From the NCBI GenBank assembly GCA_021740995.1, contig JAIOYR010000007.1, forward strand, positions 1 through 64,000: DNA of 64,000 nucleotides, given 5' to 3'. This DNA is from Taibaiella sp. GTDB taxonomy: Bacteria; Bacteroidota; Bacteroidia; Chitinophagales; Chitinophagaceae. Position numbers and translations under genes: made by a program. Numbering within the stretch: position 1 is the first letter of the stretch; the number at the start of each line of letters is the position of its first letter. A model generated the notes under the pieces. That model was not told the origin of the DNA. It saw nothing but the letters and a program-made list of their open reading frames with translations, and searched no databases. Positions 1-64,000 of this stretch are shown in pieces.

Positions 1-651
1 GATAATTTTATCCTGTCGAAGGGGCATGCTGCTACGGCATTGTATACTATACTGAACCATCTGGGCGAAATACCGGACGAGACCATGCCGTCTTTTTATA
101 AAGATGCTACTACCTTGCCCGCTCACCCCGCTCCCGGCAAATATGCGGCTATACCGTTTGCTACAGGCTCTCTGGGGCATGGGCTGCCACTGGCAGCAGG
201 TGTCGCAAAAGCGTACAAACTACAGGCATCGGCAGGTATCAGTTATGTACTCATGAGCGATGGCGAAACCAATGAAGGCACTACATGGGAGGCGGCGCAC
301 TTCGCGGTAGCCAACAAATTGGATAACCTGATTGTATTTGTAGACAAAAACGGCTTGCAGGGGTTTGGCAGTACTAAGGATATTCTGGGCGATACAGCAT
401 CTATCCGCCTGTGGGAAACAATAGGATTTGATGTGCTGGAAGCTGACGGGCATAACATAAGTGCACTGCTGAATGCCAGAAACACACTTCTGAGCCGGAA
501 GAACGGTAAACCTAAGCTGGTACTTGCCAGTACGGTAAAGGGTAAGGGTGTGCCTTATATGGAAGACAAAATGGAATGGCACTACCTGCCCATGAATGAT
601 ACATTGTATACAGAGGCAATAGCAAAAATTAAACACGACTACCAACTATAA
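1..651 (+). CDS. Transketolase N-terminal subunit-like, thiamine-diphosphate binding (5' end cut by window)
   Basis: Open frame continues to base 1 (DNFILSKGHAATALYTILNHLG); ThDP motif-like 'GSLGHGLPLAAGVAKAYKL...SDGETNEGTTWEAAHFA...KNGLQG'. Confidence 0.92.
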   Translation, partial: DNFILSKGHAATALYTILNHLGEIPDETMPSFYKDATTLPAHPAPGKYAAIPFATGSLGHGLPLAAGVAKAYKLQASAGISYVLMSDGETNEGTTWEAAHFAVANKLDNLIVFVDKNGLQGFGSTKDILGDTASIRLWETIGFDVLEADGHNISALLNARNTLLSRKNGKPKLVLASTVKGKGVPYMEDKMEWHYLPMNDTLYTEAIAKIKHDYQL

Positions 652-680
652 TTCAGTCAATACGCTGCATAGTACCCAAT

Positions 681-1592
681 ATGAGAAAACATTTTTCTAA
701 TTATATAGAACAAATAGCCGTAGCAAACGATGATATAGTATTTATCACCGGAGATCTCGGCTATAATGCGCTCGAAAATCTGGCTGCCAAACTGGGCGAC
801 CGCTTCATCAATGCCGGTGTGGCAGAGCAAAACATGATAGGTATAGCGGCAGGCATGGCTTCCCGTGGTTTTCGGGTTATCTGTTACAGCATAGCACCAT
901 TTGTGGTTTACCGTTGTCTGGAGCAGATTCGCAACGATGTCTGTTTTCATAATCTGCCTGTTTTTATAGTGGGCAATGGTGGCGGTTATGGTTATGGCAT
1001 CATGGGTTCTTCACATCATTGTATCGAGGATATTGCCTGCCTTAGCGGTCTGCCTAATATGACCTGTTATGTACCGGCTTTTCTGGAAGATATGAATGCC
1101 TGTTTGGAGGAAATGTTTGCCCGCCGGGGACCTGCCTACTTCAGAATGGGGGTAGGTAAAAATTTACCTTCTTATATGAGCCTGAGCAGTTTTGGCACAG
1201 CTCAGCAGCCGTCTGCCAATCCTGGACTGACTATTATTGCCCAGAGCCCGGTAGCCAATAATATAGTAGCTGCACTCAGCAACAACACTGCTGCAGATAG
1301 GGCAGAGCTGTTCATATTAAACAGAATGCCGCTGAACACTTTACCTTCCGAAATCAGTGAAAGCATAATGCGTACCCGAAACGTACTTACTATCGAAGAG
1401 CATATAGCTATAGGCGGTTTGGGAAGTGCAGTGGCACTCCATGCCAGCAGGATGGGGCTTCCTATTAATAAATTTATTAGTTTGCACGCCGAAGGGTATC
1501 CCGATGGTCTTTACGGCAGTCAGGCCTACCACCAGCGAATAAGCGGTCTGGACGAAGAAAACATCAACCGCACAATAAATTCTTATTTTTAG
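681..1592 (+). CDS. Transketolase C-terminal subunit-like (pyrimidine-binding and C-terminal domains)
   Basis: 'GDRFINAGVAEQNMIGIAAGMASRGFRVICYSIAPF' is typical of the transketolase pyrimidine domain; follows the N-terminal subunit gene directly. Confidence 0.9.
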   Translation: MRKHFSNYIEQIAVANDDIVFITGDLGYNALENLAAKLGDRFINAGVAEQNMIGIAAGMASRGFRVICYSIAPFVVYRCLEQIRNDVCFHNLPVFIVGNGGGYGYGIMGSSHHCIEDIACLSGLPNMTCYVPAFLEDMNACLEEMFARRGPAYFRMGVGKNLPSYMSLSSFGTAQQPSANPGLTIIAQSPVANNIVAALSNNTAADRAELFILNRMPLNTLPSEISESIMRTRNVLTIEEHIAIGGLGSAVALHASRMGLPINKFISLHAEGYPDGLYGSQAYHQRISGLDEENINRTINSYF

Positions 1593-1598
1593 ACCCAT

Positions 1599-2600
1599 AT
1601 GACCGCAAACACAGCACTGGCAGCAACCATAAAAAATCTGGAAGGGCCTATATTCATTTTCGGCGCAGGTGGTTTTATAGGGTTAAACCTGTTTAATGCC
1701 CTCTTTGCACACCGCAATGATGTATACGCTATTACGCAGGACCCCAGAAACAACTGGCGGTTTATTGCCAACAATATCCCTGCCGAAAACATTGTGTCTT
1801 GCGACATAAACGATATTATTATACTGAAGGATACGCTTGGAGCTTACAAACCACGTACTATTTTCAATCTGGCTGCATACGGTGCTTACTCTAAGCAAAA
1901 AGAGTATAAAAAAATATACAATACCAACTTCAACTCTGCGGTCAACATCTTAGAAATGTTGAAAGACGATGGGTTTGCAGCTTATATTCATGCTGGTTCC
2001 AGCTCTGAGTATGGCATGAACAGTGCAGCACCCACCGAGGACGCTACGCTGGTACCCAACAGTCATTATGCGGTATCAAAAGCAGCGTCGTTTTTTGCAG
2101 TCAAATATTATGGGCAGATAGAAAAGTTGCCGGTAGCACATTTGCGGCTCTATTCTGCCTACGGTCCCTGGGAAGAACCGGACAGGCTGATACCTGTAGT
2201 AGTCGCTGCCGCACGTAAGGGAGTTTTTCCACCACTGGTTGACCCCGATATTTCCCGTGACTTCATTTATATAGATGATGTATGCAATTCGTTTATAGAG
2301 GCAGCCTCCAAAATTAATAGTATCAAAGGTGAGGCTTTCAACATAGGCACAGGCACTAAAACCACTATCAGAGATTTATCGGGTATCATCATGCAGCAAT
2401 ATGGTATAGCAAACGCTCCTGCATTTGGCAATATGCCAAACCGCAACTGGGATGTGCAGGACTGGTACTCAAACAGTGAAAAAGCAAATAACATACTGGG
2501 GTGGAAAGCGGAAATAACACTGGAAGACGGGCTTAAGTCTGTAGACCAATGGCAAAAAGACGTTAATTTCGATACCGCTTTCTGGAACTGGAACAAATAA
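1599..2600 (+). CDS. NAD-dependent epimerase/dehydratase (SDR family)
   Basis: 'IFIFGAGGFIGLNLFNAL' Rossmann motif, 'HAGSSSEYG', YxxxK as 'YAVSKAA', 'RLYSAYGPWEEPDRLIP'. Confidence 0.9.
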   Translation: MTANTALAATIKNLEGPIFIFGAGGFIGLNLFNALFAHRNDVYAITQDPRNNWRFIANNIPAENIVSCDINDIIILKDTLGAYKPRTIFNLAAYGAYSKQKEYKKIYNTNFNSAVNILEMLKDDGFAAYIHAGSSSEYGMNSAAPTEDATLVPNSHYAVSKAASFFAVKYYGQIEKLPVAHLRLYSAYGPWEEPDRLIPVVVAAARKGVFPPLVDPDISRDFIYIDDVCNSFIEAASKINSIKGEAFNIGTGTKTTIRDLSGIIMQQYGIANAPAFGNMPNRNWDVQDWYSNSEKANNILGWKAEITLEDGLKSVDQWQKDVNFDTAFWNWNK

Positions 2601-2602
2601 TC

Positions 2603-3280
2603 ATGGCTACTACATTTTCAGTTATACTTCCATTGTACAAGCAGGTTGCCCATGCGGAGCACTTATACAATACTTATGTTCAGAATCTGGATACGCTCAC
2701 AGACTCCTGGGAGCTATTGTTCATTGTAAATGGAGTAGATGATGGTGCGGTGGCCAAGCTGAATAGCCTGAATACACGTGCTAATGTGAAGGTGCTTTGG
2801 CTGGAAAAAGGTGGCTGGGGACGGGCCGTTAAGTTTGGTCTGGCACAGGCTACCGGAAAGTACCTATGTTACACAAACTCTGCCCGTACTGAGATTGCAG
2901 ACCTTATACTTATACTGAACTACGCCAAGGTCAATAATGACAATGTGGTAAAAGCTACCCGTATCATCAGAGAGAAAATGATACGCAAAGTAGGTTCTAC
3001 CTTGTACAATCTGCAATGCCGCATATTATACAAGGTGTCTATATGGGATGTAAACGGCACACCAAAAGTAATACCACAGAAAATATATCACGACCTCGAT
3101 ATCTCATCAGACGATGACCTGATAGATGCGGAGATAATGATAAAATGTGCACACAAGGGTGTGCGTATTATAGAGATTCCGGTGGTATCCACTACGCGCA
3201 TCAGTGGCTCCAGCACTACCAATTTTTTATCAGCTTACAAAATGTATGCAGGGCTGCTGCGCTTTAAAAAAATGCTATGA
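2603..3280 (+). CDS. Glycosyltransferase family 2 protein
   Basis: 'FSVILPLYKQVAHAEHLYNTYVQNLDTL...ELLFIVNG' GT-A start; sits in a polysaccharide-type cluster. Confidence 0.8.
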   Translation: MATTFSVILPLYKQVAHAEHLYNTYVQNLDTLTDSWELLFIVNGVDDGAVAKLNSLNTRANVKVLWLEKGGWGRAVKFGLAQATGKYLCYTNSARTEIADLILILNYAKVNNDNVVKATRIIREKMIRKVGSTLYNLQCRILYKVSIWDVNGTPKVIPQKIYHDLDISSDDDLIDAEIMIKCAHKGVRIIEIPVVSTTRISGSSTTNFLSAYKMYAGLLRFKKML

Positions 3281-4440
3281 CAAAAGAAGCCTTATGGTCT
3301 AAACAGAATGCTGCTTTACGGCATCCGTCCGAAATTTTCGGTACATCTTTTGAGCAGGCAGGTATCACAGCCAATACGCTGAAGTATAAAGCATCAGCAT
3401 CATTTACAGCACTCCTTCACCGCCTGGGCATTACCCTTATAGTTGGCAGGGAGTATGAAAACATGCTTATTGCACTCAGCTCGTCCGATGGCACAAAACT
3501 CAGGCAGAGCTTTTTTCACCTGCCCCATCCATCAGGTATTGCGGTGGACCACAAAAACAATAGTATGTATGTGGCGGCTACCCGCAACCCCAATCAGATA
3601 ATAGAATTCAGGCTTACAAAAAATCACCTCGACAGGCTAAAGTTTTCAGGAAAACCGGAGCAAAACTTGCTGATGCCCGCCCGCTCCAAGTATTACCCGG
3701 GCGAATATTACTTTCACGATCTGGCTCTGAGCAAAAACAAGCTCTATGCTAACTCTGTAGGTATGAACTGTATCATAGAGGTAGATATGGATAGTCCTAC
3801 ACCTGAAAAGCCATTGTGGTGGCCCACCTGTGTAGACAAAAACGGCACGCCCGATACCCGTGCCAACTATATTCAGCTCAACTCAATAGCCATTGGTGAG
3901 AGCCTCAGCAAATCGTACTTTAGTGCCTCGGGCGCAAAAATATCAGCAAGAAGACCCGGACATGCCAACTATCCGGTAGATAAACAGGGCGTTATCTTCT
4001 CGGGAAAAACCGGCGAAGTAGTTGCTACCGGGCTCACCCGCCCTCACTCTGCCCGCCTGCACAATGGCAAGGTTTGGGTAGCTAACAGTGGATATGGAGA
4101 GGTTGGATACATCGAAAATGGCAAACTAGTGCCTGCTTTCCGGTTTGACGGGTGGACCCGCGGATTGTGCTTTGTAGGAAATATTCTTTTCGCAGGCGTT
4201 TCCAGAGTTTTGCCTCGTTTCCGGCAATATGCCCCGGGTATAAAGTCCTTAAAGCAAACCTGCGCCGTAGTGGCCATAGACACCGAAAAAGGTAATGTAA
4301 TAGGCGAAATACAGTTCCCTTACGGCAACCAGCTTTTCGCTATGGACTATATGTTATCAGCCAATTGTAGCGGTTTTCCCTTCATATCATTAAAAGATAA
4401 TGATATTGATAAAAAAAATTTTTCCATTTCTTTGGTATAA
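3277..4440 (+). CDS. Conserved hypothetical, beta-propeller-like (resembles TIGR03032/DUF4915 family)
   Basis: ATGA overlap with the GT gene; propeller-like repeats 'HPSGIAVDHKNNSMYVAATRNPNQIIEF', 'GLTRPHSARLHNGKVWVANSGYGEVGYIENGK'. Confidence 0.6.
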   Translation: MTKEALWSKQNAALRHPSEIFGTSFEQAGITANTLKYKASASFTALLHRLGITLIVGREYENMLIALSSSDGTKLRQSFFHLPHPSGIAVDHKNNSMYVAATRNPNQIIEFRLTKNHLDRLKFSGKPEQNLLMPARSKYYPGEYYFHDLALSKNKLYANSVGMNCIIEVDMDSPTPEKPLWWPTCVDKNGTPDTRANYIQLNSIAIGESLSKSYFSASGAKISARRPGHANYPVDKQGVIFSGKTGEVVATGLTRPHSARLHNGKVWVANSGYGEVGYIENGKLVPAFRFDGWTRGLCFVGNILFAGVSRVLPRFRQYAPGIKSLKQTCAVVAIDTEKGNVIGEIQFPYGNQLFAMDYMLSANCSGFPFISLKDNDIDKKNFSISLV

Positions 4441-4488
4441 AAAATTATTTTTGCGTCTAATTCCAAATATAACATTCCAAATTAAAAG

Positions 4489-5433
4489 ATGAAAAAATCA
4501 GATTATAAGTTCATTATGCTGTCGGCCATGTACGAAAATGGCGGCAATACAACCCATCGCCTGCTCGATGGCCATCCCGAACTGTATGTTTATCCATTCG
4601 AGTCTCAGCCGGGTACTAAGTATGTAAATGACTTCTTGTCGAGCCTTTATCCGCTCAAGTATCGCTGGCCTATTTTCCCGGGTTCTGCTTCTGCCGATGA
4701 GGTTTATGAACTGATAATAGATGAAGAAGGAAAAATCAGAGCAAAAACGCCTTACGTAAGTAAGTTTCGCGATGCGGACATTCAGATGAGCGATAAAGAC
4801 CGTAAAGCAGACTTCCTGAAATTCCTGAAAGGAAAAGAACTTTCAAGAGCCAATATTATGGAGGCCTTTTTCCGTGCTACTTTCACTTCATGGAAAAACT
4901 ACAAACATTCCGGAAAAGAAAAAGCGTATGTTGGCTACAGCCCCATCATTGGTGTTGATGGTGATAAAATAATTAAAGAATACAACGGTCAGGCGCACAT
5001 CTTCCATGTGGTACGTAATCCGTTCTCTGCTTATGCCGATACTAAAAAACGCGCAGTGCCACTATCTATCCCTCACTACATGACCGGATGGGTAAATTGC
5101 CAGTATTTCTCTCTTATGTTTGCTGAGAAATATCCTGATCATTATCACATAATCAAGTTCGACGACCTGCTGAAAGACAAAGTAGGTACACTAACTGATG
5201 TGCTCAAGAAAGTAGGCATAGGTACCAGCAAAACACTTGCTTACCCAAGCTGGCATGGTCAGGAGTTGGAGCAGTTGCTGCCATGGGGTGCTGTAAAAAT
5301 TCCTACGGAAGAAGCTAACCTGAGCACCGGTAAAGAGCTGAGCATGGAAGAAATAAAAGAAATCTACGAAAGAACAAAAACATACATCGACATCTTCAAG
5401 TTTGGTAACTTCTACAAGAAGCTGATCAAGTAA
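4489..5433 (+). CDS. Sulfotransferase family protein
   Basis: N-terminal PAPS-loop-like 'MLSAMYENGGNTTHRLLDGHPELYVYPFESQPGTKY' and 'HIFHVVRNPFSAYADTKKRA'. Confidence 0.75.
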   Translation: MKKSDYKFIMLSAMYENGGNTTHRLLDGHPELYVYPFESQPGTKYVNDFLSSLYPLKYRWPIFPGSASADEVYELIIDEEGKIRAKTPYVSKFRDADIQMSDKDRKADFLKFLKGKELSRANIMEAFFRATFTSWKNYKHSGKEKAYVGYSPIIGVDGDKIIKEYNGQAHIFHVVRNPFSAYADTKKRAVPLSIPHYMTGWVNCQYFSLMFAEKYPDHYHIIKFDDLLKDKVGTLTDVLKKVGIGTSKTLAYPSWHGQELEQLLPWGAVKIPTEEANLSTGKELSMEEIKEIYERTKTYIDIFKFGNFYKKLIK

Positions 5434-5456
5434 TATTTTGTCAAACCAATAGTACA

Positions 5457-5480
5457 GGGGCTCGCAAGAGCCCCTTTTTT
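5457..5480 (+). terminator. Rho-independent terminator
   Basis: Stem GGGGCTC-gcaa-GAGCCCC followed by TTTTTT, just after the stop at 5433. Confidence 0.85.
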
Positions 5481-5527
5481 GTGTGTCATACTGCGGCGGG
5501 CAAGTTTGCTGCGCACCAAAACTTTTG

Positions 5528-5700
5528 AAATGACATGAGCAAAGGTCATCGGTAGGAAATGGGGGAATTCCCCTCCTTTTTTAGGAGGGGATGCTGTAAA
5601 AAAGCGAAGTCTTTTTTACAGCTGGGGTGGTAAAGTTACGGGTATGTAATAATACTTGTCATTTGCCGCAGCGACGAATCGTGACATACAAGGTTTATGT
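5528..5700. repeat. Dispersed structured intergenic repeat, copy 1
   Basis: Contains CCCCTCCT/AGGAGGGG and GCTGTAAAAAAG/CTTTTTTACAGC hairpins; strongly similar to 29869-30046. Confidence 0.8.
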
Positions 5701-5786
5701 TCTTCTGCAAAACCGGAATACAGTTGCTGCAAACCTTCCTTATCCTGTTTGATTGGTATACGCAAGTATTGAACTATTTTTGCCCT

Positions 5787-6674
5787 ATGGCAGGTAGTTA
5801 CAAGGCAGGTTTTGTGAATATATTTGGAGCACCCAATGCGGGCAAGTCCACCTTGCTCAATCTGCTGCTGGGTGAGCGGCTGGTTATCACCTCACCAAAG
5901 GTGCAGACTACCCGTCACCGTATACTGGGCATACTGTCTGAGCCCACCTACCAGATTGTATTTTCAGATACACCGGGCATCATGGAGCCCAAGTACAAGC
6001 TGCACCAGAAAATGATGTCGCAGGTAAAAAGTGCGCTGGAAGATGCTGATGTGGCAATAATGATGCACGATATAGCCCGCCCTATAGAAGAATTTGAAGC
6101 AATAGCCAACAGCCTGAAACTAAAAGTACCTGCACTGCTGCTGCTCAATAAAACAGATACCCTGAAAGATAAGAGCACGCTGGAGCCGCTGATAAAACAA
6201 TACAAGGAAAAATACCCCACATGGCAGGTAATGGCCATATCGGCAAAGAAACAAACCAACACTGATAAAATAATGCCGCTGGTGCTGCAGGCACTGCCGG
6301 AGGGTATGCCCTTCTATCCCGATGACAGTATATCAGACCGCAATGAACGCTTTTTTGTAGCAGAGCTCATAAGGGAGCAGATATATGCGCTATATGAAGA
6401 GGAAATCCCCTACCACGCTGCGGTACTCATTCAGGCCTTTGAAGAGAAGACCACACTCAATGTGATAAAAGCAGACATCATAGTAAGCCGCGAAACCCAG
6501 AAAATGATATTGCTGGGCAAGGGTGGCAGCATGATAAAACAACTGGGTATCAATGCCCGCAAAAACATTGAGGATTTTCTGCAGAAAAAAGTTCATCTCG
6601 AACTCTTTGTAAAGGTGCGCCCAAAGTGGCGCGACAACGAAAACTACCTGCGGGAATATGGGTATAATAATTGA
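5787..6674 (+). CDS. era: GTPase Era
   Basis: 'GFVNIFGAPNAGKSTLLNLLLGERLVITSPKVQTTRHRILGI' G1, 'SDTPGI', 'LLNKTD', C-terminal KH domain 'ILGKGGSMIKQLGINARKNIEDFLQKKVHLELFVKV'. ATG at 5787 preferred over the upstream start. Confidence 0.96.
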   Translation: MAGSYKAGFVNIFGAPNAGKSTLLNLLLGERLVITSPKVQTTRHRILGILSEPTYQIVFSDTPGIMEPKYKLHQKMMSQVKSALEDADVAIMMHDIARPIEEFEAIANSLKLKVPALLLLNKTDTLKDKSTLEPLIKQYKEKYPTWQVMAISAKKQTNTDKIMPLVLQALPEGMPFYPDDSISDRNERFFVAELIREQIYALYEEEIPYHAAVLIQAFEEKTTLNVIKADIIVSRETQKMILLGKGGSMIKQLGINARKNIEDFLQKKVHLELFVKVRPKWRDNENYLREYGYNN

Positions 6675-7563
6675 TGACCGCCGTGTTGTTATTCAACCGC
6701 TCAACAAATGCCGGTACAAAGGGAAGGTAGCGGCAATGGACATGCTGCGGCTCGACCTGCTGCACCCCACCATATCGGGCAACAAGTGGTACAAGCTGCG
6801 CCTGAATCTGGGTTATGCTATTGAAAAAGGTTTTAAAACGATAGTTACTTTTGGTGGTGCCTTTTCCAATCATCTTGCTGCAACAGCATTTGCTGCCAGG
6901 CAGTTTGGGCTACAGTCGGTAGGCATTGTGAGGGGCAGTTTCGATACGCTCACACCCACACTGCAGCAGTGCCGTGAGAATGGTATGGAGCTGATTTTTG
7001 TGACCCACGACGATTACCGCAACAAACATCAGCCTGGCTGGGCAGAAAATCTGGTAGCGCACTTCGATGAAATACTGATAATACCCGAAGGTGGTGCCAA
7101 TGAGCGGGGCAGAGCTGGGGCAGGGCTTATAGACCGTTTTGTCAGAAGTTCCTATACGCATGTTGCGCTCTCCGTAGGCACAGGCACTACTCTTGCCGGA
7201 CTACGGCTGAAGCTCAATCCACTACAGCACTTACTCGGCTTTGTACCTATGAAACAGAGTACAGAGCAACGCCAACACATAATCGGCCACCTGCCATCTG
7301 AGCAGCCCGAAAACTGGACGTTATTCAATGATACACGGTTCGGGGGATTCGGTAAGTGGAATGATGAACTGCTGCACTTTATGAACAGCTTTTATGAAGA
7401 CAACAAAATACCGCTGGACATTGTCTACACCTCAAAAATGATGTACAATTTAGAGCAGATGCTCACAGATAATTACTTCTCCACTTTTCATAAAATTCTG
7501 TGCATACATTCTGGCGGGCTTCAGGGAAATGTTTCGGTACAGGAGCAACTAATCTACAAATAG
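6658..7563 (+). CDS. PLP-dependent 1-aminocyclopropane-1-carboxylate deaminase/D-cysteine desulfhydrase family
   Basis: 'LHPTISGNKWYKLRLNLGYAIEKGFKTIVTFGGAFSNHLAATA', 'IPEGGANERGRAG'. Confidence 0.88.
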   Translation: MGIIIDDRRVVIQPLNKCRYKGKVAAMDMLRLDLLHPTISGNKWYKLRLNLGYAIEKGFKTIVTFGGAFSNHLAATAFAARQFGLQSVGIVRGSFDTLTPTLQQCRENGMELIFVTHDDYRNKHQPGWAENLVAHFDEILIIPEGGANERGRAGAGLIDRFVRSSYTHVALSVGTGTTLAGLRLKLNPLQHLLGFVPMKQSTEQRQHIIGHLPSEQPENWTLFNDTRFGGFGKWNDELLHFMNSFYEDNKIPLDIVYTSKMMYNLEQMLTDNYFSTFHKILCIHSGGLQGNVSVQEQLIYK

Positions 7564-7593
7564 CAAACTAAGAAAATGTTCAGGCAACCCTCA

Positions 7594-8406
7594 TCAATGT
7601 ACTCCCGGATACCTCTGGGTAGGCTTATCATTCTCAAACTTACCCTGATACAATAGTTTTCCTTTTTTGCTGTAGCAGCGTCCAAAGCCATTCTTAGCAC
7701 CATCTTTCCAGGCACCCATGTATTTTTTACACCTTGGAGAATATCTTATAGTTACACTTGCTTTGCTTGACGATATGAAGTAGTTGCCATATCCGTCCTT
7801 TACATCATTTTCAAAATGACCATCGTAGCGGTCTCCGTTATTCCAGGTAAATATGCCGTTGCCGCTTTTCTTATCGCCCTTCCATGCGCCTTCATATCGG
7901 GCACCATTTTCATAGTAGTACGTGCCCTTGCCGCTTCTTACATTTTTTTCAAAATGGCCTACATATTTGTCTCCGTTTGCCCAGGAGTAGGTGCCGGAAC
8001 CAGTGCGATTGCTGTTCACATAATCCCCTTCATATTTTTCGCCGTTTATCCATGTGCATATACCCTGGCCATGTAGCTGGTTGTTAAGAAATGTGCCTTC
8101 GTATACATCGCCGTTTTTCCAGTAAAATTTCCCGTTACCATTTTGTGCGCCGTTTTTCCATTCCCCCTCATAACGGTTGCCATTGGCATAATACATAGTA
8201 CCCGTACCGGACATTGTGTCATTTGCCCAGCTACCCACATATCGGTCTCCGGTGGTCCAGGTACACTCACCTTGCCCCGATTTTTTGCCCTGTGCCATAT
8301 CTCCCGTATAGCCATATACCGGCACTACTGCCTTCACTGTGTCCTGGGCCCGGCTACTGCTAAAAGAAGTAACCATCAAAAAAAACAAGAATAATATGCG
8401 CGTCAT
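7594..8406 (-). CDS. Secreted MORN-repeat protein
   Basis: Signal peptide plus about 8 MORN repeats ('GDRYVGSWANDTMSGTGTMYYANGNRYEGEWKNG...'). Confidence 0.9.
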   Translation of the reverse strand: MTRILFLFFLMVTSFSSSRAQDTVKAVVPVYGYTGDMAQGKKSGQGECTWTTGDRYVGSWANDTMSGTGTMYYANGNRYEGEWKNGAQNGNGKFYWKNGDVYEGTFLNNQLHGQGICTWINGEKYEGDYVNSNRTGSGTYSWANGDKYVGHFEKNVRSGKGTYYYENGARYEGAWKGDKKSGNGIFTWNNGDRYDGHFENDVKDGYGNYFISSSKASVTIRYSPRCKKYMGAWKDGAKNGFGRCYSKKGKLLYQGKFENDKPTQRYPGVH

Positions 8407-8631
8407 AATTTATAAAATAGCATTTGCCCTTGCCGCTTGCAAGATCTAATCGGCTCGTAAAGTTAGTGAAAATGACCTTACAACTTTTCCTGAGGCGTTT
8501 TTGCCCTTTTTCGGGTCGGTTCCTTGTATACTGTTTTTTAATTAATAGTGATGTTTTTATCAGCCCGATTATAGAATTTAGCTACTTTTTCATATATTGC
8601 GATTCTGTTTATTTATATCAAAAAGTGTTTT

Positions 8632-11600
8632 ATGAAAAATGTGCTGTTTTATTATCTGCTTCCCGTCTTTTTTTTGATAGCAGGTACGGTAAATGCAATG
8701 CCTTCGCCTCCGCCATTATCGCCCATTACAGGTACTTTCACCGTGTGTCCCGGCGATACTACAACGCTGTCAAACACTGACCCGGGTGGTGTATGGTCAA
8801 GCACTGATATGGCTGTAGCAACAATTGATCCTGCTACAGGTTTAATAACTGCCGTTGCAGCTGGCACTGCAGTCATCAGCTATACAATAGGGGCCGATTT
8901 TGCAACGGAAGTTGTTACTGTGAATCCACTGCCTGTAGTTGCAGCTATTACCGGCACTAGTCAGGTATGCGTTGGAAACACTATAACACTTGCCAACGAC
9001 ACCGCTGGCGGTGTCTGGTCGTCTTCTGATGTTGTGGTTGCAACCGTCGGAGGCACAACCGGTGTTGTATCCGGCTTATCTGCCGGCACTACCAATATTT
9101 CTTATACGGTCACCAACGGTTGTGGTAGCACCAGCGTCCAATATACTATTACTGTCAATGCCATACCGGCTGCTATTTCAGGCACTTTAGAGGTATGTGT
9201 TGGGTCTGCTACTACGCTCAGCAGTTCTTCTGCAGGGGGCACCTGGGTCACCAGCACACCGTCAGTAGCCACGATTGGTACAACGGGTATTGTTTCGGGT
9301 GTAGCTGCCGGTACTACTGATATTACTTATACCCTAAGCGGATGTATTACCACTGCAATTGTTACGGCAAGTATATTTCCCGTTGCTGGTACTATTTCCA
9401 GCGCTGCAGTAGTATGTGTGGCTGGCACTACGCCTCTTACTTTCTCCGGCACAGGCGGCTCGTGGTCTTCATCAAATACTTCTATTGTCAATGTAGGTAG
9501 TACCGGCGTATTGTCTGGTATAGCAGCAGGCACAGCCAATATTTCATACACAGTAACAAATGCCTGCGGCAGCGCACATGCTACTACAGTAGCTACGGTC
9601 GAGGTGTTTCCTACCGTAGGCATTACTTCAGGTACACCTAATGTGTGTGCAGGTAACAATGTATCACTCACAAATCCGGTAAGCGGTGGCAGCTGGTCTA
9701 CTGCCGATGTGGCTATAGCAAGTATAGGCAGCAATTCCGGTGTCGTTTCCGGTATAGGCGGTGGAACAGTGGAAGTATACTACACCAAAACAAACAGTTG
9801 TGGTAGTGCAATAGATACTATGGACTTTACAGTAAATGCACTGCCTGTGGCAATAGCTGGACCAGTAACAGTTTGCCGTACATTCAGTGTTACGCTTACC
9901 AACGATTCGGCAGGGGGTGTCTGGAGTAGCACGAGTACCCGGGTCACAGTTGGTGGCACTACCGGCGTAGTAACCGGTATAATTAATGGCACAGCTATAA
10001 TCACTTACACTTTACCTTCAGGCTGCAGCACCACTTCTGCATTTACAGTTAACGCTCAGCCGCCAAATATAGGTGGCTTCATTAGTGTGTGCAGCGGCGG
10101 TACACGGGTACTTACTAACGCTGTATCCGGTGGCACATGGAGCAGTACAAATACAGCAGTAGCTTCCTTTACTTCACCCACAGTAGGCATCATAGCTGGT
10201 TTAACTGGCGGCACCAGCCAAATAAGTTATGTCATGCCTACTGGTTGTTTCGCTACATCCGTATTTACTGTCAACATTACACCGGATGCCATTACAGGTT
10301 CTACGCCTTTGTGCGTACTCGATACCATTACACTTGCAAATACGACCCCCGGTGGGACGTGGAGCAGTCAGATACCCAGCAGAGCTTCTGTTGGCGTTAC
10401 TACCGGAATTATTGCTGGTATTGCTTCGGGTACTACTTTAATTACTTACAAAATGCCAGGAAATTGCATAGCCACTACAGTGGTTACTGTCAGCACTTCT
10501 CCTTCTCCTATTACCGGTATCACTACGGTATGTGCCGGGTCTACAACCACATTGATCAATACAGTACCACTGGGCGTATGGATCAGTGGTAATACATCAG
10601 TGGCTGTAGTAGTAACACCCACAGGGCTTGTGGGTGGTGTAGCAGCAGGTACTGCTACATTTACTTATGCGCTCAGCAATGGTTGTTTCAGAACTACTGT
10701 CCTTAATGTAAATCCGCTGCCGGAAGTAATTTCAGGTGCAGACAATGTATGTATCGGCCACACCACCACACTCGCTACTATCAGCACTGGCGGCTCGTGG
10801 AGCAGCATACACAGTACAGTAAGTGTTGGTTCTTCTTCAGGTGTTGTTACAGGTGTTTCTCATGGTACTGCGGCGGTTTCTTACACATTGCCTACAGGCT
10901 GCAGACGCACCCATGTAGTGAGTGTTAATGTTTCTCCGGCCGCAGTTACAGGTACATTGTCAGTATGTGAAGGACTAACTACTACTCTCAGCAGCACTCC
11001 CCCCATGGGGTCTTGGACAAGCAGCGACGTAAGCATAGCATCAGTAGCTACAGGTATTTCGGGCGTAGTCACAGGTGTATCAGCAGGTACTGCAATTTTG
11101 ACTTATGCTTACCCATTTACAGGATGCAACGCTACTGCTATTGTTACAGTTAATGCTTTGCCTGATGCCATTTCGGGTGCAGCTAGTGTATGTGCAGGTG
11201 CTGCTACTACGCTTGCCAGTGCTGCTGCCGGCGGGTCATGGAGCAGTGGCAGTACATCCATTGCTACAGCAGGTGCTGCTACCGGTATTGTAACCGGCGT
11301 AGCCGCAGGTTCTTCTGTAATTACATATACACTCCCCACTGGTTGTTACGATACGGCTGCTATCATTGTACATCCTTATACATTCGCAGGTACAGTGTCC
11401 GGTGCTTCTACGCTATGCGAAACCGATACTACTACATTGACGTCCAGTGTAGCAGGTGGCACCTGGAGCATGACTACAGGCATTGTGTCTGTAATAAGCG
11501 CAACCGGTGTTCTTGCCGGCATCTCGGGTGGTACAGATACTGTATTGTATAGTTTTACTGACGGTTGCGGAACAGACGTTACTAAGTTCCCCATTACTGT

Positions 11601-12345
11601 GTCTCCATTGCCCGATGCAGGTGTTATTTCCGGTAATTTTAATGTTTGCATTGGCCTTACCAGCCTGCTTTCAAACTCAGTTGCCGGAGGAACCTGGAGT
11701 AATGCCAGCACACCTGTCGCAACAGTTTCTGCTTCTGGTGTAGTATCAGGTATAGCCGCAGGTACTACAGCTATATCTTACACCACCACCAATTCTTGCG
11801 GTTCCTCTACTGCCATTACTACTGTTACAGTACATCCTCTGGTAGACCCCGGCACTATTACCGGATTGGCTACTATATGTATGGGCGACTCTTTTGTGGT
11901 TACAAACCCAATATTCGGTGGCACCTGGCGCAGCACGCAGCCGTGGATTGCAAGTGTAAATGACACAGGAAAGGTAAAGGCACTTTTTCCCGGAGTAACT
12001 ACTATTCAATACATAGTATCCAACGCCTGCAGCAGAGATACTGCTACATTTGATATTACCGTGTTGACCCCGGAAGTATGTGCAGCATCTGTAAAACAAG
12101 TGGCTACCGCAGACATAAAACTTTATCCAAACCCCACTACTGGAAACATCGTTTTTGAATCTCCGGTAGCTGGTGATGTTGTTGTTTATTCTATTGAAGG
12201 AAAGGAAGTTCAACGTTATCCGGTATCAGCAAAAACCACTTCCATCACATTGCCAATCAATCTGGCAGCGGGTGTATATATGTGCCGTTTCAGCGGCAGC
12301 GATGGCAGTACTGCTATCGTACGCCTTATATACCAACAGAATTAG
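8632..12345 (+). CDS. Very large secreted repeat protein with Ig-like (Big_2-type) repeats and a T9SS type A C-terminal sorting domain
   Basis: Signal peptide 'MKNVLFYYLLPVFFLIAGTVNA'; many repeats of about 75 aa 'VCxGxxTTLxxxxxGGxWSSxxxxxAxVxxxTGVVxGxxAGTxxISYT'; C-terminus 'IKLYPNPTTGNIVFES...GVYMCRFSGSDGSTAIVRLIYQ'. Confidence 0.9.
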   Translation: MKNVLFYYLLPVFFLIAGTVNAMPSPPPLSPITGTFTVCPGDTTTLSNTDPGGVWSSTDMAVATIDPATGLITAVAAGTAVISYTIGADFATEVVTVNPLPVVAAITGTSQVCVGNTITLANDTAGGVWSSSDVVVATVGGTTGVVSGLSAGTTNISYTVTNGCGSTSVQYTITVNAIPAAISGTLEVCVGSATTLSSSSAGGTWVTSTPSVATIGTTGIVSGVAAGTTDITYTLSGCITTAIVTASIFPVAGTISSAAVVCVAGTTPLTFSGTGGSWSSSNTSIVNVGSTGVLSGIAAGTANISYTVTNACGSAHATTVATVEVFPTVGITSGTPNVCAGNNVSLTNPVSGGSWSTADVAIASIGSNSGVVSGIGGGTVEVYYTKTNSCGSAIDTMDFTVNALPVAIAGPVTVCRTFSVTLTNDSAGGVWSSTSTRVTVGGTTGVVTGIINGTAIITYTLPSGCSTTSAFTVNAQPPNIGGFISVCSGGTRVLTNAVSGGTWSSTNTAVASFTSPTVGIIAGLTGGTSQISYVMPTGCFATSVFTVNITPDAITGSTPLCVLDTITLANTTPGGTWSSQIPSRASVGVTTGIIAGIASGTTLITYKMPGNCIATTVVTVSTSPSPITGITTVCAGSTTTLINTVPLGVWISGNTSVAVVVTPTGLVGGVAAGTATFTYALSNGCFRTTVLNVNPLPEVISGADNVCIGHTTTLATISTGGSWSSIHSTVSVGSSSGVVTGVSHGTAAVSYTLPTGCRRTHVVSVNVSPAAVTGTLSVCEGLTTTLSSTPPMGSWTSSDVSIASVATGISGVVTGVSAGTAILTYAYPFTGCNATAIVTVNALPDAISGAASVCAGAATTLASAAAGGSWSSGSTSIATAGAATGIVTGVAAGSSVITYTLPTGCYDTAAIIVHPYTFAGTVSGASTLCETDTTTLTSSVAGGTWSMTTGIVSVISATGVLAGISGGTDTVLYSFTDGCGTDVTKFPITVSPLPDAGVISGNFNVCIGLTSLLSNSVAGGTWSNASTPVATVSASGVVSGIAAGTTAISYTTTNSCGSSTAITTVTVHPLVDPGTITGLATICMGDSFVVTNPIFGGTWRSTQPWIASVNDTGKVKALFPGVTTIQYIVSNACSRDTATFDITVLTPEVCAASVKQVATADIKLYPNPTTGNIVFESPVAGDVVVYSIEGKEVQRYPVSAKTTSITLPINLAAGVYMCRFSGSDGSTAIVRLIYQQN

Positions 12346-12368
12346 TAATAAAGAACATCAGATATTTA

Positions 12369-12397
12369 GCCCCGGGATGTTTTCCGGGGCTTTTTTT
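12369..12397 (+). terminator. Rho-independent terminator
   Basis: GCCCCGG...CCGGGGC followed by a T-run, after the stop at 12345. Confidence 0.85.
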
Positions 12398-12431
12398 ACC
12401 GATATTTTAGGAATAAGATTATTTTTGTTTA

Positions 12432-15400
12432 ATGAGTGTATTCCTCCGGGCGACTTTAAGGTTTCAGCTTGTTTTTTTATTCCTATTTACCTTTGCCAGT
12501 GCGCAATCCCAATATAGGGCCAAGCCTCAGCGTACCGATAATCAGAACAGGACATACTGGGTAGATAGTGTTTATGATGCGCTGAGCAGAGAAGAGCGCA
12601 TAGGTCAGCTGTTTATGGTGCAGGTTTTCTCAGGCGGTAAAACTGCGGTTACCACTGACGAGAAGATTATTGAACTCATTAATAAACATCAGGTAGGTGG
12701 TGTTATTTTCTCTCAGGGTGGCCCTGCCAGGCAGGCCCTGCTTACCAATAAGTATCAGCGCATGGCCCAAACACCGCTGCTGATAGGAATGGATGCAGAG
12801 TGGGGGCTGGGCATGAGGCTGGACAGCGTGAAGGCTTTTCCGCGACAGATGATGCTGGGTGCAACCAGAGATACGGGTTTGGTATTCAGGGTGGCGTCAG
12901 CTATTGCAGCTCAGTGCAATCGTATTGGCGTCCATATCAACTTTGCACCGGATGTAGATGTAAATAATAACCCTTCAAATCCGGTTATCAATTCCCGTTC
13001 ATTTGGCGAAGAGAAAGTATGGGTAGCCCGACTTGGGAGAGCCTATGTACGTGGCCTCCAGAAAAACGGTGTAATGGCCTGTGCAAAGCACTTTCCGGGA
13101 CATGGCAATACAGATGTAGACTCACACTCAGACTTGCCGCTCATTGCCCGTTCTCTGCAGCAGCTAGATTCTGTGGAATTGTATCCTTTCCGGCAAATGA
13201 TAGCCGAAAAAGTGAAAGCAGTAATGGTAGCTCATCTGGAGGTGCCGGCAATAGATAGTACCCCACATGTGCCTACCACACTATCTCCCGATGCCATAAC
13301 CGGACTGCTCAAAAACAAGCTGAATTATAAAGGTTTGGTAATAACCGATGCTATGAATATGCAGGGGCTTACCAAATACTTTGAGCCGGGTGAAGCAGAC
13401 TTAAGAGCATTTGCAGCCGGCAATGATATATTACTGATGCCACAGAATATACCTGCAGCAATTGACAAAATCAGTGCTGCCATAGATAGTAATATACTGA
13501 CTGAAACTCGACTCGAAGCAAGCGTAAAAAAGATACTTGCAGCCAAGTATGATGCAGGCCTTGCCTCATGGAAAGATATAGAAACCTATGGCATTGCTAC
13601 TGATCTTAACCGCGAGGTAGACAGTTTTCGAAGCAGGGTTGCGAGGGCTGCCATCTCACTGGTGAGAGATGATAATCAGATACTGAAGAAGTTGAATGAA
13701 ACAATGCGCATTGGTTATATAGGCATCAATGCTACTGAGTCTACACCGCTCTATGCCGCACTGGAAGACAGGTTTGACAATGTAACAGCCGCGTGGATGC
13801 CCAAGGGTACTAAAGCAGATAGCGCACAGAAATTACTCGAAAGCCTTTCCCGCTATAGTTCCGTTATCATCGGTATCCACAACCTTAGCTTCACCCCGGG
13901 GAGCAACTATGGGCTAAACGATGAGGCCATAGCATTTTTGCAACAAGCCGGCTTTATGCGCAATGTAATGATAGTACTGATGGGCAATGCCTATGCCATG
14001 CAGTATTTTTGCGGCAGTGGGTCGCTGATGGTGTCTTACGAAGACGATACGCTTACAGAGCTTGCTATAGCCAACATACTGCTTAAAAAGGCTAAAGCAA
14101 AGGGTAAGTTGCCGGTAACAGCCTGTGTAGAAGGACAAAGTATTTGCCCGTCGCCGTTCAAGTTGCGTACTGTATTGAAAGAACCTTCAGCAACACTGAA
14201 AAATGTATTCCCTGCAGATGCGGGTGTTGTAGAGCCGGCTGCACTCAACCGGCTCGATATGTTTATGGCGCGCTGTCTTGCGGAGGGTGTGTTTCCCGGT
14301 GCGCGTGTTTTGGCTGCCAGAAATGGAAATGTATTTTATGACAAGTCATTTGGCTACCTCGACTATAAAAAGCAAAAGGAGGTAGACACAAATACTATTT
14401 ACGATGTCGCATCGTGTACCAAGGTGCTTGCTACTACCATCTCCGTGATGCGCCTCTACGAACAGGGAAAACTGGACCTGGAAAAAACAATTGCCGACTA
14501 TCTGCCCGAAGCAAGACGTACCAACAAGGCGAACATAAAAATTAAAGACCTGATGCTGCACCAGGCGGGGCTAAAGGGATGGATACCTTTTTACAAAGAG
14601 ATTCTGGAAAAAGACGGCAAGGTAAAGGAAGAGCTGTGCCGCAGCAGGCCCGACCAGGTTTTTGCTACGCAGGTGGCTCGCAATGTGTACCTGCGTAGCG
14701 ACTATACCGATACCATGTGGAGCCGAATTTATGCCAGTAAGCTGGATAATGTAGGTAAGATGCTATATAGCGATCTGGACTTTTACTTTATGGCCGCTAT
14801 AGTAAAGGCTATTACGGGTAAGACCATAGACAGGTATGCAGAAGACGAGTTTTACAAGCCCCTGGGGCTGAAACGTACTTTGTATAATCCCCTGCGCCGG
14901 TTCGACTCTACAGAGATAGCGCCTACCGAAATAGAAACTTCTTTCAGGCCGGGTACTATTTGTGGTTATGTGCACGACCCCGGAGCGGCCATGCTGGGCG
15001 GTGTGGGCGGCCATGCAGGTCTGTTTGCAACTGCCAGAGATGTAGCTATAATATTTCAGATGCTCATAAGCAAGGGAACCTATGGGGGCAAGCGGTATTT
15101 CAAGCCTGAAACTGTAGATAAGTTTACCGCATATGGTAGCAAAATCAGTCATCGTGGGTTGGGGTTTGATAAGGCTTTACCCAAGGAAGATAATGGCGGT
15201 GGTGCCGGCGACAGGTGGAGTGCGCTCACCTTTGGGCATCAGGGGTTCACCGGTACCTGTGTATGGGCAGATCCTGCCAGTGGCGTGGTATTTGTATTCC
15301 TGTCAAACAGGGTATATCCATCCGGCTCTAACACCAAGATAAATAAGCTGAGTGTGCGTACCACAGCACAGGATTACATCTATGAGGCGCTGGGCATACC

Positions 15401-15452
15401 CATCAATACACAGCGCGAAGAAGTTTATAAGATTCAGGTAGGCGGGCTTTGA
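12432..15452 (+). CDS. Fusion of glycoside hydrolase family 3 (NagZ-like) with a class C beta-lactamase-like serine hydrolase
   Basis: 'CAKHFPGHGNTDVDSHSDLPLI' NagZ signature and 'LVITDAMNMQGL'; C-terminal half has 'YDVASCTKVLATTISVMRLYEQGKLDLEKTIADYLP' (SxxK) and 'YSDLDFY'. Confidence 0.92.
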   Translation: MSVFLRATLRFQLVFLFLFTFASAQSQYRAKPQRTDNQNRTYWVDSVYDALSREERIGQLFMVQVFSGGKTAVTTDEKIIELINKHQVGGVIFSQGGPARQALLTNKYQRMAQTPLLIGMDAEWGLGMRLDSVKAFPRQMMLGATRDTGLVFRVASAIAAQCNRIGVHINFAPDVDVNNNPSNPVINSRSFGEEKVWVARLGRAYVRGLQKNGVMACAKHFPGHGNTDVDSHSDLPLIARSLQQLDSVELYPFRQMIAEKVKAVMVAHLEVPAIDSTPHVPTTLSPDAITGLLKNKLNYKGLVITDAMNMQGLTKYFEPGEADLRAFAAGNDILLMPQNIPAAIDKISAAIDSNILTETRLEASVKKILAAKYDAGLASWKDIETYGIATDLNREVDSFRSRVARAAISLVRDDNQILKKLNETMRIGYIGINATESTPLYAALEDRFDNVTAAWMPKGTKADSAQKLLESLSRYSSVIIGIHNLSFTPGSNYGLNDEAIAFLQQAGFMRNVMIVLMGNAYAMQYFCGSGSLMVSYEDDTLTELAIANILLKKAKAKGKLPVTACVEGQSICPSPFKLRTVLKEPSATLKNVFPADAGVVEPAALNRLDMFMARCLAEGVFPGARVLAARNGNVFYDKSFGYLDYKKQKEVDTNTIYDVASCTKVLATTISVMRLYEQGKLDLEKTIADYLPEARRTNKANIKIKDLMLHQAGLKGWIPFYKEILEKDGKVKEELCRSRPDQVFATQVARNVYLRSDYTDTMWSRIYASKLDNVGKMLYSDLDFYFMAAIVKAITGKTIDRYAEDEFYKPLGLKRTLYNPLRRFDSTEIAPTEIETSFRPGTICGYVHDPGAAMLGGVGGHAGLFATARDVAIIFQMLISKGTYGGKRYFKPETVDKFTAYGSKISHRGLGFDKALPKEDNGGGAGDRWSALTFGHQGFTGTCVWADPASGVVFVFLSNRVYPSGSNTKINKLSVRTTAQDYIYEALGIPINTQREEVYKIQVGGL

Positions 15453-15680
15453 TAGCAACAAGTCAGTCGTTGTCATCTATTATTGCGGTGTTTGTTCGCT
15501 GTTACATAGGCTTATTTTAATAGAGGTATTTTTGTTCCTGAGTAATATATTCTGTTGTTCTTTTGCTGTTTATATACGCAAAAAATAGAAAATATGTCGG
15601 TTTCCCTTTCGCCTGAAAACATGACTTCTTTTATCCACACTTTGTTATATCTTTTAGTTGTTTAATCCCTAATTTCAGAG

Positions 15681-15688
15681 TATCTTTG
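15681..15688 (+). promoter_or_regulatory. Candidate Bacteroidota -7 promoter element (TATCTTTG) upstream of gyrB
   Basis: TAnnTTTG consensus in the intergenic leader, about 150 nt before the gyrB ATG. Confidence 0.5.
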
Positions 15689-15821
15689 TAACGTTAGATT
15701 TCAATAAATTCACATATTTTATTTGGCTCAAAATACGCAGCTTTCAGCCGGCAAAATGGACTCATTGATTTGGTAGATTTTGGTTCATTTTATTGCTGGA
15801 ATTACGAGGCTGTTTTTATAA

Positions 15822-17813
<1,992 letters not shown>

Positions 17814-17839
17814 GATGTTGAACGAATTTATCTTTATAA

Positions 17840-17869
17840 AGCGGCTGGCATTTGTCAGCCGCTTTTTTA
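17840..17869 (+). terminator. Rho-independent terminator after gyrB
   Basis: AGCGGCTG...CAGCCGCT followed by TTTTTTAT. Confidence 0.85.
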
Positions 17870-18005
17870 TTTTTTTTTTTGCTAAAATCTATTTTTACAA
17901 TTGCCCTGGCGTGAGAAAAGTAAAAATCGTAAACTAGCTCCTTTCTCATTCGATACAAGGTTGAAAAGATAGTCTTTCCTTTACAGTTGCATATCTTTAC
18001 TACTT

Positions 18006-18929
18006 ATGACACACAACATATCCATTGCTATTCACGGTGGCGCAGGCACCATACTCCGCAGTACCATGACACCGGCGCTGCAACTACAATACGAAAACGG
18101 ATTGCAGGATGCACTGCATGCAGGGTACAGCATACTGGCAGCAGGTGGCAGCAGCCTCGATGCGGTAGCGGCAGCGGTTGCATCATTGGAAGATTTCGCT
18201 TTATTCAACGCGGGTAAGGGGGCTGTGTTCAACAGTGCCGGAAAGCATGAGATGGATGCTGCTATTATGAACGGTAAAACCCTGGAAGCGGGAGGTGTAT
18301 GTGGTGTAAATGGTATAAAAAACCCTGTGCGTCTGGCAAGGGCGGTAATGGAGCACAGCGGCCATGTGCTGCTGGCAGGTATGGGGGCTGAGGATTTCGC
18401 AAGATTGCAGGGCTTTGAGTTTGAACCCGACTCCTACTTCTATACCGAACAACGATACAAACAATGGCAGGAAGCATTGCTCGAAGGCAAAGTACAACTC
18501 GACCATTCAGATAAAAAATTCGGGACAGTAGGAGCTGCTGCACTAGACAAAGATGGCAACCTGGCTGCGGCTACCAGCACGGGCGGCATGACCAACAAGA
18601 AGTATGGACGAATTGGCGACAGCCCCATTCCCGGCGCAGGCACCTATGCCAACAACAAAACCTGTGCCATTTCCTGCACAGGCCATGGCGAGTTGTTTAT
18701 TCGCTCAGTAGTGGCTTATGACATTTCTTGCCTCATCGAATACAAAGGTCTTTCGCTACACGACGCATGTAAACTGGTAGTGTATGACAAGCTGGTGAAG
18801 ATAGGTGGCGAGGGCGGACTGGTAGCAGTAGACAACCAGGGCAATGTATCAATGCCATTCAACAGCGAGGGAATGTACCGCGCCTGTCGTACTAAAGATA
18901 GAAATGAAGTAAAGATATACAAGGATTGA
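18006..18929 (+). CDS. iaaA: Isoaspartyl peptidase/L-asparaginase (Ntn hydrolase)
   Basis: 'IAIHGGAGTI', 'ALFNAGKGAVFN', 'GTVGAAALDKDGNLAAATSTGGMTNKKYGRIGDSPIPGAGTYANN'. Confidence 0.94.
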   Translation: MTHNISIAIHGGAGTILRSTMTPALQLQYENGLQDALHAGYSILAAGGSSLDAVAAAVASLEDFALFNAGKGAVFNSAGKHEMDAAIMNGKTLEAGGVCGVNGIKNPVRLARAVMEHSGHVLLAGMGAEDFARLQGFEFEPDSYFYTEQRYKQWQEALLEGKVQLDHSDKKFGTVGAAALDKDGNLAAATSTGGMTNKKYGRIGDSPIPGAGTYANNKTCAISCTGHGELFIRSVVAYDISCLIEYKGLSLHDACKLVVYDKLVKIGGEGGLVAVDNQGNVSMPFNSEGMYRACRTKDRNEVKIYKD

Positions 18930-18939
18930 TTGCTTTAAA

Positions 18940-19812
18940 TCAATCCTCATCATTGATGATTATCTCACTACCTTCAAATTTCCTCGTATGTACATTGTAT
19001 ACATCGCCTTTTGACATTATGTGCACCGTAATGTTCTCTACTGAAATGGGTTTGCCAAAACCGATATCGGCAATGTTGTTGTAGTCTATGTTCTTGCCAT
19101 CTATAATTACCACGCTGCCTGAGCCTATCGCCTTGAGCTCATGTCCTGCCGACACGATGATACCTGTATCCTCGCCCAGCCCTATACCTATGGCACCTGG
19201 CTGTGCTGCTACGGCTTGTGCCAGTCTGTTGAACCGGCCCCGTTTATCAAAATGTGTATCAATAATTACATTATGCATCAGGCCAAGACCGGTAGTTATT
19301 TTCACTTCTCCTTTCAGGTTGGCAAGGGCTGCATTACCCTCATATATCATGGTATTGCTCATAGCCATGGCACCTGCACTGGTGCCGGCTATTACAAAGT
19401 CTTCTTCCTGATATCGATGCTTCAGAATATCCAGAAATTCTGTGCCGCCAAAAATGGATGATAGGCGCAACTGGTTGCCGCCGGAAAACATAATGCAATT
19501 GCACGCTTTCAGCCGCTCCATATATTCTGGTATGGTTGCATCTTCCCTGTTGCGGATACGCATATGACCTACATTATCACATCCTAGTTTCTGAAAACCG
19601 GATACATAATTCTCCGCTACCTCATCTGGGATAGAAGATGCAGTGGTGATAACCTCTACTCTGGGCTCACCCTGAATAATGCTGATAATGTTTTTGAGAA
19701 TGCCTAACTCAAAAAAATTGAGGCGATTTCTCTGCACAATTCCTTTCTCAAGGTCCGTTCCTTTATCTTCTGCGCCTCCTACTGCTACTAAATGTCCTTG
19801 GGGATTTACCAC
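18940..19812 (-). CDS. cphB: Cyanophycinase (GTG start)
   Basis: 'GHLVAVGGAEDKG', nucleophile elbow 'FVIAGTSAGAMAMSNTMIYEG', 'HFDKRGRFNRLAQAVAAQPGAIGIGLGEDTGIIV'. Confidence 0.93.
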   Translation of the reverse strand: MVNPQGHLVAVGGAEDKGTDLEKGIVQRNRLNFFELGILKNIISIIQGEPRVEVITTASSIPDEVAENYVSGFQKLGCDNVGHMRIRNREDATIPEYMERLKACNCIMFSGGNQLRLSSIFGGTEFLDILKHRYQEEDFVIAGTSAGAMAMSNTMIYEGNAALANLKGEVKITTGLGLMHNVIIDTHFDKRGRFNRLAQAVAAQPGAIGIGLGEDTGIIVSAGHELKAIGSGSVVIIDGKNIDYNNIADIGFGKPISVENITVHIMSKGDVYNVHTRKFEGSEIIINDED

Positions 19813-19954
19813 TTCCTGTCGATAATTTAATAAAAATATAAAGATGCAAATTTAGGCTATTTTTTCGCAAAGGCAGTGCTTGTATACGTACTTAATCCTA
19901 TTTATTGTGTTTTCAGGTTTCTTTCTCCACATAAAATGCAGATATTTGCAACAG

Positions 19955-20638
19955 ATGAAACATCTGCTGCTAGTATTAATGATTGTTGGGGCTGCCAATA
20001 GCTATGGTCAACTGACTGTAGATACTACACGTGCCACAGTAACAGTAAAGGAAAAAAATGCAGGTGGTGTGAAAACACTCACCATATACAGATCTTTTGT
20101 ACAGGGCATAGGCAACCGCAATCAGGCTATATATCAGCCGGGTGCCGATGAATTGGGCGATGAGCCTGAAACACTGCAGCTTACATTTGCAGAAGAAGCT
20201 ACCCAAATAAAAAAGATGCTTGATGCCGCAACAGCAAAAAAGCAAATCAACCTCTCCAGTTTCTCCATCAATATGCTGCCCTACAAAGACCTGACACGCA
20301 AACTAACAGAAATTTATACCAGCTCTACAGACTGGGCAGACTATCTGAAAAAAAATGCCGACAACCTGAAAAAAACTACCGAGTTGTTTGACGGCTCAGA
20401 ATACACCGAAGTACACTTTTATACCAAAATGGCGAAGTATGTGCTCGATAAAAGCGACTTCTATACGCAGCTTAATGAGCTGTTTAAGCCTTATGGCTAC
20501 ATCGTATCGTCTATCAACTTCCCCGAAGAACACCAGCAGATACTCAGCTCAGACAGGTTGATGCTGCTGGGCAAAAACGGCAATCTGTTTATACCCGTCC
20601 CCGATTATTCACTTACCCTTACCAAACTAAAAAAATAA
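19955..20638 (+). CDS. Hypothetical secreted protein
   Basis: Signal peptide 'MKHLLLVLMIVGAANSYGQ'; no recognised domain. Confidence 0.7.
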   Translation: MKHLLLVLMIVGAANSYGQLTVDTTRATVTVKEKNAGGVKTLTIYRSFVQGIGNRNQAIYQPGADELGDEPETLQLTFAEEATQIKKMLDAATAKKQINLSSFSINMLPYKDLTRKLTEIYTSSTDWADYLKKNADNLKKTTELFDGSEYTEVHFYTKMAKYVLDKSDFYTQLNELFKPYGYIVSSINFPEEHQQILSSDRLMLLGKNGNLFIPVPDYSLTLTKLKK

Positions 20639-20919
20639 TGGGCGCATACAGTATAGGCGAAGCACTGAATCTGTTGCTGGAGCGGTCGCAATGGAAGCCC
20701 AAAGTGATAGCGCTGCGCATGAGCGAAGAGTGGGAGGAAATCACCGGAAAAACCATAGCAAAGCATACCCGCTCAGTGAATCTGCACAATAAGACACTTA
20801 CTATTCACACCGATGTAGCCCCGCTGAAGCAAGAACTGCAATACGGCAAAGAACAGTTGATACTGCGTATCAATGAATACTTTAAGGAGCGGGTAGTAGA
20901 GGAGATAGTGATAAAGTAG
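20638..20919 (+). CDS. DUF721 (DciA-like) domain protein
   Basis: 'ALNLLLERSQWKPKVIALRMSEEWEEITGKTIAKHTRSVNLHNKTLTIHTDVAPLKQEL'. Confidence 0.85.
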   Translation: MGAYSIGEALNLLLERSQWKPKVIALRMSEEWEEITGKTIAKHTRSVNLHNKTLTIHTDVAPLKQELQYGKEQLILRINEYFKERVVEEIVIK

Positions 20920-20924
20920 TACGG

Positions 20925-21701
20925 TCAGTTATCGTCAATAACCGCGCTGTCCGACGCTATTCCTTTTCTTTTTAGAGTTTCTATAAATGGTACTGTTTCT
21001 GCTATGCCATCGAAGTACCAGTTTGTGGGCATTCTGTTTCCATTTTTGAAGAAGACCACATAATGTGGACTGAAATTTATTGTCTTCTTATTTGTGAGAA
21101 ACCCTTTATAGAAAGTTACTTTTGTCACGTCGTTATATTTGTAGCGTTTCGGCAGCAGAGAAGTAAAGCCTTTATAGCTAAAGCTATCCTGCGAGGTTAC
21201 GATCATCGTTGTCATGGTCATAAACAGCGTTATTGCGAAGGGCACAAACAGTATCTTACTAATCAATCGAAACGAGCTGTCATTGTCATATCCCTCTTTT
21301 ACATTGTGGTAATATTCGAGGTCGCGATAGTTGGCACCAAACAGCAACATTTGAAGTAATGTAGAGACAGTATTGAAGGTGGCTAACCCAAAGAAAAACC
21401 CGGGAATGATGAACATTGTCCAGGTAGCAGGATGGAATACTTTTGGTGCAGAAGCCATACCGTGGCCAATCAGGAGGTACAATCGGTAGAACACCCATCC
21501 GCTTACAACCGGCATTCCAAAGAATTGGAGCATGGCTATGATGCTGGTGGCCACTTTCGCTCGTTTGTACTTACGTCCCAGAGCTTCCCACTCGTCCGGC
21601 AGAAATGAACGTTCTTCTCTGAACGGAAATTTTTTCCTGAAGTAACTCTTTAAACCCGCGGTGAGAGTCTGGCTCAATACTTCTGTTGGATCCGGATTCA
21701 T
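20925..21701 (-). CDS. Hypothetical membrane protein
   Basis: Several TM segments; ATGA-type overlap with the downstream-oriented VanZ-like gene. Confidence 0.65.
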   Translation of the reverse strand: MNPDPTEVLSQTLTAGLKSYFRKKFPFREERSFLPDEWEALGRKYKRAKVATSIIAMLQFFGMPVVSGWVFYRLYLLIGHGMASAPKVFHPATWTMFIIPGFFFGLATFNTVSTLLQMLLFGANYRDLEYYHNVKEGYDNDSSFRLISKILFVPFAITLFMTMTTMIVTSQDSFSYKGFTSLLPKRYKYNDVTKVTFYKGFLTNKKTINFSPHYVVFFKNGNRMPTNWYFDGIAETVPFIETLKRKGIASDSAVIDDN

Positions 21702-22102
21702 GGATAGGGCGTGTTTTTATTAGCAAAATGGGCTCCGATGTAAAAAACAGCCATTCCCAGCGCTGCACCCACACCATCGGCTACAGCATCCATCAGCTCC
21801 ATACTACGACCCAATGAGGTAAGCAAACCCTGCATCACCTCTATAAAACAACCAAGCACAACAGATATAAAGAAGAGGGTAAAAAGTTGAAAAGTAGTAG
21901 CGCCGGGTCGCACACACAACCATAAAAAAGTAAAAACCCCGAAGAGTACAAAGTGCGTCCACTTGTCTATAAGTGGCACAGACACATGGGGTAGCTCAGG
22001 AGCAGGTGTGAGGCACCCAATAAAAATAAGCAAGGTCCATAGTATAGCTATGAACCTTGCCTGTTTGGTATAAGGAGAATCCTGTAAAAATAACCGTTTC
22101 AT
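21698..22102 (-). CDS. VanZ family membrane protein
   Basis: 'FIGCLTPAPELPHVSVPLIDKWTHFVLFGVFTFLW...GCFIEVMQGLLTSLGRSMELMDAVADGVGAALG'. Confidence 0.88.
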   Translation of the reverse strand: MKRLFLQDSPYTKQARFIAILWTLLIFIGCLTPAPELPHVSVPLIDKWTHFVLFGVFTFLWLCVRPGATTFQLFTLFFISVVLGCFIEVMQGLLTSLGRSMELMDAVADGVGAALGMAVFYIGAHFANKNTPYP

Positions 22103-22104
22103 TA

Positions 22105-22485
22105 TTATTCGCCCACCAACGCACTATATGCAGCTGCATCCAGCAGACCTTCAACATCAGCAGGATTGTCAACGGTCATTTTCACCATCCAGCCAGAGCC
22201 ATATGGGTCTTTGTTTACGTTTTCCGGAGTAGCTTCGAGGTCTGCATTCACCTCTGTAATAGTACCGCTCACCGGCAGGTACAGATCAGATACAGTTTTT
22301 ACCGCCTCTACAGTACCGAAGATTTCATTTGCGCCAAGTGGCTTGCCCACTGCCGAAATGTCTACAAATACTATATCGCCCAGCTCTTTCTGTGCGAAAT
22401 CAGTAACACCTACAGTAGCGGTGTTGCCGTCTATGCTAATCCATTCGTGGTCCTTGGTGTAACGTAATGTGCCTGGAAATTCCAT
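22105..22485 (-). CDS. gcvH: Glycine cleavage system H protein
   Basis: '[36 protein letters not shown]', lipoyl site '[19 protein letters not shown]'. Confidence 0.97.
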
Positions 22486-22700
22486 TGTATAATGATTTTG
22501 GGATAAAAATAAGGTAAAAAAATTAAAAGAAGGTATCCGGAATCAGCCAAGGGGAAAATGTAACCATAAATATTTTCGGCTGCTGCACTCACAGCCCCCA
22601 AACAGGGCAAAAAACGGGTGATTGTTTGCAAAAACTATTGCCTGGCTTTTACTGTTCACGATACATTCATAACTTCACAACTCAAATCAATATACATACA

Positions 22701-23990
22701 ATGAAATATTTGCCAATACCATCAAAACTATACGAACAGAACCGGCAACGTTTTATCAAAAAGATGAAGCCAAATTCAGTAGCTATTTTTCCTGCCAGCC
22801 CCACCTTCCCTAAAAGTGGTGATGGTGCTTATGGCTACAAACCCGATGCCGACGTAATGTGGCTCTCGGGTATCGTACAGGAAAAAACAATAGTGGTGCT
22901 TTACCCCGACAATCCGGATAAAAACATGAGGGAAGTACTGGTGCTGCTTCGTCCGAATGAGTTGTTGGAAAAATGGGTAGGACATAAGCTGCGCAAGGAT
23001 GAAGCCACGGCCATATCGGGCATCAAAAATGTGCAGTGGCTGGATGGTGTAGACACTATGCTGCAGGTGATGATGAACACTGCCGACTATGTGTATGTGA
23101 ACACCAATGAGCACAACAGACTGGACACAGAGTTGCTGCGCACAGACCTTGTTTTTGTACATGAGCTGATGAAGAAATATCCGGCGCACAATTATGAGCG
23201 GGCCGCCAGGGTAATGAAAGAGCTGCGTGCCATAAAAACAAAAGAAGAAGTTGATGTGACTAAGGAAGCAATAGCTATCACTGCCAAAACACTCGATAGA
23301 GTACTGAAATTTGTGAAGCCAGGCGTAATGGAGTATGAGATTGAGGCTGAGATAACGCATGAGTTTCTGCGCAACCGTGCTACAGGCCATGCTTACGGCT
23401 GCATCATCGCCTCGGGTGACAGAGCGCGCACCCTGCATTACGAAGAGAACAATCAGGAGTGTAAAGATGGCGAATTGCTGCTGATGGATTTTGGGGCAGA
23501 GTATGGCAACTACAATGCAGATCTTACACGTACCATACCTGTAAACGGAAAATTCACCAAGCGGCAGAAGGAAGTATACAATGCCTGCCTGGCAGTACAC
23601 AACCATGGCAAGAGTATACTAAAGCCCGGAATTCTGTTCCCCGATTATGTGAAGGGCATAAATGCGGAGATGGAAAAACAACTGTTGAAGATAGGGCTTA
23701 TCAGTAAGACGGATGTAAAGAATCAGGACCCTGAGAACCCCGCCTACCGCAAGTATTTCTATCATGGCGTATCGCACCATCTGGGGCTGGTAGTGCATGA
23801 TGTTGGCTCTTATACCGATGCAGTAAAAGAGGGTATGCTCTTCACCATAGAGCCCGGTATCTACGTAGAGGAAGAGCAAATGGGCATACGCATAGAAAAC
23901 AATATCTGGATTACTAAAACAGGAAACATTGACCTCTTCAAAGGAATACCAATAACAACTGACGAAATAGAAGCAGCAATGAAGCGGTAA
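22701..23990 (+). CDS. Xaa-Pro aminopeptidase (aminopeptidase P)
   Basis: 'LLLMDFGAEYGNYNADLTRTIPVNGKFT', 'FYHGVSHHLGLVVHDVG', 'GMLFTIEPGIYV'. ATG at 22701 preferred. Confidence 0.93.
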   Translation: MKYLPIPSKLYEQNRQRFIKKMKPNSVAIFPASPTFPKSGDGAYGYKPDADVMWLSGIVQEKTIVVLYPDNPDKNMREVLVLLRPNELLEKWVGHKLRKDEATAISGIKNVQWLDGVDTMLQVMMNTADYVYVNTNEHNRLDTELLRTDLVFVHELMKKYPAHNYERAARVMKELRAIKTKEEVDVTKEAIAITAKTLDRVLKFVKPGVMEYEIEAEITHEFLRNRATGHAYGCIIASGDRARTLHYEENNQECKDGELLLMDFGAEYGNYNADLTRTIPVNGKFTKRQKEVYNACLAVHNHGKSILKPGILFPDYVKGINAEMEKQLLKIGLISKTDVKNQDPENPAYRKYFYHGVSHHLGLVVHDVGSYTDAVKEGMLFTIEPGIYVEEEQMGIRIENNIWITKTGNIDLFKGIPITTDEIEAAMKR

Positions 23991-24011
23991 CCCTTACCGG
24001 GAACTATTTTA

Positions 24012-24052
24012 AAACAGCCACCATATCTTTCGGATATAGTGGCTGTTTTTAT
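24012..24052. terminator. Bidirectional terminator between convergent genes
   Basis: AAACAGCCAC...GTGGCTGTTT stem with inner pairing, A-run and T-run on the two sides. Confidence 0.75.
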
Positions 24053-24069
24053 TAGCTGTGAAATGCTCC

Positions 24070-26691
24070 TTACATCAGCATTCCGTCCTCCACTGCTTTA
24101 TATTTTTTTATCTGCTCCAGTGCATCCGGCACTACGTCGCTGGTTATTACGATGAAGCTGTCTTTGATAGCGTTTTTGATAGCATATTCTATAGCGTCCG
24201 CTTCTTTTTTGATTACAGTTATCTTTTTATTGGCATCTACATTATGTATGCCCTGTGACATCAGTGCTATTATTTCTTCTTCGCTCCTGCCACGCAGGTT
24301 TTTGTCCTGTCTGATGATTATTTCATCAAATATCTTTGCAGCAGCCTCGCCAAGAGATATGATATCTTCATCCCTGCGGTCGCCCACGCCGGCTATGATA
24401 CCTATTTTTGCAGTAGCATCTACCGATTTTATAAACTTACCTATTGCTGTTATACCATGCGTATTGTGCGCATAGTCTATCATCACAGAGTAGTTGCGGA
24501 AGTGGAACATATTCATGCGTCCCGGTGTCAGTGCCGGCGATGGTGTGAATGTTTGTAGCGCCTGCCGTATATCTTCTGTTTTGAAATCCTGTACATAAGC
24601 AGCCAGTGTTGCCGCCAGTGCATTGGCCACGTTGAACTCTGCCATACCACTGAATGTCAGTGGTACATTGGTTACTTTCTCCACCCGTATTTTCCACGTT
24701 CCTTTCAGTATGGTGATGTAGCCGTTTTCGTATATGGCAGCCAGGCCACCCTTGGCACAATGCCTTTTAATGCGTGCACTATGTTCATTGAGCGAGAAGT
24801 AGGCTACCTTGCATTTCAGGTCTTTGTGCATCTCGTATACCAGGTCATCATCGGCATTGAGTATAGCATATCCCTCGGGGAATACTGTTTGTGCTGCTAC
24901 GGCTTTTACCTTTGCCAGTTTTTCTATAGAGTCTATGCCACTCAGCCCCAGATGGTCTTCTGCTACATTGGTTACTACTGCCACGTCACAGTTGTGAAAA
25001 CCCAGACCGGCGCGCAATATGCCGCCACGGGCACATTCCAGCACTGCATAGTTCACCGTAGGGTCGCGCAGCACAAACTCTGCCGATACAGGACCGGTAC
25101 AGTCGCCCTTCATCATCAGCTGGTTTTGTATGTATACACCATCGGTAGTGGTGAAGCCTACTTTGTAGCCCATTTGTTTTACTATGTGGGCTATTAGTCT
25201 TGTGGTTGTTGTTTTACCATTGGTACCAGATACAGCTATTATGGGTATGCGTGCGCTAGTGCCGGGCGGGTATAGCATATCTATTACCGGCTCAGCTACA
25301 TTGCGGGGCAGGCCTTCGGTAGGGTCCAGGTGCATACGGAAGCCCGGTGCAGCATTCACTTCCAGCACAGAGCCACCATTTTCTGTAATCGGTGTAGACA
25401 GGTCGCTGGCCATAATGTCTATACCGCAGATATTGAGCCCTATGATGCGGGCTATGCGCTCGCACATAAACACATTGGTGGGGTGCACAAAGTCTGTTAC
25501 ATCGGTCGCAGTACCGCCCGTGCTCAGGTTGGCAGTGGGTTTCAGCCACAGCTCTTCTTTATTGGCTAGTACCGTTTCCAGCGTATACCCTTTCTTTTCC
25601 AGTATATCGAGGGTGAAATGGTCTATTTTGATAGCAGTGAGCACTTTCTCATGACCATAGCCACGGCGGGGGTCACTATTCACTATATCTATCAGCTCCT
25701 GAATCGTGTGTTTCCCATCGCCCGTCACAGCGGCGGGCGTGCGCAGTGCTGCTGCTACAAACTTGTAGTTGATAACCAGCACCCTGAAGTCGAAACCGGT
25801 AATAAACTTTTCACAGATTACCGCACGCCCATACACCTTGGCAGCCTTTAGCCCTGTTACAGCATCTTCCCAGGTGCGTATGTTAGTAGTAGCGCCCTTG
25901 CCATGGTTGCCATTTACCGGCTTGGTTACTATAGGGTAGCCTATCTTGTCTATGGCGGCTTTCAGGTCTTCTTCGTCATATATTATCTTACCCCTCGGTA
26001 CTGGGATTTCCGATGCTTCCAGCAGATTTTTCGTTTCTTCTTTATCGCAAGCTATTTCTACTGCTATGCTGCTGGTGGTGCTGGCTACTGTGGCCTGCAC
26101 CCGCAACTGGTTTACGCCATATCCCAGTTGCACCAGCGAATGACGGTTGAGACGGATGTATGGTATTTTTCTCCGTATCGCTTCCTCTACTATAGCGCCG
26201 GTGCTTGGGCCCAGTCGTTCATTCTCACGTATTTCGCGTAGCGACTGTATATCTGCTTCCAGGTCATACGGCAATCCATCTATAAGAGCCTCAGCTATTT
26301 TTACTGCTGCCTTTGCGGTAAAGATGCCTGCCTTTGCCTCGTGGTAAGAAAACACCACATGGTACACACCGGGTTCTTTAGTTTCGCGTGTGCGCCCAAA
26401 GCCGGTTTCCATACCTGCCAGCGTCTGCAGCTCCAGAGCTATGTGCTCTATCACATGCCCCATCCAGGTGCCTTCTTCTATCCGCTGAAAAAATCCTCCC
26501 GGTACTCCTTCTGAGCAGCGGTGTTCATATAGTGTAGGCATCAGTGCTGTCAGTCTTTCCTGAAACCCCGGTATCTTGTCAGTAGGCCGCTGCTCCATCT
26601 CCTCCAGATCCAGCAACATCACGATTAGTTTATGCCTGTTTGCCGACCAGTAATTAGGGCCGCTCATTGCTTTTATATCCAGTATTTTCAT
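24070..26691 (-). CDS. cphA: Cyanophycin synthetase
   Basis: Full-length N-terminal domain, ATP-grasp ('YPIVTKPVNGNHGKGATTNI') and Mur-ligase-like domain ('IPIIAVSGTNGKTTTTRLIAHI'). Confidence 0.96.
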   Translation of the reverse strand: MKILDIKAMSGPNYWSANRHKLIVMLLDLEEMEQRPTDKIPGFQERLTALMPTLYEHRCSEGVPGGFFQRIEEGTWMGHVIEHIALELQTLAGMETGFGRTRETKEPGVYHVVFSYHEAKAGIFTAKAAVKIAEALIDGLPYDLEADIQSLREIRENERLGPSTGAIVEEAIRRKIPYIRLNRHSLVQLGYGVNQLRVQATVASTTSSIAVEIACDKEETKNLLEASEIPVPRGKIIYDEEDLKAAIDKIGYPIVTKPVNGNHGKGATTNIRTWEDAVTGLKAAKVYGRAVICEKFITGFDFRVLVINYKFVAAALRTPAAVTGDGKHTIQELIDIVNSDPRRGYGHEKVLTAIKIDHFTLDILEKKGYTLETVLANKEELWLKPTANLSTGGTATDVTDFVHPTNVFMCERIARIIGLNICGIDIMASDLSTPITENGGSVLEVNAAPGFRMHLDPTEGLPRNVAEPVIDMLYPPGTSARIPIIAVSGTNGKTTTTRLIAHIVKQMGYKVGFTTTDGVYIQNQLMMKGDCTGPVSAEFVLRDPTVNYAVLECARGGILRAGLGFHNCDVAVVTNVAEDHLGLSGIDSIEKLAKVKAVAAQTVFPEGYAILNADDDLVYEMHKDLKCKVAYFSLNEHSARIKRHCAKGGLAAIYENGYITILKGTWKIRVEKVTNVPLTFSGMAEFNVANALAATLAAYVQDFKTEDIRQALQTFTPSPALTPGRMNMFHFRNYSVMIDYAHNTHGITAIGKFIKSVDATAKIGIIAGVGDRRDEDIISLGEAAAKIFDEIIIRQDKNLRGRSEEEIIALMSQGIHNVDANKKITVIKKEADAIEYAIKNAIKDSFIVITSDVVPDALEQIKKYKAVEDGMLM

Positions 26692-26712
26692 TGCTTACAT
26701 GTTTTAATTCTA

Positions 26713-26877
26713 TTAAGGAATGTTGGCAAAATAATTTCTACAATATGGCGAAATTATTTTTCTTTTTTTCAAGGCGGAAAAACTGAGAATAGCGAACTAT
26801 TTAAAGCTTTTTTCAACGAAGAAAAAATGGAAAAGAATAAGCCGGTGTGTGGAAATTATTTTGCCATCGTTCCTAAG
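26713..26877 (-). promoter_or_regulatory. Inverted-repeat element in the cphA upstream region
   Basis: 27-nt arms 26713-26739 and 26851-26877 pair at 22/27; a further perfect 11-bp hairpin 26728-26738/26750-26760. Confidence 0.5.
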
Positions 26878-27254
26878 GTAATAACTTTTTTGGCAAGAGA
26901 TAAAATATCGTCCACAATATTTGAAAATCAGTAAAATATATTGAGTCATATTTAATATATTATAGGCTCTTTTTGAATTTTCTTTGCTGTTCAGGTAATG
27001 AGTTTTTTCTTCTTTGTACTGACATCATTTCAACATTAAAATTCGTCTTTGAATGCAGGCGCTTTGCGACCTTTGCGTACATTTTACAAGCTATGATTCT
27101 TTGCGGCTTTGCGTGAAATTTTTTTTGTGCCGTTTTCTGATGTTGAACGGGTCTGATACACCTCAAAATTCACCCCTGCACACATCGGGTATTTATTGCT
27201 ATCTTGGGGCTTCTTTTCATCCAAATAGTGTAGGTTTGCAGCTACGGTAAGTTC

Positions 27255-29408
27255 ATGAGGTTAAAGATATTTATACTTTTATTGTTTGCTATTTGGGGTG
27301 CAGGGCGTAGTACTGCTCAGATAGGTGCCAACTACACCCAACCCCGCATTCTTATTTTGCTCGACAAGTCGTCGAGTATGATAAACCTATGGGATGGCGG
27401 CAGGCAGAAGTCGAAAGTGGCTAACGAAGTCATACTGCGGCTCATGGACAGTGTATACAGGGTAAACAAAGACGTGGAGTTCTCGCTCCGTGTATTTGGT
27501 CATCAGTATACGGTAGACGAAAACAACTGCCGCGACACCCGCAACGAGGTGCCCTTTCGCAAAGACAACAGGCTTCAGATGGAGTATCGCCTCGACGATA
27601 TTCAACCCTTGGGAGTTACTTCTATTGCCTATGCACTGCAGCAGGCTGCCGACAATGATCTGGTAGATGTATCCCAAAATGCGTACAGCATTATTCTCAT
27701 TACCGATGGTGGCGAAAGCTGCGGGGGCGATATCTGTGAGGTCATGCGGAAGCTCTCCGAAAGCAAGGTATTCTTCAGGCCTTACATTGTAAACCTCGAA
27801 ACCGCACCCCAGCTCAAAACTGCTTATGCCTGCATGGGCGACTATCTGGAGGTGACCAAAAACAATGATATACCGGCGGCAGTCAGCAAGATTGTCAATG
27901 CTTTCAGACCGGTTATTGGTATTTCTAATACCGAATATACCAAGGTAAAAGAGATAGCCGCTAAAACACCTACGGTACTCAATGTAAAAATACCGGACAT
28001 CAAAATCACAGACACCATCAAGGCTACGCTTACCGGTGGTACCATTGCTGCCATACCCACTCCTATACCGGGTTTGAAAATAGGTGCACCCAAATCACCG
28101 AAACCGCAAACAACCACGGTACCCGCTTTTATGGCATCTGCCGCCACCGAAGAGGAGCCTGCTAGCCTGCCAGTATTCACCATCGGCAGAGTAACACCTG
28201 AGGGACTCAGACAGATAGACATTGCTGCCGCCGGCACTACCAGACCCAGAGCTGTAACACCTCCTGTTTTTGTTCCCACTATTGCAGAGGAAGAAGCGGT
28301 GCGCCCTACGCCCGAAACCATAACACGCCTTGCGGCATCGCCTTACAGGCAGGTAAGTATAGTGCCGATAGCTGCCCGCATGAATCCTGTTGCTAATCTG
28401 CCAGCCTTTGTACCTATGGTTGCCGATGAAATACCGGAACGCCCTGCACCCGAAAAAATCGCACAATTGCCGGTGACGCCACCTAAGCGCATAATGACCA
28501 TTATACTGCTCGATGCCGATGGCTCTATGTTTCGTCAGCGCAAGCTGCCACCTATGCCACCGCTTCGGTTCGATGCTGTGGCTGCTGTAACACCCGCAAA
28601 GAATGTGGCTACCGGTCCTAAGATATCAGTGGGCACACCGGTAGACTACAAGGTAGAAACCGAAGACGCAGCCGAAACTACTGTAGAGGTGTACTTCACT
28701 AATGGCAAGGGAAAGTTTTATGCCACCACGCCACAGATAATGCTGATAGACCCTGTTTCGGGTACCTTGTCAAGGCGCTTTTACCGCACGGTAGATGCCA
28801 ATGGCAATCCCGATGCACAAACCAACATACCCCCCGGCAAGTATCATCTCACCTTCTCCGAGACGCGTAGCCTCTATGTAAATAATGTAACAGTAGAAGC
28901 CAACAAAAGGAATAAAATAATAGTAACCGTAAATAAGGCTAGCCTCAGCTTTGAATACGCCAATAATATCTCCAGGCCCATCACAGAGTTTTCTGCTATC
29001 GTCAAAGAGCTCTTCATAGAAAATGGCAAACTCACTACTCAGAAGTGTAATGAGAAACTGGTTTACGAGCCAGGCAATTACCATGTTATCATCAATACCT
29101 TCCCGCAGGATGTGCGCAATATAGACCTCGACTTCAACGAAAAAATCATCAAGATTCTACAGCCCGGATTTGCAAAGTTTGTGGCAGAAGAGGGCATGGC
29201 AAGTGTAACACTTTATCAGCGCCTGGGCGATAAGTTCCTGTCGTTTCACACACTCAGCCTCAAGGACCCTGCTGCCAGTCACCTGCGCATACAGCCCGGC
29301 GAATATCAGGCACACTATCACAAAGGTCCCGGCGGTCAGCATGCGTCTGAGAAGGTAGTGACATTCATAGTAAAGGCCACCGAGGAAACAGAAGTAATAC
29401 TGAATTAA
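27255..29408 (+). CDS. Secreted von Willebrand factor A-domain protein
   Basis: Signal peptide; 'PRILILLDKSSSMINLWDGG', 'YSIILITDGGESCGGD'. Confidence 0.85.
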   Translation: MRLKIFILLLFAIWGAGRSTAQIGANYTQPRILILLDKSSSMINLWDGGRQKSKVANEVILRLMDSVYRVNKDVEFSLRVFGHQYTVDENNCRDTRNEVPFRKDNRLQMEYRLDDIQPLGVTSIAYALQQAADNDLVDVSQNAYSIILITDGGESCGGDICEVMRKLSESKVFFRPYIVNLETAPQLKTAYACMGDYLEVTKNNDIPAAVSKIVNAFRPVIGISNTEYTKVKEIAAKTPTVLNVKIPDIKITDTIKATLTGGTIAAIPTPIPGLKIGAPKSPKPQTTTVPAFMASAATEEEPASLPVFTIGRVTPEGLRQIDIAAAGTTRPRAVTPPVFVPTIAEEEAVRPTPETITRLAASPYRQVSIVPIAARMNPVANLPAFVPMVADEIPERPAPEKIAQLPVTPPKRIMTIILLDADGSMFRQRKLPPMPPLRFDAVAAVTPAKNVATGPKISVGTPVDYKVETEDAAETTVEVYFTNGKGKFYATTPQIMLIDPVSGTLSRRFYRTVDANGNPDAQTNIPPGKYHLTFSETRSLYVNNVTVEANKRNKIIVTVNKASLSFEYANNISRPITEFSAIVKELFIENGKLTTQKCNEKLVYEPGNYHVIINTFPQDVRNIDLDFNEKIIKILQPGFAKFVAEEGMASVTLYQRLGDKFLSFHTLSLKDPAASHLRIQPGEYQAHYHKGPGGQHASEKVVTFIVKATEETEVILN

Positions 29409-29414
29409 AGACCT

Positions 29415-29852
29415 ATGGAAAACCTGGAAATCATCACCATTACCCCATCATCGCCCGAGTATGCCGAAGTCTTTGGTCTGCGCGACGAGATACTGCGCAA
29501 GCCACTGGGCATGTCGCTCAAAAACGATGACCTTTCCAGAGACCACACCGATATTATATTAGTAGGCAAGCACAATGGCAGCGTTATTGTATGCCTTATG
29601 TTGCATCACCTGGACGATACACAAATGCAGTTGCGCCAGATGGCAGTACACAGTCAGTGGCAGGGCAAGGGTGCCGGCAAACAACTGGTACAAGCCGCCG
29701 AAAAACTTGCAGCCGACAGAGGTTATAAAACCATGGTACTCCACGCACGCAAAACCGCTCTGGGCTTCTACGCAGCTATGAACTACGGCACCTCTGGCAG
29801 CGAGTTCGAAGAAGTAGGCATCCCGCATTACATCATGCTAAAGGACTTATAG
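29415..29852 (+). CDS. GNAT family N-acetyltransferase
   Basis: 'LRQMAVHSQWQGKGAGKQLVQAAEKLAADRGYKTMVLHARKTALGFYAAMNYG'. Confidence 0.93.
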   Translation: MENLEIITITPSSPEYAEVFGLRDEILRKPLGMSLKNDDLSRDHTDIILVGKHNGSVIVCLMLHHLDDTQMQLRQMAVHSQWQGKGAGKQLVQAAEKLAADRGYKTMVLHARKTALGFYAAMNYGTSGSEFEEVGIPHYIMLKDL

Positions 29853-29868
29853 TATCCGCGCTACTTTC

Positions 29869-30046
29869 AATGTAACATGAGCAGAAAGCTTGGGTAGATA
29901 GTAAGGGAATTCCCCTCCTTTTTTCAAGGAGTGGGATGCAGTAAAAAAGCGAAGGCTTTTTTACTGCTGGGGTGGTAAACTTACGGGTGTCTAATAATAC
30001 TTGTCAATGGCAGCCGCGCCGAACCGTGACATGCTCGGTTTATGTT
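29869..30046. repeat. Dispersed structured intergenic repeat, copy 2
   Basis: Shares GGGAATTCCCCTCCTTTTTT..., GTAAAAAAGCGAAG, CTGGGGTGGTAAA and TTACGGGT..TAATAATACTTGTCA with 5528-5700. Confidence 0.8.
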
Positions 30047-30403
30047 AGGTAGATAGGCACGTTTGCTCTATGCAGGTGCTTTTTATAATATACCGCTATC
30101 ATTTTTGTTATTATTGCATACGCCAAATAGCAGTATTGTCAAGAGAAGCGGACAAAAGTCGAACTTCTTTGTGAAAGATTTAGAAAAAATGCAGGCATTC
30201 TAAAGTTCGATTCCTCTTAGGGGCACAGATTACCCGATCTTCCCCGATTTTACTCTATAGGGTGCACATCGAATTACGAAACGCATTTGAGGAAATCTCA
30301 AAATGATTGAAAATACCGAAAATCAATAGCAACACATCCGTCTGTTTTACTCCATTACTCTAATCTACATTTTATTGCTCTAAATATGTAGCTTTGTCAA
30401 AAT

Positions 30404-30465
30404 GAAGACCGTCAGTGACGGGATCTTCTTTCTTGTTCGGGATGCATTGCGGAACTTCCCGTACA
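30404..30465. repeat. Tandem imperfect hairpins (REP-like), function unknown
   Basis: GAAGA-CCGTC-agt-GACGG-ga-TCTTC and TTGT-t-CGGGA...TCCCG-t-ACAA adjacent to each other. Confidence 0.45.
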
Positions 30466-30503
30466 ACGGAATCATTTCTAACACACTATTTCATTTCCAA
30501 TTA

Positions 30504-31421
30504 ATGAATAAACGAAAAAAAATTTGTAAAAATTGCTTTGATACTAAAGGAGATTTTCTATTCGTTTCTGGTGGAGATGGTAGATGTAAGATGTGCAAGG
30601 GTACGGGTATATCTCATGAATTAGGGGATAGTGCAGCAACCATCGTAACACTAGGTTTTATAAATTATAATCGCGAATGTCGGTATTGTTATGGCACAGG
30701 TCAATGCCAGACATGTGGCGGTACAGGTAGCATATACATAGAGAATGCGCCATACATTTCATACGACGAGCCAGAACCTATTCAAATAGATAAAGATTTG
30801 AATGAAAGTGAAGGTTTAGATAAAATCAATCCACATTACGATCCTTATGAGTTGGATGAAGAATGTGACTATTGTGATGGTACTGAACATTGTTCTTTTT
30901 GCGGTCGAAAAGGTGATGATCATTTTGAAGATATTGCTTATTCTGGTTATGAAAATAGCAGTAGTGCAAAATTTGATAAAAATTACCAAGATTATTTCGC
31001 AAACGAAATAAAAAATAGTAATGAATTTGACAGCACAATTGATACTAACACAAATTCGCACTATAAGGACAATCTTCATATAGACTTGACTGAGCTTCAA
31101 AAAAAAATAGAGAATAATGAAATTGAACTTAGTCAAGTTATTGAAAAAATCGACCTAAAAAAGAAAGACCTTCCAGGAGAAGCATTCTTATTATTTATAG
31201 TTTTTAGTTTTGTTGGGGGTTTTATTTCATATGCTATACAAGAGATACCCAAACACCCACCACATCAAATCAATTGGGGTGCAGTATATTTTATCGCAAT
31301 CTCGGGCATAGTTATATTTGTTTTTCTTCTTTTGTCTTATCTCGGTTCAAGATCTGAATTGTCCGATTTGAAAAAACGCAAACAAATATTAGATACGAAA
31401 AATACTAAATTAAAAAAATAA
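30504..31421 (+). CDS. Zinc-ribbon/DnaJ-type CxxC repeat protein with two C-terminal TM helices
   Basis: 'CKMCKGTG', 'CRYCYGTGQCQTCGGTG', 'CDYCDGTEHCSFCGRKG'; TM 'FLLFIVFSFVGGFISYAI' and 'AVYFIAISGIVIFVFLLLSYLG'. ATG at 30504 preferred over 30402. Confidence 0.7.
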   Translation: MNKRKKICKNCFDTKGDFLFVSGGDGRCKMCKGTGISHELGDSAATIVTLGFINYNRECRYCYGTGQCQTCGGTGSIYIENAPYISYDEPEPIQIDKDLNESEGLDKINPHYDPYELDEECDYCDGTEHCSFCGRKGDDHFEDIAYSGYENSSSAKFDKNYQDYFANEIKNSNEFDSTIDTNTNSHYKDNLHIDLTELQKKIENNEIELSQVIEKIDLKKKDLPGEAFLLFIVFSFVGGFISYAIQEIPKHPPHQINWGAVYFIAISGIVIFVFLLLSYLGSRSELSDLKKRKQILDTKNTKLKK

Positions 31422-31499
31422 TATAATAAAAATAAATTATATAAATGAGTGTTTGTTCAATATAATGTGATAACGGGTTTTGGTCGCTACTACCCTCTC

Positions 31500-31546
31500 G
31501 TCCTCGTTTGCAACGAGGATGCTACGGTAAAGCGTTTGTAACGCTT
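31500..31546. repeat. REP-like pair of hairpins
   Basis: TCCTCGTT-tgc-AACGAGGA (31501-31519) and AAGCGTT-tgt-AACGCTT (31530-31546). Confidence 0.6.
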
Positions 31547-31693
31547 CATTTCTATCTGAGTCCACATACCTTTCCATCCCTGATGTCGGTGGGTCTTGCG
31601 AAGGGCAAAGACCCGCAGAGGACAGAATCACAGGCTTTTCTTTCCTAATAGTGGTTTTCTTAGGCATGGTATAACGTTATGGAAATATAACTA

Positions 31694-31904
31694 TTAAGAA
31701 GTGCAGTTCTTAATAGTGTCGCAAACCTCGTAGCGCTCGTTTTTTATGGCATATTCCTGCGCCTCTTGAATTAGTTCACTCCACCATAATTTTTTTAAAA
31801 AAAAAACATCTGGTACTTTCTTCGTGCCCCATAAGCATATCAATCATCATCTCTAAAAACCCGTCATACAATTCATCAGACTTCAACTTATCAATAATAT
31901 CCAT
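31694..31904 (-). pseudogene. Small ORF interrupted by a one-nucleotide frameshift in a homopolymer tract
   Basis: From ATG 31904 the frame reads MDIIDKLKSDELYDGFLEMMIDMLMGHEESTRCFFFKK, then T10/A7; shifting by one nt continues as LWWSELIQEAQEYAIKNERYEVCDTIKNCTS* to 31694. Confidence 0.6.
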
Positions 31905-32129
31905 TTCTATCGTTTTAGCAAATTTACTTAAACATATTCAATATACAATAAATTCGTTTCGTATAAAATAACAAATATTATAAAGCATAATGTAAATAGC
32001 ATTTTCCAGAAAACTATACCTTCATAGGTTTTCCCGTAACTTTATGAAAGTTCTTTGAAAATCAGTTATATAAATTATACATCCAGTTTCAGTAAGATAT
32101 TTTATCTTGTAGCACTCCAAAAAAAAATT

Positions 32130-32960
32130 ATGGAACTGTTTTTTGCTAAACTGACGTATTCGGAAACCTTATTTATTGAAAATAGGTTGTCGAATAAAGA
32201 GTTAATATTGCTTGCCTTGACTAATGCAAGCATCGCTAAGTACAAAAAAAGCCAATTTATATTCATTGACATAGAGCCATATTCGGTTGGCGGAAACGAT
32301 TTTATCTATGGGAAGCTTGCTAAATATGGAGACATAGAAGAGACAATAGTAAACACCGAATCTCAAAAGACAGAAAGTGTATTAGTTGAGGATAAGATAA
32401 TAGCAAAATGTCATTTTATAATAGACTTTTCTGAAAATTATCTTCTATATACCGATGTGGTTAATCACATTAATAAGAACTCATTCATTGAAAAATTCAA
32501 TGACTTAATAGCATCTGGGGCGTCGGAAACTGGGTACAATATAGATGCTAGGGCGATTAATGAAGTGTATACATTTTATAAAAAAATTGAAGAGTTAAAA
32601 GAAATTATACAGATTGAATTAACCATAATTCCGACAAATCCAAACGCTATAGATATTATACAGGGTGTAGATAAAAAACTAAAGCTCCAAAATTTAAAAG
32701 AAAAGGTAATAAAATACAAAGGGAAAAAGGGTGGCATACAACTGGATGAAGAGATAAAAGCAAATACAATATACGCAGATGTAGGATATGGAACTGGAAA
32801 AGCTATTGGAATTGATAAAAATAATAAAAGGGTGACAGTATATTCCAAAAAATCCGAACGGCAAAAAAGAACACCCTCTTTTGATTCCGCTAATCTTAAC
32901 GGATATGGCATAGTTGAAAAAATAAATAAACTTTTGGACGATTTAAAACAGCAGGAATGA
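32130..32960 (+). CDS. Hypothetical soluble protein (first gene of an overlapping pair)
   Basis: 277 aa from ATG 32130, no TM or signal peptide apparent; stop overlaps the next start (ATGA). Confidence 0.7.
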   Translation: MELFFAKLTYSETLFIENRLSNKELILLALTNASIAKYKKSQFIFIDIEPYSVGGNDFIYGKLAKYGDIEETIVNTESQKTESVLVEDKIIAKCHFIIDFSENYLLYTDVVNHINKNSFIEKFNDLIASGASETGYNIDARAINEVYTFYKKIEELKEIIQIELTIIPTNPNAIDIIQGVDKKLKLQNLKEKVIKYKGKKGGIQLDEEIKANTIYADVGYGTGKAIGIDKNNKRVTVYSKKSERQKRTPSFDSANLNGYGIVEKINKLLDDLKQQE

Positions 32961-33481
32961 GAACTTTAATAAACAGATACATTGTAAGTTTAGATACCAT
33001 TGTGGCATTAATCGCCGTAATAATGGCATGTATATTCTTACCAGACACTATAACAAACAAATTTTGCACTACAGTTTACGGAATGGCAATAAATGTTTTA
33101 GCGATTGTGTTCTCTATATTTTTTGCTAGTCTTGCCGTAATAATGTCTTTTCCCGATAATGAATTTATAAGGTTTATTGAAGCAGAAGATAAATTGTTTT
33201 CTCAATTACTTGGGTATTTTCGAGATACCTTATTTGCTTTGTTTGTGTCTTTGGTTTCTACAATCATAATATACATAATTACAGCTTATTTAACGGACAC
33301 AGGCATAGCAGATAGAAAGGTATTCATTTTCTTTTGCTTCATTTTTACTTATAGTCTCGTATCAACTATAACAGCCGTAGATGTAGCACTAAAGATAACT
33401 GGCAGCAGGGCAACGTATTTAATAAACAGAAAGGAACCAAAATCAGATAGTGAGCTTGATTCAGAAGAAGTAAATGAGTAA
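32957..33481 (+). CDS. Hypothetical membrane protein with four predicted TM helices (second gene of the pair)
   Basis: Hydrophobic segments near residues 9-29, 41-64, 89-111 and 122-144; acidic C-terminus. Confidence 0.7.
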   Translation: MRTLINRYIVSLDTIVALIAVIMACIFLPDTITNKFCTTVYGMAINVLAIVFSIFFASLAVIMSFPDNEFIRFIEAEDKLFSQLLGYFRDTLFALFVSLVSTIIIYIITAYLTDTGIADRKVFIFFCFIFTYSLVSTITAVDVALKITGSRATYLINRKEPKSDSELDSEEVNE

Positions 33482-33508
33482 TTAATCATTCTACTTCCCC
33501 CCGTTTGG

Positions 33509-33529
33509 CGCCAGTGTTTTTCACTGGCG
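33509..33529. terminator. Hairpin after the two-gene cassette
   Basis: CGCCAGTG-ttttt-CACTGGCG, 28 nt after the stop at 33481; no following T-run. Confidence 0.45.
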
Positions 33530-34008
33530 AAATCACACCCTGCCATAAAATCAATTTCACCCATTCTGGCACGGCATTTGTGGGATATATCATGGTAGTC
33601 ATTTCAGCAAATGACAACCTGATTTTTTTTCATTAACAGAAACCGGAAAAAGCAAACAAGACCCTTACCTGCATTGCCTTTTCATCAGTTCCGGGTTCTG
33701 AAAAGTCGGAAAATGTCAGAATGTGGCTCGGAAAAAACCAGTAACAGCACGGTCTTCCCATTCCCAAATTTGTGGATATCTTACGCTGCCATTACTGCCA
33801 TTTCGGTGATTCTTGGCACACATTTTGCGGCACTATTATGCCGTTAGTTTGTCGGCACATTACATCAAGTCCGTTTTTATCGTGCAAATCAAACCATTTC
33901 ATTATAAAAATTAAATATAACAAAAATTACGCGCGCAAAAGTGCGCAATTTTTGCGCAAGAATCTGAGGCCAATAAAAAGTTAATCAACTGAATTTCAAT
34001 CACTTAAA

Positions 34009-34065
34009 CCTAAAACCATGAGAATAAAAAATTCTAAACAAAAGTGCGCAATTTTCCTCCGGGGT
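34009..34065 (+). repeat. 57-bp direct repeat, copy 1
   Basis: 54/57 identical to 34474-34530; contains ATGAGAATAAAAA and AAAAGTGCGCAATTTTCCTCCGGGGT. Confidence 0.9.
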
Positions 34066-34253
34066 AAATAAATTGAGGTTATGTCCTAGCCGTGTCTCCG
34101 GCTTTTTCTGCCGTGACCCGGCGACACTTGCCTACCGCAGGCAGGTCAAGGCTCCGAAGCCGGAAAAATATTCATCAACTATATATCCCTGATATACGCC
34201 GGGTCCCTGAAAAAGGAGACCCGGCTACGACGGATTTCTTTTAGTTTTGCGCA

Positions 34254-34439
34254 GTGTGGCGTTCAAAGTATTCTTATTTGAAAATATTTCTTGGGATCAT
34301 CTTAATGATTGGCACTGCGAGAACATTTAATGAGTTCCATCAGGACCCATCAGCCACCACAGCTATGTATTGCGGCTCGGGAGCCGCTGGAATTTTAGGG
34401 TTGTATTTATTTTTGAAAGGTATCTTGTCGTCTAAGTAA
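34254..34439 (+). CDS. Small hypothetical membrane protein (GTG start)
   Basis: 61-aa ORF with hydrophobic stretches, between the two 57-bp repeats. Confidence 0.35.
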   Translation: MWRSKYSYLKIFLGIILMIGTARTFNEFHQDPSATTAMYCGSGAAGILGLYLFLKGILSSK

Positions 34440-34473
34440 AACAAAACACCTGCGTGTAACTGGGTATTGTTAC

Positions 34474-34530
34474 CCTAAAACCATGAGAATAAAAAAATCT
34501 CAGCAAAAGTGCGCAATTTTCCTCCGGGGT
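34474..34530 (+). repeat. 57-bp direct repeat, copy 2
   Basis: See copy 1 at 34009-34065. Confidence 0.9.
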
Positions 34531-34839
34531 GCCGGGCTACTGTATAGAAAACAGAATTTTCAGGGTGATCATGTTGCTACTTTTACATGAACTTTGTCAA
34601 CGCTACTATCATTACCACACGAGCGAAAACTCAATCCTAACTTTAGTCAAGCTTTGTGTCCCTTGTGTCCTTTGTGGTTAATTTTTTTATCTTCCCGCTT
34701 GTGGTCATGTTTGGAGCATATGCCATAGCGCGTTTACCTTCACGCATTTCACTTACTGTTACAATTATGCAAATCACCCGCAGAGGGTGAACAGATGCTG
34801 GCTATCCGCTGATACATTTGGATAGTCAACCACTCGCCC

Positions 34840-37305
34840 ATGCACACACGCTTTTTTCGTTCTGTTTTACTATCTGTTTTACTGCTGCTTCCATCCGCTG
34901 CAATCCTTGCTGGCGGCATATCTGGCAGGGTTACAGACGATGCCGGAAAGCCGGTCATATTTGCCAGTGTGCTACTGCTCGGCAGCAGCGATTCAGCACT
35001 GGTAAAAACCGAACTGACCAACGAAAAGGGTGAGTACCATCTCACCCCTGTAGATGACGGTACCTACCTACTGAAAGTGAACATCATAGGGTATATAGCA
35101 TACACATCGGCACAGGTTGTGCTTGCAGCCAACGACATCACCATGCCGGACATAATGCTGCTACAAAAAAACACCGAACTAAAAGAAGTAGCAGTACGTG
35201 CCCAAAAACCATTTATAGAAGTACATGCCGATAAGCTGGTAGTAAATGTAGAAAGCAGTATAGTAAATGCCGGCAGCACAGCCATGGATGTGCTTTCCCG
35301 CTCGCCCGGGGTTACCGTAGATAACAACGATAGAATAAGCCTGAAGGGCAGGCAGGGAATAACCGTAATGATAAATGGAAAGATACAACCCATATCTGGC
35401 CAGGACCTTGCCAACATGCTGAAGAGTATGCCGTCTAACAATGTAGAAAGCATAGAGCTCATCAGCAACCCCTCTGCCAGATACGATGCTGCAGGTACAG
35501 GCGGCATTATCAATATAAAGCTGAAACGTGATAAAAAGATGGGGCTCAACGGTAGTGTGAATGCAACCTATGCGCAGGGAGTATATGGCAAGGCTAATGC
35601 GGGACTAAACATGAACTACCGCAACAAAAAGGTAAACCTGTTTGCCAACTACAACCACTCTGACAGAGAAGGCTTTAATCACCTCACCCTCGACCGGAAT
35701 TTTTATGACAATGGGGTGTTTGCCGGTGCTTACGACCAGAACAATCATTACCTCTATGATATAGTAACCGATATGGGTGGGCTGGGCATGGATTACAATC
35801 TGTCTTCAAAAACCACCGTAGGTTTTGCGCTGAGCGGCGAGGCTACCTCCTTTCTGCGCACGGGTTACAACTACTCTGTCATTACAGACTCTGCTACACA
35901 GTTGCCGTTATCGCACTTCGTTACAGACAACAAGTCGCCCAACAGATGGAGCAATGGCACAGCAAATATCAACCTGCGCCACACTTTCGACAGCAGCGGT
36001 AAAACCCTGTCTGTAGATGCGGACTATGCTACCTATCCCGGCAGTGGCAATCAGGAATTTACTACTACCTACTTCACAGATTTTCCCGATGGCACTTCTG
36101 TTCCATCGGGTGTGCCAGCGGTAAAGCTCAATGGTGATCTTAAGGGGCATACACAAATACGCTCCCTAAAGGCAGACTACGCTATGCCGCTGCCTAATGG
36201 AGTGAAAATGGAAGCCGGTGCCAAAACAAGCCTGGTAACATCAGACCACGATCTGCTGTTCTTTAATGAGCTCAATGGCATGTCAATACCGGACAGCCAG
36301 CGCACCAATCATTTCATATATAAAGAGCACATAAACGCTGCCTATCTGAACTTCAATAAAGACTGGGACAAGTGGAGTACCCAACTGGGACTGCGCACAG
36401 AACAAACAATAGCTAGCGGCGATGCCACCTGGCCCACAGGTGATTCATCGTTTACCCGAAACTATGCACAGTTGTTTCCCAGCTTCGCTGTGCAGCGACA
36501 TATAAACCCCGCCAACGATCTGGGTGTAACGCTGAGCCGCCGTATAGAACGGCCCAACTATGAGCAGCTCAACCCCTCGACCTACTACCTGGACCCCACA
36601 ACTTACAAGACCGGCGACCCATACCTGATGCCGGCATTGTCTTATGCTGCAGAGCTATCTTACACCTACAAGCAGAAGTTCATTACCAACCTCAATTATA
36701 CCCGTACATTTATGCCTATTACCGAGGTCATACAACCCAGCCTAACCGAGCGCAAAGTAACCATACAGACCCAGAAGAACCTTACCAGTATGTCTTATTA
36801 TGGTATCAATGGTTCTTATCAGTTCAGGTTTTATAAGTGGTGGAGCAACACTACCAATGTCAATGTGTATTATGCCCAATACACCGGCAATATAGCCGGT
36901 ACGGGGCTCAACAATGGCAGAGCCACATTTGATGCCAATACCAGCAACAGCTTTATACTGCCTGCCAACTGGTCGGCAGAGCTGAGCGGGTTTTATCAGG
37001 CACCGCAACTCTATGGCTATATGCTGGTAAAACCAACATGGATGCTGAATTTGGGTATTCAGAAAAACCTCTTCGACAAACGTGCTACTGCCCGCATCAA
37101 TGCCACCGACATCTTCTGGCGAGGCTACCCAAGGGCCACATCTACCTATACCGATTACAGAGAATCATTTATAGCAAAGAGAGATACACGGCAGGTAGCC
37201 ATATCGTTTACCTATAGGTTTGGCAAGCGCACCTTGCCGCCATCCATGCGCCACCGTGGCGGTGCCGAGGATGAGAAACGCCGTGCCGGCAGCCAGGCAG
37301 GTTGA
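34840..37305 (+). CDS. Outer-membrane beta-barrel/TonB-dependent receptor with N-terminal carboxypeptidase-regulatory-like domain
   Basis: 'GGISGRVTDDAGKPVIFASVLLLGSSDSALVKTELTNEKGEYHLTPVDDGTYLLKV', 'VLSRSPGVTVDNNDRISLKGRQGITVMINGK', 'NPSARYDAAGTGGIINIKLK'. Confidence 0.93.
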   Translation: MHTRFFRSVLLSVLLLLPSAAILAGGISGRVTDDAGKPVIFASVLLLGSSDSALVKTELTNEKGEYHLTPVDDGTYLLKVNIIGYIAYTSAQVVLAANDITMPDIMLLQKNTELKEVAVRAQKPFIEVHADKLVVNVESSIVNAGSTAMDVLSRSPGVTVDNNDRISLKGRQGITVMINGKIQPISGQDLANMLKSMPSNNVESIELISNPSARYDAAGTGGIINIKLKRDKKMGLNGSVNATYAQGVYGKANAGLNMNYRNKKVNLFANYNHSDREGFNHLTLDRNFYDNGVFAGAYDQNNHYLYDIVTDMGGLGMDYNLSSKTTVGFALSGEATSFLRTGYNYSVITDSATQLPLSHFVTDNKSPNRWSNGTANINLRHTFDSSGKTLSVDADYATYPGSGNQEFTTTYFTDFPDGTSVPSGVPAVKLNGDLKGHTQIRSLKADYAMPLPNGVKMEAGAKTSLVTSDHDLLFFNELNGMSIPDSQRTNHFIYKEHINAAYLNFNKDWDKWSTQLGLRTEQTIASGDATWPTGDSSFTRNYAQLFPSFAVQRHINPANDLGVTLSRRIERPNYEQLNPSTYYLDPTTYKTGDPYLMPALSYAAELSYTYKQKFITNLNYTRTFMPITEVIQPSLTERKVTIQTQKNLTSMSYYGINGSYQFRFYKWWSNTTNVNVYYAQYTGNIAGTGLNNGRATFDANTSNSFILPANWSAELSGFYQAPQLYGYMLVKPTWMLNLGIQKNLFDKRATARINATDIFWRGYPRATSTYTDYRESFIAKRDTRQVAISFTYRFGKRTLPPSMRHRGGAEDEKRRAGSQAG

Positions 37306-37434
37306 CCCCATCCCTAAAGGGAGTCATCAATCGGGCTTCATGAAATACTACAACAACGGTTCAGGCAACTATCATAATATTTAACTCTTCCCGCCTCTAA
37401 ATTAGCAAATGAAGCTGTATCTGTTGCAGCGCCC

Positions 37435-37459
37435 GCCCTCCGGGTCAGCTCCGGAGGGC
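37435..37459. terminator. GCCCTCCGG-gtcagctC... hairpin downstream of the TonB receptor
   Basis: GCCCTCCGG (37435-37443) / CCGGAGGGC (37451-37459), followed by TTTCTTTT. Confidence 0.65.
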
Positions 37460-37649
37460 TTTCTTTTGGCATCTAACTTCAGCCCAGGAATGGTATGGGC
37501 TGTTTTGCCTTACTTTTTCTTGTTCCCATACCATTAGTAGCGCTGTATTGCCATTTATCTCTGAATATTGAAATTATCTATTGAATAATGATTATGGTCA
37601 ATACTTGCTAGCTGCAGAAAGTTTACCTTAGTAGAATAATGCAGGAACA

Positions 37650-38366
37650 GTGGTAAGAAAGTCTGGTGAAATTGTTGCAAAGGTTATAGGCGCCGGTAAA
37701 GAATACAAAGCCGGAGATACCGTTATTACAGCTTTGAAAGCCAGTTCAGTAGATCTTATATCAGGTGAGCTTACGCTAATAATTGGGCCATCCGGGTCCG
37801 GCAAAACTACTTTGTTGTCTTTGCTAGGCTGTGTTATTTACCCTAGTTTCGGAGAGGTATGGATAGGAGGAAAGAAGGTAAATGAGCTAAACGAAAAAAG
37901 CCTTGCCCAAATAAGACTGGAAAAAATTGGCTTTGTCTTTCAGAAATTCAATCTGATAGCGCCACTTACCGCACTCGAGAATGTGATGATGCCACTTATT
38001 CTGCAGGGAGTCAGCGATAAAGAAGCAAGGGTAAAAGCAACCCTTGCACTCGAAAAAGTAGGCATGGGCGACAGGATGAAGAACCTCAGCAATGACCTGA
38101 GCGGTGGCCAGCAGCAGCGTGTAGCCATTGCCAGAGCATTAGTTACAGACCCCGATTTAATGCTTTGTGATGAGCCTACGGCATCGCTAGATATAAAAAG
38201 TGTGGGCATTGTAATGAATGAGCTAAAACTACTGGCAACCCAGGGGAAGGCAGTGGCGGTAGTAACACACGATACACGGCTCACGCCATTTGCAGATCGT
38301 ATAATTTACGTAATAGACGGTGCTATTTCAGACAAGCCCGCAGAGGAAGAAACGACTAAAAGATAA
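37650..38366 (+). CDS. ABC transporter ATP-binding protein (DevA/MacB/LolD-type; GTG start)
   Basis: Walker A 'GPSGSGKTTLL', signature 'LSGGQQQRVAIARAL', Walker B 'LMLCDEPTASLD'. Confidence 0.93.
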   Translation: MVRKSGEIVAKVIGAGKEYKAGDTVITALKASSVDLISGELTLIIGPSGSGKTTLLSLLGCVIYPSFGEVWIGGKKVNELNEKSLAQIRLEKIGFVFQKFNLIAPLTALENVMMPLILQGVSDKEARVKATLALEKVGMGDRMKNLSNDLSGGQQQRVAIARALVTDPDLMLCDEPTASLDIKSVGIVMNELKLLATQGKAVAVVTHDTRLTPFADRIIYVIDGAISDKPAEEETTKR

Positions 38367-38375
38367 AAACCAGTT

Positions 38376-39329
38376 ATGAAAAATTGCTTTTGCATAATAG
38401 TGCTGATGTTAATACTTAGTTCCTGCAGCAATAAAGAGGCCAGGGAAGAAAGAGCAAATGGCAGCTCGAAAGCTACTGCTCCCTTAAATCAGGTAGTAGG
38501 CGTAGGCAAAATAGAGCCGGAAAATGACATTATTGAATTGTCTTCGCCTGTAAATGGTATCGTCAGCAAAATACTCAAAAGGGAGAATGATACAGTAAGT
38601 GAAGGAACGGCGGTGCTCGAATTGGATCATGAGCTGGAGGATGGCAAAGTAAAACAGCTGGAAAGCGAAATAAACACGAGGTACAACGAGATTAAAGTTG
38701 ATGAAGCCGGTGTAGGAGAATTTGAAGCGAAATACAACAATGCTGTTCCCGAATTGCAACGATTGCAACGGTTATTGGCAAAGGGTGCAGAGACACAACA
38801 GGCAGTAGATAATGCCGCTGCCGGTTTACAATCTATGCAGTCCGTTATTAAGAAATTGTATGCGGGTATCGCCGTATCTAAAAGCCGATTGGAGCAGGCT
38901 AGGGCAGCGCTGCATGTGGCTAAAGTGGAACGCGGGCAAAAGATTATAAAGTCGCCTGTGAATGGGAAGATACTTGAGCTGAGTACGCAAATTGGCGGTT
39001 CTGTTGATACCCGTCAGGCATTTGCGCAGATTAGCTCTATGGGTAAGACTATTGCGGTTTGTGAGATCGATGAGCTCTATGCAGATAAAGTAATGGTAGG
39101 CCAGCGGGCGTTCATAAGAAATGTAGGTGCACAAGATACCTTATCGACGGGCACTGTTTATCTGGCACTCTCCTTTCTCAAAAAGAAGTCATTGTTTACA
39201 GATCAGTCGGGAGAAAAAGAAGACCGCAGAGTAAGGACAATTAAAATTATGCTAGATAAGCCCGATAGGTTGTTATTGAATGCACGCGTAGAGTGTGTTG
39301 TTGCTATTTCAGGTAATCTTAAAAATTGA
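38376..39329 (+). CDS. HlyD/DevB-type periplasmic adaptor lipoprotein
   Basis: Lipobox 'LILSSCSN'; barrel-sandwich and coiled-coil pattern 'VGKIEPENDIIELSSPVNGIVSKILKRENDTVSEGTAVLELD'. Confidence 0.87.
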   Translation: MKNCFCIIVLMLILSSCSNKEAREERANGSSKATAPLNQVVGVGKIEPENDIIELSSPVNGIVSKILKRENDTVSEGTAVLELDHELEDGKVKQLESEINTRYNEIKVDEAGVGEFEAKYNNAVPELQRLQRLLAKGAETQQAVDNAAAGLQSMQSVIKKLYAGIAVSKSRLEQARAALHVAKVERGQKIIKSPVNGKILELSTQIGGSVDTRQAFAQISSMGKTIAVCEIDELYADKVMVGQRAFIRNVGAQDTLSTGTVYLALSFLKKKSLFTDQSGEKEDRRVRTIKIMLDKPDRLLLNARVECVVAISGNLKN

Positions 39330-39333
39330 GACA

Positions 39334-40461
39334 ATGTTAAAGATTGCATGGAAGTTCATCCGGTTCGATAAGGCAAAAAGCATTGGGGTAATTGTAGGTA
39401 TACTTATCAGTACATTTCTTATTGGTCAGCAATTGGGTGTGTTTTTCTTTCTGTCTGGTCTTATGGGGGCTTTAGCTACCGATGTAAAAGCAGATATATG
39501 GGTAGTAGATAGCAAAACGAATGACGTTAATCAACTGGGCAGGCTGGATGTGCGCAATCTGAGAGCCGTGCAGGGAATAGAAGGAGTAAAAGAGGCATTT
39601 CCACTGCTCATTTCAGGTGCCTCCTGCAATTATAAAAATGGCGCAAGTGGAAACGTAACATTAATTGGTGTTGATGCAAATCAGCTGTTTGCGGTGCTGA
39701 AGCCCGAGAAAATTATTGCAGGAGTTACTACTGATTTGCAATTGGATGGAGCTGTGAGCGGAGAGTATTTTGAGAAGAAAAATCTGGGTGGTGATGTTGC
39801 TATAGGTACAGATTTTGAGATCAACGGAAAGCGTGCTTTTTTCGCGCTGCAAACAAAAGGTTTTCGTGGATTTGGGAGCAGCTTTTGTGTTACTACCATT
39901 GAAAGAGCCAGATTTTATTCAAATCAGTCGGTAAATACGATAAGTGCTGTTTTAGTGAGTCTGCAGCCCGGTGCAAATGTGGATGATGTAGTCGCAGATA
40001 TAAACGGGCAGATTAAGGGCGTAAGGGCATGGCCATCGCAAAAGCTTGCAGCCTCATCTGTAAACAAAATACTTTCCAGCAGTGGTATTGCATTGAGCAC
40101 AGGTACATTGATCATTTTTGCACTGATTGCCGGTTTTTTTATCATCGGGTTAACCATGTATTCATCTGCTCTGGACAGGCTAAAGGATTACGGTACGCTT
40201 AAAGCCATAGGTGCAGGCAATGGGTACATAAGTCGCCTGATACTAACACAGGCACTTTTGTTTTCTATAGTAGGTTTTCTTGTGGGGCTGCTTTTGCTTG
40301 AAGGTTTCAGGCGTGGTGTGGCCAACTCTGGTTTGATCTTTACCTTCTCCCCACTCATGCTACTGGGTATGTTTGCTACGATAGGTCTGATATCGCTTAG
40401 TGGTGCATCCTTTGCGCTTAGCAGAATAAGAAGTGTAGAGCCTGCAGCAGTTTTCAGATGA
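39334..40461 (+). CDS. DevC/MacB-type ABC transporter permease
   Basis: FtsX-like C-terminus 'MYSSALDRLKDYGTLKAIGAGNGYISRLILTQALLFSIVGFLVG'. ATG at 39334 preferred. Confidence 0.9.
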   Translation: MLKIAWKFIRFDKAKSIGVIVGILISTFLIGQQLGVFFFLSGLMGALATDVKADIWVVDSKTNDVNQLGRLDVRNLRAVQGIEGVKEAFPLLISGASCNYKNGASGNVTLIGVDANQLFAVLKPEKIIAGVTTDLQLDGAVSGEYFEKKNLGGDVAIGTDFEINGKRAFFALQTKGFRGFGSSFCVTTIERARFYSNQSVNTISAVLVSLQPGANVDDVVADINGQIKGVRAWPSQKLAASSVNKILSSSGIALSTGTLIIFALIAGFFIIGLTMYSSALDRLKDYGTLKAIGAGNGYISRLILTQALLFSIVGFLVGLLLLEGFRRGVANSGLIFTFSPLMLLGMFATIGLISLSGASFALSRIRSVEPAAVFR

Positions 40462-40480
40462 TGTTTTTTAAAAAGCTTTT

Positions 40481-41860
40481 ATGAATATTGAATCTATTGC
40501 CAAAACTTTTGTTGAGAGATATGCTCGCCGGTGCTTTTCTATTGCACTGCTCATCGTGTCTGGCTCTGCTGTTGCACAAAAGCCATTGACATTGTCGCAA
40601 GCGATAAATAGTGGATTGGTAAACAGGAAGAACATACAGGCCGGAAAGTCAGACCAGCTCATCCGCAAGTTGCAAACAGATGCATTGTACCGGAAGTATT
40701 GGCCGCAGGTGAGTGCTGAATACACCTATTTATACAACCCTATTTTGCAGACATCCATTTTGCCAATTGGCGTATTTAATCCTGCTTATCCTGCCGATGC
40801 CACTAAGAGTATTCAGTTTGGTACAAAATGGTCGCAAACAGCAGGTCTGGCACTGAACCAACCTTTACTAGATGTCTCAATAAACCGGCAGATCAATGAG
40901 GCGAAATTGCAGGAGCGGATTGCAGCGGCGGCGCAGGCGCAGAGCGAGTATGAGATGGCCTATACTATTGCGCAGGTTTTTATCGATATCAATTTGCAGG
41001 AAGTAAGAGTAAAATCTGCAGCGGCAGATACTAACAGGACCTGGATCAGTTACCAATTGTTGCAGAACGTATTTGACCAGAAACGCTTACTGAAGTCGGA
41101 ACTAAATAAAGGGAAGATTAACCATAATAATGCGATACAGGATTATAGAAAAGCAGTGTCAAAATTGATTGAAGATAAGGTATACCTCCTTTTTTTAATT
41201 GGCAATAACAGCATTGAGCAGTCGGACATTACTATTGATTCCGGGTTTTTAAGTACGCTGAATTTTACAATCACTAACACTCAGCCGGCTTCTTCAAATA
41301 TTCCTGAATTGCAGCAATTGCAACTAAAAGGAGAAATGGCTGCTGTGCAAACTAAGGTCGAGAAAGCTAAGTACTTGCCCTCAGCCAGTGTGAAGGGATA
41401 TTTAGGTGCCAATCAATACACCAATACCTTTGACCCTACCGCTGCCAACACCTGGTTTGGCCTTAGCTACATAGGTCTCAATCTGAAATATCCGTTACTC
41501 TTTGGTGAGAATAAAAGTAAGAAAATACAACAACTGCAAATACAATCAAACCAATACAACCAGCAAAAAGAAGATAGAGCAGAGCAATACCATAAAGATG
41601 CCCTTATCGCTAAAATTAAAATGGAGCAGCTATTATCTGATCTCAAAATTCAGGAGGAAAACAGAGAATTGCTCAAAGAGTCAATCGGGATTTTTCAAGC
41701 CCGTGTTTCTGAAGGACAGGAAACGGTGTCTTCACTCAATACAGAGGAGAATGAATTGCAAAAACTGGAGGCTGGCTATCAGGCTAACAAACAACAGTAT
41801 TGGTTGTATTTTCTCGACTACTTGAAAGCTGCCGGCAAACTGGAACTGCTTTGGAAGTAA
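40481..41860 (+). CDS. TolC-family outer-membrane efflux protein
   Basis: 'PLTLSQAINSGLVNRKNIQAGKSDQ...'; TolC-like helical organisation; next to the DevBCA-like genes. Confidence 0.87.
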   Translation: MNIESIAKTFVERYARRCFSIALLIVSGSAVAQKPLTLSQAINSGLVNRKNIQAGKSDQLIRKLQTDALYRKYWPQVSAEYTYLYNPILQTSILPIGVFNPAYPADATKSIQFGTKWSQTAGLALNQPLLDVSINRQINEAKLQERIAAAAQAQSEYEMAYTIAQVFIDINLQEVRVKSAAADTNRTWISYQLLQNVFDQKRLLKSELNKGKINHNNAIQDYRKAVSKLIEDKVYLLFLIGNNSIEQSDITIDSGFLSTLNFTITNTQPASSNIPELQQLQLKGEMAAVQTKVEKAKYLPSASVKGYLGANQYTNTFDPTAANTWFGLSYIGLNLKYPLLFGENKSKKIQQLQIQSNQYNQQKEDRAEQYHKDALIAKIKMEQLLSDLKIQEENRELLKESIGIFQARVSEGQETVSSLNTEENELQKLEAGYQANKQQYWLYFLDYLKAAGKLELLWK

Positions 41861-41939
41861 TTGAACAGATAAATGTGGTGCAGGTCTAATTACACTCTGT
41901 TCACAGTATCAATAGCTCAAGCCAAACCGGTAGCTAAGC

Positions 41940-41968
41940 CCGCCCTCCGGTTAGGTTCCGGAGGGCGG
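41940..41968. terminator. CCGCCCTCCGG hairpin between convergent transcription units
   Basis: CCGCCCTCCGG-ttaggtt-CCGGAGGGCGG, 11-bp perfect stem; no clear T-run. Confidence 0.6.
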
Positions 41969-41996
41969 ACGTCGAACACTTATTTATACATTTTAA

Positions 41997-43511
41997 TTAG
42001 CTACCGATTGCTCCCTTAATCCTCTTCACTGTCTCTTCCATGCCTATCAGCTTTGCTATTGCAAACACACCGGGGCCATATTTGCCACCTACCAGCATTA
42101 TACGGCAGGGCAGCATTACCTCTCCCTTCTTTATGCCAGCCTGAGCCACATGGTCGTTAAATGATGCTTCTATATCCTCTGCAGTCCAGGTGGCTAGCGT
42201 AGCAAGTGCATCTGCCCAGCCGGTAAAGAATGTTTGCTTTTGTTCATTCCATTTTTCGGTAATCACCGCCTTTTCAGTTATCTCAGGAGTGGCAAAGAAA
42301 AAGTGTCCCTGAGCCCAGAAGTCGGGTAGCAGGGTGCAACGGTCTTTTATGAGACCAACTACTTTTATCAACAACTCCTCATCTGGCGATACACCATTTG
42401 CTTCTATAAACGGCCGCGCAAGTTTTGCCAGTGTAGCATCATCTGTGTGTTGTATGTATTGGTGATTGAACCACTTAGCTTTTTCAAAGTCAAATTTCGC
42501 ACCGCCTTTATGCACACGCTCTATCGAGAATTTGCTCACCAGTTCTTCCAGCGAAAACAACTCCTGTCCTGTGCCGTCATTCCAGCCCAGCATAGCCAGC
42601 ATGTTTACAAATGCCTGTGGCATAAAACCCATCTCACGAAATCCCTTTGTAACTTCATTTGTTTTGGGGTCTGTCCAGTTCATCGCAAATACCGGGAAAC
42701 CCAGACGGTCGCCATCGCGCTTGCTCAGCTTGCCATTGCCGTCGGGTTTTAGTATCAGCGGCAGGTGCGCCCACAGTGGCATTTTCTCTTTCCACCCCAG
42801 GTACTCCCATAGCAATACATGCACGGGTGCACTGGGTAGCCATTCTTCTCCACGGAAGGCGTGTGTTATCTGCATCAGATAGTCGTCTACCACCACCGCA
42901 AGGTGATAGGTAGGCATGCCATCGGCTTTCAGCAGTACCTTATCATCTACCAGCGAGCTGTCAAACGACACCTCACCTCTTATCATGTCTGTAAGGGTAA
43001 TGGTAGTATGCTCCGGCATTTTTATCCTTATCACGTATGGAGTGCCGTTGGCTATGAGTTGTTCTGTTTCGGCGGCAGTTAGCGTCAGCGAGTTGCGCAT
43101 TACCAGCCGGGTTACACTATCATATTGGGCATGCGAATGTTCATCTTTGCGGTGTTCCTTGCGCATCTGCTCTATTTCTTCCGGCGTGTCGAAGGCGTAA
43201 TATGCTTTACCTGCCGCTACCAGTTGCTGTGCATATTGCAGATACATACTTTTGCGCTCGCTCTGCCGGTAGGGTACAAAGGGCCCGCCCTTCACAGGGC
43301 TCTCGTCGGGTTGCAGCCCGCACCATGCCAGGCAGTCCATTATATATTGTTCAGCACCTGCCACATACCGGCTCTGGTCGGTATCCTCTATACGTAGTAC
43401 AAAATCGCCACCATTTGCACGTGCAAATAAATAATTGTATAATACAGTGCGTACACCGCCCAGATGCAGACCACCGGTGGGGCTGGGTGCAAATCTTACC
43501 CTTACTTTCAT
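41997..43511 (-). CDS. gltX: Glutamate--tRNA ligase
   Basis: 'VRFAPSPTGGLHLGGVRTVLYNYLFAR', 'KLSKRDG'. Confidence 0.97.
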   Translation of the reverse strand: MKVRVRFAPSPTGGLHLGGVRTVLYNYLFARANGGDFVLRIEDTDQSRYVAGAEQYIMDCLAWCGLQPDESPVKGGPFVPYRQSERKSMYLQYAQQLVAAGKAYYAFDTPEEIEQMRKEHRKDEHSHAQYDSVTRLVMRNSLTLTAAETEQLIANGTPYVIRIKMPEHTTITLTDMIRGEVSFDSSLVDDKVLLKADGMPTYHLAVVVDDYLMQITHAFRGEEWLPSAPVHVLLWEYLGWKEKMPLWAHLPLILKPDGNGKLSKRDGDRLGFPVFAMNWTDPKTNEVTKGFREMGFMPQAFVNMLAMLGWNDGTGQELFSLEELVSKFSIERVHKGGAKFDFEKAKWFNHQYIQHTDDATLAKLARPFIEANGVSPDEELLIKVVGLIKDRCTLLPDFWAQGHFFFATPEITEKAVITEKWNEQKQTFFTGWADALATLATWTAEDIEASFNDHVAQAGIKKGEVMLPCRIMLVGGKYGPGVFAIAKLIGMEETVKRIKGAIGS

Positions 43512-43665
43512 ACCTCAAAAGTAATGGGAAATCGGGTAATTGGCATGTTTGCGTGATTTACTATACAGTCTACTCCATACTTCGGCATTTGAGTGCACTT
43601 AAATATTAAATAACACTGCAATGTATTTTAACCTAATAAATCGTTCAAAAACCCAAATATTTACT

Positions 43666-43673
43666 TATCTTTG
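43666..43673 (+). promoter_or_regulatory. Candidate Bacteroidota promoter -7 element (TATCTTTG) upstream of trnW-secE-nusG
   Basis: TAnnTTTG consensus, about 90 nt upstream of the tRNA. Confidence 0.6.
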
Positions 43674-43756
43674 CACCATGTTCAAAAAGTCAAAAGGATT
43701 TTCTTTTGACTTTTTCGTTTTTACCAGCCGTAGTTTTAATACGAAGGAGGGTACTT

Positions 43757-43827
43757 ACGGGCATAGTTCAATGGTAGAATAGAGGTCTCCAAAACCTTCG
43801 ATCGTGGTTCGAATCCGCGTGCCCGTG
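43757..43827 (+). tRNA. trnW: tRNA-Trp (anticodon CCA)
   Basis: Acceptor ACGGGCA/TGCCCGT, anticodon loop CTCCAAA, T-loop TTCGAAT; immediately upstream of secE. Confidence 0.95.
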
Positions 43828-43956
43828 CTGTCTTTTGGTTTACAGGCCAAAAGGTTAAAGGGTTAAATAGTTAGCAGGTACTGCCCGTTAGCTTTTAGCC
43901 GTCCCTTTAACCTTTTCACCTGTTTACTTTTTTAATCGTTTTTTAACTTAATTAAA

Positions 43957-44154
43957 ATGAGCAAAGTAGGAAATTACGTTCAGGAAGCATACGACGAGTT
44001 GCTCCATAAAGTAACCTGGCCATCGTGGGAAGAGTTGCAACAGACTACCATCATTGTGCTGGTTTCTCTGGCAATCGTTACTACAGTTATCTTTGGTCTG
44101 GATCTCATGTCAGAAAACGTGCTGAAATTTATTTATAATATCTTAGGCAGTTAA
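43957..44154 (+). CDS. secE: Preprotein translocase subunit SecE
   Basis: 'YVQEAYDELLHKVTWPSWEELQQTTIIVLVSLAIVTTVIFGLDLMSENVLKFIY'. Confidence 0.96.
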   Translation: MSKVGNYVQEAYDELLHKVTWPSWEELQQTTIIVLVSLAIVTTVIFGLDLMSENVLKFIYNILGS

Positions 44155-44156
44155 CA

Positions 44157-44750
44157 ATGGAAGAAATCAACGAAGAAATAACCGTAACTCCGGATGCCAA
44201 GCCGGCTCCCGAAACCAAGTGGTACGTTTTGCGCGTAGTAAGTGGTAAGGAAAGGAAGGTAAAAGAATACCTGGATAAAGAAGTAAAAATCAACAACTGG
44301 ACAAACTCCGTTGTGCAGATACTTTGTCCTATCGAAAAGGTATTCAAGGTACTTAACGGTAAAAAAGTGCTTCGCGAGAAGACGCTTTTCCCGGGTTACA
44401 TCCTGCTGGAAGCCAACGATGGTAAACTTACCGATGACATCATTCATTCTATCAAGAATGTAACCAGCGTTATACACTTTCTGGGCAAAGAACATCCTAC
44501 AGCTCTCCGCAAGGCAGAGGTCAATAAGATGTTTGGCAAGATGGATGAAGTTAGCGATCAGGGCATCAGCTACGCAGACCCTTATATAATAGGCGAAACT
44601 GTGAAGATAGTAGATGGTCCATTCAATGACTTCAACGGTACTGTAGAAGAAATAAATCAGGAAAAGAAGAAACTGAAAGTAGTAGTAAAGATATTTGGTC
44701 GTGCTACACCTGTAGAACTCAACTATATGCAGGTAGAGAAAATTGCTTAA
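44157..44750 (+). CDS. nusG: Transcription termination/antitermination protein NusG
   Basis: 'KWYVLRVVSGKERKVKEYLDKEVK', KOW 'VKIVDGPFNDFNGTVEEINQEKKKLKVVVKIFGRATPVELNYMQVEK'. Confidence 0.97.
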   Translation: MEEINEEITVTPDAKPAPETKWYVLRVVSGKERKVKEYLDKEVKINNWTNSVVQILCPIEKVFKVLNGKKVLREKTLFPGYILLEANDGKLTDDIIHSIKNVTSVIHFLGKEHPTALRKAEVNKMFGKMDEVSDQGISYADPYIIGETVKIVDGPFNDFNGTVEEINQEKKKLKVVVKIFGRATPVELNYMQVEKIA

Positions 44751-44779
44751 TCAGCCTTTACAACAATAAACATTACAGA

Positions 44780-44813
44780 AACCGTACTCACTATTGGGTA
44801 CGGTTTTTTTTTT
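44780..44813 (+). terminator. Rho-independent terminator after nusG
   Basis: AACCGTAC...GTACGGTT followed by T(10). Confidence 0.92.
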
Positions 44814-44962
44814 GTATGACTGCGGCAGGCAGTCCCCCTTTTACCGCCCGGATCCAAAAACCAGAGTGATCGTAACCTTGCTTTCTCCATGCGCCCCGTG
44901 CCTGAGATAGTGGTTATGTCGTCATCGTTTATTACCTTGATGGAAATTAGTTTCACGGTTGT

Positions 44963-46429
44963 ATGTATGCCCGTTTCTACAATTTTTTTTACATAGACGT
45001 ACGGAGCCTTAATCTGTTCCGGTTGCTCCTGAGTTTAGTTGTTATCATAGACCTGCTCACCCGCTTCTCTGACCTCACAGCCCACTATTCTGAGGATGGT
45101 GTTCTTCCGCTATCTCTTCTGTTCAGCCACTATTGGAACCCCTGGTATTGGTCGATTGTAACGGTGAGCGGAAATATAGTTTTCACCTGCATATTTTTTA
45201 TAGTAACAATTACTGCAGCATTATTACTATTTGCAGGATACCGGCCTAGGATAATGACAGTAATATGCTGGGTAGGTATGTTGTCTATCCAAAACAGGAA
45301 CCCGGTATTATACCAGGGTGGTGATGATCTGCTGCGTATGCTATTGTTCTGGTCAGTTTTTTTGCCGTTAAACACAGATATAACTGAGAAGACACCAAAA
45401 AAAATAAATACAGTTGCCACAATGGCCATTATGAGCCAAGCGTTATTTGGCATGTTCTTCTCGGGACTGTTTAAGGGCAGTGAAGAGTGGTGGAAGGAGG
45501 GTTCTGCCATCTACTATGCTTTGAGCCTCGACCAGCTTGCCCGCCCAGCCGGCCTGTGGCTGTCCCGACAGTATTCACTGACTGTGGTACTCACCCGGTT
45601 CGTTTACATAGTTGAAATTTCGCTGTTCCCGCTGTTCCTGATGCCATTCTGGAGAGAAGGCATGAGAACAATAATTGCTGCTGCAATAGCCTGTCTTTTT
45701 ACCGGGATCATGCTGTGTATGATGATTGGTATATTCCCATTGTGTTACCTGGCTACCGTAGCACTATTCTTACCTCACTCCCTCTGGGAGCAGATCAGTA
45801 AGTCGGGTATTAATGCAAAGATGGTCACAGCGCTGCAATGGTGCCAGCGATGGCTTATTTACGAAAAACGCTGTCGTACTTTCTCAATGCACTGGGTGAG
45901 CCAGTCGGTTCTGGGTTTTACATTCACTCTTATATTACTGTGGAACATAGCATCCCTGCCGGTTTCTCCTATCTACTTTCCCTTTGGATTAGACCCGGTC
46001 ATGTATACGCTTCGATTAAATCAGAGCTGGGGGATGTTTGCTCCTACCGTAATGAAGCAAGACGGCTGGCTGGTGTGCGCTGCAACCTTAAATGATAATA
46101 CAACGGCAGACCTGAATGCACCAGACTTGAAACTCTCCTTCGATAAGCCTGCAAACGTATTGGCCCGTTATAAGAATGACCGTTGGAGAAAGTATACCGA
46201 ACAGTTATTTATAGGTAGCAACATTGCCATGCGTCCGCATTTAGCCAGCTATCTGATAAAAAATTGGAATCGCAACCAGCACAACGATGATAAAAAAGTA
46301 AAGGACCTATCCATTATTTACATGCTCGAGCCCTCTGTGCCCTTTAATTCAAAGTCATCCGTTACTAAAGTCACCTTGTTTGAAACAGGAAGGGTAGCGG
46401 GAAAAAAAATTACCCCTCGAAAGGGGTAA
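44963..46429 (+). CDS. HTTM-domain (vitamin K-dependent gamma-carboxylase-like) membrane protein
   Basis: 'DVRSLNLFRLLLSLVVIIDLLTRFSDLTAHYSEDGVLP', 'NPVLYQGGDDLLRMLLFWSVFLPLN'. Confidence 0.82.
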   Translation: MYARFYNFFYIDVRSLNLFRLLLSLVVIIDLLTRFSDLTAHYSEDGVLPLSLLFSHYWNPWYWSIVTVSGNIVFTCIFFIVTITAALLLFAGYRPRIMTVICWVGMLSIQNRNPVLYQGGDDLLRMLLFWSVFLPLNTDITEKTPKKINTVATMAIMSQALFGMFFSGLFKGSEEWWKEGSAIYYALSLDQLARPAGLWLSRQYSLTVVLTRFVYIVEISLFPLFLMPFWREGMRTIIAAAIACLFTGIMLCMMIGIFPLCYLATVALFLPHSLWEQISKSGINAKMVTALQWCQRWLIYEKRCRTFSMHWVSQSVLGFTFTLILLWNIASLPVSPIYFPFGLDPVMYTLRLNQSWGMFAPTVMKQDGWLVCAATLNDNTTADLNAPDLKLSFDKPANVLARYKNDRWRKYTEQLFIGSNIAMRPHLASYLIKNWNRNQHNDDKKVKDLSIIYMLEPSVPFNSKSSVTKVTLFETGRVAGKKITPRKG

Positions 46430-46459
46430 AGGAACATCTCGTAAAATAAATAAGACACA

Positions 46460-47191
46460 TCAATGTAATCTGACAGTATTGCAGCCAGGAACCGCAGTAA
46501 AGGAACCTGTCCAGTGGCCGGATCCTCCTACCTGGTCGCCATACCAAGTATTGGTAGAACTTGTTACATCTATCGTCACGCAGCCTGAAGCACCGCAGGA
46601 TGGGGTACCACTTGGGTAGTAACTGGTAATTGTTCCTACATAAGAACTGTTAACATAGATTTTTATTTGTCCGTTTGTTGATACATCTGTCCAAAAAATG
46701 ACTTCTGTGCTGGCTGCACTGGTGGAGGACGTAGAAGACGTGGAAGAAGTAGATGAGGTGGAACTGGTAGAAGACGTGGATGAGGTGGAACTGGTAGATG
46801 AAGTAGATGAGGTGGAACCAGTGGATGCCCCCCCATAATAAGTAGGAGTAGTGCAGCCTGCCGCTCCTGCCGCGTTGCAGGTCTTGTAACAGCTTGTGCC
46901 GCAATGGTAGGGAGAAGAAGCCGGGCAACAAACTGTTTCGCTTACTGGTACGAAACCTGCATCCGCGCAATCATTGGGCCCATAATAGGGCGCACATGTG
47001 TAAGTGGTGGTGGTAGATGATGTAGCGCCTGTAGAGCTCGTGGATGATGTAGAACTTGTGGATGAAGTGGAACTTGTGGATGAAGTGGAACTTGTCGTAG
47101 ACGGTGCAGGGTCGTCTTCTTTTTTAGAACATGACAACCAGGTGGCACAAAGAATAAGTGTTGCTAATGCTATCTTGTAAGTGTTCTTCAT
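46460..47191 (-). CDS. Lipoprotein with two Ser/Thr (SST)n linkers and a Cys-rich domain
   Basis: Lipobox 'CATWLSCSKKEDD'; (STS)n tracts flanking 'CAPYYGPNDCADAGFVPVSETVCCPASSPYHCGTSCYKTCNAAGAAGC'. Confidence 0.8.
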   Translation of the reverse strand: MKNTYKIALATLILCATWLSCSKKEDDPAPSTTSSTSSTSSTSSTSSTSSTSSTGATSSTTTTYTCAPYYGPNDCADAGFVPVSETVCCPASSPYHCGTSCYKTCNAAGAAGCTTPTYYGGASTGSTSSTSSTSSTSSTSSTSSTSSTSSTSSTSSTSAASTEVIFWTDVSTNGQIKIYVNSSYVGTITSYYPSGTPSCGASGCVTIDVTSSTNTWYGDQVGGSGHWTGSFTAVPGCNTVRLH

Positions 47192-47225
47192 AAATATGTA
47201 GTTTAGTATTGTTTGAATGCTGATT

Positions 47226-47921
47226 TTAATTAACGTCGCAACTTTTATTGTTTGGCCCCTTGGTACCGATTACTGAAATAATGTCGGCATAAGTCATGTA
47301 ACCAAGGTGTACCTTCCCGTTTATAACAAAGGACGGCGTACCTGTAATATTTAACCCCTTTGCCTCGTAATAGTCATTGCGTATTCTTTCTGAAGTTTCC
47401 GTTGAGTTCAGCCTTTGTTTTAAATCCAACTCGGTAACGCCTGCTTTAAGTGCCAACTTTATCAAAGCCACCGAGTCCTGCGGTTCATTGCCGGTCGTCA
47501 GCAGGCGGTGTACTTCCGGAAAGTGATTCGTCTGCCTTGCTACCTCAGCCACTTTCGCCATCAGCATCCCTATCTCATCCTCTGGCCCCACAAGATCCTT
47601 GCAAATAACTTTCAGTTTCCCTTTCCCGATAAACCCTTGCTGCAGGCTGTCAAATACATTGGCGTAAAAATGACGGCAATAAGAGCAATTGTACCTCGAG
47701 AATACCATCAGGAAATTTGCTGCGGAATCAACTCCAAAAACGAAATTATTCTTAGCGTTTACCTGCGTCGCTTTTATAGTTTTCTCACTCGTTATCGCGA
47801 AACCCTGCGCGCTGCTTCTGCCCATTGAGGGCTTGGCCAGGCTGTTGAATAATAGTATGACTACAATTATCAGCGTTATGACCTGTATACCTAATAATGT
47901 CTTAAATTCATTCGATCGCAC
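47226..47921 (-). CDS. DsbA/thioredoxin-fold (Thioredoxin_4-like) protein with N-terminal TM
   Basis: 'FSRYNCSYCRHFYANVFDSL' CxxC, 'GLNITGTPSFVINGKVHLGY' cis-Pro. ORF open to 47987; GTG at 47921 is a likely start just past the preceding stop. Confidence 0.82.
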   Translation of the reverse strand: MRSNEFKTLLGIQVITLIIVVILLFNSLAKPSMGRSSAQGFAITSEKTIKATQVNAKNNFVFGVDSAANFLMVFSRYNCSYCRHFYANVFDSLQQGFIGKGKLKVICKDLVGPEDEIGMLMAKVAEVARQTNHFPEVHRLLTTGNEPQDSVALIKLALKAGVTELDLKQRLNSTETSERIRNDYYEAKGLNITGTPSFVINGKVHLGYMTYADIISVIGTKGPNNKSCDVN

Positions 47922-47931
47922 AAATATGCTT

Positions 47932-48363
47932 TTATTGTTTCTGATATGTCTCCCGGTATTGTTCGCCCGCCAGGTTGCCTGTAGCATGTGTGGTTACCAA
48001 GCGGCTAGCTGTCAATTCCTCAATGTTACTTTCGTATTCGCCACTCACGCCGGAATAAGTATAAATAATCTTGGTATTGTTAGCAACCTGTTTCCAGGTA
48101 CCATATATGCCGGACTCGCCCGGAGAGCATTGCACCGTGCCTACGTAAATTGCATAATTACCATCGCCTTTGTATTCTTCTACATTATCCAGCTGGCAGG
48201 GTTCATTCACTATTTGCCAATCCGTGGTAGTTGTCTTAACTTCCATTTTGATTTTCGACCACGAGCCTACCAGCTTATTCTGTTCTTTTTCTTCCTTTTT
48301 ACACCCAATTAGCGTAGCCAATAGTAGAAAAGGGACTGTAATGCGGGCGATTTTTTGGATCAT
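47932..48363 (-). CDS. Lipocalin-like lipoprotein
   Basis: Lipobox 'LLATLIGCKKEE'; 'LVGSWSKIKMEVKTTTTDWQIVNEPCQLDNVEEYKGDGNYAIYVG'. Confidence 0.7.
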   Translation of the reverse strand: MIQKIARITVPFLLLATLIGCKKEEKEQNKLVGSWSKIKMEVKTTTTDWQIVNEPCQLDNVEEYKGDGNYAIYVGTVQCSPGESGIYGTWKQVANNTKIIYTYSGVSGEYESNIEELTASRLVTTHATGNLAGEQYRETYQKQ

Positions 48364-48479
48364 AATTGTTATTTATCGTGTAATTGGTCTCTTTTTGATT
48401 TTTTGAATCAAAGCTCTAAAATGCGGCCTCCTGATTCAGGAAATTGCAACCAAATATACGCGGCACGGCTTCGGGCCAC

Positions 48480-48499
48480 AATACCCACATGTGGGTATT
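48480..48499. promoter_or_regulatory. Perfect 20-bp palindrome AATACCCACATGTGGGTATT, candidate operator
   Basis: Exact dyad, about 117 bp upstream of the start of the 48363-46460 minus-strand operon. Confidence 0.5.
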
Positions 48500-48885
48500 T
48501 ATGGATCAGTAAGGCTGTACAGAAGAGTAAACGCGTCATAACCAAACGGGGAACTGGTCTTTATATAAGGTCAACGGTTTGTGCTATTCGTCGCAGTTCA
48601 TAGAGATTGTATACGCCCGGCTTTTTCTTGACGTTGCGGCGGGCGTTTTTACTGTGTCTTCGGCTATGAAAAGGACCTTGCTGATTTCCTTGCTGGTTTT
48701 GTCCATGGCCATCATTGTAATTTTCAAAGAGCATATCAGGGTGCACTTTTTCGTCTATATCTATGTATGAACGGTAGGTTGAAATTGATAATCCATCAAA
48801 TTATGAATGAATAATTTGTGAATTATGTAAATCATTATTGCAATAGTGTAAGAGATTGGAAGGTTAATGGAGCAATCTTTGCACT

Positions 48886-49179
48886 ATGAAAAAAATTATG
48901 GTTATTGCCTTTTTGGCAATCGGGTTAGGTAGCACTTCGGTATATGCACAAAAACCTGTAGAGTCTAAAAGGTCTGAAATAGAAAAGCAAAAAACTGACG
49001 AGCGCAAAGAGGAAGCCAATAAAATAGATAGGAAGCAAGAAAATATAGAAAAAGAAGAGCGGAAGGTGACAAGAAAAAAAGCCAAGATGGACAAGAAGAA
49101 GGCTAAAATGAACAAGAAACAAAGAAATGTAAATGCCAGACAAAGAAGATTGAATCGTAAAATAGAAGAAAAAAAATAG
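48886..49179 (+). CDS. Small secreted Lys/Glu-rich protein
   Basis: Signal peptide 'MKKIMVIAFLAIGLGSTSVYAQ' followed by about 75 highly charged residues. Confidence 0.7.
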   Translation: MKKIMVIAFLAIGLGSTSVYAQKPVESKRSEIEKQKTDERKEEANKIDRKQENIEKEERKVTRKKAKMDKKKAKMNKKQRNVNARQRRLNRKIEEKK

Positions 49180-49310
49180 TTTCCTTACACTATGAAAAAG
49201 GAACTGGTCGGCCTCATGGCCGACTTTTTCTTTTTTATTGTATTCCTGTATTTTAAATATTGCATCCGCATTACAATACTACAGTACATTTTGCCCTAAA
49301 TTTGTGAATA

Positions 49311-50549
49311 ATGAACAGCCACAAAATTGCAGGCTTACCCTATCCGGCTCCCGACAACGACTTGCATTGTCAGGTTACTCTCTTTCTCAAAGGATTGTTC
49401 AAAAGATGTAAAGAAGGTAACAAGGATGCAGACATCCAGATATGTCACAGTCTGGCAGACATAAAAACACAACTCGATGTGCTCAACAGCAAAGCTGCTC
49501 TGGCCTTTTCATACAGTCATCTTTCTTTGTTGCAGCGGTCATTGACTGATGTTGGATTTCGCTACGTTATTGTATCTAAAGACGGAAAGCCGGTGCTGTT
49601 TGTTTACTTTCAGCTATATACGTTGTCTGCCAGAAACTTTAATCTTGAAAAAAAAGACAATTGCGTAAAACACATCCTGCAACTTTTCTTCAATCTCAAA
49701 AAGGCTAAGGTTTTAGTGATGGGCAATGCGCTCCGCACAGAAGCACTAAGTTTCTGCTACAACGCTTCCGCTATAAGCTATGATGATGCGATTGAGGCCA
49801 TAGCTGCCGTTGCCGATAAGATTGCTGTTACTGACGATTGCTCTGCTGTTATTTTGCCCGGCATAGAAGCCGGTGATAAAACATCAGCAAGGAAAGGCTA
49901 TACCATGCCATGGGAAGATCATGTAATGGAAATGAATGTAAATACAGATTGGAAATCAATAAATGACTATGCATCAGCACTTAGCCGCAAGTATAAGACC
50001 AGAACAAACAAAGTGCTGGCTGCCCGCTCTCTGCTTCAGATAAAAGCACTCACAGAAAGTGAAGTAAAGCAGCATCAGCAAGATATTAATCGTTTGTTTG
50101 CTGCAGTGCTGGAAAACCAGTCGTTTGTTTTTACACAATCAGGTGCCGCATATATCACACAGCTAAAAGAGCTGTATAAAGATGATTTTGAAGTGACTGC
50201 TTTTTTCAAAGAAGGGAAATTTGTAGCCTTTTATAGCGCCTTTGTTACTGCCGATGCTTATGAGCTTTTTTATGTAGGCTTCGATACTGCCCTTAACGGT
50301 GAGTGTCAGCTATACTTCAATATTTTGCTTGCCGGACTGGAACGTTCCGTTCTACTCCGAAAGAGCGTATTGAAATTGGGCAGAACTTCCTTTGATGCTA
50401 AAGCGAGTCTGGGGGCAAAGCCCCGTCAGGTGCCCTATCTCATTCGTTTTCGCAAGATACCGGATGTGGCCATAAAGTGGTTTACTGCCTACTTTTCATC
50501 CGTAGAAGACAATAAATGGAAGCTGCGTAATCCATTAAAAACAGACTAG
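49311..50549 (+). CDS. GNAT-fold/peptidogalycan-type acyltransferase-like protein
   Basis: 'FKEGKFVAFYSAFVTADAYELFYVGFDTALNGECQLYFNILLAGLERSVLLRKSVLKLGRTSFDAKASLGAKP'. Confidence 0.6.
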   Translation: MNSHKIAGLPYPAPDNDLHCQVTLFLKGLFKRCKEGNKDADIQICHSLADIKTQLDVLNSKAALAFSYSHLSLLQRSLTDVGFRYVIVSKDGKPVLFVYFQLYTLSARNFNLEKKDNCVKHILQLFFNLKKAKVLVMGNALRTEALSFCYNASAISYDDAIEAIAAVADKIAVTDDCSAVILPGIEAGDKTSARKGYTMPWEDHVMEMNVNTDWKSINDYASALSRKYKTRTNKVLAARSLLQIKALTESEVKQHQQDINRLFAAVLENQSFVFTQSGAAYITQLKELYKDDFEVTAFFKEGKFVAFYSAFVTADAYELFYVGFDTALNGECQLYFNILLAGLERSVLLRKSVLKLGRTSFDAKASLGAKPRQVPYLIRFRKIPDVAIKWFTAYFSSVEDNKWKLRNPLKTD

Positions 50550-50728
50550 ACTACACTGTCTTTCTCCCAACATGCTTCTTACTCATTTCAGTAAGTTCTA
50601 TTTTTTATTCCGATGTACTGCAATGTGCGAATTATGCAACAATTACCTATAATAGTATAAGTTAATAAGCCTTTACAGCATTTAACTTTGATTGGTGGAA
50701 AAATCATCCATATCAATCCTTACCTGCT

Positions 50729-50974
50729 ATGAATATGATTCCGCTTGCCAATGAAGATGTGTTCCAGATAAACGGAGACTGGGCACCACAGGCAAAGTTG
50801 CTACAAGCACAATTTCCGCTGCTTACAGATGTTGATTTGCATTTTGATACAGGTAAGGAGCATGAAATGCTAATAAGAGTGGAAACGAGATTGAGTATAA
50901 AGCGAAATGAGGTTTTAGACCTTATAAGGAAGTGTGAGCTAAAAGACAACAACACCAGAGGTAAGCAAATGTAG
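50729..50974 (+). CDS. CsbD-like small protein
   Basis: 'FQINGDWAPQAKLLQAQFPLLTDVDLHFDTGKEHEMLIRVETRLSIKRNEVLDLIRKC' follows the CsbD-like pattern. Confidence 0.5.
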   Translation: MNMIPLANEDVFQINGDWAPQAKLLQAQFPLLTDVDLHFDTGKEHEMLIRVETRLSIKRNEVLDLIRKCELKDNNTRGKQM

Positions 50975-51070
50975 TTGTGCTTCATGCCTTTAGTATCAGC
51001 CACGGCGGTTGATGCATGCTCTCTTTTTAAGTTATCTATACCTTTTGATTAATGCTAGTATTTATAGACA

Positions 51071-51889
51071 ATGCCCGATGAAATGAAATCAACTGCAACA
51101 GATAAAGTAACGGCACGCATACCTGCCGTATATACCAATGCGCTCACGGGTTTTTTCGAGGCGGCCACTAGCGGGTCGTTGTTTACCATACGATTCTTCA
51201 AAGAAATAGTAAAACCCCGGTATGAGTTCAGTGAGTTTCTCAAGCAATCGTATCTTATCGGGTACAAGTCATTCCCGCTGGTAGCTATTACCGGTTTCAT
51301 TATGGGGCTGGTGCTTACTATTCAGTCACGTCCTACATTGGTGCAGTTTGGTGCAGAGTCGTGGCTGCCTGCTATGGTTGCCATTTCTATCATTAGGGAG
51401 ATCGGTCCGGTTATTACAGCACTTATATTTGCCGGCAAGGTGGGTTCCGGTATTGGTGCAGAACTTGCCTCTATGAAGGTAACCGAGCAAATAGATGCTA
51501 TGGAGGTGTCGGGCAACAATCCTTACAAGTATCTGGTGGTTACCAGGGTTATGGCAGCAACTTTAATGTTGCCGGTTTTGGTCACGATTGCTGACGCAAT
51601 TGCGCTCTATGGCGCTTATGTTGGCGTCAATCTGCAGGGTAATGTGAGCTTTCATCTTTTCTTTTTACAAGTCTTTGAGAAATTAGAGTTTCTTGATGTT
51701 TTTCCTGCCCTTATCAAAACCTTTTTCTTCGGATTTTCAGTAGGTATTATTGGTTGCTACAAGGGCTACAATGCTACCAAAGGTACAGAGGGCGTGGGCG
51801 AGTCTGCCAACTCAGCAGTGGTTTTTGCCTCGTTGGCGGTGTTTATTATTGATATGGTTGCTGTTCAGATCACCAGCCTGTTTATTTAA
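51071..51889 (+). CDS. MlaE-family ABC transporter permease
   Basis: 'GFIMGLVLTIQSRPTLVQFGAESWLPAMVAISIIREIGPVITALIFAGKVGSGIGAELASMKVTEQIDAMEV'. Confidence 0.94.
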   Translation: MPDEMKSTATDKVTARIPAVYTNALTGFFEAATSGSLFTIRFFKEIVKPRYEFSEFLKQSYLIGYKSFPLVAITGFIMGLVLTIQSRPTLVQFGAESWLPAMVAISIIREIGPVITALIFAGKVGSGIGAELASMKVTEQIDAMEVSGNNPYKYLVVTRVMAATLMLPVLVTIADAIALYGAYVGVNLQGNVSFHLFFLQVFEKLEFLDVFPALIKTFFFGFSVGIIGCYKGYNATKGTEGVGESANSAVVFASLAVFIIDMVAVQITSLFI

Positions 51890-51896
51890 TTGTGGC

Positions 51897-52625
51897 ATGG
51901 ATACAAACGTTATAACCATAGAGCACCTGAAAAAATCATTTGGAAAAAACCAGGTGCTTAAGGATATTAATCTCAATATAGTGAAGGGTGAGAACCTGGT
52001 TGTCTGCGGAAAATCGGGCAGCGGAAAATCAGTACTCATCAAGTGCCTTGTGGGCCTTATAGAGCCCGATGGTGGCAAAGTAGTGCTGCTGGGAAAAGAT
52101 ATAGATGGGCTGGATAGCACAGCACTCAATGAGCTTAGAAAAAAAGTGGGTTTTCTGTTTCAGAGCGCTGCGCTGTATGATTCCATGAATGTACGTGAAA
52201 ACCTTTCTTTTCCGCTTCGCGACCTGAAGTCAAAGTCGCCTGAGGATATAGAAGCGCTCGTGGTGGAGGCTTTGGCTAATGTGGGACTGGAAGATGTAGC
52301 AGAAAAGATGCCTTCCGAGCTTTCCGGTGGCCAAAGGAAACGCATAGGCCTGGCCCGCACACTCATACTCAAGCCAGAGATAATACTCTATGATGAGCCT
52401 ACTACGGGCTTAGACCCTATCACCTCTAAAGAGATAAGTCAGCTGATACTGGACATACAGAAAAAATACAACACTACTTCTATCATTATCACGCACGATG
52501 TGGAGTGCATGCGCATTACTTCCAATCGGATGATCATTATTAAAGATGGTGTATCGGTTGCAGAGGGTACCTTCGATGAGTTGTCTGCCTCTGATGATGA
52601 ATGGGTACGCTCTTTCTTTCAATAA
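51897..52625 (+). CDS. MlaF-like ABC transporter ATPase
   Basis: 'GKSGSGKSVLIKCLVGLI', 'LSGGQRKRIGLARTL', 'LYDEPTTGLDP'. ATG at 51897 preferred. Confidence 0.94.
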   Translation: MDTNVITIEHLKKSFGKNQVLKDINLNIVKGENLVVCGKSGSGKSVLIKCLVGLIEPDGGKVVLLGKDIDGLDSTALNELRKKVGFLFQSAALYDSMNVRENLSFPLRDLKSKSPEDIEALVVEALANVGLEDVAEKMPSELSGGQRKRIGLARTLILKPEIILYDEPTTGLDPITSKEISQLILDIQKKYNTTSIIITHDVECMRITSNRMIIIKDGVSVAEGTFDELSASDDEWVRSFFQ

Positions 52626-52643
52626 CGAATAAAAAAGCAAAAA

Positions 52644-53492
52644 ATGGAAAAGCAAAAAGGAAATAAAACCCGTCTTGGTATACTTGTAACAGTCAGTTTC
52701 ATACTGCTCATACTTGCTATTTACTTCATAGGCTCACGTCAGCAACTGTTTAGCAAAACCATGCACCTGAGCGGTATTTTCACTGATATCAGTGGTCTGC
52801 AGGTGGGCAACAATGTGCGCTTCTCCGGTATCAATATAGGCACTATTGATAAGATAGAACAGATAACAGACTCCTCGGTAAAAGTGGATATGAAGATCTT
52901 GGAAAGCTCCGGAAAATTTCTGAAGAAGGATGCAATAGCCGTAATAGGTTCTGATGGGTTGATGGGTAGCAAAATACTTGTTATCATCGCAGGATCGCCG
53001 GAGGGCAAAATTGTAGCAGACTTTGATACGCTGAAAACAACTATGCCTGTAAGCATGGACGACATTCTGGTGAACTTGAAAGTTACTTCCGAAAATTCTG
53101 CCGAAATAACCAGCGATCTCGCAGCCATTATCAAGAATATACGCAATGGTAATGGTGCTATCGGCAAGCTTTTTATGGACAATGCTTTTGCCGAAAACAT
53201 GGACGATGCCATTGTAAACATCAAGCAGGGTGCAGGGGGCTTCAAGCAGAATATGGATGCTGCCGGAAACAGTATACTGCTGCGTGGTTTTATGAAGAAA
53301 AAGAAAAAGAAGGAAGAAAGAGCCAAAGAGAGAGCTATAGAGCAGGCAGAGAAGAAAGAAATCAGAGAGGATAAAAAAGAAATCAGGGAAGACAAAAAGC
53401 AGACCAGAATAGAAAAGAGAGCTGAACGAAAAGAACAGCGAATAGAAAAAAGAGAAGAACGAAAAGCGGACAAAGCTGGGAAAGAAGAGTAA
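52644..53492 (+). CDS. MlaD/MCE family protein with highly charged C-terminal tail
   Basis: 'FTDISGLQVGNNVRFSGINIGTIDKIEQITDSSVKVDMKI...IAVIGSDGLMGSKILVI'; tail KKKKKKEERAKERA...EERKADKAGKEE. Confidence 0.92.
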   Translation: MEKQKGNKTRLGILVTVSFILLILAIYFIGSRQQLFSKTMHLSGIFTDISGLQVGNNVRFSGINIGTIDKIEQITDSSVKVDMKILESSGKFLKKDAIAVIGSDGLMGSKILVIIAGSPEGKIVADFDTLKTTMPVSMDDILVNLKVTSENSAEITSDLAAIIKNIRNGNGAIGKLFMDNAFAENMDDAIVNIKQGAGGFKQNMDAAGNSILLRGFMKKKKKKEERAKERAIEQAEKKEIREDKKEIREDKKQTRIEKRAERKEQRIEKREERKADKAGKEE

Positions 53493-53576
53493 TGTGCTGC
53501 TGTATATGAATATTGTAAATTATTCACAATATTTAGTAATGTTTTTCAGTTGCATACAATGCACCTTTGCATTATT

Positions 53577-53708
53577 ATGAACATACACACGCAACACGAT
53601 TTTAAGGAGGTGATATTTCTTATAAAGTTAGGTATTGTCACTGCTATTATGGTAGCTACAATCATTATTCCTTTTTCTAACCATATACTGCGGTCTATCG
53701 TTTTTTAA
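53577..53708 (+). CDS. Small single-TM protein (43 aa)
   Basis: MNIHTQHDFKEVIFLIKLGIVTAIMVATIIIPFSNHILRSIVF*; below the ORF-track cutoff; CACCTTTGCA promoter-like sequence just upstream. Confidence 0.45.
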   Translation: MNIHTQHDFKEVIFLIKLGIVTAIMVATIIIPFSNHILRSIVF

Positions 53709-53721
53709 GGCAAATTCTTTT

Positions 53722-54135
53722 TTACTTTGCCGATTTCATAGCCTTCACTACTTTAAGTTTATTATCAGTAAGCAGCCGCTGGTATTCTTTTGTTTCGCAG
53801 GCATACAATGCTATTTTTCCATCCGTATCGCTATGCACTCCCCATCCGTATCGCTTTGTAAGTGCAGATGCTCTGAAGCAACGCTGACCTTTTGAGAAAA
53901 ACTGCGTTCTGGCTTCCTCCAGTTCATTTTTCGGCACTCCATTTCTCAGTGCAAATACTGCAAATATTACATCGTCCGAAGTGTATTTGTAAGGATGCTC
54001 TATCACCATATCAAACTGCATATTCGCTACTGTTTTTCCAGCGTCTTTTAGCGGTGGTATTTCACCTATGGCGGCGGGGCAGTCATCAGCAATAGCAATA
54101 AATGTGTTCTCGTAATTGGTGGTGTGCGTGGTCAT
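53722..54135 (-). CDS. DUF6157-like protein
   Basis: 'YENTFIAIADDCPAAIGEIPP...TVANMQFDMVIEHPYKYTSDDVIF...FFSKGQRCFRASALTKRYGWGVH'. Confidence 0.75.
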   Translation of the reverse strand: MTTHTTNYENTFIAIADDCPAAIGEIPPLKDAGKTVANMQFDMVIEHPYKYTSDDVIFAVFALRNGVPKNELEEARTQFFSKGQRCFRASALTKRYGWGVHSDTDGKIALYACETKEYQRLLTDNKLKVVKAMKSAK

Positions 54136-54218
54136 GCCGTAGTATAAAATTAGAAAGGTGACGCGAGGAGGTGCAAGTGATTATTCATCGCTCTAAAATA
54201 TTAAGGCTACCGCTCTCC

Positions 54219-54512
54219 TCACTCAAGCACATCACCAAATGCAGGTACTCTATCAAACACGCCCTTGGCAAACGGGCACAAAGGGATGATTTTGATGTCG
54301 TTTTTCCTGGCGTAGGCCACTCCTGCTGTTACCAGTTGTTTGCCCAGCCCTCTGCCTTCATATTCGGTTGCAACTTCGGTATGATCTATTATTATTTTCT
54401 TATCTCCGGTATACACATAGTGCATTGAGGCTACCTCTTTGCCATCATGTTCTATGAAAAATTTGCCTTTATTTTCGTGCTTTTGGTGTTGTATTTCCAT
54501 TGTTGTGCGCAT
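54219..54512 (-). CDS. Short GNAT (YjdJ/NATD1-type) acetyltransferase
   Basis: 'GKFFIEHDGKEVASMHYVYTGDKKIIIDHTEVATEYEGRGLGKQLVTAGVAYARKNDIKIIPLCPFAKGVF'. Confidence 0.9.
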   Translation of the reverse strand: MRTTMEIQHQKHENKGKFFIEHDGKEVASMHYVYTGDKKIIIDHTEVATEYEGRGLGKQLVTAGVAYARKNDIKIIPLCPFAKGVFDRVPAFGDVLE

Positions 54513-54622
54513 TTTATTTTGTGGGGGTATTCAAAATTAGCAAATAATACCATGCTGTCTGCACCATCTGCTACGCTGCAAAAGCATGCTGTTTCCACCT
54601 ATTCGCCTACCTTTGCCGTACA

Positions 54623-55333
54623 ATGCAACAAAGACCTTTGCCCGCCGAGCTGAAAAAAGGCGGGGTTATTTTGGTAGACAAACCGTACAAGTGGACCTCA
54701 TTTGATGCCGTCAACAGTATTAAGATTGCACTGCGTGCCAAAATCGGGCATTGCGGTACGCTGGACCCTCTGGCCACAGGCTTGCTAATCTGCTGCACCG
54801 GAGCCATGACCAAGAAAATATCTGAATACCAGCAACTGCCAAAGGAGTATACAGGTATCATTCATCTGGGTGCGGTCACAGACACTTATGACCTCGAAAG
54901 TGTACCGCATACCCCAATGCCATACGATCACATAACACCTGCCGATATTGATAATGCGGTAAAACAGTTTACAGGTGATATATTGCAAGTGCCACCTATA
55001 CATTCTGCCATTAAAAAAGATGGCAAAAGAGCCTATGACCTTGCGAGAGCTGGTAAAGAAATAGTGATGACAGCCCGCCCGGTGATAATAGGTGAGTTTG
55101 AGATTACGAAAGTTTCGCTGCCTGAAGTCCATTTCAGGGTAGTATGCAGCACGGGTACCTACATACGTTCTTTGGCGCACGACTTTGGTCAGGTGCTGGG
55201 TTGTGGGGCCTACCTTAGCGCGCTCCGGCGCACAAAAATCGGTAATTTCGATGCCCAAAATGCGCTTACCCCGGAGCAGTGGCGGGCATTCTGGAAACCT
55301 GCTGTACGGGAAAATACACCTGAAAATGATTGA
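54623..55333 (+). CDS. truB: tRNA pseudouridine(55) synthase TruB
   Basis: 'GVILVDKPYKWTSFDAVNSIK', 'GHCGTLDPLATGLLI', 'CSTGTYIRSLAHDFGQVLGCGAYLSALRRTKIG'. Confidence 0.97.
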   Translation: MQQRPLPAELKKGGVILVDKPYKWTSFDAVNSIKIALRAKIGHCGTLDPLATGLLICCTGAMTKKISEYQQLPKEYTGIIHLGAVTDTYDLESVPHTPMPYDHITPADIDNAVKQFTGDILQVPPIHSAIKKDGKRAYDLARAGKEIVMTARPVIIGEFEITKVSLPEVHFRVVCSTGTYIRSLAHDFGQVLGCGAYLSALRRTKIGNFDAQNALTPEQWRAFWKPAVRENTPEND

Positions 55334-55537
55334 AAATGAATATCGTTTCAGATGCTAGATGTATTATAATTAAATTATTTATGTGTCTGCTGTAGCGGTA
55401 TTTAGACCCTGTAACGAGTTGTTAATTACGCATTAATCCAACGTTAAACAAGACTTGAGATAGGTGCATAAGTAAAAATAGCAGTAATATTGTGATATAA
55501 ATTTTAATGAATTGGTATATTAAATTTTGAACTCACT

Positions 55538-57103
55538 ATGGAAAACAGTAGTATTTTTTTGATGAAGATGGAAGAACTGGTGAAGCAGGTAGTCCGGTTT
55601 TATAATATACCCTGTTATCTTGTAGACTCCAACATAGAAACACACACAAATGCTTACGGAGAAAAGGTAAGAATTCCTGTGGTGCGTGTAGTCGGTTTTT
55701 TCGAAGATACCATAGCCAAAGTGGCTCATTTACTCAATTCTGAGTTCGATTTACTGGTTATAAAAGACACGAATACTAACACTGATTCCTTTACGTCTTC
55801 AGGGCAAACCTACCAGGCGGGTCTGAAACCAAACAGGCTCGAACTGGCGGAATATAAGATGCTTGGACCTCACAAGTTTGAGATACATGTGTCTTCGATA
55901 TTGCAGGATGTGTACACAGCTATGCAGAAAAGCCTGAGCAATGGAAGTAAGGAGGTGCCACCAGGTGTGAAAAGAGATTTTTACCGTGTAGGTGCTTTTC
56001 TGGAAATGGCGGATATAGAGTTCCTTAAGATACGGGATCAGGTAAGCAACAGCACCCCCGGCAGTACTCCTCAGGTCAATTCTATTCCTGATATTCCTCA
56101 GGTGGCTCGTACCACCCAGGTAGTGGCTCCCGTGCAGGTGCCGTCACCGGTAGCAGAGGTTGCACCGCCACCGCCGCCGGTTCCCGAGCCAGTGCCTCCG
56201 GTTGTGCCTGAGCCAGTGGCTACCATGCAGGTGTCAGAACCAATAAAAATAACCACCAAAGAGGCTGACAGCAGCAAGATAGAGGCTATAGACATGAGTG
56301 TGGATAGCTTCAACTCGCTCGCAGTTAATATCAATAATATAGAGAATAAAAACGGTGCTGACGACAATTACCTGGATCTCATTAATGCAGGGAAAATGGC
56401 TGAAGTCAGTGACGAGGTGGTAATACCTACTTTCAATACTGATGTGGTGAAAGAAGAAGAGCCTGTGAGCACTCCAAAGCCAACCAGCGTCAACGGTGCC
56501 GCCTCTGATGCAGTAGCCCTCAACATAGACAATATTGAGACTTTCAATATGAATGTGAGTGGCATGATAGAAAGAACCACGGAAATTATACGTGAAGTAG
56601 GCGACAAGGGTAGCGCATCGACCAGTGCTGCTGCTGCTGCCGAAGTGCCGGATGAGAATACGCAGATGAATGAGGCTACACTGAGAGATTATGTGCGCAC
56701 AAACAAGCTCGTAAAAGAAGTAGATGCCATGGTGGCTGAGAAAGCAGGTGCCAAAATAAATGATGAAATTGATATTGAAGGTGATGTGGAGCGTTTGCGT
56801 TTTCTGAAGGTGAATACGCTGAAACAACTGCATGAGCGCATATCAGACAACAAAGAAGATATTGTGGCTTTTGCCGAAAAATGGATAGGTAAAGATAATG
56901 GCGGTTCTTTCGATTCGGGTATATGTTTGTTCTACCTCGAGTACCTGCTGGTAGGCAAGAAGAATGACCCTGCTTTCGCAGTTGAATATGTGCTGAAGTT
57001 TATATCAGACAACGACTACAGTGCGCGCTACATCATACCTACCTACAACTCTATCAGGCACAATGGTGAGCCGGCAAGTTTTGCTCATCTTACCCTGAAA
57101 TAG
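55538..57103 (+). CDS. Protein with degenerate RelA/SpoT-like N-terminal domain, Pro-rich linker and unknown C-terminal domain
   Basis: 'IPVVRVVGFFEDTIAKVAHLLNSEFDLLVIKDT', 'RLELAEYKMLGPHKFEIHVSSILQDVYTAM', 'VPPGVKRDFYRVGAFLEMADIEFLKIRDQV'; PPPPPVPEPVPPVVPEP linker. Confidence 0.6.
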   Translation: MENSSIFLMKMEELVKQVVRFYNIPCYLVDSNIETHTNAYGEKVRIPVVRVVGFFEDTIAKVAHLLNSEFDLLVIKDTNTNTDSFTSSGQTYQAGLKPNRLELAEYKMLGPHKFEIHVSSILQDVYTAMQKSLSNGSKEVPPGVKRDFYRVGAFLEMADIEFLKIRDQVSNSTPGSTPQVNSIPDIPQVARTTQVVAPVQVPSPVAEVAPPPPPVPEPVPPVVPEPVATMQVSEPIKITTKEADSSKIEAIDMSVDSFNSLAVNINNIENKNGADDNYLDLINAGKMAEVSDEVVIPTFNTDVVKEEEPVSTPKPTSVNGAASDAVALNIDNIETFNMNVSGMIERTTEIIREVGDKGSASTSAAAAAEVPDENTQMNEATLRDYVRTNKLVKEVDAMVAEKAGAKINDEIDIEGDVERLRFLKVNTLKQLHERISDNKEDIVAFAEKWIGKDNGGSFDSGICLFYLEYLLVGKKNDPAFAVEYVLKFISDNDYSARYIIPTYNSIRHNGEPASFAHLTLK

Positions 57104-57125
57104 TTCCCCCTTATTATAAACAGAT

Positions 57126-57166
57126 ACATGCAGATTTACGAACAAACCGTTCGAGGATCTGCATGT
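57126..57166 (+). terminator. Two-tier hairpin downstream of the RelA/SpoT-like gene
   Basis: ACATGCAGAT...ATCTGCATGT (10 bp) with inner CGAAC-aaacc-GTTCG; 22 nt after the stop. Confidence 0.55.
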
Positions 57167-57439
57167 TTATTATTGTGATTATTCCGGTGAATATCATCCG
57201 GGCTGACACAGATTTATGGATTCGCTCCCTTTGCGTGTAGTACGCGATAAGCGAGTCTCTGAACGTTTGCGTGGAAATTTTTTGCGTGGGGTTAATTGCA
57301 GGCACGATTCCTTCTCAGAGTATTTGACTTTTGTACGTGTAGAAAGCATCTCTGGCCGCATTACCCGTGAGCTTGCTTAATACAGAGCAATTTCTTTTCC
57401 TTACATTTACTGTTCATTTATTTAGCACAGGCACACAGC

Positions 57440-58981
57440 ATGTTAGTAAAATTATTCGGTAGCGCGGTATATGGCGTTGATGCAATCACTATCACAATAG
57501 AGGTAGATACTCCCGGTGGAGAGATAGGCGTATACATAGTAGGCCTACCAGACAATGCGGTGAAAGAAAGCAAGGACAGGGTAATATCGGCTATGCAAAA
57601 TACCGGCTTCGACCGGCCACGGGGTAGAATGGTAGTAAACATGGCACCTGCCGACATCAAAAAAGCCGGTGCTGCTTACGATCTCCCCATTGCCCTTGGC
57701 TTTCTGGCAGCTACAGCCCAGATGCCCCACGAGCAGTTGCACGAATATGTGATCATGGGAGAGCTCTCGCTCGATGGGTCTGTAAAGCCCATAAAAGGTG
57801 CACTACCCATAGCCATACAGACCCGTGCCGAAAAATTCAAAGGGCTGATAGTACCGAAAGAAAATGCCCGCGAGGCCGCTTTGGTCAACAATCTGGAAGT
57901 GTTTGGCGTAGACCACATCAGCGAGGTCATAGCCTTCTTCAACGGCACATCAGACCTCAAACCCGTAAAAGTAAACACCCGCGAAGAGTTTTATGATGCA
58001 CAGAGCAATTTCGAAATAGACTTCAATGATGTAAAGGGACAGGAGAATGTGAAGCGGGCGCTGGAGATAGCAGCGGCAGGTGGCCACAATGCGATACTGA
58101 TAGGCCCACCCGGCGCCGGCAAAACCATGCTGGCAAAACGGTTGCCTACCATACTGCCACCACTCACACTGCACGAGGCACTGGAGACCACCAAGATACA
58201 CAGTGTAGCCGGTAAGTTGCCCGGCAACACATCGCTGGTAGCACAACGGCCGTTCCGCAGCCCGCACCATACGATAAGCGATGCAGCTCTGGTAGGCGGC
58301 GGTGGCATACCACAGCCCGGCGAGATATCGCTGGCACACAATGGTGTGTTGTTTCTGGACGAGTTGCCGGAGTTTAAGCGCAGTGCACTGGAGGTGATGC
58401 GGCAACCCATGGAGGAGCGCAAAGTAGCCATATCGCGGGCACGGGTGAGTATAGAATTTCCGGCAAGTTTTATGCTCATAGCCTCTATGAATCCCTGCCC
58501 ATGTGGCTACTTCAACCATCCTGAGAAGGAATGTAGCTGCTCGCCGCTAATGGTGCAGCGCTACCTCAACAAGATAAGCGGCCCCCTGCTGGACCGTATA
58601 GACCTGCATGTAGAAGTAACCCCTGTGCCATTTAGCGAGCTGTCATCAAAGCAGATGAGCGAGAACAGCAACGATGTGCGCACCCGCGTAATAGCCGCCC
58701 GCGAGATACAGGCAAAAAGATTTGAAGCGCATGCCGGCACCTATGCCAATGCACAGATAAGCAGCAAGCTGCTAAAAGAGATATGTGAGATAAGCACCGT
58801 AGGCCAAAACCTGCTAAAGACCGCTATGGACCGCCTCAACCTAAGTGCCCGCGCCTATGACCGAATACTAAAAGTAAGCCGCACCATAGCCGACCTCTCA
58901 GCCAGCCCCGACATACGCCCCGAGCACCTTGCCGAGGCCATACAGTATAGGAGTTTGGATAGAGAGGGATGGGGAGGGTAG
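57440..58981 (+). CDS. YifB/ComM-family Mg-chelatase-like AAA+ ATPase
   Basis: '[37 protein letters not shown]', '[19 protein letters not shown]', 'MNPCPCGY'. Confidence 0.95.
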
Positions 58982-59238
58982 GTGAGTGCGGGTGTGGGGT
59001 GCGGAGAGCGGTATATTTTAGGCAATCAGAGATTGATTTCCGCTGGAACGTAGTTGGAGACTAAGCTCAACATAGGGTAGTAAATGGTGAGCAGCACAGG
59101 GTGTCTACTGTCGGCAGAAATGGTGAGGTCTTCAATGCTAGCGTGGATAAGCAATTTGTTTTTCGCTTACCCAAAACAAATATATCTGTACATTTACTTG
59201 ATGTGAGATAGAGTGAAAGTTTCAATCGTACCTTTTTC

Positions 59239-60279
59239 ATGAAATATATCCTGTCTTTAGTGATGTTGTTTAATTGGTGCTTAGTGCATGGGCAGGATTA
59301 TCGCCAGTATCACGCGTTAATAAACAATGCGGAGAGGTGTTACTTTTTAGATAACAAGTCAGACTCGGCATACATCTATTACGATTCGGCATTTTCTAGG
59401 TTTGATTTTGTCTTTGCCAGAGATTGTTTTTTAGCTGCGCAGCTTGCTTATTACGACGCTAACAAAAAGTATGAACAGTACCTTAGAATAGGTTTTGCCA
59501 ATGGGCTTAGCCCGGAGCATTTACAAATATCTCCCGTATTTCATACACTTGTTTCCGGGAATGTTTTATTCAAAAAAGAATTTCCTGATTACGCTGTTTT
59601 GAGGAAGAAATATTTGTCGCGAATAAATGTACCTGTGCTCAAAAATATTACCCGAATAGCAGTACAGGAGCAAACCCACAAGATGTTGCCCACAGAGCAG
59701 TTTACTGCAAAACTCTCTGAGCACCTGGCCTACATAGAGTACGTAATTAAGAATTTTGGCTTTCCCGGTGAAAAACTAATTGGACTCCTGCAGCCAGATA
59801 TTTTGGCAGAGTTGGGATATAAAAATGCAGATTACCGTGCTTTTTCCAAAGGCCGTGCAACCTTTGATGGGGAGATGTATTATATCGCTCAATCGCTAAC
59901 AACTCCAATACTTATACATACCAGATGCCCTTACCAGAGACTTGAAAAATATTGGGACAAATGTATCAGAAACGGGGAGATACATCCTGATGATGTGGCG
60001 TTGTTTTACGATGCTGGTTTCAACTTTCTGAAGTTTCCTCACAGCGAACAGATAAGCCTTGCCAAAGATTTTAGTTGCGACAGGTACTTTATGCCAACAG
60101 CCTGTTTTAGAAAAAACCCATTGACCAGAAGTGTAGTATCCCATATCAGCAAGAGAATTGTAGACTCTATGCGTGCTACAATATTTATCAACCCGCTACG
60201 TGTCGATTCTGCCAAAAAAGCTTTTGGGCAGGTCCATAGAATGCCCACATGCTTTGAATGGGGAATCCCAATTGAATAA
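59239..60279 (+). CDS. Hypothetical secreted protein
   Basis: Signal peptide 'MKYILSLVMLFNWCLVHGQ'; no recognised domain. Confidence 0.7.
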   Translation: MKYILSLVMLFNWCLVHGQDYRQYHALINNAERCYFLDNKSDSAYIYYDSAFSRFDFVFARDCFLAAQLAYYDANKKYEQYLRIGFANGLSPEHLQISPVFHTLVSGNVLFKKEFPDYAVLRKKYLSRINVPVLKNITRIAVQEQTHKMLPTEQFTAKLSEHLAYIEYVIKNFGFPGEKLIGLLQPDILAELGYKNADYRAFSKGRATFDGEMYYIAQSLTTPILIHTRCPYQRLEKYWDKCIRNGEIHPDDVALFYDAGFNFLKFPHSEQISLAKDFSCDRYFMPTACFRKNPLTRSVVSHISKRIVDSMRATIFINPLRVDSAKKAFGQVHRMPTCFEWGIPIE

Positions 60280-60336
60280 CGATATTAGAATGACGGTGTT
60301 AGTGACAATTATTGAAAACATTTAAAAAAGCCAACT

Positions 60337-60816
60337 ATGAATATGAGCGTATCTGCGCAATTGGCAAAACACTCCAGAGAAGTATTCTTCGGCGGCAACT
60401 GGACCTGCTCAAACCTCAAAGATAATCTGGCAGATGTAACCTGGCAGCAGGCTACTACACAGGTGCACGATATCAATACCATAGCCACTCTGGTATACCA
60501 TATGAGCTATTATGTAAGTGGAGTGCTGAAGGTACTGCAGGGCGATCCGCTCAGTGCAAGGGATACAGAAAGTTTCAGCCATCCCCCCATCACCAGTCAG
60601 GCCGACTGGGAGGATCTGCTGGCAAGAGTGTGGGCAGATGCAGGGGCCTTTGCCGCGCTGATAGAGCAATTGCCGGAGCATAAACTATGGGAAAACTTTA
60701 CGGACGAGAAATATGGAATATACTATCGCAATATTCACGGTATTATAGAGCACACACATTACCATCTGGGGCAGATAGCCGTGGTAAAGAAAATACTGCA
60801 ACAAACAACCGAGTGA
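60337..60816 (+). CDS. DinB/DUF1572-like protein
   Basis: 'VYHMSYYVSGVLKVLQGDPLSARD' and 'IIEHTHYHLGQIAVVKKIL' (His triad-like). Confidence 0.75.
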   Translation: MNMSVSAQLAKHSREVFFGGNWTCSNLKDNLADVTWQQATTQVHDINTIATLVYHMSYYVSGVLKVLQGDPLSARDTESFSHPPITSQADWEDLLARVWADAGAFAALIEQLPEHKLWENFTDEKYGIYYRNIHGIIEHTHYHLGQIAVVKKILQQTTE

Positions 60817-60896
60817 TACACGCCTATCAATTTGGATTATGATGCGGACTTGCTTAATATTGACAAACAAATTAATCACCCTTTTCAAAAAATGTT

Positions 60897-61379
60897 ATGA
60901 TAAAATCAATTGTAAGTAGTTTGTTCCTGTTTTGTACTATGCTGGTATCGGTGGCGGGTTATGCCCAGTCTCAGAAGGAAATTGATGATAAAATACTCAC
61001 TGAGTATTTTGCCAAGAACAAGATAAAGGCGACAATGACCCCATCGGGCTTGTACTACGTTGTCAGCAAAAAAGGCAACGGACCTAATGTAAAACCAGGG
61101 CAGAGTGTATCTATGAAATATCTGGGTACTTTTCTGGATGGCAAAAGGTTTGACGGCAATATGGATGAGAATTTTGAGCTGAAGGGAAATCCATTCACGT
61201 TTACGCTTGGCAGGGGTCAGGTTATAAGAGGTTGGGATGAGGGTGTTCAATTTTTCAGTGTAGGTAGCCAGGGTACGTTATACCTGCCATCTGGTGTAGC
61301 TTATGGCGAAAGAGGTGTAGGTCCTATTCCACCTAATTCTGTTTTGGTATTTCATGTAGAAGTTGTAAGCGCCAACTAA
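60897..61379 (+). CDS. FKBP-type peptidyl-prolyl cis-trans isomerase
   Basis: 'GPNVKPGQSVSMKYLGTFLDGKRFDGN...VIRGWDEGVQFFSVGSQGTLYLPSGVAYGERGVGPIPPNSVLVFHVEVV'. Confidence 0.95.
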   Translation: MIKSIVSSLFLFCTMLVSVAGYAQSQKEIDDKILTEYFAKNKIKATMTPSGLYYVVSKKGNGPNVKPGQSVSMKYLGTFLDGKRFDGNMDENFELKGNPFTFTLGRGQVIRGWDEGVQFFSVGSQGTLYLPSGVAYGERGVGPIPPNSVLVFHVEVVSAN

Positions 61380-61380
61380 G

Positions 61381-62484
61381 GTGTTGGTGAAACAGGTAGC
61401 TAAACAAAAAGCCATGCCGGATCAGGTATACATGCAACACTGCCTGCAACTGGCACAGCAGGCTAAAGGCTACACCAGCCCAAACCCCATGGTGGGGGCT
61501 GTGCTGGTGCATAACGGGCGCATAATAGGCGAGGGCTATCATCACTTTTATGGTGCAGCACATGCCGAGGTGAATTGTCTGGATCATGTATCACCGGCAG
61601 ATAAGCACCTGATTTCAGACAGTACACTATACGTTAATTTGGAGCCCTGCGCCCATTTTGGGCTCACGCCACCTTGTGCCAGCCGGGTAATAGCAGAGCA
61701 GGTAAAGAAAGTAGTAATAGCCAACACAGACCCCTTTGAGCGGGTAAGCGGCAGGGGTATAGCTATGCTGCGTGATGCAGGTATTGCTGTAACTGCCGGC
61801 ATAATGGAGCAGGAAGGGCTTTGGGTAAACAGGCGTTTCTTTTGTTTTCATACCCGCAAGCGACCCTACCTCATAATGAAGTGGGCTCAGACTGCTGATG
61901 GCTATATAGGTGCTGCAGACAGCAGTCCGGTGCAGATAACGGGAACTGAAAGCAGGCAGCTATTGCATAAGTGGCGCACCGAGGAGGCGGCTATAATGGT
62001 TGGCTTCACTACTGCCCTCAACGATAATCCGCAGCTCATCGCCAGGCACCATACAGGCAGGCAGCCACTACGCATAGCACTCGACCGTAACCTGCTGCTG
62101 CCAAGGACTAATCATCTTTACAGCGATGAGGCTGCAACCTGGCTCATAAACGAGAAGGACGAAACCAGCCTGGGCAACCTGCACTATATCAAACTTCCCT
62201 TTGATGAGCACTTGCTGCCGGCTTTATTACAACGCCTCTATGCGGCTCACATACTATCAGTAATAGTAGAGGGCGGTGCACAACTGCTCAATAGTTTTAT
62301 TACCGCCGGGTTGTGGGACGAGGCAAGGGTTTTTACCAGCAATACGCACATTGGTGAAGGGGTTGTGGCACCGGTACTTACAAACGAACTAGCAGCTATG
62401 CAAGCCGCTTCCGGCAATGATATGCTGCAGGTATACACCAATAGAAACGTCGGTTACAAGTACATTCCAGGAATGGAACTATAG
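61381..62484 (+). CDS. ribD: Bifunctional riboflavin biosynthesis protein RibD (ATG at 61414 is an alternative start)
   Basis: 'GYTSPNPMVGAVLVHNGRIIGEGYHHFYGAAHAEVNCL', 'LYVNLEPCAHFGLTPPCA', C-terminal reductase domain. Confidence 0.95.
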   Translation: MLVKQVAKQKAMPDQVYMQHCLQLAQQAKGYTSPNPMVGAVLVHNGRIIGEGYHHFYGAAHAEVNCLDHVSPADKHLISDSTLYVNLEPCAHFGLTPPCASRVIAEQVKKVVIANTDPFERVSGRGIAMLRDAGIAVTAGIMEQEGLWVNRRFFCFHTRKRPYLIMKWAQTADGYIGAADSSPVQITGTESRQLLHKWRTEEAAIMVGFTTALNDNPQLIARHHTGRQPLRIALDRNLLLPRTNHLYSDEAATWLINEKDETSLGNLHYIKLPFDEHLLPALLQRLYAAHILSVIVEGGAQLLNSFITAGLWDEARVFTSNTHIGEGVVAPVLTNELAAMQAASGNDMLQVYTNRNVGYKYIPGMEL

Positions 62485-62636
62485 CCCCGTTTTGCAATTA
62501 TTTTTATATTAATCCAACCTTCTGATTAATACGATGGTCTATATTGTTGACAACAAAATAATTTACAGAATGTAGATTTTTACGAAAGCACTATAATGCC
62601 CTGTTGTTTTTTAAATTTGGTTGCTTTTCCACTCAG

Positions 62637-62663
62637 ATACGGTTACCTAAACAGTAACCGTAT
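62637..62663. terminator. Hairpin terminator
   Basis: ATACGGTTAC-ctaaaca-GTAACCGTAT, followed by TTCATTTTT. Confidence 0.65.
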
Positions 62664-62737
62664 TTCATTTTTAGTTCGTCTTATGTATTTTCGGCTTTCA
62701 ATTATATTCTTTTACTTTCATTGTATTTTTTCAGCAA

Positions 62738-63286
62738 ATGGTATCGGATAGAAAAATTGTAGTTTATATAGCAATGAGTGTAGACGGCTACATCGCCGGG
62801 CAAGGTGGCAATATGTCTTTCCTGTCAATAGTAGAGGAGGCAGGGCAGGACTATGGCTATGGTGATTTTGCAGAAACTGTAGACACAGTTATAATGGGAA
62901 GAAAGACCTATGATTGGGTAATGACGCAGGTGTCTGAATTTCCCCACGCTTCAAAAGAAACTTATATCGTTACAAGAACACCTCAAACAAGTATAGGCAA
63001 TATCAACTTCTTCAATGGCAGTCTAAAATCGCTCATCGCCCAGTTGAAATCGCTTCCCGGCAAGGATATTTTTGTAGACGGGGGAGCTGAGATTGTTAAT
63101 GAATTGTTGAAGGACGAATTGGTAGATGAGTTCATCATTTCTGTTATACCTGTGCTGCTGGGTGAGGGTGTGCGGCTTTTTCATACAGGTAAGCCAGAGC
63201 AAAATCTGCGACTGAAAAATACAAGTCAATATGACAAGGGGCTTGTACAATTACACTACATACGCCGGAGCAAGCCGATTGTATAA
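62738..63286 (+). CDS. Dihydrofolate reductase-family protein
   Basis: 'KIVVYIAMSVDGYIAGQGGNMSFL', 'VIMGRKTYDWV', 'IFVDGGAEIVNELLKDELVDEFIISVIPVLLGEGVRLF'. Confidence 0.9.
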   Translation: MVSDRKIVVYIAMSVDGYIAGQGGNMSFLSIVEEAGQDYGYGDFAETVDTVIMGRKTYDWVMTQVSEFPHASKETYIVTRTPQTSIGNINFFNGSLKSLIAQLKSLPGKDIFVDGGAEIVNELLKDELVDEFIISVIPVLLGEGVRLFHTGKPEQNLRLKNTSQYDKGLVQLHYIRRSKPIV

Positions 63287-63302
63287 TCTACTGTTATGCC
63301 TG

Positions 63303-64000
63303 CTATAGCTCTATACACACATTCTTGGGTTCTGTAAAGAACCGTAGTGCTTCCCAGCCGCCTTCGCGGCCTACACCACTGTTTTTGAAGCCGCCAAAGG
63401 GTGTGCGAAGGTCGCGCAGCAGCCAGCAGTTCACCCATATGATGCCACTGTTTACTTTCATAGCTACCCTGTTGGCGCGGCTTACATCCTGTGTCCAGAT
63501 GGTGGCAGAAAGGCCATAGTCGCTGGTGTTGGCCAGTTGTAGTGCTTCATCTTCCGTTTTGAATGATTGTATGGTTACCACCGGGCCAAAGATCTCTTCC
63601 ATATTGGTGCGGCAGTTAGCCCCCAATCCTTCGATGATGGTAGGTTCTATAAACAGTCCATCTGTGCAGCGACCGCCAACGTCTATTGCATTGCCGCCAG
63701 CCAGTATGATGCCGCCCTCTTGCTTTGCCAGTTCTATACAACTTAGCACTTTGTCGTAGTGCAGCTTGCTTACTACAGAGCCCTGCTTGCTGTTCTCATC
63801 CAGCGGGTCGCCGGGCAGCAGTTTTTTGGTGCGGGCTACAAACTCTGCCTTGAATTTTTCATAGATGCTTTCCTCTACCAGTATACGGCTGCCACACAGG
63901 CATATTTGCCCCTGATTGCTGAAGGATGACTGCAGGGTAGTGCGCATCATCTTATCCCAGTCGCAGTCTGCAAAAATAATGTTGGGGTTTTTGCCACCCA
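63303..64000 (-). CDS. Aldehyde dehydrogenase (N-terminus outside window)
   Basis: 'GKNPNIIFADCDWDKMMRTTLQSSFSNQGQICLCGSRILVEESIYEKF...GREGGWEALRFFTEPKNVCIEL'; frame open to the window end. Confidence 0.94.
   Translation of the reverse strand, partial: GGKNPNIIFADCDWDKMMRTTLQSSFSNQGQICLCGSRILVEESIYEKFKAEFVARTKKLLPGDPLDENSKQGSVVSKLHYDKVLSCIELAKQEGGIILAGGNAIDVGGRCTDGLFIEPTIIEGLGANCRTNMEEIFGPVVTIQSFKTEDEALQLANTSDYGLSATIWTQDVSRANRVAMKVNSGIIWVNCWLLRDLRTPFGGFKNSGVGREGGWEALRFFTEPKNVCIEL

Follow-up and report, generated by a model that had tools for sequence, protein, structure and literature searches.

Two overlapping genes of a Taibaiella species (Bacteroidota), located at positions 32,130 to 33,481 of the window (the whole 64,000-nucleotide stretch of DNA that was analysed), may with moderate confidence be regarded as an anti-phage system that was acquired horizontally and shares the two-gene architecture of RexAB. 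The pair is probably an undescribed relative or look-alike of the RexA/RexB suicide defence of phage lambda, because its two genes travel together between distant bacteria and have been found several times beside antivirus genes. It probably works like RexAB, though it is not filed as RexAB. The features on which this reading is built are the following:

30402..33481, no strand assigned: AT-rich insert with a GC content of about 0.32, flanked on one side by the conserved genes vWA and GNAT and on the other by an outer membrane gene of TonB type
32130..32960, plus strand: gene 1, open reading frame from ATG 32130 to TGA 32958-32960, soluble protein of 276 aa
32957..32960, plus strand: ATGA stop/start overlap of gene 1 and gene 2, read from the sequence, with translational coupling inferred
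32957..33481, plus strand: gene 2, open reading frame from ATG 32957 to TAA 33481, protein of 174 aa with four transmembrane (TM) segments
33509..33529, plus strand: hairpin with an 8-bp perfect stem and a 5-nt loop, 28 bp 3′ of gene 2

The two genes form an operon whose outline had been given in an earlier note on this DNA as a soluble protein of 277 aa followed, through a 4-bp ATGA overlap, by a 174-aa protein with four TM helices. The overlap is found as described, and both the reading frame and the hydropathy profile of gene 2 agree with the note, the TM segments spanning residues 9-27, 47-65, 92-110 and 122-140 and leaving loops of 19, 26 and 11 aa between them. Gene 1 shows zero TM segments by hydropathy and is indeed soluble, its length being corrected to 276 aa since the figure of 277 includes the stop codon; an alternative in-frame start, TTG at 32055, would extend it to 301 aa. 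The N- and C-termini of gene 2 and its central loop (residues 66-91, 26 aa) are predicted to be cytoplasmic, with a charge pattern that fits. Single-sequence AlphaFold2 models gave no usable fold for gene 1 (pLDDT 36), and long helices at residues 12-27, 31-64, 67-115 and 120-157 for gene 2, at low confidence (pLDDT 61, pTM 0.38). The hairpin that had been proposed to close the pair has an exact stem (CGCCAGTG-TTTTT-CACTGGCG, with an RNA folding energy of about -14.8 kcal/mol), but it is not a canonical intrinsic terminator, because it is followed by GAAATC instead of a T run; it remains a possible transcript end. The description of the pair as alone on its strand was loose, as the flanking genes are also on the plus strand, with a gap of 709 bp on the upstream side and of about 1.36 kb on the downstream side.

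Both reading frames have side-by-side homologues in other bacteria, which, as judged by sequence comparison, places the pair far beyond chance. A tblastn search of plasmids with gene 1 matched a single record, that of a 27-kb plasmid from Picosynechococcus sp. PCC 8807 (E = 1e-4), in which a four-TM homologue of gene 2 lies 11 bp 3′ of the gene-1 homologue (29% identity with gene 2 of the window over 162 residues, E = 3e-22 in a single comparison); a separate plasmid search with gene 2 led to this same record and to no other. A two-protein gene-1 profile reached three further Bacteroidota genomes, G359 (2.7e-47), G307 (5.8e-25) and G505 (6.5e-14), and a five-sequence profile a contig-edge fragment in G824. 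The gene-1 homologues are thus five in total, four in other Bacteroidota genomes (one of them the fragment) and one on the cyanobacterial plasmid, with pairwise E values down to 2.9e-19. At all five of these loci, a small number, a membrane-protein gene lies directly 3′ of the gene-1 homologue, in keeping with the co-conservation that had been expected of the pair, and the two genes overlap by 4 bp in G307 and G505 (L008 and L009), by 11 bp in G359 and by up to 44 bp in G824. In the reverse direction, a gene-2 profile run over 208 genomes recovered only G000 and G359, both of which also carry gene 1.

Two subfamilies can be distinguished, the first made up of the window pair, Picosynechococcus and G359, and the second of G307 and G505, whose gene 2 aligns weakly to that of the first. 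TM2 and the central loop are the most conserved part of gene 2, with mean pairwise identities in the core of the first subfamily of 60% and 46%, respectively, whereas the best-conserved blocks of gene 1 are F-IYG-LAKY (58-66), PxNPN..DI..VD (168-181) and A--GYG-----G (216-227). Members of the distant subfamily show three TM segments in gene 2 at the cut-off used, as does gp43 of phage CarolAnn, which was published as having four. The fragment in G824 belongs to a very distant contig-edge pair (L016, contig C57, positions 1-997), in which the C-terminal portion of a relative of gene 1 (E 3.5e-4) is accompanied by a 186-aa hydrophobic, membrane-type protein, and suggests that the family is wider than the present profiles reach. 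Three marginal matches from a first order-level search (L002-L004, E 0.002-0.006) were set aside; the match in L002 is to the gene of a redox-like protein of lipoprotein type, and L004 has a broken reading frame. Overall, profile scans amounting to 1,298 genome look-ups, in samples that overlap, hit 5 distinct genomes, and two scans of genome contigs gave no relatives. This is a real, conserved and mobile two-gene family, described by none of the libraries used.

Genes of known antiviral type lie near several of the relatives. The pair of Picosynechococcus is embedded in a DNA-phosphorothioation locus with dndE, dndD and an HNH endonuclease gene around it, and a methyltransferase associated with phosphorothioation comes further along. 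The G307 pair precedes a gene of NYN nuclease type and two TIR genes with matches to ThsB models, and about 5 kb from the G505 pair there is a gene that matches the model of a CBASS TIR effector; these are few loci, picked by eye rather than by an enrichment statistic. The G307 cluster directly 3′ of the pair (L011, 9525-13370), which encodes the NYN nuclease, two small ThsB-like TIR proteins and a 546-aa protein without a Pfam match, is possibly a defence island. The window pair has no recognised defence gene beside it.

The local context in the window points to a mobile origin. The GC content of the pair is 0.318 and that of the region of the upstream gene (30402-31421) 0.335, as compared with 0.473 and 0.457 in the flanks, and the whole AT-rich insert has probably been acquired horizontally. 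The vWA gene and the GNAT gene that follows it are kept upstream in 5 of the 6 sister species examined, the exception being G957, where the vWA gene is present and the GNAT gene was not found. The DNA 3′ of these two genes is different in each sister species, for which reason the pair appears to lie in a variable, probably acquired stretch; for the same reason, a comparison with an empty site in the sister species was without result. DNA matching the pair was found in none of the 34 other genomes of the genus, where only the repeats and some short pieces of the island recur. In G957, genes for a C5 DNA methyltransferase and an ATPase of histidine-kinase type come after the same vWA gene, together with two others (L052, contig C30, 6075-9905), so that the region after the vWA gene is possibly a hotspot for defence genes. 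No tRNA gene lies near the pair, the sole one between 22 and 44 kb being a tRNA-Trp at 43.8 kb.

The repeat-rich nature of the island, also proposed beforehand, is confirmed by sequences at about 29,890-30,050, 31,493-31,545 and 33,775-34,625 that recur in the genome or the genus. The first two are dispersed intergenic repeats that look like REP-type elements, the second being palindrome-rich, about 52 bp long and found with numerous copies throughout the genus. The sequence AAAAGTGCGCAATTTT occurs in three exact copies on the plus strand (33937, 34040 and 34505; 0 expected) in the DNA that separates gene 2 from the outer membrane gene, two of them within 57-bp direct repeats. The same AT-rich insert also carries, at 30402-31421 on the plus strand, a gene whose 339-aa product has several CxxC motifs of zinc-ribbon kind (DnaJ-like CxxCxGxG), is hydrophobic in segments of its C-terminal part and gives a weak PADLOC match to the candidate PDC-M01B (E 2e-5). 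It was rejected as a third component, as it lies 709 bp away and nothing similar was seen beside the homologous pairs.

The resemblance in size, order and topology to lambda RexA/RexB that had first drawn attention to the pair holds on closer comparison. In both systems the first gene encodes a soluble protein of roughly 280 aa and the next one a small protein with four TM segments (279 and 144 aa in lambda, 276 and 174 aa here), both ends of the membrane protein being predicted inside and the loop lengths being similar. They differ in the longer central loop and the acidic C-terminal tail of gene 2; moreover, the window pair has neither a cI-type repressor alongside nor, as far as seen in the window, any adjoining phage gene, is absent from phage records and shows no sequence match to the lambda proteins. 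The layout of a soluble and a four-TM protein encoded by overlapping genes is also shared with the DUF4747-type, RexAB-like pairs CarolAnn gp44/gp43 and Sbash gp30/gp31, both proven to be anti-phage (PMC6426606, PMC6426596), although CarolAnn gp44 has 370 aa against the 276 of gene 1. CarolAnn gp44 is a published RexA homologue that binds DNA (PMC11077077) and is weakly linked to DUF4747 by HHpred (PMC6426606), and DUF4747/CarolAnn operons have been counted as bacterial immune operons (PMC13373217). The pairs of Sbash and of mycobacteriophage Butters likewise lack an adjacent repressor (PMC11077077). Set beside the window pair by description, the sequence-divergent RexApp/RexBpp of Pseudomonas putida (PP_5643/PP_5644) shares the layout with a four-TM partner, but is prophage-borne and adjoins a repressor, whereas Butters gp30/gp31 offers another defence pair of a soluble and a four-TM protein. 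The layout alone is already suggestive, because RexAB-type pairs with divergent sequences have proved to be anti-phage (PMC12894663, PMC6426606, PMC6426596).

Sequence searches did not assign the pair to any family. Neither gene 1 nor gene 2 found one in Pfam, NCBIfam, PHROGs, PADLOC or the PDB sequences, weak matches to Ta0938, TcpE and SsdA being under any usable cut-off, and no recognised enzymatic motif was seen in gene 1, as the earlier note had stated. The RexA and RexB models (PF15969/PF15968 and PADLOC RexA) matched neither the two proteins nor the four best homologue pairs, lambda RexA as a control scoring 327 bits in Pfam and 364 in PADLOC. Similarly, hmmscan with an E limit of 1 listed no DUF4747 (PF15931) for gene 1 or for four homologues, CarolAnn gp44 itself matching nothing in Pfam when the limit was relaxed to 10, and a search for DUF4747 in the genomes of the relatives, run without a positive control, found none. 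Profile comparison with alignments of four RexA and three RexB sequences gave no signal, 62 of 100 column-shuffled RexA profiles scoring as high as the real one, and comparison with CarolAnn gp44 and gp43 showed no similarity; the method must be regarded as insensitive, because RexA against its published homologue gp44 was equally silent. No match to the pair was found in phage records or viral contigs (part of the viral-contig scans being checked by profile search), and the best viral-contig matches, L030 and L038, were discarded as chance matches to the short GYG motif. RexA itself has a fold made of a split globular domain and a dimerisation domain, forms a dimer and binds DNA. By eye, the order of strands and helices predicted for gene 1 may be matched to that of RexA, which would put the PxNPN block near RexA IVIKPK and the C-terminal helix near alpha-8. 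The candidacy of the pair as an undescribed anti-phage system of RexAB kind is therefore partly supported, namely by architecture, co-conservation and context, and the word undescribed holds for the libraries used here, none of which has a matching family.

In the lambda, CarolAnn, Sbash and P. putida systems, the four-TM protein is switched on by a soluble partner that binds DNA (PMC11077077, PMC6426606, PMC6426596, PMC12894663). By analogy, gene 1 is probably the infection sensor, or RexA-like component, and gene 2 the membrane effector, probably a pore or channel. Gene 1 would act in the cytoplasm as the sensor of some infection product, which might be DNA or DNA complexed with protein, following what has been proposed for RexA, and, once triggered, would dock on gene 2 at its conserved central loop in the cytoplasm. 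This docking site is suggested because TM2 and the central loop are the best-preserved region of the protein and because substitutions in the central loop of Sbash gp31 abolish defence (PMC6426596). Gene 2 would be an oligomeric four-helix protein of the inner membrane that permeabilises it when engaged, so that growth would stop before the phage matures (abortive infection). In P. putida, over-expression of RexApp leads to a growth arrest that depends on RexBpp and to membrane damage, apparently with no depolarisation in that test, and the membrane partner alone is harmless, RexA being required for the arrest (PMC12894663).

Several observations count against the RexAB type. No sequence relation to RexA, RexB or CarolAnn gp44/gp43 is detectable, the model of gene 1 gives no usable fold, and the pair was not seen in phage records or viral contigs, whereas the published systems are mostly prophage genes; moreover, the association with defence genes comes from the few relatives and not from the window. 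We regard it as a doubtful though serious possibility that the pair founds a separate chromosome- and plasmid-borne lineage of defence by a sensor and a four-TM protein, in which the fold of gene 1 is unrelated to that of RexA and the RexAB layout was invented independently, possibly for sensing something other than bare DNA, one member being located in a DNA-phosphorothioation locus. The roles of the two proteins might also be reversed, as in Butters, whose soluble and four-TM proteins have the same layout and where, in contrast to the scheme proposed here, the soluble gp30 is the effector, blocking infection on its own and being attenuated by gp31 (PMC7542560). The soluble protein would then be the anti-phage effector, tethered or restrained at the membrane by its partner, and the sequences of the window do not fix which of the two acts. 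We consider this unlikely, given that gene 1 has no catalytic motif or family match and that the conserved TM2 and central loop fit an active membrane component, even though a docking site would look alike.

Two further explanations dispense with phage defence altogether. Overlapping genes, a mobile distribution and one home on a plasmid are what could be expected from a toxin-antitoxin or addiction module, in which a membrane toxin silenced by the soluble protein would stabilise mobile DNA; such a module is quite improbable, as the soluble partner is large (276 aa) and has several conserved blocks, unlike typical antitoxins, and no toxin or antitoxin match appears in PADLOC, Pfam or NCBIfam. 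An ordinary accessory function at the membrane, such as signalling, transport or envelope stress, would agree with four-TM proteins being common and with the lack of any direct sign of defence in this genome. It is likewise improbable, since a very sparse distribution across phyla and a repeated proximity to defence genes are unlike a core envelope function. The anti-phage reading of the RexAB type, in turn, fits this sparse distribution, the low GC content and the defence-gene neighbours of the relatives.

RexAB has been studied for decades, mainly as a curiosity of phage lambda, and to our knowledge only a few divergent relatives have been proven, nearly all of them in prophages. If the proposal is true, the novelty would lie in a RexAB layout carried by a non-prophage, cross-phylum pair, and immunity through a soluble sensor and a four-TM effector would be a wider bacterial strategy, missed by the present defence libraries. 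In that case, the conserved central loop of gene 2 would offer a concrete site for testing how such a sensor opens its membrane partner.
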